Of a DNA stretch of 33,087 nucleotides, positions 1-33,087 are shown in pieces. Under the pieces are notes generated by a model that made no database searches, was not told the origin of the DNA, and saw nothing but the letters and a program-made list of their open reading frames with translations. Source of the DNA: Actinomycetota bacterium. GTDB lineage: Bacteria; Actinomycetota; Thermoleophilia; UBA2241. Both the position numbers and the translations under genes were made by a program. The DNA lies in the NCBI GenBank assembly GCA_003132585.1, contig PKYG01000063.1, positions 1 to 33,087 of the forward strand, given 5' to 3'. Each line of letters begins with the position of its first letter. Position 1 is the stretch's first letter.

Positions 1-101
1 TGGGGTGGATGCCGGCCTGCAACGCCAGGGTGGCGGGCGTGTGCCGCAGGTCGTGCGTCCGGCAAAACACTGGGCAAGCGACAGGCATCCTCGCTTCGGA
101 C
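1..101 (-). pseudogene. Tyrosine recombinase remnant (H-x-x-R box), runs off left edge
   Basis: Read on the minus strand, bases 62 to 1 encode a stretch with the tyrosine-recombinase box THDLRHT followed by ATLALQAGIHP. It is nearly identical to residues 354-373 of the intact integrase at 2430-3677, and DNA similarity to 2558-2617 is obvious over about 57 bases. Upstream of base 62 the similarity stops, and an in-frame TAG lies at 101-103, so the N-terminal domains are missing. The C-terminal part would lie outside the window to the left. This is a decayed integrase from a related element in the same orientation. It is not collinear with the second remnant at 453-521, so at least two earlier integrases are implied. 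Confidence 0.8.
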
Positions 102-157
102 TAACATGACTGGTGCAGGGCAGGGCGATCCTGCGGGGGAAGCGAAAGGAGCGGGAC

Positions 158-445
158 GTGCCGTATGTGCTCATAGAACATGACGTGGCGGTATGGGAGA
201 CCTTCAAGACCGTCTACTTAGACGACCTCGAACGTCGCCGGAGAGCCGGGTCCAAGGGCGGGCGGGTCTACCGCACGGCCAACGAGCCGAACAAGATCGT
301 CGTCCTCCTCGAGTGGGACAGCGCAGAGAAAGCCCATGAGTTTGCTGCCTCACTGGAGCTCAATGAGGCGATGCAGTGGTCTACCAGCAACGTGGGTACG
401 CCGCTAGTATCGGTCATTGAGCCTGCGCTGGACTCCGAAGCCTAG
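158..445 (+). CDS. Antibiotic-biosynthesis-monooxygenase-like (dimeric alpha-beta barrel) protein
   Basis: A small 95-aa soluble protein starting with GTG at 158. The start is chosen because AAAGGAG sits 6 bases upstream, whereas the in-frame ATG at 113 has no such site. The sequence pattern (YVLIEHDVAVWETFKTVYLDD near the start, then a basic loop, KIVVLLEWDSAEKAHEFAAS and a short C-terminal strand) fits the ABM/cyclase-like ferredoxin-fold family, whose members dimerise and are often heme- or quinone-related or of unknown role. No catalytic residue can be named from sequence alone. It ends 8 bases before the stop of an oppositely oriented integrase fragment, so it borders a former integration junction. 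The fold call is moderately sure and the function is unknown. Confidence 0.7.
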   Translation: MPYVLIEHDVAVWETFKTVYLDDLERRRRAGSKGGRVYRTANEPNKIVVLLEWDSAEKAHEFAASLELNEAMQWSTSNVGTPLVSVIEPALDSEA

Positions 446-452
446 CCAACCT

Positions 453-521
453 CTACTCCGCCGCGAACACCAGCTCGGCGATCAGCGCTGCCACCTCCTT
501 CTGCAGCGCCGGGACAACGAG
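453..521 (-). pseudogene. Second tyrosine recombinase remnant (C-terminal tail only)
   Basis: The minus strand encodes VVPALQKEVAALIAELVFAAE followed by TAG at 453-455. This matches the last 20 or so residues of the intact integrase (AIPAMQEEAAALIAGLVFAGE). Similarity ends near 521, and none of the catalytic core is present. The DNA directly after the stop (TCTAC, CTAG) also loosely resembles that after the intact integrase stop. It must come from a different integrase copy than the fragment at 1-101, because the C-terminus lies upstream of that fragment's catalytic box in reading order. Confidence 0.75.
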
Positions 522-562
522 CGCTTCTGGGCATCTTCGCACGGCGTGTATGCTGGACCGCG

Positions 563-1006
563 ATGCGTAGGCGTCTGTTCCTCCTCATCGCGTTCATCCT
601 CGCCGGCTGGGCCTTCGGTGTGCTCGACTCACGGATCCCCATGCCGAGCTCGTCGGCGGCCTTCTGGGCCGGCAATCTGGGGAGCCCCTGGCTGGTGCTG
701 CCCTTCTGCGTCGGCTGGGCCCAGCGCTCGCGAGGTTGGGCGCTCGCCGGCGGCATGTTGACCTGCACGGCGAGCATGGTCGGCTTCTTCGGTCCCGGCG
801 GCGCCTGGGGGCCAGCGTCATTCGCCTTCGTCGCTTCTTGGCTGTTGGTCGGGGCGCTGGCCGGTCTTGTCTACGGCCAGTTCGGTGACGCCTGGGGCCG
901 CTCACGGTCTCTGCTCGACGGCCTCGCTCTGGCGGTGCCCTTCATCGTCGAGCCCGGGGCTTGGATGCTGGTCCTCGGACGCTACGCCTTGGACACCGAT
1001 CTCTGA
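563..1006 (+). CDS. Small multi-pass membrane protein (DUF6518-like)
   Basis: A 147-aa hydrophobic protein. The N-terminus is MRRRLFLLIAFILAGWAFG followed by four more hydrophobic segments around residues 38-52, 60-75, 85-103 and 120-140, so about five membrane helices with a positive-inside N-terminus. The Gly/Trp-rich layout resembles the actinobacterial DUF6518 family. Those proteins are usually longer (about 200 aa), and this one stops soon after a segment that is normally followed by more helices, so a C-terminal truncation is possible. No promoter or strong ribosome site is evident (CGCG precedes the ATG). It lies between integrase debris and lgt. Function unknown. Confidence 0.55.
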   Translation: MRRRLFLLIAFILAGWAFGVLDSRIPMPSSSAAFWAGNLGSPWLVLPFCVGWAQRSRGWALAGGMLTCTASMVGFFGPGGAWGPASFAFVASWLLVGALAGLVYGQFGDAWGRSRSLLDGLALAVPFIVEPGAWMLVLGRYALDTDL

Positions 1007-1173
1007 CTTGTGCTGGCCCAGAGCAGCCGACCCCCGTCCGTGACCTGACCTCGTTCTTGGGTCCAAATCCTATGATAGTGCGAGAGCCGCTTGTCCCGTC
1101 AGCTTCGAAATGTTCTTACGTGCGGGATGGCGTGGCACAGCCTTGGTCGCCGTCAGGCGGCCGCTCGCGGTCG

Positions 1174-1983
1174 CTACCGGCCCGTCGCGGCGCTCTGCGC
1201 ACTCTCTCGGTGGCGCAGCCAGACGGCCAGCGGTATGACGCCCACCAACACCACCAGGGCGAGCAACTGCGCCTCGCGCAGGCCCAGAAAGAGCGTGTTG
1301 TTGACGCGCTCAAACGAGATGAAGAAGCGCCCGAAGGAGTACAAACCAAGGTAGAGCAGAAAGGCCGTGCCGTCGGTGCGCAGACGCGGCATGGCGTAGA
1401 GCAGGGTGGCGATCATGACCAGCAGCCAGAGCTGTTCGTAGACCGGTGTGGGCTGGGTGGACACGCCCAGAAGGTTGGTCGGCAGCAGAGCATGAGGGTT
1501 CTTGTAGACAAACCCCCAGGGCAACTTGGTGGGATAGCCCCAAGTGTCGCCATTGATGATGTTGGCGCACTTGCCGATCAGCTGGCCGACCGGGATCGCC
1601 AGTGCCAGACAGTCCAGCGCCCGCCAGGTGGGCAGCTTCTTCCAGCGAGAGTAGATGACCACCGCGGCTACGCCACCAGTGAGCACGCCGTAGATCGCCA
1701 GCCCGATCAGTTGCAGGGTCCAGAGCTGGCCCGGGTGATGCCAGTAGAAGGCGAAGTTGTCGAGGATGTGAAACAGACGCGCCCCGACGATGCCCAAAGG
1801 GACGGCCAGAAGCAGCATGCCGTAGACGTGGTCGGAGGAGATGCCACGCTTGCGCAGCTGGCGCGCAAAGACGTAGCTGCCCACCAGTACGGCGATCGCC
1901 ATGATCACCCCGTACCAGCGCAGCGCCAGGGGCCCCAGGTGGAAGAGGATGGGGTCGACGTTGATGGTGATCGAAGCAGTCAA
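1174..1983 (-). CDS. lgt: Prolipoprotein diacylglyceryl transferase
   Basis: Lgt transfers diacylglycerol from phosphatidylglycerol to the lipobox cysteine of prelipoproteins in the cytoplasmic membrane. The 269-aa product has seven or so hydrophobic segments, an early LRWYG motif (residues 21-25) and the family signature around residues 134-152 (GQLIGKCANIINGDTWGYPT). A later GRFFISFERVNN matches the conserved C-terminal arginine region. Where most Lgt enzymes have Arg in the GR-x-GN-x-INGE signature this one has Lys138, with Asp in place of Glu at INGD; whether that affects rate is unknown. The start is a TTG at 1983, because an in-frame stop lies just upstream and no ATG is available. At least three lipoproteins are encoded in this window (10133, 20675, 22385), so the substrate class is well represented. 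Confidence 0.93.
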   Translation of the reverse strand: MTASITINVDPILFHLGPLALRWYGVIMAIAVLVGSYVFARQLRKRGISSDHVYGMLLLAVPLGIVGARLFHILDNFAFYWHHPGQLWTLQLIGLAIYGVLTGGVAAVVIYSRWKKLPTWRALDCLALAIPVGQLIGKCANIINGDTWGYPTKLPWGFVYKNPHALLPTNLLGVSTQPTPVYEQLWLLVMIATLLYAMPRLRTDGTAFLLYLGLYSFGRFFISFERVNNTLFLGLREAQLLALVVLVGVIPLAVWLRHRESAQSAATGR

Positions 1984-2067
1984 CTGACGGCACCGACCGT
2001 GTCAGCAAGAGAGCCCGCCGTGGTGGTTCCCCGGTGACCGCAGCCGGCCGCCGTTGCACTCATGCCG

Positions 2068-2229
2068 TTACTGCTTGAGCACGAGTTGCTCACCGCAGCA
2101 GGAGAGTGGCTCCGAGCACGAGCAGGCACGTGCCTCGCTGTCTGCGCAGGACTTGAGCACTTGGAGCTCCAGTCCGCAATCCTCGCAGACATACACCTCG
2201 CCGACCTTCATCTCGCTGCATGACGCCAT
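2068..2229 (-). CDS. Desulforedoxin-like small Cys-rich metal-binding protein
   Basis: A 53-aa protein with the pattern VGEVYVCEDCGLELQVL, then a Cys-rich loop and SCCGEQLVLK at the end. C15-x2-C18 plus the vicinal C44-C45 pair is the arrangement of desulforedoxin and of the N-terminal domain of desulfoferrodoxin, which bind one iron in a rubredoxin-like centre. Three additional cysteines (C28, C36, C38) lie in the insert. Family members act as small redox or metal-binding domains. The start at 2229 is supported by AAGGAAG about 9 bases upstream. It lies 84 bases upstream of lgt on the same strand and could be co-transcribed. The bound metal and the partner are unknown. Confidence 0.8.
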   Translation of the reverse strand: MASCSEMKVGEVYVCEDCGLELQVLKSCADSEARACSCSEPLSCCGEQLVLKQ

Positions 2230-2429
2230 GACTTCCACTTCCTTTCCATTAGCGTACCGATGCGCCGGCCGCGGCGGCCAGCGTCTGATTGATTCCCCCG
2301 GGGCCGAGAGTTCATGCGGGGACGGACCGGCGCCGTGCAGCCAGAGGCGTTCGGGTTGAAGCAGCTGCGGCGCTGAGAAACGGACGAGCGGAGGCGGCAG
2401 GTCTTGACTGTCTAGCTGAGGCGACGAGC
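2230..2429. other. Gap between Cys protein and integrase stop; possible attachment region
   Basis: Two hundred bases with no convincing gene. It contains the promoter side of the Cys protein gene and the region directly downstream of the integrase, where an attL site would be expected. No tRNA is visible here, and I found no repeat of this segment elsewhere in the window by eye. Confidence 0.35.
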
Positions 2430-3677
2430 CTACTCGCCCGCGAACACGAGCCCCGCGATGAGCGCCGCCGCTTCTTCCTGCATCGCCGGGATGGCGTGTG
2501 AGTAGGTATCGAGCGTGATCGAGATCGTCGCATGACCGAGACGCTCGGAGACGACCTTGGGATGGATGCCGGCCTGTAGGGCCAGGGTGGCGTGCGTATG
2601 GCGCAAGTCGTGCAATCTGATCGGCGGCAACATCGACTTTCCCACCGCCTGACGGAAGTAGCGTGTCACGCTCTCGGGGTCGAGCGCGGCGCCGTTCTCG
2701 GCCGTGAACACGTAGGCGGAGTCGACCCAGGCCGCGTCCCACTGCTTCTGTTCGTCAAGCTGGCGTGCCGCCTGACCCTTCAAGACCTCGACCGTGCCCG
2801 GGTCCAAAGCGATGACGCGGCGTCCCTTGACGGTCTTCGGCTCTGAGACCACAACCTCGCGGTTGGTGGGGATGAGGGCCCGGCGTACGGCAAGCCTTGC
2901 GTTCTCGAGGTCGACATCTGACCACCTCACTCCGATCGCCTCGCCTCGTCTCATGCCGGTCATCGCAATCACGTGCCAGAGGGGGGAGAGGCGGTCGCCC
3001 TTGACTGAATCGAGGAACGCCTTCAGCTGCTCCTTCGTCCAGGTCTTCATCTCCTTCGTCCCATCGCCCTTCTTGCGCGGTGGGTCGGCGGCGTCGAGCG
3101 GGTTGCGTGAGAGATGCCCCCACCGGACGGCGTCCTTACACGCCTTGTGCAGGCAGGCGTGGACGTGGTGGATGGTCATCGCCGAGATACCCTTCTTGCC
3201 ATTCTTGGCGCCACTCTCGGCGAGCTTGGCGTAGAGCGCGTTGACCTGACTGCCGGAGAGCTTCTGCAGCTTCACCGAGCCGATGTGGGGCACGATGTGA
3301 CAGGCAACGTGCTGCTCGTAGGAGTTGTAGGTCGTGGGCCGGATCGTTGACTTCACCGCCGGCAACCACTCCTTGACGAGGTACTCTCTGACTGACGCCT
3401 TGGTCGGGGCAGTGTAGGCGTGCTGCTCGACCGCGACGAGGATCTTGTTCATCGCTGCCACACACTCCTTGCGCGTCGCAAAACCGCCCTTGATCTCGCG
3501 CCGGCGCTCCTCGGTTTCACGCAGCGCGCCTCCGCACTTTGGGCAGCTCTCTTTGGGTCGGCGTTCGATCCAGAAGCGTTTGTTGCACGCGGTGCATCTT
3601 TGAGCGGCCGCCATGCCGATGTCAGCGATGTACTCCCAGCTGCCTGGGTCGCCGCGCTTGCGGACATGGCCTCTCAT
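2430..3677 (-). CDS. Tyrosine site-specific recombinase (integrase) with inserted zinc ribbon
   Basis: A 415-aa phage-type integrase that would catalyse integration and excision of the element. Its order is an N-terminal arm-binding domain (1-85), a SAM-like core-binding domain (about 90-195) and the catalytic domain (210-400). All six active-site residues are visible: R243 (TGMRRGE), K281, H356, R359 (LHDLRHTH), H382 and Y392 (DTYSH). Unusually, the arm-binding part carries C28-x2-C31 and C45-x2-C48, a zinc ribbon. The start at 3677 is chosen because AAGGAGG lies 7 bases upstream; a longer frame reaches 3794 without such a site. The ATG overlaps the TGA of the preceding gene (ATGA), which implies translational coupling. 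It appears intact, unlike the two remnants to its left. Confidence 0.95.
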   Translation of the reverse strand: MRGHVRKRGDPGSWEYIADIGMAAAQRCTACNKRFWIERRPKESCPKCGGALRETEERRREIKGGFATRKECVAAMNKILVAVEQHAYTAPTKASVREYLVKEWLPAVKSTIRPTTYNSYEQHVACHIVPHIGSVKLQKLSGSQVNALYAKLAESGAKNGKKGISAMTIHHVHACLHKACKDAVRWGHLSRNPLDAADPPRKKGDGTKEMKTWTKEQLKAFLDSVKGDRLSPLWHVIAMTGMRRGEAIGVRWSDVDLENARLAVRRALIPTNREVVVSEPKTVKGRRVIALDPGTVEVLKGQAARQLDEQKQWDAAWVDSAYVFTAENGAALDPESVTRYFRQAVGKSMLPPIRLHDLRHTHATLALQAGIHPKVVSERLGHATISITLDTYSHAIPAMQEEAAALIAGLVFAGE

Positions 3678-4597
3678 GAAGTGCCTCCTTCTCGGCTGAG
3701 GCGCTTTCGGCAGGCTGTGCTGCAGGTCTTCTGGTCGCGACGGCTGCGTGGCACGAAGATCTTGCCGCAGGCAGGGCAGAGTTTCATCTGCCACACACCG
3801 GAGAGCTGCTCGGCGAGCATCACGACCATGGCGCCCATCAGTGAGTCGGGCACGAGCGCGATGCTACCGTCAAGGAAGAGTCTGGGCGCCACGTGTTCGC
3901 GCAGGAGCTCGTTGGCTCTGCGGTAGAGGTAGTACTGGATGGGTTCCAGGTAGCGCGCCCGGTCGCTCGTCGAGCGGCGCCACTCGGCAAGCTTGTCGAG
4001 CTCTCCCTCAGACGCGACCGGCGGATCCCGGGCGATCCAGAGCTGCGACTCACGAATGTCGCCCGGCCAGGTGTAGTCCAGCCGCACTCCCAGTCCTCCT
4101 CCATGCCACCTCACGTGTTTGCGCAGCAGGTCGGTGTCGCTGCGCTTGTAAGCCTCGATCAGCTTGAGCAGGCCGCCGATCAGCCTGATCGCGCTCTTCC
4201 AGGTCCATAGGTGCTCGGCCTTGTGGACGGCCCTATCGCTGATCTCCAGATTGACGAGGCGTACCGACTTAACCTGATGGCCGAGGAGTCCGTGGCGAGA
4301 GGCGAAGGCGGCCATCGCCGCGAGGCTTTCGTCGTCGTCGCCGATCGGCAGGCGCGCAAACTCGACGTGCAGGTCGTGACGCTGGCGTAGCGGCTGGGTG
4401 CGGCGGCCTGGGGCGGAGCCTTCCACGAGCGGATCGACAAGCCAGGGACCCTGGGGGGCATTCCTGATCGCCGACGGCGTGTCCGCGCTTGCCAGGCAGA
4501 GTTGCCAGTCGTCGCGACTCCAGCGGTAGCCCTCGTCGAGTACCTGCCAGACGAAGCGCACGACGGAGTCGCTACCGCTGCGCTTTGGATCACTCAC
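3674..4597 (-). CDS. Zinc-ribbon (CGNR-type) protein coupled to the integrase
   Basis: A 307-aa protein whose C-terminus holds CPACGKIFVPRS-x6-CSTACRKRLSR (about 274-302), a four-Cys zinc ribbon of the kind found at the end of CGNR-like DNA-binding proteins. The N-terminal 260 residues are mostly helical with several Trp-rich segments (residues 15-35 and 125-180) and show no catalytic motif I recognise. Its last codons contain the integrase ribosome site, and its stop overlaps the integrase start, so the two proteins are made together. Genes of this type commonly sit beside integrases in actinobacterial elements. A regulatory or DNA-binding role in recombination is an inference. It is divergent from the HTH gene at 4679, with an 81-base shared promoter region. 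Confidence 0.75.
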   Translation of the reverse strand: MSDPKRSGSDSVVRFVWQVLDEGYRWSRDDWQLCLASADTPSAIRNAPQGPWLVDPLVEGSAPGRRTQPLRQRHDLHVEFARLPIGDDDESLAAMAAFASRHGLLGHQVKSVRLVNLEISDRAVHKAEHLWTWKSAIRLIGGLLKLIEAYKRSDTDLLRKHVRWHGGGLGVRLDYTWPGDIRESQLWIARDPPVASEGELDKLAEWRRSTSDRARYLEPIQYYLYRRANELLREHVAPRLFLDGSIALVPDSLMGAMVVMLAEQLSGVWQMKLCPACGKIFVPRSRRDQKTCSTACRKRLSREGGTS

Positions 4598-4626
4598 CGA
4601 AGGGCCTTTCTCTCGTCTCTGGTCGG

Positions 4627-4641
4627 GTCACGATTTGTCAC
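4627..4641. promoter_or_regulatory. Direct GTCAC repeats in divergent promoter region
   Basis: Two GTCAC motifs, 4627-4631 and 4637-4641, repeat at a 10-base period between the divergently transcribed zinc-ribbon gene and the HTH gene. The same pentamer recurs at 7230-7252. One helical turn of spacing fits a protein-binding site, possibly for the HTH product. A TTGTCA at 4635-4640 could double as a -35 element, but no well-spaced -10 is seen. Confidence 0.4.
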
Positions 4642-4678
4642 ACTTCTACCATACACGAAACGTCCCAGAAGGGAAAGT

Positions 4679-4981
4679 ATGAGTGTCGGTGAGCACGGCC
4701 CGGCAATGGAGGAAGAGATGCTGACCCAAAAGGGACGCGAACGCGGCGCAGTCGCCGGTGAGGAGTCGGCGGTCGGCGCTCCGATCGGGGTCGAAAGCCT
4801 GCGAGGGCGCGCAACCTGCAGCATCGAGGAGGCATCGAGGATTCTGCAGATTGCCCGCAGCACGGCTTATGCGGCGGCAAGAGACGGCTCACTGCCCACG
4901 CTGAGACTCTCGCATCGTCTCTTGGTGCCGACTGCCAAGCTGCTCGAGATGCTGGGCGTCGAGGTCGACGACCAAAGCTAG
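4679..4981 (+). CDS. Excisionase-like helix-turn-helix protein
   Basis: A 100-aa protein whose second half (SIEEASRILQIARSTAYAAA, then RDGSLPTLRLSHRLLVPTAKLLEMLG) is a MerR/excisionase-type winged HTH of the HTH_17 kind. Such proteins bend DNA at attachment sites or regulate the integrase promoter. The N-terminal 45 residues are acidic and probably disordered. ATG 4679 follows GGGAAAG. An alternative ATG at 4718 has a better GGAGG with 5-base spacing and would remove 13 residues. It stands divergent to the integrase operon and 5 bases before the primase gene, the usual position for a directionality factor in such elements. Confidence 0.85.
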   Translation: MSVGEHGPAMEEEMLTQKGRERGAVAGEESAVGAPIGVESLRGRATCSIEEASRILQIARSTAYAAARDGSLPTLRLSHRLLVPTAKLLEMLGVEVDDQS

Positions 4982-4986
4982 CGGAT

Positions 4987-7161
4987 ATGCAGCTTGCCAA
5001 TCAGATCAGGTGCTCAGGCCTGACCGGGCTGCGCCGGTGTGAAAACGGCTACATGGCCCAATGCCCCCTTCATGACGACCACGAACCGAGTCTTCATCTG
5101 TGGACGGACGACGCTGGCGAACTCGCCTTCGCCTGTCTCGCCGGCTGCGACTGGTCGCGCCTCAGGGAGAGGCTCGCAGCGATGGGGTTGCCAGTCGATG
5201 CTGTTGCCCCGGTCGTGCGGAGCGGCAAGACGATTAGCGCGACCTACGACTACTGCGACCAAGCCGGCGAGCTTGTCTTTCAGGTAGTGCGCTACGAACC
5301 CAAGGACTTCCGCCAGCGGCGGCCTGATGGCAATGGCGGCTGGCTCTGGAACACGGGGGGCGTCCGTCGGCCGCTCTTTCGCCTCCCCGAGCTCCTCGCC
5401 GGCATAGCCGCCGGGAGCGCCATCTACGTCGTCGAGGGTGAGAAGGACGTTGAGGCCGTCGAGCGCGCCGGCGCTGTCGCTACCTGCAACGCTGGTGGGG
5501 CAGGCAAGTGGCGCTCCGAGTACAGCGAGCACCTGCGCGGCGCTCACGTCGTGATCGTCGCCGACAAGGACGAACCCGGGCGCAAGCACGCTGCCTCTGT
5601 GGCTGCCTCTCTCGCGCCCCTGGCCACGGCTGTGCGCGTCGTGGAGGCCGCGGAGGGTAAGGATGCCTTCGACCACCTAGCCGCCGGCCTTGGCCTCGAG
5701 GACTTCGTGCCAATTGACATCTCCGCGGAGGCACCGCCGGCGCAGCCCAGCGAGGGCGGTGTCCTGTTTCTCAGCCACCACTGCACCGACACCGGCAACG
5801 CCGAGCGCCTCATCGACTACTGCGGCGATCGCGTGCGCTACTGCGCCGCCGACAGCGCTTGGTACATCTACGACGGCCTGCGCTGGGCACCTGACGAGAC
5901 CTTGCACATCGAAGACCTCGCTGGCGAGGCCCTACGCGGTATCTACGGCGAGGCTGCGGCAGCGAGCGACCCCGACGTGCGGCAGAAGCTCAGCCGGTGG
6001 GCGGTGATCAGCGAGGCGGTCGCCAAGCGCCGCGCGGCCGTCGAGATCGCGCGCAGCGATCGTCGCGTCGCGGTGCGGCCCGGCGACTTCGACCGGGACG
6101 GCTGGCTGCTCAACTGCTTGAACGGCACGCTCGACCTGCGCACCGGCAGGCTACGAGAGCACGACCCCACCGACCTGATTAGCAAGCTCGCGCCCGTGCT
6201 CTACGAACCGAAGGCAAGGTCAGAGCTCTGGCTGCGCGTCCTGGCCGAGGCGACCGGTCACGACGAGGACTACCTGGAGCACATGCACCGCTTCCTCGGC
6301 GCCTGCCTGACGGCGGACATCCTGGCCGAATACTTCGCCATTGCGCTCGGCGCCACCGAGACCACGAAGAGCACCGTCTTGGGGCCGTGTCGCAAGGTAA
6401 TGGGCGACTACGCCGCCGACGTTCAGCCCGAGACGTTCTGTACCGGCCACCGTGTCGGCAGCACGCGCGACGACCTGCTGCGGCTGCGGGGCGTGCGGCT
6501 CGCGCTGATCCCCGAGGCCGACAAACGCAGGGATCTGGACGAGGCCATGCTCAAGAGGTTCGTCTCGGGCGAGGACTGGCCGATTCGCGGCATCTTCCAG
6601 CGCGAGCGCGACCTGCACCCCGTCGCCAAGGTCGTCTTCCACACCAACGAGATGCCTCAGATGAGCGACGACGACGACGCGGTCTGGCGACGTGCGCTGA
6701 GCTGGCCGTTCGACCATCGCCCCGAGGTTGTCGACGAGAGTATCAAGCCCACGCTGCTCGACATGAGCATCTCAGGCCCGGCCGTCCTCGACTGGCTAGT
6801 TGAGGGCTGTCTGGCGTGGCAGAAGGCGGGCGGCGGCAAAGTGGGGCTCGGCAGGTCGACTACGGTAGACCAGGCGAAGAGCGCCTTGCGGGAGTCCATG
6901 AACCCGCTCAAGGACTTCTTCGACGAGCGCCTTCGCTTCGAGCCGGCCTGGACCAGCACCGACGCCCTGCGGACTGCCCTCTCGAAGTGGGCCAAGGAGT
7001 ACCAGTGCAAGATGGTGTCCGCGCAGGCGCTCGGAAACCAGCTCACCAAGAGGGGCTGCACCCCAGAGAGGCGACACCAGGGGCGCGGCTGGAACGGCGT
7101 AAGTCTGGTCGGCGCCGATGCTGTCGAGGTGCCGCTTGAGCCCCGCAGCGTGACAGCGTGA
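4987..7161 (+). CDS. Primase-helicase (CHC2/Toprim plus D5/P4-type helicase) of integrative element
   Basis: A 724-aa replication protein. Residues 18-55 hold a CHC2-like zinc site (C26, H29, C50, C54). Residues 145-200 form a Toprim fold with EGEKD (150-154) and the acidic pair in ADKDEPG (D193, D195). From about 290 onward it is a D5_N plus SF3-type helicase as in phage and plasmid P4-family primases, including VFHTNEMP and WRRAL near 550-570. The Walker A position reads GATETTKST (455-463): the Gly normally preceding the Lys is Thr460, so the P-loop departs from GxxxxGK[ST]. It could start replication of the excised element. The start ATG lies 5 bases after the HTH stop with only a weak ribosome site, which suggests coupling. 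Confidence 0.9.
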   Translation: MQLANQIRCSGLTGLRRCENGYMAQCPLHDDHEPSLHLWTDDAGELAFACLAGCDWSRLRERLAAMGLPVDAVAPVVRSGKTISATYDYCDQAGELVFQVVRYEPKDFRQRRPDGNGGWLWNTGGVRRPLFRLPELLAGIAAGSAIYVVEGEKDVEAVERAGAVATCNAGGAGKWRSEYSEHLRGAHVVIVADKDEPGRKHAASVAASLAPLATAVRVVEAAEGKDAFDHLAAGLGLEDFVPIDISAEAPPAQPSEGGVLFLSHHCTDTGNAERLIDYCGDRVRYCAADSAWYIYDGLRWAPDETLHIEDLAGEALRGIYGEAAAASDPDVRQKLSRWAVISEAVAKRRAAVEIARSDRRVAVRPGDFDRDGWLLNCLNGTLDLRTGRLREHDPTDLISKLAPVLYEPKARSELWLRVLAEATGHDEDYLEHMHRFLGACLTADILAEYFAIALGATETTKSTVLGPCRKVMGDYAADVQPETFCTGHRVGSTRDDLLRLRGVRLALIPEADKRRDLDEAMLKRFVSGEDWPIRGIFQRERDLHPVAKVVFHTNEMPQMSDDDDAVWRRALSWPFDHRPEVVDESIKPTLLDMSISGPAVLDWLVEGCLAWQKAGGGKVGLGRSTTVDQAKSALRESMNPLKDFFDERLRFEPAWTSTDALRTALSKWAKEYQCKMVSAQALGNQLTKRGCTPERRHQGRGWNGVSLVGADAVEVPLEPRSVTA

Positions 7162-7256
7162 CGGTTAGAAATGCGATTTGGCAAAGGTAGAGCTGTGAAT
7201 CTGCCTCGTGGGGGCTTTACCAGACTGCTGTCACGTCTGTCACGTCCGTCACGCCA
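7150..7256. repeat. GTCAC/GTGAC iteron-like cluster
   Basis: GTGAC occurs at 7150-7154 and 7158-7162, the latter spanning the primase stop codon. Three direct GTCAC copies with 9-base spacing follow at 7230, 7239 and 7248. The two groups are inverted with respect to each other across about 70 bases. Similar pentamers lie in the divergent promoter at 4627-4641. The arrangement could be an origin or regulatory iteron array for the element. It could also be a composition effect in GC-rich DNA. Confidence 0.4.
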
Positions 7257-7288
7257 TGATCGAATCGACGACGAGAACGTGATTTCAG

Positions 7289-7505
7289 ATGACTGACGAC
7301 ACCACGCTCCCGGCCCTCGGGAGCCGCGAAAACGCCGCAGCCGAGCGCGAGCGCCCATGGCCTCGTCTTCTCGGCGACCCCCGACGGCCACGTGCGCGTG
7401 AAGTCTCTGACCGGCGCGCCGGTCCAGCTCACCTTCCGCGACGGTTCGGGCGCGAGGCCCGCACGACGCAGCCGAGCGGGGCACCGGAAAGCGTGTAGTA
7501 CATGA
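7289..7505 (+). pseudogene. Small element gene, probably frameshifted near 7355
   Basis: The reading frame from ATG 7289 has high G/C at third codon positions for the first 23 or so codons and then loses it. From about 7355 the next frame (+1) takes over with strongly GC third positions, coding for LVFSATPDGHVRVKSLTGAP and then VQLTFRDGSG, and ends with TGA at 7503-7505. That stop overlaps the ATG of the next gene as ATGA, the same coupling seen elsewhere in the window, which argues that the shifted frame is the ancestral gene end. The combined product would be about 71 aa. A one-base insertion (or two-base loss) or a sequencing error explains it. The product is unrecognised. Confidence 0.5.
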
Positions 7506-7801
7506 CCTGGCGACAGGGCCGCTACTACTACCGAAGCCGTCGTGAGGGTCGGCGAGTGATCTCCGAGTATGTCGGCTGTGGCGACGTGGGCGCGACCCTC
7601 GCCGAGATCGACAACCTTGCACTGCGCGAGAGGCAGGCCGCACGGAACGCCCTGGGTGAAGAGGCTGAGCGTGCCAAGGAGCTGGACGGGGTGATAGGGG
7701 ATCTCTACCGCGCCGCCGAACAGGCTGCCACTGAAGCCCTTGTCGAAGCGGGATTTCATCAGCACAAACGACAGTGGCGAAGGCGGCGGCGTGAGCGCTG
7801 A
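7502..7801 (+). CDS. Small conserved-looking basic protein of integrative element
   Basis: A 99-aa protein with an N-terminal TWRQGRYYYRSRREGRRVISE, a glycine turn, a central helical acidic region and ALVEAGFHQHKRQWRRRRR at the C-terminus. The Arg/Tyr-rich head and basic tail suggest nucleic-acid binding. I recognise the pattern as recurrent in actinobacterial mobile elements but know no function. It is coupled to the upstream small gene by ATGA and overlaps the next gene by 11 bases, so it belongs to the primase operon. Confidence 0.7.
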   Translation: MTWRQGRYYYRSRREGRRVISEYVGCGDVGATLAEIDNLALRERQAARNALGEEAERAKELDGVIGDLYRAAEQAATEALVEAGFHQHKRQWRRRRRER

Positions 7802-8351
7802 GAGGAAACGCAGCCCGATCGCGACGCACAATCCGCTGGCCATCGTGATGGCTGCCGCGGCCAACAAGCCGGGCTCACGCGAGCCCCTCAGGGAGCTACT
7901 GAGAAGCGACCCCGAGCTTGCCGAGCGAACCCTTGCCTTCGGCATCGCCACTAAAGCAGAAATGGCGGCGTTGCAAGCCGCTGGCGCCGGCAATGCTCTC
8001 CTCGCCGAGCTTCTGCCACGCGAACTGGACGCGCTGCGTAAGCGGCTTGCCCGTCCCACAGACGGCGCGCTCGAGGAGCTGCTGATCGAGCGCGTCAGCT
8101 TGGCGTGGCTTGTGGCTACGGCGGCCGAGCTGAGACGCGCGGACATGTGGTGTGCAGACAGTGTGTCCCACGAGCGCGCAGCGTTCTGGGACCGCCGCGT
8201 CACGCGGCTTTCTGGCGACTTCCTGCGAGCCTGCCGCACGCTGGCCACGGTGCGTCGCTTGCTCGTGCCGTCGATTCGCCAGCTCAACATCGGCCAGCAG
8301 CAAGTGAACCTCGCCCCGGGGTTGGGCGACGCGGGAACTGCGAAGAGCTGA
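7791..8351 (+). CDS. Hypothetical helical protein, last gene of the element operon
   Basis: A 186-aa mostly alpha-helical soluble protein. GTG 7791 is taken as the start because GAAGGCGG precedes it and it overlaps the previous gene by 11 bases; an earlier in-frame start at 7740 has no ribosome site. The middle is leucine-rich (residues 60-100, ELLPRELDALRKRLARP), and the end reads LATVRRLLVPSIRQLNIGQQQVNLAPG. No catalytic motif is seen. The same gene order (primase, small basic protein, this type of helical protein) suggests a conserved element module. Function unknown. Confidence 0.65.
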   Translation: MSAERKRSPIATHNPLAIVMAAAANKPGSREPLRELLRSDPELAERTLAFGIATKAEMAALQAAGAGNALLAELLPRELDALRKRLARPTDGALEELLIERVSLAWLVATAAELRRADMWCADSVSHERAAFWDRRVTRLSGDFLRACRTLATVRRLLVPSIRQLNIGQQQVNLAPGLGDAGTAKS

Positions 8352-8549
8352 CGGGCGGTTGGAATCAGCTGCGCCTTGGCCTGCCGGCGTCCGCTCGAGG
8401 CGCGGCGAACAGCGCGCGTCGTGTGGCCGCTTGTCGGACGGCTGGCTACACCAATATCGGGTCCGTTGGGGCGATGCGGCAGAGGGCCACATGGGGCGCC
8501 ACGGGCCCTCTCCGTTGTCTTTCCTCGTCAGGTCGTCTGCCGGTTCAGA

Positions 8550-9569
8550 TCAGCCTTCGTCACCGGCTGACTCCGGCAGGCGCACCCAGATGCGCTTGAG
8601 TGGCAGTTCTGCCTGAACCCCGGGTGAGAGCTGGTCATAGTGACGGAGAAGGTTGGTAACAACGTTACCGGCATCCCAGAGGCGAATCTCGAAGTGCAGG
8701 TGGCGCGCTTCCTTCAAGAGCGGAGCGGCAAAGCCACCCCAGGAAACGAGCAGTCCTTGATCGGCGCCGAAGTTCTTCATCGTCCCCTGCAACTCACGCA
8801 GCACTGCGGCGCCGATCGGCGTCTCGCTTGACTTCACCTGCACGCAGAGGCGAGGTGAGTCGAAGCCCATCGGGCCCGACCCGGCGATGATGTCGACACC
8901 GCCATCGGCACCCTCAGGCGAGACGACCGTCTGATAGCCCTGCGTGCGCAGGATCTCGTCGACGAGGCGGGCGAGCTCGTGACCCTTGAACTTGCGGGAG
9001 ATGAACTCGGTCAGGTCGTCCTGGGCGAACTGCTCGAGATCGACCGGTGTCACTGCTTCATCACCGTCGTCGGGCGGCAGAACAGGCGGCGATTGCCCGC
9101 CGATGATGGCGTTGATCCGCTCCTCGGCATTGTGACGCTTGATCTGGCAGACGGTCATGAACGCGCCGAATGTGTAGAGCAGGTCTTGGTCAAAGCGCGT
9201 GCGCGGGATGTCGGTCTTGAGCCACTTCGTCGCGCGCGTGTGGTGGGTGTCGGCGGCAAGGTCGGAGCGAAACGCATAGGGGCCGAGGATCTTGCCGATG
9301 GCGATCGCCGACTGCTTCTTCAGCGGCAGGACGACGAGATCACCGACTTGCATGCGTTCCCGAAACGCCCATAGCTGACCCACCCAGTTGGCGACACGAC
9401 CCTTGCCGGCGTCTGGGTAGGTCGTGCGCACGAGCTCCTCAAGGTCTTGGCGTGAGCCGACGCCGGAGAGGTCGGGCATCTCCTCCCAGCCGATCACACT
9501 GAGCCCCTGCTCGAGGGCAAGTGTCTCGCGCTCACCGTAAGGTCCGGCGCGAACCAGCCAAACCGTCAT
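8550..9569 (-). CDS. Mrr-type restriction endonuclease with N-terminal reader-like domain
   Basis: A 339-aa protein. Residues 185-300 form an Mrr_cat PD-(D/E)xK nuclease: GYQTVVSPEGADGGVDII places D226, and CVQVKSS gives the Q244-x-K246 pair typical of Mrr. Mrr family members cut foreign or modified DNA. Residues 1-150, with MQVGDLVVLPLKKQSAIAIG and Trp-rich flanks, resemble EVE/PUA-like pockets that read modified bases, but that is a fold guess. The start is ATG 9569 with AGGGGGG 6 bases upstream; a TTG two codons earlier is also open. No methyltransferase partner is adjacent, which fits a modification-dependent (type IV-like) enzyme. It faces away from the XRE gene at 9761. Confidence 0.85.
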   Translation of the reverse strand: MTVWLVRAGPYGERETLALEQGLSVIGWEEMPDLSGVGSRQDLEELVRTTYPDAGKGRVANWVGQLWAFRERMQVGDLVVLPLKKQSAIAIGKILGPYAFRSDLAADTHHTRATKWLKTDIPRTRFDQDLLYTFGAFMTVCQIKRHNAEERINAIIGGQSPPVLPPDDGDEAVTPVDLEQFAQDDLTEFISRKFKGHELARLVDEILRTQGYQTVVSPEGADGGVDIIAGSGPMGFDSPRLCVQVKSSETPIGAAVLRELQGTMKNFGADQGLLVSWGGFAAPLLKEARHLHFEIRLWDAGNVVTNLLRHYDQLSPGVQAELPLKRIWVRLPESAGDEG

Positions 9570-9619
9570 CGTCAACCCCCCCTCTCACGCCCCAACACGA
9601 ACGGCCGCGGACGACAGAG

Positions 9620-9671
9620 GCGCAACCCCCAGCCCACGCGACGCCACCTGCGACGGGACGGGTGGTTGCGC
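9620..9671. promoter_or_regulatory. Long inverted repeat between divergent Mrr and XRE genes
   Basis: GCGCAACC (9620-9627) is perfectly repeated inverted as GGTTGCGC (9664-9671), and the arms extend inward as CCC against GGG with a one-base bulge. It lies in the 190-base divergent region between the nuclease and the XRE regulator. There is no T run, so it is not an ordinary terminator. An operator or loop-forming site for the regulator is possible. Confidence 0.4.
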
Positions 9672-9760
9672 TCACCATGCGTCACTAGCCGATGCTACAG
9701 AAAAACCGATGTGACTCATAGTCCGTAGACCCATGGTCAACAGCAGTCTTGACTTCGGGC

Positions 9761-10018
9761 ATGGACAGCTCAGTGCCAGACTCGTGTGCCGCCTTTGGCC
9801 GGCGTTTGAAGAGGATTCGTTTGCAGCGTGGCCTCTCGCAGGAGCAGCTCGCAGATCTTGCGCATCTCGATCGCACGTACATCAGCAGTTGCGAGTCCGG
9901 CCGAAGGAACGCAACGATCAGAACGATTGCCCGGCTCTCACAAGCACTCGATGTGGACGCCAGCGCTCTGGTGTCCGACTTGCACCCACCGACTGCCGAG
10001 TGTGACTCGCAGTCCTGA
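9761..10018 (+). CDS. XRE-family HTH regulator (controller-like)
   Basis: An 85-aa protein consisting mostly of one Cro/C1-type HTH: FGRRLKRIRLQRGLSQEQLA, then DLAHLDRTYISSCESGRRNAT, then an ending of IARLSQALDVDASAL. The length and the RTYIS-x2-E-x-G-x-RN pattern resemble restriction-modification controller (C) proteins. ATG 9761 is preferred to a TTG at 9749. It is divergent from the Mrr gene and 114 bases upstream of the lipoprotein gene, so it may govern either. The short DNA between them carries candidate operators (9620-9671 and 10103-10115). Confidence 0.85.
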   Translation: MDSSVPDSCAAFGRRLKRIRLQRGLSQEQLADLAHLDRTYISSCESGRRNATIRTIARLSQALDVDASALVSDLHPPTAECDSQS

Positions 10019-10102
10019 AGGCGCTCCACCCTGAGGCGATGCCTATCGGACGGACAGTCGCTGTCCCCACCCTCTTCATCGCTTCCGTCTCAACCCGGTG
10101 GT

Positions 10103-10115
10103 ACAGTCGGACTGT
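10103..10115. promoter_or_regulatory. Small operator-like inverted repeat before lipoprotein gene
   Basis: ACAGT-CGG-ACTGT is a perfect inverted repeat overlapping a TACAGT that could be a -10 element (10102-10107), 17 bases before the lipoprotein start codon at 10133. Outer GGT and ACC bases continue the symmetry with small bulges. It would suit binding by the XRE protein encoded immediately upstream. Confidence 0.35.
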
Positions 10116-10132
10116 CTACCGTGGGGGGAGAT

Positions 10133-11008
10133 ATGAAGACTTCTGGACGCCTGCTCGGCGTCGTTTTCATCTGCACTCTGGGGCTGACCCTTGCGGCCTG
10201 CTCGGGGACGGTGAAGGGCAAGGTCACGGACAAGTCATCCGGCAAGCCGGTACAAGGCGCGGTCGTTCAAGTCGGCACCAAGACCGCAACGACCGCTGCT
10301 GACGGCACCTACGTCATTCAGGGTGTCCCCACCGGCAGCTACGGGGCAAAGGCGACCCATCAAGGCTACGCCGACGCTGCGGGCAAAGTGCAGGTCAAGA
10401 GGGGGACGAACTCGCTCGACCTCGTTTTGGAGGATGGCAGCCTGAGGGTGAAGCTGCAAGAGAATGCGGTCGTTCGAGAGCCGATCAAGAATGCCGTTGT
10501 GAAGCTGGACGGGTCGAAGATGACGGCTTCCACGTCGCAATCGTTCGTGATGGAAGACGTCTTGCTGGGCGATCACAAGCTGGTCGTTCACGCCCCGAAC
10601 CATGAGGCGTTCAGGGCGACTGTTTCCGTACAAGCTGGACCCAATACCGAGAAGGCGGCTCTCTCCCTCACCCCGGAGGCAACCTACATGCGCTACTACG
10701 ACGCATACAGGTTCGGTAGGTATCGACAGGCGTATCTCTTCCTCCATCCAGTGGTGCGTAAGCACTACCCGTACGCCAAGTTTGCCGCCGACGAGCGGTC
10801 GGGTGGTGAAACCCTCGGCCTCCAGCTCTTCGGCACCCACTACTTGGCGAAGTGGAGGGCGGCGTACGCCAACAAGACCTTCAAGCACGTCGCGGCCATC
10901 GATCGTGCCTTGCGTATCCAGACCGCGTTCGGGAACTATACCGACAACCGCACACAGCACTGGCAGTCGATCAAAGGCCGCTGGTACATCATCTTCGACT
11001 GGCATTGA
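10133..11008 (+). CDS. Lipoprotein with two carboxypeptidase-regulatory-like domains
   Basis: A 291-aa predicted exported lipoprotein. It has a basic N-terminus, a hydrophobic stretch and a lipobox ending in LAAC (C23). Residues 26-100 form a CarboxypepD_reg-like beta-sandwich (VKGKVTDKSSGKPVQGAVVQ, ADGTYVIQGVPTGSY). Residues 105-178 form a second, more diverged copy (PIKNAVVKLDG, FVMEDVLLGDHKLVVHAP). The last 110 residues (YMRYYDAYRFGRYRQAYLFL, ending HWQSIKGRWYIIFDWH) resemble an NTF2-like or DUF4878-type ligand-binding domain. ATG 10133 has GGGGGGAG immediately upstream. Extracytoplasmic, probably anchored on the membrane after Lgt processing. The role is unknown; such domains usually bind or present partners. 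Confidence 0.8.
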   Translation: MKTSGRLLGVVFICTLGLTLAACSGTVKGKVTDKSSGKPVQGAVVQVGTKTATTAADGTYVIQGVPTGSYGAKATHQGYADAAGKVQVKRGTNSLDLVLEDGSLRVKLQENAVVREPIKNAVVKLDGSKMTASTSQSFVMEDVLLGDHKLVVHAPNHEAFRATVSVQAGPNTEKAALSLTPEATYMRYYDAYRFGRYRQAYLFLHPVVRKHYPYAKFAADERSGGETLGLQLFGTHYLAKWRAAYANKTFKHVAAIDRALRIQTAFGNYTDNRTQHWQSIKGRWYIIFDWH

Positions 11009-11032
11009 CGGCCGTGACCTGCACCCCTGAAA

Positions 11033-11136
11033 TCGGTCCACGTTGAGGTTGTGGTCGTCGAACCGGAAATCGCCAACCAGCTCACGCGCGCACTGTGGCG
11101 CCGCACGGCTCCTCGTGGCGTCGGCATTGCGTCGGC
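11033..11136. repeat. Diverged dispersed repeat, copy 1
   Basis: This intergenic segment resembles 19600-19712. The best block is ATCGCC-x-ACCAGCTCACGC, followed by matching GTGGCGTCGGC doublets. On the minus strand both copies encode a related phrase (RELVGD, then VDR about 11 residues later, with DATR about 12 residues before), so both may be remnants of one gene or mobile element on that strand. It ends in a GCGTCGGC-ATT-GCGTCGGC doublet. No terminal inverted repeats were found. Confidence 0.5.
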
Positions 11137-11221
11137 GCACTGACGCAACTGCCTGCACGCGGCGCCATTCCCAAGCCCCGACAGGTCTGGGGGTGATGTA
11201 CGCCACTGAAGGTTATCCTAT

Positions 11222-11236
11222 TCACCCTTTGGGTGA
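11222..11236. promoter_or_regulatory. Operator of the HigB-HigA operon
   Basis: TCACCC-TTT-GGGTGA is a perfect 15-base inverted repeat in a locally AT-rich patch 45 bases upstream of the toxin start. TATCCT (11214-11219) and GATAAA (11235-11240) are -10-like hexamers overlapping it. Toxin-antitoxin operons of this type are autorepressed by the antitoxin HTH, so this is the obvious candidate site. Confidence 0.6.
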
Positions 11237-11280
11237 TAAAGTATTTGACGACCTGAGCGCGCAGGAGTAGCCTTAGCCGT

Positions 11281-11574
11281 GTGGACTTCAGATTCGCCGA
11301 TCGGCATCTCGAGGCTCTGTACTGGGACAACAACACCCGCGGCTTGCCTACCGGCATCGCGGACTCGTTCTTCGATCTCATGTCAGTCATCGTTGCCGCG
11401 AATGACGAAAGCGACCTTCGGGCTCTACGCTCGCGAAGATACGAGAAGCTTAGGGGCAAACGCAGCCACCAACACTCGCTTCGCCTGAACAAGCAATACC
11501 GACTCATCGTGGAGCGCGAAAAGGGTAAGGCAGGCATCACATTGGTGCTTATGGGCATTGAGGACTATCACTGA
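11281..11574 (+). CDS. higB: HigB/RelE-type toxin
   Basis: A 97-aa protein of the plasmid-maintenance killer (HigB) branch of the RelE fold. These toxins are ribosome-dependent mRNA interferases. The pattern is classic: an N-terminal DFRFADRHLEALYWD, a middle with LRALRSRRYEKLRGKRSHQHS, and the C-terminal strand LRLNKQYRLIVE followed by GIEDYH. The start is GTG 11281 with AGGAG about 11 bases upstream. The antitoxin follows after 6 to 12 bases, in the toxin-first order usual for hig. The operator candidate lies at 11222-11236. Confidence 0.92.
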   Translation: MDFRFADRHLEALYWDNNTRGLPTGIADSFFDLMSVIVAANDESDLRALRSRRYEKLRGKRSHQHSLRLNKQYRLIVEREKGKAGITLVLMGIEDYH

Positions 11575-11586
11575 GAGGGGATGACG

Positions 11587-12708
11587 ATGAAGGAGACGAG
11601 AAAGCCAGTCAGGGTTTCCCCTCCCGGTCGCATCATCAGCGCTGAGCTGGAGACCCGCGACTGGACGCAGAAGGATTTGGCCCAGATCATGGATCGCCCA
11701 GAGCAGATGGTGAACGAGATCATTCGCGGCAAGAAGCAGATTACATCGGACACGGCGCTGGAGCTCGCTGAGGTCTTCGGCACCTCCCCAGCGTTCTGGG
11801 CGAATCTCGAAGCGAACTACCGATTGCATCTGGCTGGTGCCAGCCAGCATGGCAAGGACATCTCGCGACGGAGTCGTCTCTACAGCCTTGCACCGGTAAG
11901 GGAGCTTCAGAAACGTGGCTGGATACCTAGGGCATCCGACTTGGAGGAGTTGGAGGCGGCAGTTCTGGCTTTCCTTCGTCAGACTTCCCTGGACCAGACG
12001 CCGGCTCTCGCTGCGAGTTTCCGTCGCTCAACAGCGCGCATGGCAGACGATCGGGCAGTGCTCGCCTGGGTTAGAAGGGTCGAGGCTCTCGCTGTTGAGC
12101 AGTGCCTGCCCTCCTTTGACCAGCAGAAGCTGGTCGAGGCCCTACCCGGCATCATTGAGCTGACTGCTTTAGGGTCGTCGATCTCCGCTGTGCCCGATGC
12201 TCTCTTGAGTCTTGGGATTCACTTTGTGGTCGTTCCCCACTTGGCGCAGACGTACATCGACGGCGCGGTGCTACGGGTCGCCGATGCACCGGTTGTGGCC
12301 GTCTCTCTAAGGTACGATCGCATCGACTCGTTCTGGTTCACGCTCATGCATGAATTGGCACATCTGGTGCTCGGGCATGAGGGAACCTATGTTGACAGCT
12401 TCGACGATCGTGCTCGAACGAAGAACGAGAGACAAGCGGACAAGACTGCGAGCGACTGGCTGCTTGATCCTGTGGCCTATGGGGCGTTTGTCGAAAGCAC
12501 ACCCAGGCCGTTCTCGCTGAGGAGCATTGAGGACTTCGCGCGCCGTCAGTCAAGACATCCCGGTCTCGTCGTCGGCAGGCTCCAGCATGAAGGTCTGGCC
12601 GAGTGGACGCACTTTCGCAAGACTCTGGTCAACGCGAGGCCCTTGCTGCTCGAATGGATCGATACGGCAGTGGGTCCCGGCTCGCCCCACATGACGGCAT
12701 GCACCTAG
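11587..12708 (+). CDS. higA: HigA antitoxin fused to ImmA/IrrE metallopeptidase domain
   Basis: A 373-aa protein. The N-terminal 90 residues are a HigA-type HTH (RVSPPGRIISAELETR, WTQKDLAQIMDRPEQMV, ALELAEVFGTSPAFWANLE). The C-terminal half is an ImmA/IrrE zinc peptidase with MHELAHLVLGH (HELAH at about residues 255-259). Plain HigA proteins are about 100 aa, so this is the long, protease-carrying form, which may cleave itself or a partner and thereby control toxin release. ATG 11587 is favoured because GAGGGG lies 6 bases upstream; ATG 11581 would overlap that site. It forms an operon with the toxin at 11281. Confidence 0.92.
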   Translation: MKETRKPVRVSPPGRIISAELETRDWTQKDLAQIMDRPEQMVNEIIRGKKQITSDTALELAEVFGTSPAFWANLEANYRLHLAGASQHGKDISRRSRLYSLAPVRELQKRGWIPRASDLEELEAAVLAFLRQTSLDQTPALAASFRRSTARMADDRAVLAWVRRVEALAVEQCLPSFDQQKLVEALPGIIELTALGSSISAVPDALLSLGIHFVVVPHLAQTYIDGAVLRVADAPVVAVSLRYDRIDSFWFTLMHELAHLVLGHEGTYVDSFDDRARTKNERQADKTASDWLLDPVAYGAFVESTPRPFSLRSIEDFARRQSRHPGLVVGRLQHEGLAEWTHFRKTLVNARPLLLEWIDTAVGPGSPHMTACT

Positions 12709-12976
12709 ATTGCCGAGCCATTTGGCCTGCCCACTGCGTTTCGCCTGCAAGTGATTCGAGCGAGTCTAGGCGAGGGTGTGTTGATTGCGGCAGGGAGTCG
12801 GCGGGACCCTTCCCATTCGCCGCACTTCGAGACGCGACAGGATGGCTAGGGATGCGGTCTGCGGCGAGCGGCAGCGCCTTGCGGCCTCGGAGGCAATCGC
12901 GTCGGCCTTACGCATTCGGTCTGAGGAGTCCTTGGCGCGCCGGAAGGGCCAGTACCATTGCCACCGGGGGCGTAAG

Positions 12977-13486
12977 ATGGGAGGAGATCAGTCGGGGGGG
13001 TGCGCGATCGCGACAGCATCAACAGAGGGCTACGCCAGTCTCGATTACGTCCTCGCGCTCGCCCGCGAACAGCTTCGCTCACAGATCGAGCAGCAGCAGG
13101 CCCTGATTTCGAGGTCAAGTCAGCTTCTGGGGTTCACAGGAGTGGTTCTCGCGTTGCTTGCGAACTCGGACTACCTCGCACGGCATTGGCATGCGAGCTC
13201 GACTGCGGGCGTCGTGCTGCTCTTTGTGGCAGCCTTGCTGTTTCTCGTTTCTCTCTTCGTGCGAGTGTACAAACAGGTGGGGGATGCCAAGGTCCTGGAG
13301 AAGGAATTCGTGGACAAACCTGAGACCTATACGAAGCGTGTTGTTCTCCGGGCTACCACGAAGGCCACCACGAACAACAAGCGAGTCCTCAGCCAGATTG
13401 CGTTCTGCGTCAAGCTGGGTTCGTTGTGCCTGATGACTGGTGTGCTCCTAATCGGGATCGGAACAGTGTTGATGATGGCGGGGTGA
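12977..13486 (+). CDS. Three-helix membrane protein with coiled-coil head
   Basis: A 169-aa protein. Residues 20-47 are an amphipathic, Gln-rich helix (YVLALAREQLRSQIEQQQAL). They are followed by a short membrane helix 48-63 (LLGFTGVVLALLA), a second 76-98 and, after a basic cytosolic loop, a third at 142-167. The head-plus-helix pair resembles small membrane effectors (SLATT-like) found in bacterial conflict systems, but the match is by general layout only. ATG 12977 is chosen after GGGGGC; the frame is open further upstream to 12785 with protein-unlike sequence. Its TGA overlaps the ATG of a 48-aa gene (TGATG). It lies between a toxin-antitoxin pair and a restriction system, so a defence role is plausible. 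Confidence 0.6.
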   Translation: MGGDQSGGCAIATASTEGYASLDYVLALAREQLRSQIEQQQALISRSSQLLGFTGVVLALLANSDYLARHWHASSTAGVVLLFVAALLFLVSLFVRVYKQVGDAKVLEKEFVDKPETYTKRVVLRATTKATTNNKRVLSQIAFCVKLGSLCLMTGVLLIGIGTVLMMAG

Positions 13487-13632
13487 TGAGCATGGTTGGC
13501 AGCGACGACGAGTCAGCGTCGCAGCAAGGCGACAGCAGCGAAGTTCAGGAACTGGACAAAGACGCCGAATCGATCATCTACACCGAGGAGCGGGGCTTCC
13601 CGCCCAGCAAGACCAAAGGCACAGACCGCTAG
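13486..13632 (+). CDS. 48-aa acidic microprotein overlapping the membrane protein gene
   Basis: The ATG shares its first base with the stop of the preceding gene (TGATG), a tight translational coupling. The product is acidic and Ser/Gln-rich in its first half (SDDESASQQGDSSEVQELDK) and ends in SIIYTEERGFPPSKTKGTDR. No transmembrane segment or known motif is visible. Codons keep GC third positions only moderately. It may be an inhibitor or partner of the membrane protein; that is inference from position. Confidence 0.55.
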   Translation: MSMVGSDDESASQQGDSSEVQELDKDAESIIYTEERGFPPSKTKGTDR

Positions 13633-13817
13633 ACAGCTGAGGGCTCCGGCCTTTCGTGGCCGGCGGGCGATACTTGCCTTCATGTCAGTCGCGTCGGCAG
13701 GGCGTCGGCGAGCCGGGCGTTTTGCAGCATCTTCTGGCGCCATACAGGTTCGGGTGACCTGTGTGCGCGCGTGCCGCTGGCGGAGGCGTCCCCCTATGTG
13801 ACTAGAATAGGAAGGCC

Positions 13818-16800
13818 GTGGACGCCCTCGAAGCCTACTTCGCCGAGCTGAGCGCCAACCGCACCGCCGGAGCGGTGCCGGAGACGTCGGGCTACGGCGC
13901 CCTGCAGAGCCTCCTCAACGAGATCGGCCACAAGCTCAAGCCGCGCGTGCGCTGCGTGATCAACCCGGCCAACCAGGGGGCGGGCATCCCCGACGGCGGG
14001 CTCTATGTCGCCAACCAGTTCGAAAAGCAAAGCGGTGCGCCGCTGCCCGGACAGCTCCCGGCGCGGGGGGCGATCGAGGTGAAGCCGGCAAGCGACTCAG
14101 CCGCCGCGGTCGCCGAGAGCGAGCAGGTGCGCAAGTACCTAGAGCACTACCGCCAGGTGCTGGTCACCACCTACCGCGAGTTCGTGCTCGTCGGCTACAA
14201 CGCCGACGGCGAGCGCACAGCACTTGAGCGCTTCTCGCTCGCCGAGACCGAGGTCGGGTTCTGGGTGCTCGCGGCGACACCGCGCAAGAGCGCGGCGGTC
14301 TACGGCGAGCGCCTCGCCGAGTTTCTCAAACGCGCGCTTTTGCGCCAGAGCCAAATCGTCTCGCCGCAGGAGCTTGCCTGGTTCTTAGCCTCCTATGCCC
14401 GCGAGGCACGCGCTCGCGCCGAGGAGCGCGACCTGCCCAACTGGAACAACACGCGCGTCGGGCTCGAGGAGGCGCTGGGCATGAGCTTCTCGGGTGAGAA
14501 GGGCGAGCACTTCTTCCGCTCGACCCTGGTGCAGACGCTCTTCTACGGCCTCTTTGCCGCCTGGGTCTTCTGGGCCGAGCATCACGAGCCCACAGACTCG
14601 GAAGCCCGCTTCCGTTGGCGCGAAGCGGCGGGCTATCTGCACATCCCCATCCTGCAGAAGCTCTTCTACGACTTCTCCCAGCCGGGACCGCTCGGCGCCC
14701 TGCGCATCGACGAGGTGCTCGACTGGGCCGCCGAGGCGCTCAACCGTGTCGATCGCGCGAGCTTCTTCGCCACCTTTAAGCTGAACCACGCCGTGCAGTA
14801 CTTCTATGAGCCGTTCCTCGAGGCGTTCGATCCGGAGCTGCGCAAAGAGCTCGGGGTCTGGTACACGCCACCCGAGATCGTGCAGTACATGGTCGCGCGC
14901 GTCGATCAGGTGCTGCGCTCAGAGATGGGCATCGCCGACGGTTTGGCCGACCCCAATGTCGTCGTCCTCGACCCCTGCTGCGGGACCGGCGCCTATCTGG
15001 TCGAGGTCCTCAACCGCATCGCCCAGACGATGGCCGAGAGAGGCGACGACGCGCTTCTCGCCCACGATCTCAAACAAGCCGCGATGAGCCGCATCTACGG
15101 CTTCGAGATCCTGCCCGCCCCGTTTGTGATCAGCCACCTGCAGATCGGCATGCTGCTTCATCGCCTGGGCGCGCCTTTCGACGACGACTCGGCCGAGCGC
15201 GCCGGCGTCTACCTGACAAATGCCCTCACCGGCTGGGAGCCACCCACAGAACCTAAGCAGCACTTGCTCTTCACCGAGTTGGAAGAGGAGCGTGACAAGG
15301 CTCAGGCGGTCAAGCAGCACGCGCCGATCCTGGTGATCTTGGGAAACCCGCCGTACAACGGGTTCGCAGGTCTTGCCGTTGATGAAGAGCGCGATCTCGT
15401 GGAGGCCTATCGGTCAGTCAAGGTGGTGGCGCCTCCGCAAGGAAGAGGGCTCAGCGACCTCTACGTTCGCTTCTTCCGCATGGCGGAGCGGCGCATCACC
15501 GAGAGCGTCGAGGGTCGCGGGATTGTTTGCTTCATCAGCAACTACTCATGGCTCGACGGCCTGTCGTTCACCGGCATGCGCGAGCGCTTCCTCGCGGTGT
15601 TTGATCATATCTGGATCGACAATCTTCACGGAGACAGGATCATCTCCGAATACGCTCCGGACGGTAGAACCAGCGAGACAGTCTTTGCGTTGGGTGGCAA
15701 ATCGCAAGGCATCAAGGTGGGCACTGCAATCGCCACGATGGTGCGACGAGAGTCTCGCGGCGATGGCTCGGGGCGCGTGAGCTACAGGGACTTCTCGGAA
15801 TCCGCTGCGGAGCGTCGACGGAGCGACCTGTTGAGTTCTGTTGGCGGACAAGGTGAAGGCTATGATTCGATTCCGCCTGTCTCGGCGATTGGCCTCCCGC
15901 TGAAGCCGCATACAGTTTCCCACGACTACTTGGCATGGCCGCACGTGCCCGACCTGTTCCCCACTTCGTACTCGGGCCTTACGTCCAAGCGTGACGACTT
16001 GGTGGTTGACATCCGACACGACGATCTTGATGCGCGGATGCAGCACTACTTCAGCACCGAGATGGGAGACGAGGACGTGGCTCGGCTGTGTTCGCGGGCG
16101 ATGATCTCCACCGATGAGTACGATGCTGTCGCGACCCGTCGGTTTCTCGTCAGCCGTGGCTACCTGCGCGACAACATCACGAGGTACGGCTATCGGCCCT
16201 TTGACAATCGCTGGCTCTACTGGGAACCGGAGACCAAGCTACTGGGCCGGAATGTCCCGGAGTTCAGAGAGGAGGCTCTCGGCGGCAACCGCTTTCTCTT
16301 CACAACGGGGCGGACACGGAAGCCCACCATCGAGCCCCCCCTGACGACTCGGCTGCTTTGCGACCTGAACTTCATGGATAGCGGCGCTCGCGGGTTCCCT
16401 CTATACCTCCACGCTGCGCCGGTTGCTCTTGCCGTTGGCGCAGTCGATGACGCGCCGGTGGCGAATCTCTCTCCTGGAGCTCGCTCCTATCTGGCCAAGA
16501 TGGAGTTGGATGGCGCAGCATTGTTTGACCACTGCATATCGACGCTGCATTCGGGCAATTACAGGGTCGAACATAGAGCTGCACTTCGCGGGAACTGGCC
16601 TCGCATCCCCCTCCCCGCCACCGCCGACGCCCTGCTTGCCTCGGCCGAGCTCGGCCGCCGTGTCTCAGCGCTCCTCGACGTCGAGTCGCCCGTCGACGGC
16701 GTCAGCACCAGTCAGATCCGCTTCGAGCTGCGTCTCATCGGGTCCATCGCCAAGGCCGACGGCGGCCAGATCGATCCCGCGGCGGGCGACCTCGCTGTGA

Positions 16801-17240
16801 CTGCCGGCTGGGGACACGCCGGCCAGGGCGGCATCTGTATGCCGGCTAAGGGACACGTGGTCGAGCGCGCCTACACAGAGACTGAGCTGGCCAGCTTCCG
16901 CGAGGGGGTGGCGGCGCTCGGGCTCAGCTACGAGGAGGGCATGACCTGCCTGGGCGTCACCTGCGTCGATGTCTACCTCAACGAGCGCGCCTACTGGCGC
17001 TGCGTGCCCAAGCGCGTCTGGACCTACACGATCGGCGGCTATCAGGTGATGAAGAAGTGGCTGTCCTACCGCGAGCGTCCGCTGCTCGGGCGCGACCTCA
17101 CGCCCGAGGAGGCGCGCTACGTCACAGAGATGGCGCGTCGCGTCGCCGCCATCCTGCTGCTCGAGCCGGCGCTCGATGAAAACTACGCGCGGGTGAAGGC
17201 GGATACCTACGAGTGGTCGGGAGGTGACGGCCGTGTCTAG
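13818..17240 (+). CDS. Single-chain restriction-modification enzyme (PD-(D/E)xK nuclease plus N6-adenine methyltransferase)
   Basis: An 1140-aa protein. Residues 1-180 look like a PD-(D/E)xK nuclease: GIPDGG gives D59 and AIEVKPA gives E87-x-K89. Residues 180-330 are a helical connector. The methyltransferase core has VVVLDPCCGTGAYLVE (near 382-397, SAM-binding motif I) and GNPPYNG (N510-Y513, the amino-methyltransferase motif IV). The remaining 500 residues, with YRPFDNRWLYWE, are the target-recognition region seen in type ISP and related enzymes. Unlike LlaGI-type ISP enzymes there is no helicase, so it is closer to a type IIG arrangement. GTG 13818 follows AGGAAGG. It overlaps the next gene (TIR protein) by 8 bases. 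Confidence 0.88.
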   Translation: MDALEAYFAELSANRTAGAVPETSGYGALQSLLNEIGHKLKPRVRCVINPANQGAGIPDGGLYVANQFEKQSGAPLPGQLPARGAIEVKPASDSAAAVAESEQVRKYLEHYRQVLVTTYREFVLVGYNADGERTALERFSLAETEVGFWVLAATPRKSAAVYGERLAEFLKRALLRQSQIVSPQELAWFLASYAREARARAEERDLPNWNNTRVGLEEALGMSFSGEKGEHFFRSTLVQTLFYGLFAAWVFWAEHHEPTDSEARFRWREAAGYLHIPILQKLFYDFSQPGPLGALRIDEVLDWAAEALNRVDRASFFATFKLNHAVQYFYEPFLEAFDPELRKELGVWYTPPEIVQYMVARVDQVLRSEMGIADGLADPNVVVLDPCCGTGAYLVEVLNRIAQTMAERGDDALLAHDLKQAAMSRIYGFEILPAPFVISHLQIGMLLHRLGAPFDDDSAERAGVYLTNALTGWEPPTEPKQHLLFTELEEERDKAQAVKQHAPILVILGNPPYNGFAGLAVDEERDLVEAYRSVKVVAPPQGRGLSDLYVRFFRMAERRITESVEGRGIVCFISNYSWLDGLSFTGMRERFLAVFDHIWIDNLHGDRIISEYAPDGRTSETVFALGGKSQGIKVGTAIATMVRRESRGDGSGRVSYRDFSESAAERRRSDLLSSVGGQGEGYDSIPPVSAIGLPLKPHTVSHDYLAWPHVPDLFPTSYSGLTSKRDDLVVDIRHDDLDARMQHYFSTEMGDEDVARLCSRAMISTDEYDAVATRRFLVSRGYLRDNITRYGYRPFDNRWLYWEPETKLLGRNVPEFREEALGGNRFLFTTGRTRKPTIEPPLTTRLLCDLNFMDSGARGFPLYLHAAPVALAVGAVDDAPVANLSPGARSYLAKMELDGAALFDHCISTLHSGNYRVEHRAALRGNWPRIPLPATADALLASAELGRRVSALLDVESPVDGVSTSQIRFELRLIGSIAKADGGQIDPAAGDLAVTAGWGHAGQGGICMPAKGHVVERAYTETELASFREGVAALGLSYEEGMTCLGVTCVDVYLNERAYWRCVPKRVWTYTIGGYQVMKKWLSYRERPLLGRDLTPEEARYVTEMARRVAAILLLEPALDENYARVKADTYEWSGGDGRV

Positions 17241-18198
17241 GGATCGGCCCGCGGGGAATCCCCCGACTGCTTTCATCAGCTACTCGTGGGACGACGAGTC
17301 GCACAAGGAGTGGGTTAGGGGGCTCGCCGCTCGTCTGCGCGGCGATGGTGTCGCCGTGGTTCTCGATCAGTGGGAGCTGCAGCCGGGCGACCGATTGCCC
17401 GCTTTCATGGAGGCCGCCGTCCGAGAGAACGACTACGTGCTCGTGGTCTGCACACCACCATACAAGGAGCGCTCCGACGCCCGCCAAGGCGGCGTTGGCT
17501 ACGAGGGCGACATCATGACCGGTGAACTCCTTAGTCGGGGCAATCAGCGCAAGTTCGTCCCCATACTGCGCCGCGGCGAGAGCGCAGAGGCGTTGCCTTC
17601 ATGGCTTGCCGGCAAGTACTACGTCGATCTTCGCGACTGCAACGACCGTGAGAGGGGCTACCAGGATCTGCTGACGACGCTACTTGGCACGCGCGTAGCG
17701 CCGCCTCCGCTCGGCTCCTCGTCTGCGCGGGAGAGCGGGAGGAGGCGACGCCCGGTCTCTGGTCAAGATAGCCCAGCAGGGGCCGAGGGCCCCATCCGCA
17801 TCACTGGCGTGATTGTGGACGAGGTCACCGAGCCACGCCCGGATGGCACCGGCGGCAGTGCGCTTTATCGGATCCCCTTGCGCCTCTCGCGGCGGCCGTC
17901 GCACGAGTGGGCTGGGCTCTTCGAGCGGACCTGGGACCACCCGCCGAGGTGGACGACCATGCACAGACCCGGCATCGTCTCGGTCCAGGGAGATCGCGTG
18001 ATTCTCGATGGCACAACGATGGAGGAAGTCGAGCGCTATCACCGCGACACCCTGGTGCTCGTGCTCGACAAGGTCAATCGAGAGATAGCTGCGTATGAGG
18101 AAGCGCAGCGTCGTCGCGAGGAGGAGGAAAGCCAGCGTGGAGCAGAACATCGTCGGAGCGTCGAAGACGCGTCCAAGCGGCTGCGATTCGACGAGTAG
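17233..18198 (+). CDS. TIR/SEFIR-domain protein with C-terminal ligand or effector domain
   Basis: A 321-aa protein. Residues 10-155 form a TIR_2/SEFIR domain: TAFISYSWDDESHKEWV, the DQWELQPGDRLPAFME helix, YVLVVCTP and VGYEGDIMTGEL (E91 or E98 as the candidate catalytic Glu). Bacterial TIR domains often hydrolyse NAD or make nucleotide signals. After a basic linker, residues 185-280 make a beta-rich domain (VPLRLS-like strands, HRPGIVSVQGDRVILDGTTM). The end (265-321) is a charged coiled coil. GTG 17233 is preferred because GGGAGG lies 8 bases upstream. The gene starts inside the end of the restriction-modification gene, so the two are co-translated. A joint anti-phage function is an inference. 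Confidence 0.85.
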   Translation: MSRDRPAGNPPTAFISYSWDDESHKEWVRGLAARLRGDGVAVVLDQWELQPGDRLPAFMEAAVRENDYVLVVCTPPYKERSDARQGGVGYEGDIMTGELLSRGNQRKFVPILRRGESAEALPSWLAGKYYVDLRDCNDRERGYQDLLTTLLGTRVAPPPLGSSSARESGRRRRPVSGQDSPAGAEGPIRITGVIVDEVTEPRPDGTGGSALYRIPLRLSRRPSHEWAGLFERTWDHPPRWTTMHRPGIVSVQGDRVILDGTTMEEVERYHRDTLVLVLDKVNREIAAYEEAQRRREEEESQRGAEHRRSVEDASKRLRFDE

Positions 18199-18231
18199 TC
18201 TTACTTTCGAGCTGCACTCAAGTATTCGCAC

Positions 18232-18259
18232 TTGCTTTCCGATGCACTCTGGGTACAAT
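18232..18259 (+). promoter_or_regulatory. Candidate sigma-A promoter of the NYN gene
   Basis: TTGCTT (18232-18237) and TACAAT (18254-18259) are 16 bases apart, with a purine start expected near 18266. That would give a leader of about 58 bases before the ATG at 18324. Confidence 0.55.
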
Positions 18260-18271
18260 CTAATCACTGCT

Positions 18272-18315
18272 CCCCGTCGTCCGGGCCAACGCCCGAACTG
18301 GCGGGGTTTTTCTTT
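18272..18315 (+). terminator. Terminator-like hairpin in the NYN gene leader
   Basis: CCCCG (18272-18276) pairs with CGGGG (18302-18306), and inside it CGGGC-CAAC-GCCCG forms a second stem. A run TTTTTCTTT follows at 18307-18315, directly before the ribosome site GGAGGAAG and the ATG at 18324. Any transcript reaching the gene must pass this structure, so it can act as an attenuator. It could also terminate the upstream TIR operon. Confidence 0.6.
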
Positions 18316-18323
18316 GGAGGAAG

Positions 18324-18947
18324 ATGGCCTCAGCGCGCGTTATCGTCTTTCTTGACTATCAGAACGTCTACAACGGCGCACGTGAGGCGTTCGATCTGCG
18401 TGGCCATCCCAGCCGCTACGGGCAGATCGACCCGCTCCAGCTCGCCGGGCTGGTGGTCGCTCGTCATCCTGAGGAGAGCCATCTTGCTGGCGTGCGTGTC
18501 TATCGCGGGCGCCCCGACTCGGCCCGTCAGCCTCAGGCTTACGGCGCCAACATGCGTCAATCAGACGTCCAGGAGAAGCGGGGCCGTGGGCTCGTCGAGG
18601 TGATCACACGTACCTTGCGCTATCCCTACGATTGGCCGAAGACCCCGGCGCAGGAGAAGGGCATCGACGTTGCTCTGGCAGTCGATTTCGTGACGATGGC
18701 CGCGAGCGGCACCTACGACGTTGGCGTGCTGATGTCGACGGACACCGACCTCGTTCCGGCTCTTGAGGCGGTCATTGGGCTCGGCGGTCGTCCTTACCCA
18801 CGCTGTGAGGTCGCGATGTGGTCCCGTCCTGGGGCCTACTCGCGTCGCCTTTACGTGCCTGGTAAGAAGTTGTGGTGCCACTGGCTCAACCCGGACGACT
18901 ACGCCACAGTTGAGGACCTCACCGACTACAACCTGCCGTCTTCCTAG
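18324..18947 (+). CDS. NYN-domain (PIN-like) ribonuclease
   Basis: A 207-aa protein with the NYN signature. VIVFLDYQNVYNGA supplies D11 and N14. EKGIDVALAVDFV supplies D115 and D121. The last acidic set is LMSTDTDLVPAL (D140, D142). NYN domains are metal-dependent RNases of the PIN-like superfamily. The length is normal for single-domain members and all expected acids are present. A strong GGAGGAAG sits just before the ATG. The gene has its own promoter and a leader hairpin that resembles a terminator. It follows a restriction and TIR operon and may be part of the same defence cluster, although free-standing NYN RNases also occur in core genomes. Confidence 0.88.
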   Translation: MASARVIVFLDYQNVYNGAREAFDLRGHPSRYGQIDPLQLAGLVVARHPEESHLAGVRVYRGRPDSARQPQAYGANMRQSDVQEKRGRGLVEVITRTLRYPYDWPKTPAQEKGIDVALAVDFVTMAASGTYDVGVLMSTDTDLVPALEAVIGLGGRPYPRCEVAMWSRPGAYSRRLYVPGKKLWCHWLNPDDYATVEDLTDYNLPSS

Positions 18948-19297
18948 GCTGGATCAGGCCAGCCGAGAGGCTTGTTTGACCGGGGCGCCCGTCGGCATTG
19001 GGTCGGCAGCCACTGGAGAATGCCTGGTAAAGGGCATCTTCTGCGGGTCGATCATGTGTCCGTAACCTGTGCGCGCCTGGGCCAGCGCGTTGTTGCTTGC
19101 CTGGCTCGGGATGAACTCCGCGTTGAGGTGGCCGAGACCCTCTTGGCGAGCGGAGCGAATGGGACCGGCTCGTGAAGGCTCGACACTCAGCGAGACCGAT
19201 CGCTGGTCCCCGCCAGAGGTCGCACGGGTGACACCGGTGTCAGACTGGTTTCTCATTGTCAAAGTGCCATGCGCATGGCAGACGATAGGAGACCACC
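18948..19297. other. 350-base gap with two perfect palindromes
   Basis: No convincing gene. TGACACCGGTGTCA (19229-19242) and TGCCATGCGCATGGCA (19265-19280) are both perfect palindromes, their centres about 37 bases apart, just before the ribosome site of the 83-aa gene. TTGTCA at 19256-19261 could be a -35 element between them. They look like regulatory binding sites for the downstream gene. Confidence 0.5.
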
Positions 19298-19549
19298 ATG
19301 CTACGGAAGGACATGTTCTTTACAAGCAAGACCGACGTCACGTCCATCGACATCCCCACCATGCTCGAGTTGTCTGACGACGAGTACCGGGAGTACGTTC
19401 GCAACTGTCTGCTCTTCGTCGATCACCACGATGCTCTGCGTTTCGATCCGGCAGGATGCCCGCTGGCCATCACTCGCGAGCAGATCGACATCCTCGTCGC
19501 GGAACTGGAGGCGCTGCGTTTGCAGATTCCTCCGAGGAGCGAGCTCTAG
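19298..19549 (+). CDS. Unrecognised 83-aa acidic protein
   Basis: A small soluble protein (starts MLRKDMFFTSKTD) with an acidic helical middle (TMLELSDDEYREYVRNCLLF), a central VDHHDALRFDPAG and a C-terminal helix ITREQIDILVAELEALRLQI. The HH pair and surrounding acids could bind metal, but no family is recognised. AGGAG stands 6 bases before the ATG, so translation looks real. Two palindromes lie immediately upstream and suggest tight regulation. It is monocistronic, with a diverged repeat directly downstream. Confidence 0.6.
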   Translation: MLRKDMFFTSKTDVTSIDIPTMLELSDDEYREYVRNCLLFVDHHDALRFDPAGCPLAITREQIDILVAELEALRLQIPPRSEL

Positions 19550-19599
19550 GCACTCTGGATGGTCGGCCCAGCCCCAGATCTGGACTGCAACGCAGAAGA

Positions 19600-19712
19600 C
19601 CCGAGTTGTCGATCTACCTTGCAGCTGCTGTCTCGAAAGAGATGATCGCCGACCAGCTCACGCACGCTCTGTTGCACTGTACGGCCTCTGGTGGCGTCGG
19701 CTCGCGTCGGCT
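19600..19712. repeat. Diverged dispersed repeat, copy 2
   Basis: Counterpart of 11033-11136, sharing the ATCGCCGACCAGCTCACGC block and a following GTGGCGTCGGC doublet (19694-19711). A further CGTCGGC doublet lies at 19748-19766. The minus strand reads VRELVGDHLFRD, then KVDR, comparable to the first copy. The gap 19550-19845 holds no gene I can support. Confidence 0.5.
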
Positions 19713-19845
19713 CCTCGCGTAGCTGCTGGGGGTCTTCGCAGCCGCACACGTCGGCTCGGCGTCGGCGAGACGACAGAAGTCGCTGCAAGTCTTGGCTTTC
19801 TGACGGCTGGACACGACACCTGAACCTGTGCTGCGACGCAGCAGC

Positions 19846-20694
19846 CTAGCCGGCAGTGGCGTTCCCCGGCTTGGGCCCGTTGAGCGGCGGCTTGGCCTTC
19901 GACGGTGAGAGTGACCCCGGGTCGACCAACGTGCTTCCTTCCGGACCCACCCGCACCGCCCTGCGCACCGCGCTCCCGCGCAGCAGCTTGCGCCAGGACA
20001 GGAACCACACGGTCCAACCGTTATCCCAGGCGCCGCCGCGCGGGCTTCCGGTGATCGTCACGGGGTCGCCGGGGACGGCGAGCTGATAGTAGGTCTTGGC
20101 GTGCTCGGGCGAAAGGTTCACGCAGCCGTGGCTGACGTTAGCGAAGCCTTGCTCGCCGACCGACCAGAAGGCGTCGTGCCCGTAGTCGCCGCTCCAGGTG
20201 AACTGCACCGACCAGGGCACCTGAATGTCGTAGCCCGGACCCTTCATGTGGGCGGGGTTCTGCTTCTCGATCGTGAGGTAGGTCCCGTTCGGGGTGTCGT
20301 CTCCGGGCTTGCCGGTGCTGATGGGCCAGTTGGCGAACAGGTGCCTGTCGAGGTAGATGCGCACGTGGTGGGCGCTCGTGCTGGCCACGGCGATGAGCGA
20401 ACGACCGATGACGAAGCTCTGCTTGAGGGTGTGCGTTCCGTACACGCCGGGCGCGCCCTCGATGCCGTCGAGATGCCCGACGAAGCGCACTTTGGTGTGC
20501 GCGGGCCAGTAGCGCCGGGTCCGAAAGTAGAGGGTGGAGCTCCCGTCCCAGTACCAGGCGCCGACCACGTGCTTGGAAGACCACAGGTGCAGCGAGCGCT
20601 CTACGGCGCGGCGGTCGCTGATGGGTTTGCTGAACTTGAGGATGACGGGCATGCCGACGCCATACGCCAAGCCGCTACCCTCGAAGATCTGCAT
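19846..20694 (-). CDS. L,D-transpeptidase, catalytic part of a frameshifted gene
   Basis: The YkuD domain that makes 3-3 peptidoglycan cross-links outside the membrane. The catalytic motif is intact: H173 in GDYGHDAFW and VSHGCVNL (S188-H189-G190-C191-V192-N193). Residues 1-95 are an Ig-like domain (YGVGMPVILKFSKPISDRRA, VVGAWYWDGSSTLYF). A Pro-rich tail follows the enzyme domain. The frame begins in mid-protein. The true gene continues upstream as 20675-21151 in another frame, and removing one C from the run at 20711-20715 joins FRTLTP to RHTFRMQIFEG without a gap. Either a real mutation, a homopolymer read error or, less likely, a programmed +1 shift. Confidence 0.88.
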   Translation of the reverse strand: MQIFEGSGLAYGVGMPVILKFSKPISDRRAVERSLHLWSSKHVVGAWYWDGSSTLYFRTRRYWPAHTKVRFVGHLDGIEGAPGVYGTHTLKQSFVIGRSLIAVASTSAHHVRIYLDRHLFANWPISTGKPGDDTPNGTYLTIEKQNPAHMKGPGYDIQVPWSVQFTWSGDYGHDAFWSVGEQGFANVSHGCVNLSPEHAKTYYQLAVPGDPVTITGSPRGGAWDNGWTVWFLSWRKLLRGSAVRRAVRVGPEGSTLVDPGSLSPSKAKPPLNGPKPGNATAG

Positions 20695-21151
20695 GCGGAA
20701 GGTGTGGCGCGGGGGTGAGCGTGCGGAACGTGCTCGTTACTGTCACCGTCCTGCCCGCCGCGTCGAGCGCTGTCGCGCGGACTGTGTAGCGAGTAGCGGT
20801 ATTGAGCGCCCAGTGGCTGCGCCACGTGGTGGCAGCAGCGGTGAGAACGCCGGTGACGCGCTCGCTGCCCGTCTCGACCTTGACGCTGACTATCTTCCCA
20901 TCGCTCACCTTGACGGCGATGCCCTTCTGCGGCTTTGCGCTACGGCTGCCGCTAGCGGGCGTGATCGTAAGGCGCGCGAGGGATGCGGTAGGCGTCGGGC
21001 TGGGGGACGGCTGCGAGGGACTGCTCGCGCAGGCACCGATGACGAAGCTTAGAGTCAGTGCCGTCGCGGCGGTGACCAGCACGCGCCTGGCCGGCCGCCC
21101 CCACGCGGATCTGGGCGCGCGGCAACGCGCATGTTCGGCGCGCCCTGCCAT
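20675..21151 (-). CDS. L,D-transpeptidase, lipoprotein signal and first Ig-like domain of the same gene
   Basis: The N-terminal half of the transpeptidase split by a frameshift. From ATG 21151 it has an Arg-rich N-terminus, a hydrophobic stretch (RRVLVTAATALTLSFVIGAC) and a lipobox Cys at residue 41. A Ser/Pro linker and an Ig-like domain follow (LARLTITPASGSRSAKPQKG to VTVTSTFRTLTP). After the C run (20711-20715) this frame reads APHLPHADLRG and stops, which is not family-like. An ATG at 21169 is an alternative start. Actinobacterial L,D-transpeptidases are normally one protein of about 400 aa with exactly this order, so the two frames belong together. Anchoring would depend on Lgt. Confidence 0.8.
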   Translation of the reverse strand: MAGRAEHARCRAPRSAWGRPARRVLVTAATALTLSFVIGACASSPSQPSPSPTPTASLARLTITPASGSRSAKPQKGIAVKVSDGKIVSVKVETGSERVTGVLTAAATTWRSHWALNTATRYTVRATALDAAGRTVTVTSTFRTLTPAPHLPHADLRG

Positions 21152-21635
21152 GTTGTTCCACTCACCCATCGCGAACCGCGTGAGGCTCGCAGAGCCGAAG
21201 GGGTCTTGAGGCGATTCCTGCACAGCCGCTGGCTTCCTCGTTTCGTGTCCCTCGGCAGCCAGATTCTGGTCCCTAGAGGACTGCCGAGCGTCTTCTTCCC
21301 AGACAAGGGCACGAACACAGATGCTGACGTGCCTCCAGTCGCAGGTCCAGTTCGCATGACAGCGTAGCAGCTGGCCGCGGACGTTTCCGGTCAGCAATGC
21401 GGCGGCGAGTGGGGAAGAGGGCCTGCACAGCGCGCACTTCTCCCGGCACGACACGTCATCAAGGCCTCCAGCAAGCTCAGTCCACCTCGACATGCAGGCA
21501 AGCCATCGTGAGCTGCGCTGCTAGGACGCTACCCGGCGGACAACGAGCCTCTCGTCAGGCGGGCGACCCGGTTGTTGTCTCGGCGGCTCTTCACGAACAG
21601 ACCCCCCCTTAGCGACGCGCAACGGCGTTTTCCTC
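21152..21635. other. Gap between transpeptidase and regulator genes
   Basis: Nearly 500 bases of divergent upstream DNA for the transpeptidase and the TetR gene. A minus-strand frame stays open back to 21493, but its sequence is not protein-like and it carries no ribosome site. I see no gene, tRNA or structured RNA here. Confidence 0.4.
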
Positions 21636-21664
21636 TTGACACCGGCGGAGACCCCGTCTATTAA
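21636..21664 (+). promoter_or_regulatory. Promoter of the TetR-transport-cyclitol operon
   Basis: Consensus TTGACA (21636-21641), a 17-base spacer and TATTAA (21659-21664) give a strong housekeeping-type promoter, with a start expected near 21671, inside the first operator copy. Confidence 0.75.
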
Positions 21665-21673
21665 GTAGGTACT

Positions 21674-21707
21674 TGAACAACGGTTCAGAAGCCTGAGCAG
21701 ATGTTCA
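21674..21707 (+). promoter_or_regulatory. Tandem operators for the TetR/BetI-like regulator
   Basis: TGAAC-AACG-GTTCA (21674-21687) is followed 20 bases later by TGAGC-AGAT-GTTCA (21694-21707). Both fit TGARC-N4-GTTCA. The two sit on the same helix face just downstream of the -10 element, where bound repressor would block initiation or early elongation. The regulator gene begins 54 bases further on. Confidence 0.65.
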
Positions 21708-21761
21708 GTCTCGTAAGCAGGGTCGCGCACTGGTCGTGGCAGACGGGGGAGGTCAAGGACG

Positions 21762-22412
21762 GTGACAGGTCGAGTCGCGATCGAGCACCTGAGGCGTTCC
21801 GAGCTCATTGATGCGACCATCGCCACCATCGCCGAACGCGGCTTTCTGCGCACTACGGTCAGAGAAATCGCGAGGAGAGCCAGCTGCTCTCCCGCCGCGG
21901 TCCTTTACTACTTTCCCCGCAAGGATAACCTCCTCGTGGTTGCCTTCCGCGAAGCGGATCAGCGCTTCCGGAGCCGAGTGCAGGCTGAGATTGCACTGCG
22001 TCAAGGAGCATCGAAACTCGAGCGGATCATCGAGCTGTGCTTCGCAGAGGGCGAGGAGGAGGCGCTCTGGAGCATCGAGTTCGAGGTTTGGGCTTTCGCC
22101 AGTCGCCCCGACGACGCCTACTTCCGGCAGATCTTCGAGATCGCCAACTCCGACTGGCTCGACATTCTCACGGAGGCCGTGGGCGACGCCGTCAAACGAG
22201 GCGACCTGGCAATAGCCGATGCGCGCGCCTGGGCCGTGAAGCTCGCGGCTCTGATCGATGGCTTCGGAGTCCATACCCACGTGACCAAACACGTCGACAA
22301 AGGCACCGCGCGCAGAATGCTGCTCGCGGAGATTGACTCGGTGCGTGCGCCAGCACGAGATGAGATCGAGAAGGAGGAAGAGCAATGGGCAGGACGCATG
22401 ACAACGGTATGA
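21762..22412 (+). CDS. TetR-family (BetI-like) transcriptional regulator
   Basis: A 216-aa repressor-type protein. Residues 9-55 form the TetR HTH (LRRSELIDATIATIAERGFL, TTVREIARRASCSPAAVLYY, FPRKDNLL). The rest is the ligand domain, which resembles BetI (the choline-sensing group) more than TetR itself, with FEVWAFASRPDDAYFRQ and a C-terminal HVDKGTARRMLL helix. GTG 21762 follows GGGGGAGG with 9-base spacing. It heads the operon, so it very probably represses itself and the transport and catabolic genes through the tandem sites at 21674-21707. The inducer is unknown but presumably is the imported compound or a product. Confidence 0.88.
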   Translation: MTGRVAIEHLRRSELIDATIATIAERGFLRTTVREIARRASCSPAAVLYYFPRKDNLLVVAFREADQRFRSRVQAEIALRQGASKLERIIELCFAEGEEEALWSIEFEVWAFASRPDDAYFRQIFEIANSDWLDILTEAVGDAVKRGDLAIADARAWAVKLAALIDGFGVHTHVTKHVDKGTARRMLLAEIDSVRAPARDEIEKEEEQWAGRMTTV

Positions 22413-23551
22413 CGCGGCGCGAAGTCCTCAAGTACGGCACGATGGCCGGCCTCGGATTCACTCTGCTACCGGGGCTTCTGGCTGCCTGCGGAAAGGAATC
22501 GCCTTCGGCCGTCGCCAGCGGCGTGGCGGCGAAGCTGAAGTCCGGCTCGACGATCAAGCTCCTCGCCTGGGAGGGCTACGACACCCCGGCGAACCTCGCC
22601 GCCCTCAAGAACGACTACGGCGTCAACACGAAGATCACCTACATCGCCGGCGACTCGGAGGTCTTCACCAAACTCGGGGCGCAGAAGGGCATCGGCGCCT
22701 GGGACGTCCTCACCTACAACTCTAGCCTCGCGCCCGGCCTCTATGAGATGGGCGCGCTCGAGGCGATCTCGCCCTCCTCGGTGCCCAACTCCGCGGACAT
22801 CTACCCCGAGTTCATGACCGTCGACTTCATCCATACGGGAGAGGGCGACACGGTGACGGGCATGCCCTTCTCGTGGTCCTACCAGGGCTTCGTGAGGAGC
22901 GGCAAGCTGCCGCAGCTGACCTCGTGGGACCAGCTCCTCGACCCGAGCTACAAGGGCAAGATCGTCACGGTGAACGACGCCACCACCTCAGTCGCCACCG
23001 CTTGCCTCGCCTCGGGCCTCACGCAGTACGACAAGCTTACCAAGGACCAGCTCAACCAGGCGATGGACTGGTGGTACAAGTTGAAGCCCAACCTGCGCAC
23101 GATCGTCAGCGACTACGGCGTCGCCAAAGACCTGCTCGTCCGCGGGGAGATCGACGGCACGGTTTGTGGCTGGCAGGCGCTCGTCGCTTTTGCGGCTGTG
23201 GACGGCGTCACGCTCTACCACGACTTCCCCAAGGAGGGCGTCTACGGCTACATGGACCTGCTCACCCTGGTCAAGGGGGCGAAGGACCCGGCGAACGCGT
23301 TAGGCTGGATCAACTTCATCCTTTCTCCCGACGCCCAAAAGAACCTCGCCACCGAGCTGTCCCAGGGCATCACAAACCAGAAGACCGTGCCCATGCTCTC
23401 GAAGGAGCTGCAGGACGCGTATCAGTACGCCCACCTCTCTGAGAACCTCCAGAAATCGCCGATCCGCAGGCTGCCGTCGTTCCGCGGAGAGGGCGACTAC
23501 GTCGGCTTCGTCGACTGGGCCACTGCATGGGAGCGGTTCACAGCTGCATGA
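22385..23551 (+). CDS. Tat-exported lipoprotein, polyamine-type ABC substrate-binding protein
   Basis: A 388-aa periplasmic-type binding protein of the PotD/SBP_bac_8 group. The N-terminus has a twin-arginine motif (TRREVLKYG, residues 10-18), a hydrophobic core and a lipobox LLAAC with C35. It would therefore be folded in the cytosol, exported by Tat and lipid-anchored. The mature part has the two-lobe pattern (IKLLAWEGYDTPANLAALKN, FSWSYQGFVR, LASGLTQYDKL, FILSPDAQKNLA). The start at 22385 follows AAGGAGGAAGAG and overlaps the regulator by 28 bases; an inner ATG at 22409 forms ATGA with the regulator stop. The binding-protein class usually takes up polyamines, opines or other small cations. 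Confidence 0.88.
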   Translation: MGRTHDNGMTRREVLKYGTMAGLGFTLLPGLLAACGKESPSAVASGVAAKLKSGSTIKLLAWEGYDTPANLAALKNDYGVNTKITYIAGDSEVFTKLGAQKGIGAWDVLTYNSSLAPGLYEMGALEAISPSSVPNSADIYPEFMTVDFIHTGEGDTVTGMPFSWSYQGFVRSGKLPQLTSWDQLLDPSYKGKIVTVNDATTSVATACLASGLTQYDKLTKDQLNQAMDWWYKLKPNLRTIVSDYGVAKDLLVRGEIDGTVCGWQALVAFAAVDGVTLYHDFPKEGVYGYMDLLTLVKGAKDPANALGWINFILSPDAQKNLATELSQGITNQKTVPMLSKELQDAYQYAHLSENLQKSPIRRLPSFRGEGDYVGFVDWATAWERFTAA

Positions 23552-23579
23552 GACGCTGTCGTCTTTCCGAGGAGCAGCA

Positions 23580-24722
23580 GTGAGCAGCGGGGCGAGCACC
23601 GACGCGTTGACGGCTGGCAGCAGTCTGGCGGGCGTCAGCGCTACCACGCCTGCGCAGGCGGTCGTACGCCTCAGCCGCGTCTCCAAGCGATTCGGCAAGG
23701 TCGTCGCCGTCGATGAGGTGAACCTCGAGATTCCTCAGGGGCACTTCACGACGCTGCTCGGTCCCTCCGGCTGTGGCAAGACCACCCTGCTGCGCATGCT
23801 CGCCGGCTTCGAGGAGCCGACGACTGGTACCGTCGAGATCGATGGGCGCGACATGCGGGGGGTGCCGCCGGAGCGCCGCCCCGTCAACATGGTCTTCCAG
23901 CGCTACGCGCTCTTCCCGCACCGTAACGTCATCGAGAACGTGATGTTCGGACTCGAGTCAGCCCGCGTCCCACGCCCGAGCGCCCTCGCTCGGGCGCGGG
24001 AGGCCCTCGCCACCTGCAACATCGAGAACCTCGAGACGCGGCGCATCAGCGAGCTCTCCGGCGGGCAGGCGCAGCGCGTGGCGGTGGCACGGGCGCTCGT
24101 CAACCGCCCCAAGATCCTGCTCCTCGACGAGCCGCTCGCGGCGCTTGACGTGAAGCTGCGCAGACACCTGCGGTTCGAGCTGCGCCGACTGCAGCAGGAA
24201 CTCGAGACGACCTTCCTCTACGTCACCCACGATCAGGGCGAGGCGCTCGCCATGTCCGACTCCATCGTCCTCATGAACGGCGGCCGCGTCATCCAGCACA
24301 GCTCGTCCCGCGAGCTCTACGACGCCCCCAACTGCGTCTTCGCGGCGACCTTCATCGGCGAGGCGAACGTGCTGAGCTGCACTGTCCGGAGCGTGGCGCA
24401 GGACGTGGCCGAGGTGGTGATCGACGGCATCACCATGCGCGCTTCCGCGCGCGGGCCCGTGCCGGAAGGCACCCAGGCCCACCTCTACGTACGGCCCGAG
24501 CGGGTTGCGCTGCGCCAGGGAGGCGAGGGGGCGGACCTCCAGGTGACGGTGACGGACGCCGCCTTCGAGGGCGGCATCGTGCGCTATTGGCTGACCGTCA
24601 GGGACACGCAGATCGAGCTGGTGGCGGAGACGATGGTGCGCGCCGGAGACGCCATCTTCCCGCCCGGTGCGAGCCTGCAGGCATCCTGGGAGGCGGGCGA
24701 GGCCCATGTCCTCCTTGAGTAA
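23580..24722 (+). CDS. ABC transporter ATPase (PotA-like)
   Basis: A 380-aa ATPase. Walker A is GPSGCGKTT (61-69), Q-loop Q107, signature LSGGQ (159-163), Walker B ILLLDE (179-184) and switch His217 in VTHDQGEA. The C-terminal 90 residues are a TOBE_2 regulatory domain, as in PotA and other type I importers of the spermidine/putrescine/iron class. GTG 23580 has GAGGAG 6 bases upstream, and 28 bases separate it from the binding-protein gene. The first 25 residues are low-complexity and precede the normal start of the fold, so the protein has a short extra N-tail. It powers the fused permease encoded next. Confidence 0.92.
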   Translation: MSSGASTDALTAGSSLAGVSATTPAQAVVRLSRVSKRFGKVVAVDEVNLEIPQGHFTTLLGPSGCGKTTLLRMLAGFEEPTTGTVEIDGRDMRGVPPERRPVNMVFQRYALFPHRNVIENVMFGLESARVPRPSALARAREALATCNIENLETRRISELSGGQAQRVAVARALVNRPKILLLDEPLAALDVKLRRHLRFELRRLQQELETTFLYVTHDQGEALAMSDSIVLMNGGRVIQHSSSRELYDAPNCVFAATFIGEANVLSCTVRSVAQDVAEVVIDGITMRASARGPVPEGTQAHLYVRPERVALRQGGEGADLQVTVTDAAFEGGIVRYWLTVRDTQIELVAETMVRAGDAIFPPGASLQASWEAGEAHVLLE

Positions 24723-26427
24723 GCGACGCAAGGACGAGCTGACGATCGCCGGCGAGCTCACGCCGCTCGGCGTCGTGCTCCTGCTGGCCTTCTTCGTGCC
24801 GCTCAGCCTGCTGTTGGCCTACTCGTTCTGGAAGCAAAACGGCTTCGACGTCGTGCACGAGTTCACCTTGGCCAGCTACGTGACCGCGCTCACCGACACC
24901 TTCTTCCTGAGACTCCTCTTCCGCTCACTGGTCATCGGCGCCGCCGTGGCCTTCTTCTCGGTCGCCCTCGCCTACCCCTACGCGTACGCCGCGACCTTCC
25001 GCTTTCCGCGGGCGCGAGGCGCGCTGCTCTTTGCGGCGCTGCTCTCCATGTTCACCTCGTACCTGGTGCGCGTGTACGCCTTCCAGACGATCCTCGGCGA
25101 GACCGGCGTCATCAACAGCGCCCTCAAGGGCCTGGGCCTGATTCACAAGCCGCTCTCGTTCCTGCTCTTCAACTCGTTCGCCGTCGTCATCACCCTGACG
25201 AACGTCTTCCTGCCCTATGTGGTCCTGCCGATCTGGGCGGCGATGCAGTCGGTCGAGCGCAACCAGCTCGAGTCCGCGCGCGACCTGGGGGCGAGGCCGT
25301 TCGCGACGTTCTGGCGCGTCGTCTACCCGATGACGAAGAACGGCGTGCGCGCCGGCTTCATCTTTGCCTTCGTCTTGGCAGCCGGCGACTACGTGACGCC
25401 GACCCTGGTCGGCGGGCCGAGCGGCACGATGATCGGTCGCCAGATCTCGGTCGCGTTCGGCCTGCTCAACAACTACCCGCTCGGCGCCGCGCTGGCGTTC
25501 GTGCTGCTCCTCGCCTTCGCCCTGACGGCGTGGCTCCTGCCGGCCCTCATCGCGCGCATCCCGCGACCGCCCGCGGTGCGCTGGGCGTTCTCGGCGCCCC
25601 TGCGCGCGAGCGACCACGTCCGCCTGCCGCTCTCGAGCTACTGGGCGCACGCTTACGTGGCCGCCGTCGTGTTGTTCCTCTTCGTGCCGCTCGCCATCAT
25701 CATCCTGCTCTCGTTCAACACGAGCTCGGTGCCGGCGTTCCCGATGCGCGGCCTCACCTTGCACTGGTACGCGCGCGTGTTCTCCAACATCACGTTCCGT
25801 GACGCGTTCTACACCAGCCTCAAGGCGGCGGCGCTGACGGCGGTGATCGCCGCCGTCCTGGGCACGCTCGCGGCGCTCGCCTTCGCGCGCCACAAGTTCC
25901 GCGCCAGGGGGCCGCTGATGGGCCTGCTCTTCGCCCCGCTGGCGATGCCGGGCCTGATTACCGGGGTCGCCATGCTCACCGTCTACGTGGCGCTCGGCGT
26001 CACCCTCTCGCTATGGACGATCACCCTCGGTCACCTCGTGTACGCGACGCCGTTCGTCGTGCTCGCCATCGCCGCGGGCCTCTCCGATCTCGACCCGGGC
26101 CTCGAGGAGGCGGGGCGCGACCTCGGCCGCGGCCCCTTCGGCGTCTTCCGCAAGGTGACGCTGCCGCTCGTCTTCCCGGTGATCGTGGGCGCAGCGTTCG
26201 TCGCCGCTGCGCTCTCGTTGGACGAGTTCATCATCACGAACTTCGTCTCCGGCAGCACCATGACTCTGCCGCTCTACATCTGGGCCAGGCTGCGTATCGG
26301 CGTGACCCCTGACACCAACGCTGTGGGGGCGCTCATCCTCGCGGGCTTGGCGCTGCTCTCGCTCGCCGCCTGGTACCTCACGCGACTGACGTCCACCTTC
26401 ATCAGCAGAAGAGGAGAATCGAAATGA
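24706..26427 (+). CDS. Fused ABC permease (PotB-PotC in one chain)
   Basis: A 573-aa membrane protein holding two type I importer permease units in tandem, residues about 10-300 and 310-573. Each has six or so helices and an EAA loop: ERNQLESARDLGARPFATFW in the first and DPGLEEAGRDLGRGPFGVFR in the second. PotB and PotC are usually separate proteins, so this is a gene fusion that fixes their one-to-one ratio. ATG 24706 is chosen over upstream starts because the 13 earlier residues are not membrane-permease-like and GGAGG lies close by. It overlaps the ATPase gene by 17 bases, and the next gene by 4 (ATGA). Substrate specificity cannot be read from it. Confidence 0.9.
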   Translation: MSSLSKRRKDELTIAGELTPLGVVLLLAFFVPLSLLLAYSFWKQNGFDVVHEFTLASYVTALTDTFFLRLLFRSLVIGAAVAFFSVALAYPYAYAATFRFPRARGALLFAALLSMFTSYLVRVYAFQTILGETGVINSALKGLGLIHKPLSFLLFNSFAVVITLTNVFLPYVVLPIWAAMQSVERNQLESARDLGARPFATFWRVVYPMTKNGVRAGFIFAFVLAAGDYVTPTLVGGPSGTMIGRQISVAFGLLNNYPLGAALAFVLLLAFALTAWLLPALIARIPRPPAVRWAFSAPLRASDHVRLPLSSYWAHAYVAAVVLFLFVPLAIIILLSFNTSSVPAFPMRGLTLHWYARVFSNITFRDAFYTSLKAAALTAVIAAVLGTLAALAFARHKFRARGPLMGLLFAPLAMPGLITGVAMLTVYVALGVTLSLWTITLGHLVYATPFVVLAIAAGLSDLDPGLEEAGRDLGRGPFGVFRKVTLPLVFPVIVGAAFVAAALSLDEFIITNFVSGSTMTLPLYIWARLRIGVTPDTNAVGALILAGLALLSLAAWYLTRLTSTFISRRGESK

Positions 26428-27575
26428 GCAGACTCCGTGTCGGCGTCGTCGGCCTCGGCGCGATCGCCCAGATCCAGCACCTCCCGAACCTCGAGCAGCT
26501 TCGCGACCTGTACGAGGTCGCACACGTCTGCGACCTCTCGCCGCGGCTCGTGGAGACCATCGGCGAGCGCAACGGCGTCGCGGCGCGCACGACGGACTGG
26601 CGCGAGCTGTGCGCGGATGTGAGCCTCGACGCGGTGATCCTCCTCAACTCGGGGTCACACGGACCGCAGGCGCGGGCGGCGCTCGAGAGCGGCCTCCACG
26701 TGTTCGCCGAGAAGCCGCTCTGCTTCACGGTCCGGGAGGCGGACGAGCTCGAGGCATTGGCGCAGTCCAGCGACTGCGTCCTGCAGGTCGGCTACGTGAA
26801 GTCCCACGAGGCGGTGATGGCCCGGGCGCGCGCCGAGGTCGAGCGCCTCGGCGACCTGCGCTTCGTGCGGCACGCTGTCTTCCATCCCTCCGAGGTGCAG
26901 CAGCAGGAGCACGTCAACGTGCTGCGCTTCGACGACGCCGATCCCGAGGCGCTGCGCAAGGCCGCGGAGGAGAACGCGGCGCTGGTGCGGGAGGCGATCG
27001 GCGACGTCGCGCCGGGGCTGCAGTGGCTCTACGGTGAGCTCGGACTGGGGTCGATCGTGCACTACCTGGCGGTCTTCCGCTCGCTCTTCGGGCGCTTGCC
27101 CGAGTCGATCATCGCGGCCTACGCGTGGCCCTTCGACCCGGAGAGCCCGCCGGTCGGCTGGGGCCCGGACGATCAGCTGCCGACGCTCAGCGTCTTCGCC
27201 TCGTTCGGCGCCGAGTGCCGCCTCGACCTCACCTGGGCCTGGCTGCAGCGTTATCCGGAGTACCGCGAGCAGATCGAGGTCTTCTCCCCCGAGGGAGGCG
27301 TGCGCCTGCAGCTGCCGCCCCCCTACCTCCATCACCGCACCGCGGCTCTGACCGTCGAACGCCTGGGCGCCGACGGCGAGCACGAGTCCGTGGGCGCCTC
27401 GGGCGGCTTCGACGCGGCCTTCCTACGCGAGCTGCGCGACTTTCACGCGGCCGTCACCGGCGCGTCCCCCGTCGTCTCGACTGCGGCCGACGCCCGCGAC
27501 GACGTGCGCTTCTGTCAGGAGCTCGTGGCGCGCGTCGCCGAGAGCACCGCGTCGGATGTGAAGCGCGTGCCATGA
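26424..27575 (+). CDS. Gfo/Idh/MocA-family oxidoreductase (probable cyclitol dehydrogenase)
   Basis: A 383-aa NAD(P)-dependent dehydrogenase. The nucleotide fold shows VGVVGLGAIA (residues 6-15) and the family's FAEKPL (E96-K97-P98). The C-terminal half is the alpha/beta substrate domain, with SIVHYL and WLQRYPEYREQIE. In inositol pathways enzymes of this family (IolG) oxidise myo-inositol to 2-keto-inositol, which fits the next genes, and MocA oxidises inosamine-type compounds. The protein is longer than canonical IolG (about 335 aa), so identity as IolG is not claimed. It overlaps both neighbours by ATGA. Confidence 0.87.
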   Translation: MSRLRVGVVGLGAIAQIQHLPNLEQLRDLYEVAHVCDLSPRLVETIGERNGVAARTTDWRELCADVSLDAVILLNSGSHGPQARAALESGLHVFAEKPLCFTVREADELEALAQSSDCVLQVGYVKSHEAVMARARAEVERLGDLRFVRHAVFHPSEVQQQEHVNVLRFDDADPEALRKAAEENAALVREAIGDVAPGLQWLYGELGLGSIVHYLAVFRSLFGRLPESIIAAYAWPFDPESPPVGWGPDDQLPTLSVFASFGAECRLDLTWAWLQRYPEYREQIEVFSPEGGVRLQLPPPYLHHRTAALTVERLGADGEHESVGASGGFDAAFLRELRDFHAAVTGASPVVSTAADARDDVRFCQELVARVAESTASDVKRVP

Positions 27576-28468
27576 GCATGTCCGAGCTGTCGCGCGGCGA
27601 CAAGGTGCGGAGTCTGCACTACCCAGCCGGCAGTCTCGCCGACGGCGAGGACGAGGTCGTCATCACGCCGCAGCGCGTGGGGTTCACGTTCGCCGGCTTG
27701 CGCGTCGTCCGCCTCGAGCCGGAGGCCACGCTCACGCTCAGGACGGACGAAGACGAGCTTGTCGTCTTGCCCCTCGCCGGCGGCTGCCGCGTCGAGACCG
27801 ACGGCCTGTCCGCTACCCTCCAGGGTCGCGACGACGTGTTCGCGCGCATCAGCGACTTCGTCTACCTCCCTCGCGAGAGCGAGGTGCGCATCACGGCCAG
27901 CCGCAGCTGCGAGCTGGCCCTGCCGTCAGCCCGGGCGCGGCGGCGCCTCGAACCGGCGTACGGTGAGGCCGAGGCTGTGGACATCGAGATCCTCGGCGCC
28001 GGCCAGGCGACGCGCCAGAAGAACAACTACCTGGCGCCCGAGGGCCTCCCCGCGGATCGCCTCTGCCTCTGCGAGGTCCTGACCCCCGACGGCAACTGGT
28101 CGTCCTATCCGCCCCACAAGCACGACGACCCGTCGACGGGCGAGTCGGTGCTCGAGGAGATCTACTACTACCGCCTCGGCGGTGGGCCGTCCGCCTACGG
28201 CTGCCACCGCACCTACGACCTCGAGCAGGGCTGGGACGTGACGGTGACCGTGCGCAGCGGCGATGTCTTCCTCGTGCCGCGCGGCTACCACGGGCCATGC
28301 ATGGCGGCGCCGGGCTACCCGATGTGGTACCTCAACGTGCTCGCGGGGTCTGCGGCCGAGCGCTCGCTCCTCGTCGCCGACGACCCCGACCAGCACTGGA
28401 TACGCGAGTCGTGGCGGACGCAGGCGACGGACCTGCGGATCCCGATGACGACGGCGGCAGCGCGATGA
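27572..28468 (+). CDS. iolB: 5-deoxy-glucuronate isomerase
   Basis: A 298-aa bicupin that converts 5-deoxy-glucuronate to 2-deoxy-5-keto-gluconate in inositol catabolism. The C-terminal cupin has the metal-binding set NWSSYPPHKHDD (H182, H184) followed by GESVLEEIYYYR (E191, E195, E196), and a later PRGYHGPCMAAPGYPMWYLNV supplies the last His. These strings are characteristic of IolB. The start at 27572 makes ATGA with the upstream stop. The length is normal for the family. It directly precedes iolD. Confidence 0.93.
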   Translation: MSMSELSRGDKVRSLHYPAGSLADGEDEVVITPQRVGFTFAGLRVVRLEPEATLTLRTDEDELVVLPLAGGCRVETDGLSATLQGRDDVFARISDFVYLPRESEVRITASRSCELALPSARARRRLEPAYGEAEAVDIEILGAGQATRQKNNYLAPEGLPADRLCLCEVLTPDGNWSSYPPHKHDDPSTGESVLEEIYYYRLGGGPSAYGCHRTYDLEQGWDVTVTVRSGDVFLVPRGYHGPCMAAPGYPMWYLNVLAGSAAERSLLVADDPDQHWIRESWRTQATDLRIPMTTAAAR

Positions 28469-30402
28469 GGACGCGTCGGCTGACGATGGCCCAGGCCATC
28501 ATCGAGTTCCTCGCCGTGCAGGAGGTCGAGCGCGATGACGCGCGCCACAAGTTCTTCGCAGGCTGCATCGGCATCTTCGGACACGGCAACCTGGCGGGCA
28601 TCGGGCAGGCCCTGCAGGAGACCCCCGACTTCCGTTACATCCAGGCGCGCAACGAGCAGGCGGCGGTGCACGTCGCCTCGGGCCTGGCCAAGCAAAGCAG
28701 GCGCCTGCGCACCCTCGCCTGCACCTCCTCAATCGGCCCCGGTGCGACCAACATGGTGACCGGTGCGGCGGTGGCCACCGTCAACCATCTGCCGGTGCTG
28801 CTCCTGCCCGGGGACGTGTTCGCGAGCCGGCGGCCCGACCCCGTGCTGCAGCAGTTGCAGGTGCCCTACGCCGGTGACGTCAGCGTCAACGACTGCCTGC
28901 GCCCGGTCTCGCGCTACTTTGACCGCCTCACGCGGCCCGAGCAGGCGCCGAGCGCCCTGTTGCAGGCGATGCGCGTCCTCACCGACCCGGCCGAGACGGG
29001 CGCCGTAACGCTCGCGCTGCCCCAAGACGTGCAGGCCGAAGCCGCCGACTTCCCGGACGAGCTGTTCGCGCCGCGGGTCTGGCACATCCCTCGCGCGCTG
29101 CCCGACGCGGCCGCCCTGCAGCGCGCTGCCGCGCTGCTGCGTGAGGCCGAGCGGCCGCTGATCGTGGCTGGCGGCGGCGTCCTCTACTCGGAGGCCTCGG
29201 AGGCACTCGCCTCGTTCAGTGGGGCGACGGGCATACCGGTCGCCGAAACGCAGGCCGGCAAGGGCGCGATGCACTTCGCCAGCCCCCTCACCCTGGGGAG
29301 CGTCGGGGTCACGGGGACGCTGGCGGCCAACGCGGTGGCTTGCGAGGCCGACCTCGTGCTCGGCGTCGGTACCCGCTACTCGGACTTCACGACCGCCTCA
29401 CACACCGTCTTCGCGGAACCCGGCGTGCGCTTCATCAACGTCAACGTGGCGGGCTTCGACGCCGGCCGCTTCGCCGGGTGTCCTCTGGTGGGCGACGCGC
29501 GCGCCACCCTCGACGCCTTGGCCGGCCTCCTCGAGGGCCACCATGTGGCGGAGCAGTGGACTGCCAAGGCCGCCACGCTGCACGAGCAGTGGGAGGCCGA
29601 GCTCGACCGCGTCTGCACGCCCCCCGACGGCGAGACGCTGACCCAGGCCGCGGTCATCGCTGCGGTCAACGAGGCAGCGGGTGAGGACGGCGTCGTGGTG
29701 AACGCCGCCGGGAGCCTGCCCGGCGACCTGCACAAGCTCTGGCGCAGCCGCCACCCGCGCTCCTATCACGTGGAGTACGGCTACTCCTGCATGGGCTACG
29801 AGGTGGCCGGGGGAATCGGCGCGAAGCTCGCCGACCCTGAGAGGCCGGTGTTCGCGATGGTCGGCGACGGCTCGTGGCTGATGATGTCGAGCGAACTGGT
29901 GACCGCGGTGCAGGAGGCAGTCCCGCTCGTCTGCGTGCTCGTCGACAACCACGGCTTCGCCTCGATCGGCGGGCTCTCGGAGTCGGTGGGCAGCGCCCGG
30001 TTCGGCACCGCCTACCGCAGACGAGGACCCGACGGGCAGCTGTCGGGCGAGCTGCTGCCGATCGATTTCGTCGCCAACGCCGCCAGTCTCGGGGCGCTCG
30101 CTCGCCGGGCAGACACGCTCACGGAGCTACGTGAGGCGCTCGCCGACGCGCGGAGCAGTGAGCGGCCCGTCGTCATCGTCGTGGAGACGAGCCCGGACCA
30201 CAGCGTCCCGAGCTATGGGTCGTGGTGGGACGTGGCCGTGGCCGAGCTTAGCACGATGCCGGCGGTCGCGGCGGCCCGGGATGCCTACGAGACGGCTCGC
30301 CTAAGCGAACGACCATTTGTTGCGCCGGCTGGGGATGGCACGTCAGCGGACGTGCAAGCTGACAGCTCACCGGAGCCGGCCGGAAACGGGAGGAGCCCAT
30401 GA
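28465..30402 (+). CDS. iolD: 3D-(3,5/4)-trihydroxycyclohexane-1,2-dione hydrolase
   Basis: A 645-aa thiamine-diphosphate enzyme that opens the cyclitol ring in inositol catabolism. The pyrimidine-side Glu is E64 in ARNEQAAVHVASG. The ThDP motif GDGSWLMMSSELVTAV and VLVDNHG (from about residue 466) provides GDG-x(25-30)-N. SVGSARFGTAYRRRGPDG and LPIDFVANAASLGA are family-specific for IolD among acetolactate-synthase relatives. The start is ATG 28465 (ATGA with iolB). A Pro/Gly-rich tail of about 30 residues extends past the normal end. It overlaps the next gene by 4 bases. Confidence 0.95.
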   Translation: MRTRRLTMAQAIIEFLAVQEVERDDARHKFFAGCIGIFGHGNLAGIGQALQETPDFRYIQARNEQAAVHVASGLAKQSRRLRTLACTSSIGPGATNMVTGAAVATVNHLPVLLLPGDVFASRRPDPVLQQLQVPYAGDVSVNDCLRPVSRYFDRLTRPEQAPSALLQAMRVLTDPAETGAVTLALPQDVQAEAADFPDELFAPRVWHIPRALPDAAALQRAAALLREAERPLIVAGGGVLYSEASEALASFSGATGIPVAETQAGKGAMHFASPLTLGSVGVTGTLAANAVACEADLVLGVGTRYSDFTTASHTVFAEPGVRFINVNVAGFDAGRFAGCPLVGDARATLDALAGLLEGHHVAEQWTAKAATLHEQWEAELDRVCTPPDGETLTQAAVIAAVNEAAGEDGVVVNAAGSLPGDLHKLWRSRHPRSYHVEYGYSCMGYEVAGGIGAKLADPERPVFAMVGDGSWLMMSSELVTAVQEAVPLVCVLVDNHGFASIGGLSESVGSARFGTAYRRRGPDGQLSGELLPIDFVANAASLGALARRADTLTELREALADARSSERPVVIVVETSPDHSVPSYGSWWDVAVAELSTMPAVAAARDAYETARLSERPFVAPAGDGTSADVQADSSPEPAGNGRSP

Positions 30403-31322
30403 ACGTTGAGGTATCGTCGGCGCCCTGCTCGTTCGGGGTCTGGGAGACCAACGTCGAGGAAGGAGTCCACCCGGAACCGGCGCAGTTCGTGCGGCTGGTG
30501 CGCGAGTGCGGCTACGAAGGGACCGAACTGGGTCCGCCCGGGTACCTCGGGAGCGGCGAGACGGTGGCCAGGCTCCTGCAGGAGGCCGACCTGCAGCTGG
30601 CCGGGTCCTTCTTGATGTTCCGCCTCTCACGGGAGGACGAGTTCCGCGAGGACCTCGCGGCGCTGGACGGGGCGCTCGCCGAGCTCAGGCTTGCAGCCGG
30701 CGACAACGAGCTGCCCATCGTCCTACTCGCAGACGCATTCGGCGCCGAGCCCGACAGGATGCAGTACGCCGGCGCCATCGAGCAGCATCCCGAGGCGTGG
30801 CTGAGCGCCGAGCGCTCGAAGCTGCTCGTCGCCAACCTGCAGCGCACCGCGTATCGCTGCCGCGAGCTCGGCTTCACCTGCTCGCTGCACCCCGAATACG
30901 GCAGCTACGTCGAGACCGAGCGCGAGATCACGTCGGTGTTCGAGGCCATCGATCCCGACCTGCTCGGCCTCTGTTTCGACACCGGCAACATCGCCATCGG
31001 CGGCTCGCGTCCCGCCGAGCTGCTCAAGCAGTACATGCCGGTGGTGAACCATGTCCACCTGAAGGACCTCGACCTCGGACTGCTCGCGAAGGTCCAGGAC
31101 AATGGCCAGGGGGTGGAGAGCGCCTGGGATGCGGGAGTCTTCTGTGAGATCGGCAGCGGCGACGCCCAGATCGCGGAGTGCCTCGAGGAGCTCGAGCGTG
31201 CCGGCTACGAAGGCTGGCTCGTGGTCGAGCACGAGCGCCCGCTGGTCGAAGGCTGGGCGCTCGAGGACGCTGTCGCCGCGCAGCGGGCCAACAGGGCCTG
31301 GCTGGCCGACTGGGGGGTGTGA
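30399..31322 (+). CDS. iolE: Inosose dehydratase (2-keto-myo-inositol dehydratase)
   Basis: A 307-aa xylose-isomerase-like TIM barrel. The start SSAPCSFGVWET and TELGPPGY (43-50) match the IolE pattern. Putative metal ligands are H164/E166 (SLHPEYGSY), D194 (CFDTGN), H220 with K222-D223 (HVHLKDL) and E277 (VVEHERP). WDAGVFCEIGSGD (243-255) is another IolE-type string. The enzyme dehydrates 2-keto-myo-inositol to the dione used by IolD. It is slightly diverged, so a related hexulose or inosose isomerase cannot be excluded. Translation is coupled to iolD through ATGA. Confidence 0.87.
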   Translation: MNVEVSSAPCSFGVWETNVEEGVHPEPAQFVRLVRECGYEGTELGPPGYLGSGETVARLLQEADLQLAGSFLMFRLSREDEFREDLAALDGALAELRLAAGDNELPIVLLADAFGAEPDRMQYAGAIEQHPEAWLSAERSKLLVANLQRTAYRCRELGFTCSLHPEYGSYVETEREITSVFEAIDPDLLGLCFDTGNIAIGGSRPAELLKQYMPVVNHVHLKDLDLGLLAKVQDNGQGVESAWDAGVFCEIGSGDAQIAECLEELERAGYEGWLVVEHERPLVEGWALEDAVAAQRANRAWLADWGV

Positions 31323-31379
31323 CCAGCAGGCGAAGTGAGTCGCTCGAGCCCAGACCCAGCCCGACCCGGAGGAGACCTC

Positions 31380-32516
31380 ATGCCCCCCAGTACCCCTGCG
31401 CCCTCACAGCCTGGAGAGTCGACCTCGGTCTCGAAGTCCCCACCACGAGAGCCGCTGCACGAGATGGCCGAGACCACAGCCACCGACTACTGGAACGACT
31501 CCTGCTCAACAGAGGAGCTGACCTACGCCATCGAGCGCGGCGCTGTGGGCGCCACTACCAACCCGACCATCGTCGGAGAGGTGCTGAAGAAGGAGATGCA
31601 CCTGTGGCGGGAGCGCATCGGCGAGATCATCGTCGAGCATCCGACCTGGACCGAGGATGAGGTAACGTGGAGGCTGATCGAGGAGATGGCGCAGCACGGC
31701 GCCGAGCTGCTGCTCCCCGTCTTTGAGCGCGAGGGCGGGGCGAAGGGCCGGCTCTCCATCCAGACGGACCCACGCTACTACAGGGATGCCGCCCGCATCA
31801 CCGAGCAAGCAGTGCGCTTCGCCGCCCTCGCGCCCAACATGCAGGTGAAGATTGCCGTCACGCAGGCCGGCGTCGCCGCCATCGAGGAGGCCACGGCGGC
31901 TGGCGTCAATATCAACGCCACCGTGTGTTTCACGGTCCCCCAGGCGCTCGCAGTCGCCGATGCGGTGGAGCGCGGCCTCGAGCGGCGGCGGGCTGCCGGT
32001 GAGGACGTCGAGTCCATGACACCGGTGTGCACCTTGATGGTCGGGCGCCTCGATGACTGGCTGCAAGTGCTGGTCAAGCGCGACGGCATCGTCGCCGACC
32101 CCGGCATCGTGCACTGGGCGGGCGTGGCCTGCCTGAAGAAGGCCTACGGCATCTTCGGGGAGCGTGGTTACCGGACGAGGCTCCTGGCAGCGGCCTACCG
32201 TCACCACCTGCACTGGTCGGAGCTGATCGGCGGCGACGTCATCCTCACTATCCCCTGCGCTTGGCAGCGCCTGTTCAACGCCTCCGACATCGAGGTGGTG
32301 CCGCGCATGGAGGAGCCCGTGCCGGCAGAGATCCTCGACGAGCTCTACCGCCGCTTCCCCGACTTCCGTCGTGCTCATGACGAGGGCGGCATGCCGGTCG
32401 AGGAGTTCGAAGCTTACGGGCCCACCGCCCGCACGCTGCGCGGGTTCATCGCCTCCTACCACGACCTCGCTGCCGTGGTGCGCGACTTCATGTTGCCGGA
32501 CCCGGCCGTGAGGTAG
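31380..32516 (+). CDS. Transaldolase-family protein in cyclitol operon
   Basis: A 378-aa class I aldolase/transaldolase. GATTNPTIV (residues 57-65), the acidic D40 near the start of the barrel and the Schiff-base strand MQVKIAVT (K157) followed by INATVCFTVPQAL are the family hallmarks. The gene is the last of the operon before a terminator, with 57 bases between it and iolE. ATG 31380 is chosen over an in-frame start at 31335 because GGAGGAGA lies 5 bases upstream. The usual inositol pathway uses a kinase and a class II aldolase (IolC, IolJ) at this stage; neither is seen here. The length exceeds plain TalB (about 317 aa) because of an N-terminal extension and insertions. Its substrate is open. 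Confidence 0.88.
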   Translation: MPPSTPAPSQPGESTSVSKSPPREPLHEMAETTATDYWNDSCSTEELTYAIERGAVGATTNPTIVGEVLKKEMHLWRERIGEIIVEHPTWTEDEVTWRLIEEMAQHGAELLLPVFEREGGAKGRLSIQTDPRYYRDAARITEQAVRFAALAPNMQVKIAVTQAGVAAIEEATAAGVNINATVCFTVPQALAVADAVERGLERRRAAGEDVESMTPVCTLMVGRLDDWLQVLVKRDGIVADPGIVHWAGVACLKKAYGIFGERGYRTRLLAAAYRHHLHWSELIGGDVILTIPCAWQRLFNASDIEVVPRMEEPVPAEILDELYRRFPDFRRAHDEGGMPVEEFEAYGPTARTLRGFIASYHDLAAVVRDFMLPDPAVR

Positions 32517-32529
32517 GTCATCCCCAACG

Positions 32530-32570
32530 CGCAGCGGTCTGCGCAAGCTTGACGCAGGCCGCTGCGTTTC
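32530..32570 (+). terminator. Terminator of the transport-cyclitol operon
   Basis: CGCAGCGGTCTGCG (32530-32543) pairs with CGCAGGCCGCTGCG (32553-32566), 14 pairs with one G-U, around a 9-base loop, followed by TTTC. It starts 14 bases after the transaldolase stop. The T run is short, but the stem is very stable. Confidence 0.75.
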
Positions 32571-32589
32571 CCCCCTGCAAACTGTCGCG

Positions 32590-32633
32590 CCATCGACTGT
32601 TCGATGGGGGCCGAGCCCCCAGGCTCGAAACAG
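32590..32633 (+). promoter_or_regulatory. Two mutually exclusive hairpins between operon end and reductase gene
   Basis: Hairpin one is CCATCGA-CTGT-TCGATGG (32590-32607). Hairpin two has CTGTTCGA (32597-32604) pairing with TCGAAACAG (32625-32633, one bulge) around TGGGGGC-CGA-GCCCCCA (32605-32621). They share 32597-32607, so only one can form. The rest of the gap 32517-32937 has no gene. This could be a structured leader for the aldo/keto reductase gene, but 300 bases separate them. Confidence 0.45.
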
Positions 32634-32937
32634 GACTGCCAGCTGGGCCGGGGAATCTCCGCTTTCACCCTCAAGTCTAACCTTATCCTTGTGCTCACCC
32701 ACCCTGTACCGTGTCAAGGTTCTTGGTGAGTTAGTGCCGCAAATAGGTGTTGATCTGCGCGGTGCACGACGAGCGGTGGGCGCTGCCCCAGTGCCTCGTG
32801 CGAGCTTCTTGCTGGCCGACTACGCACCTCCGTCCCCTTCACCGGAGATGGCTATGGGACTAACATAGAAGGTGGACCGATGAATGGGGTCCGGTCAGTC
32901 GTCGTTGTCACGTGGGAGTTCTGAAAGGATTGGCGCC

Positions 32938-33087
32938 ATGGCACTCCCGACTCGCACGCTGGGCAGAGACGGCCCGGATCTCTCGACCGTGGGCTTGGGT
33001 GCGTGGGCGATCGGTGGCGGAGGCTGGTCCTTCGGCGGGGGGCCGCAAGATGACGAGCAGTCCGTCGCTGCTATCAGACACGCCCTC
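32938..33087 (+). CDS. Aldo/keto reductase, 5' end only
   Basis: The first 50 codons of an aldo/keto reductase, cut by the window end. The start MALPTRTLGRDGPDLSTVGL, then GAWAIGGGGWSFGGGPQDDE, then SVAAIRHAL, matches the family pattern in which LG-x-x-G-x-x-VS-x-LGLG leads into strand one of the TIM barrel. AAAGGA lies about 9 bases upstream of the ATG. The gene follows the operon terminator by about 370 bases, so it is a separate unit, but the same strand and closeness make a role in cyclitol or ketose reduction possible. The catalytic tetrad is outside the window. Confidence 0.85.
   Translation, partial: MALPTRTLGRDGPDLSTVGLGAWAIGGGGWSFGGGPQDDEQSVAAIRHAL

Follow-up and report, generated by a model that had tools for sequence, protein, structure and literature searches.

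A divergent transaldolase encoded with myo-inositol genes as a proposed kinase-free substitute for IolC and IolJ

Inositol, which derives from phytate, is a major carbon source in soil and gut. In the Bacillus-type route of its breakdown (IolG-E-D-B-C-J-A), 2-deoxy-5-keto-gluconate (DKG) is the intermediate expected from the action of IolD and IolB, it is handled by the kinase IolC and the aldolase IolJ, and malonate semialdehyde is the expected product. A large genome survey counts iolB, iolC, iolD and iolE as the core gene set (PMC9430895). For inositol users that are missing IolJ, a published solution is DUF2090, found as an IolC-DUF2090 fusion in a route where DKG is still phosphorylated; 8 of 26 inositol users had neither IolJ nor this fusion (PMC9007349), and the absence of IolJ in Gaiella and Solirubrobacter was reported without an explanation (PMC6741124). 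In sulfoglycolysis of the sulfo-TAL type (SqvA/SftT, BmSF-TAL), a PF00923 transaldolase splits an acidic C6 ketose and passes the C3 unit to glyceraldehyde 3-phosphate (PMC9594981). A search of the open full-text literature for a transaldolase tied to inositol catabolism returned sulfo-TAL papers but none making that connection, subscription literature and preprints lying outside its scope. The locus described here apparently places an established fold in an established pathway in a way not described before.

The window, i.e. the whole stretch of DNA analyzed, is one entire contig of 33,087 bp. It belongs to a genome of 3.0 Mb in 142 contigs, 91.4% complete, whose nearest relatives are metagenome-assembled genomes of Actinomycetota, Thermoleophilia, Solirubrobacterales. 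The features under study are as follows.

21762-22412, plus strand: TetR-family regulator, BetI-like (BetI model 83 bits, below cut-off)
22385-23551, plus strand: ABC substrate-binding protein, PotD type (PotD model 66 bits)
23580-24722, plus strand: ABC ATPase, PotA type (PotA model 351 bits)
24667-26427, plus strand: fused two-domain ABC permease, PotB-PotC type, likely on the same transcript (stop overlaps the dehydrogenase start)
26424-27575, plus strand: Gfo/Idh/MocA dehydrogenase, candidate inositol dehydrogenase (PF01408; IolG model 74 bits, cut-off of 355 not reached)
27575-28468, plus strand: IolB, 5-deoxy-glucuronate isomerase, which makes DKG (TIGR04378, 269 bits, cut-off 205)
28468-30402, plus strand: IolD, trihydroxycyclohexane-1,2-dione hydrolase (TIGR04377, 894 bits, cut-off 715)
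30399-31322, plus strand: IolE-like TIM-barrel protein, candidate inosose dehydratase (TIGR04379, 112 bits, cut-off of 290 not reached; PF01261)
31380-32516, plus strand: divergent transaldolase, 378 aa, putative DKG transaldolase (PF00923, 140 bits)
32529-32567, plus strand: GC-rich hairpin directly 3' of the transaldolase (minimum free energy of -32.3 kcal/mol with z -5.5, lower than for every shuffled sequence)

From 22385 to 32516 all genes run in the same direction and either overlap or are separated by short gaps, in the order polyamine-type ABC transporter, Gfo/Idh dehydrogenase, IolB, IolD, IolE-like protein and divergent transaldolase. The original prediction had described an operon of dehydrogenase, IolE, IolD and IolB that ends with a transaldolase in place of IolC and IolJ. 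IolB and IolD stand, both exceeding their cut-offs, and a transaldolase is indeed the last gene; the dehydrogenase and the IolE-like protein fall below the curated cut-offs, so the substrate that enters the pathway is not certain. With IolB and IolD over cut-off and the IolE-like protein below it, the locus falls within the published definition of a myo-inositol cluster (at least three of IolB, IolC, IolD and IolE together; PMC9430895). The transaldolase starts at an ATG at 31380, 58 bp after the stop of the iolE-like gene and with GGAGG just upstream, and the hairpin behind it is probably the end of the transcript. A scan for sigma-70-like promoters found none, and is uninformative in this GC-rich contig. 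The PotABCD-like transporter with its fused permeases (22385-26427) seems to feed the iol operon, and its ligand may be a derivative of inositol or of inosose. Elsewhere in the window, and unrelated to the operon, an ORF at 19846-20694 on the minus strand resembles an L,D-transpeptidase, with a YkuD-type motif (HGCVNL) recognized by eye only.

Unlike the Bacillus-type route, with which it shares IolD, IolB, an IolE-like protein, a Gfo/Idh dehydrogenase and IolA (here elsewhere in the genome), this system has no IolC, IolJ or DUF2090. Profile searches of the 91.4% complete genome gave no IolC over cut-off (the best PfkB protein reached 118 of 300 bits), and no match to DUF2090 or to the class II aldolases that include IolJ. 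For IolC and IolJ this agrees with the original prediction, although at this completeness absence from one genome is no proof and it is the pattern across genomes that carries weight. IolC or IolJ genes immediately downstream of the transaldolase are spoken against by the hairpin and by the next gene, which starts at 32939, reads by eye as an aldo/keto reductase and runs off the contig end; this region is only partly visible, as the contig stops 570 bp past the transaldolase. IolA, the CoA-acylating methylmalonate semialdehyde dehydrogenase (MMSDH), maps to contig C18 (541 bits, above the cut-off of 448.5). A separate canonical transaldolase is encoded on contig C129, so the gene at 31380-32516 is not the housekeeping copy.

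We infer the substrate, acceptor and products of the operon transaldolase as follows. IolG/E/D/B-type enzymes would produce 2-deoxy-5-keto-D-gluconate, which written in reverse is HOCH2-CO-CHOH-CHOH-CH2-COO-, a 2-ketose from its C6 end. Derived from the stereochemistry of D-gluconate, its two chiral carbons should have the C3/C4 configuration of fructose (6-phosphate), D-threo. The (3S,4R) configuration is the one used by FSA and TalB. Cleavage between C3 and C4 by a true transaldolase would leave the dihydroxyacetone unit held as a Schiff base on Lys157 and release malonate semialdehyde, which IolA would oxidize to acetyl-CoA; transfer of the held unit to glyceraldehyde 3-phosphate would give fructose 6-phosphate, DKG never being phosphorylated. 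The DKG carboxylate and the acceptor phosphate would share one two-arginine site. One enzyme could thus do the work of IolC as well as that of the phospho-aldolase, be it IolJ or DUF2090. Taking together the observed set of genes, their co-occurrence, the mutual exclusion with IolC and the conserved active site, we consider that this kinase-free DKG transaldolase is probably the correct reading for myo-inositol breakdown; the mechanism of the original prediction is well supported, though not proven. It shares its proposed logic with the sulfo-TAL pathway; the substrate is sulfofructose there and would be DKG here, and the window enzyme is of the long TalB type (378 aa) whereas BmSF-TAL is short. 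Membership in the SF-TAL group was rejected, as the enzyme scores 37 bits to BmSF-TAL versus 87-92 bits to ordinary transaldolases and its operon is an iol one, not one for sulfoquinovose. The IolC-DUF2090 fusion likewise answers a missing IolJ in inositol users, but it retains the kinase that is absent here.

A four-member alignment was used to scan GTDB genomes and recovered at least 541 relatives, of which the top 80 (59-84% identity) were examined with 10 kb flanks where available, iol genes being called by HMMs built from annotated iol clusters. These 80 come from Chloroflexi, Acidobacteria, Verrucomicrobia, Planctomycetes, Spirochaetes, Clostridia, Calditrichales, several proteobacterial classes and more. 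Counting the window, IolB or IolD is present in 35 of 81 loci and both in 25, and the nearest IolB or IolD gene lies less than 400 bp from the transaldolase in 24. A common order is IolB-TAL-IolD-IolA-IolE-Gfo/Idh and a second is LacI-IolB-IolD-TAL-IolA-IolE-Gfo/Idh, both without iolC or iolJ. Whole-genome searches found no IolC over cut-off in 29 of the 36 genomes that have the transaldolase with iolB/iolD; an MMSDH/IolA homologue was present in 25 of these 29 (23 over the curated cut-off). The survey proposed with the original prediction thus recovered the subfamily beside iolB/iolD without iolC or iolJ in many phyla. The remaining seven genomes, mostly Proteobacteria, carry a true IolC, which counts against the kinase-free reading and rules out a strict replacement of IolC everywhere. 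Six of the seven IolC genes are long ORFs (666-940 aa), three of which lie within the examined loci and proved to be fusions of IolC with DUF2090; the seventh genome, from Chloroflexi, has IolC alone. The transaldolase tree requires 12 or more changes of the iol label (on starred branches), which shows that the association with iol genes was gained or lost repeatedly, and a single inherited iol-transaldolase cluster is ruled out.

Proteobacterial members often accompany a complete classical route. On plasmid pCI3 of Clavibacter michiganensis, a full iol cluster contains IolC, a DeoC-like aldolase, a tautomerase and, in an annotation gap, an aldehyde-dehydrogenase-like ORF; a homologue 50% identical to the window transaldolase, on a long branch, lies there behind a GntR regulator and beside IolC and the DeoC-like aldolase. 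This placement beside IolC also counts against the kinase-free reading. In the proteobacterial and Clavibacter settings with IolC, the transaldolase may be superfluous or have a different substrate.

The relation to IolC was followed in a sample of 400 Chloroflexota genomes, in which iolD occurs in 100, the transaldolase subfamily in 42 and IolC over cut-off in 41. iolD is found with the transaldolase in 26 genomes and with IolC in 40, and all three occur together in none (Fisher p 1.8e-7); if a kinase of 261 bits, below cut-off, is accepted as IolC, one such genome exists (Fisher p 1.4e-6). Genomes with iolD have the transaldolase more often than those without (26/100 versus 16/300, odds ratio 6.2, p 7.6e-8), these tests treating genomes as independent though they are related. 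In 16 genomes no more than 15 kb separates the transaldolase from iolD, and the distance is often 16-90 bp. Three other Chloroflexota loci, L132 (11775-13649), L133 (9970-11840) and L134 (2733-4674), are iolB-iolD clusters with neither IolC nor transaldolase and with a split transketolase consisting of a PF00456 subunit and a PF02779/PF02780 subunit. By analogy with sulfo-TK, a transketolase acting on DKG would give xylulose 5-phosphate and 3-hydroxy-4-oxobutanoate, and the transaldolase and transketolase iol clusters would then mirror the two sulfoglycolysis variants. Eleven other Chloroflexota loci with iolD (L135-L145) have no recognized IolB, IolC, transaldolase or transketolase nearby.

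The window enzyme belongs to the PF00923 superfamily (140 bits, cut-off 27) and scores far under every NCBIfam transaldolase equivalog cut-off (the highest scores for canonical Tal were 120 bits against 367 and 92 against 234). Its AlphaFold model (pLDDT 90) has the transaldolase fold and is closest to TalB-type transaldolases (Neisseria, Corynebacterium; TM about 0.75), not to the short FSA/SF-TAL form. Catalytic residues were aligned to E. coli TalB and FsaA and to the 80 homologues, giving as key residues the Schiff-base Lys157, Asp40, Asn61, Thr181, Gln128, Arg223 and Arg274. Lys157 and Asp40 correspond to TalB K132 and D17, and the equivalents of TalB D17, N35, K132, T156, R181 and R228 are invariant in 81/81. 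The fold, Schiff-base lysine and equivalents of Asp17, Asn35, Thr156, Arg181 and Arg228 are thus shared with E. coli TalB, the C. glutamicum transaldolase and FsaA, while identity to them is ~20-24% and three TalB sites differ in the subfamily: Glu96 is Gln in 81/81, as in FsaA, Phe178 is Met in 81/81, and Ser226 is Ala throughout. The TalB phosphate site consists of two arginines and one serine (PMC3962226). The subfamily thus retains the Schiff-base chemistry together with the two arginines, has no tyrosine at the position that confers aldolase activity and shows a retuned anion site, a set of active-site residues that fits a true transaldolase. The changes of Glu96 to Gln and Ser226 to Ala count against the kinase-free transaldolase reading.

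The same glutamine speaks for the alternative that survives best, an aldolase like fructose-6-phosphate aldolase that would split DKG into malonate semialdehyde and free dihydroxyacetone, the latter being phosphorylated or reduced elsewhere. Engineered TalB E96Q/F178Y variants have solved structures (structure titles), and F178Y alone turns TalB into an aldolase (PMC3962226). The activity-giving tyrosine is, however, the invariant methionine here, and the overall fold and 378-aa chain are of the TalB type rather than the ~220 aa of FSA. Dihydroxyacetone kinase Dak1 was not found in the genome of the window, and 20 of the 29 genomes without IolC lack it too, so free dihydroxyacetone would be without an obvious outlet and transfer is favored over release. 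We regard an aldolase of this kind as unlikely.

Slightly less likely still is that the true substrate of the transaldolase is a different 5-keto-hexonate (fructuronate, 5-keto-gluconate), or that the enzyme works in the pentose-phosphate pathway, its iol position being incidental or auxiliary. The two closest relatives (84% and 83% identity) are not beside iol genes, one adjoining a UxaE homologue and the other standing alone, and this counts against the kinase-free inositol reading. At loci without iol genes the neighbors include UxaE homologues (PF16257, 169 and 172 bits), a D-mannonate oxidoreductase (349 bits, cut-off 281), gluconate-5-dehydrogenase-like short-chain dehydrogenases (321-328 bits, below cut-offs of 369-408) and MMSDH. 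Another substrate would nevertheless leave the repeated iolB/iolD adjacency and the exclusion of IolC unexplained, and a canonical transaldolase is present elsewhere in the genome.

UxaE would convert tagaturonate, which has the wrong C4 configuration, to fructuronate, which has the right one. The UxaE and mannonate/gluconate oxidoreductase neighbors point to a subfamily whose range probably extends past inositol, and it has perhaps a little under an even chance of being a general 5-keto-hexonate transaldolase that serves kinase-free inositol and kinase-free uronate/gluconate pathways, with a transketolase variant in parallel. Neighbors at a minority of loci suggest malonate or tartronate semialdehyde as the products of the family. 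If so, it would be the acidic-sugar counterpart of sulfo-TAL, with tartronate semialdehyde as the product from uronates and gluconate. One locus without iol genes, L118, has the order TAL-MMSDH-transketolase N-transketolase C.

A class I aldolase for phosphorylated DKG, with another sugar kinase replacing IolC, is improbable: a real IolC does lie near the gene in four loci and the genome of the window has six PfkB-type matches, but most genomes with the gene and iolB/iolD lack IolC, the two are mutually exclusive in Chloroflexota, the nearby IolC is mostly already fused to a DUF2090 aldolase, and no conserved PfkB gene adjoins the transaldolase.

If the kinase-free DKG transaldolase is real, the map of inositol catabolism changes for Chloroflexota, Acidobacteriota, Verrucomicrobiota, Thermoleophilia and others, and the logic of sulfo-TAL reaches ordinary sugar acids. 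Surveys with iolC in the core set may undercount or misread transaldolase-bearing organisms.

The family of the window commonly has another divergent paralogue resembling a transaldolase, which is ~33% identical and contains an additional loop (L019-L026, L028-L030; L032, 11806-13026). The tblastn matches on Shinella plasmids (~33%) represent this different paralogue and were rejected as inositol evidence; there it lies among genes for alpha-ketoacid dehydrogenase complex subunits.
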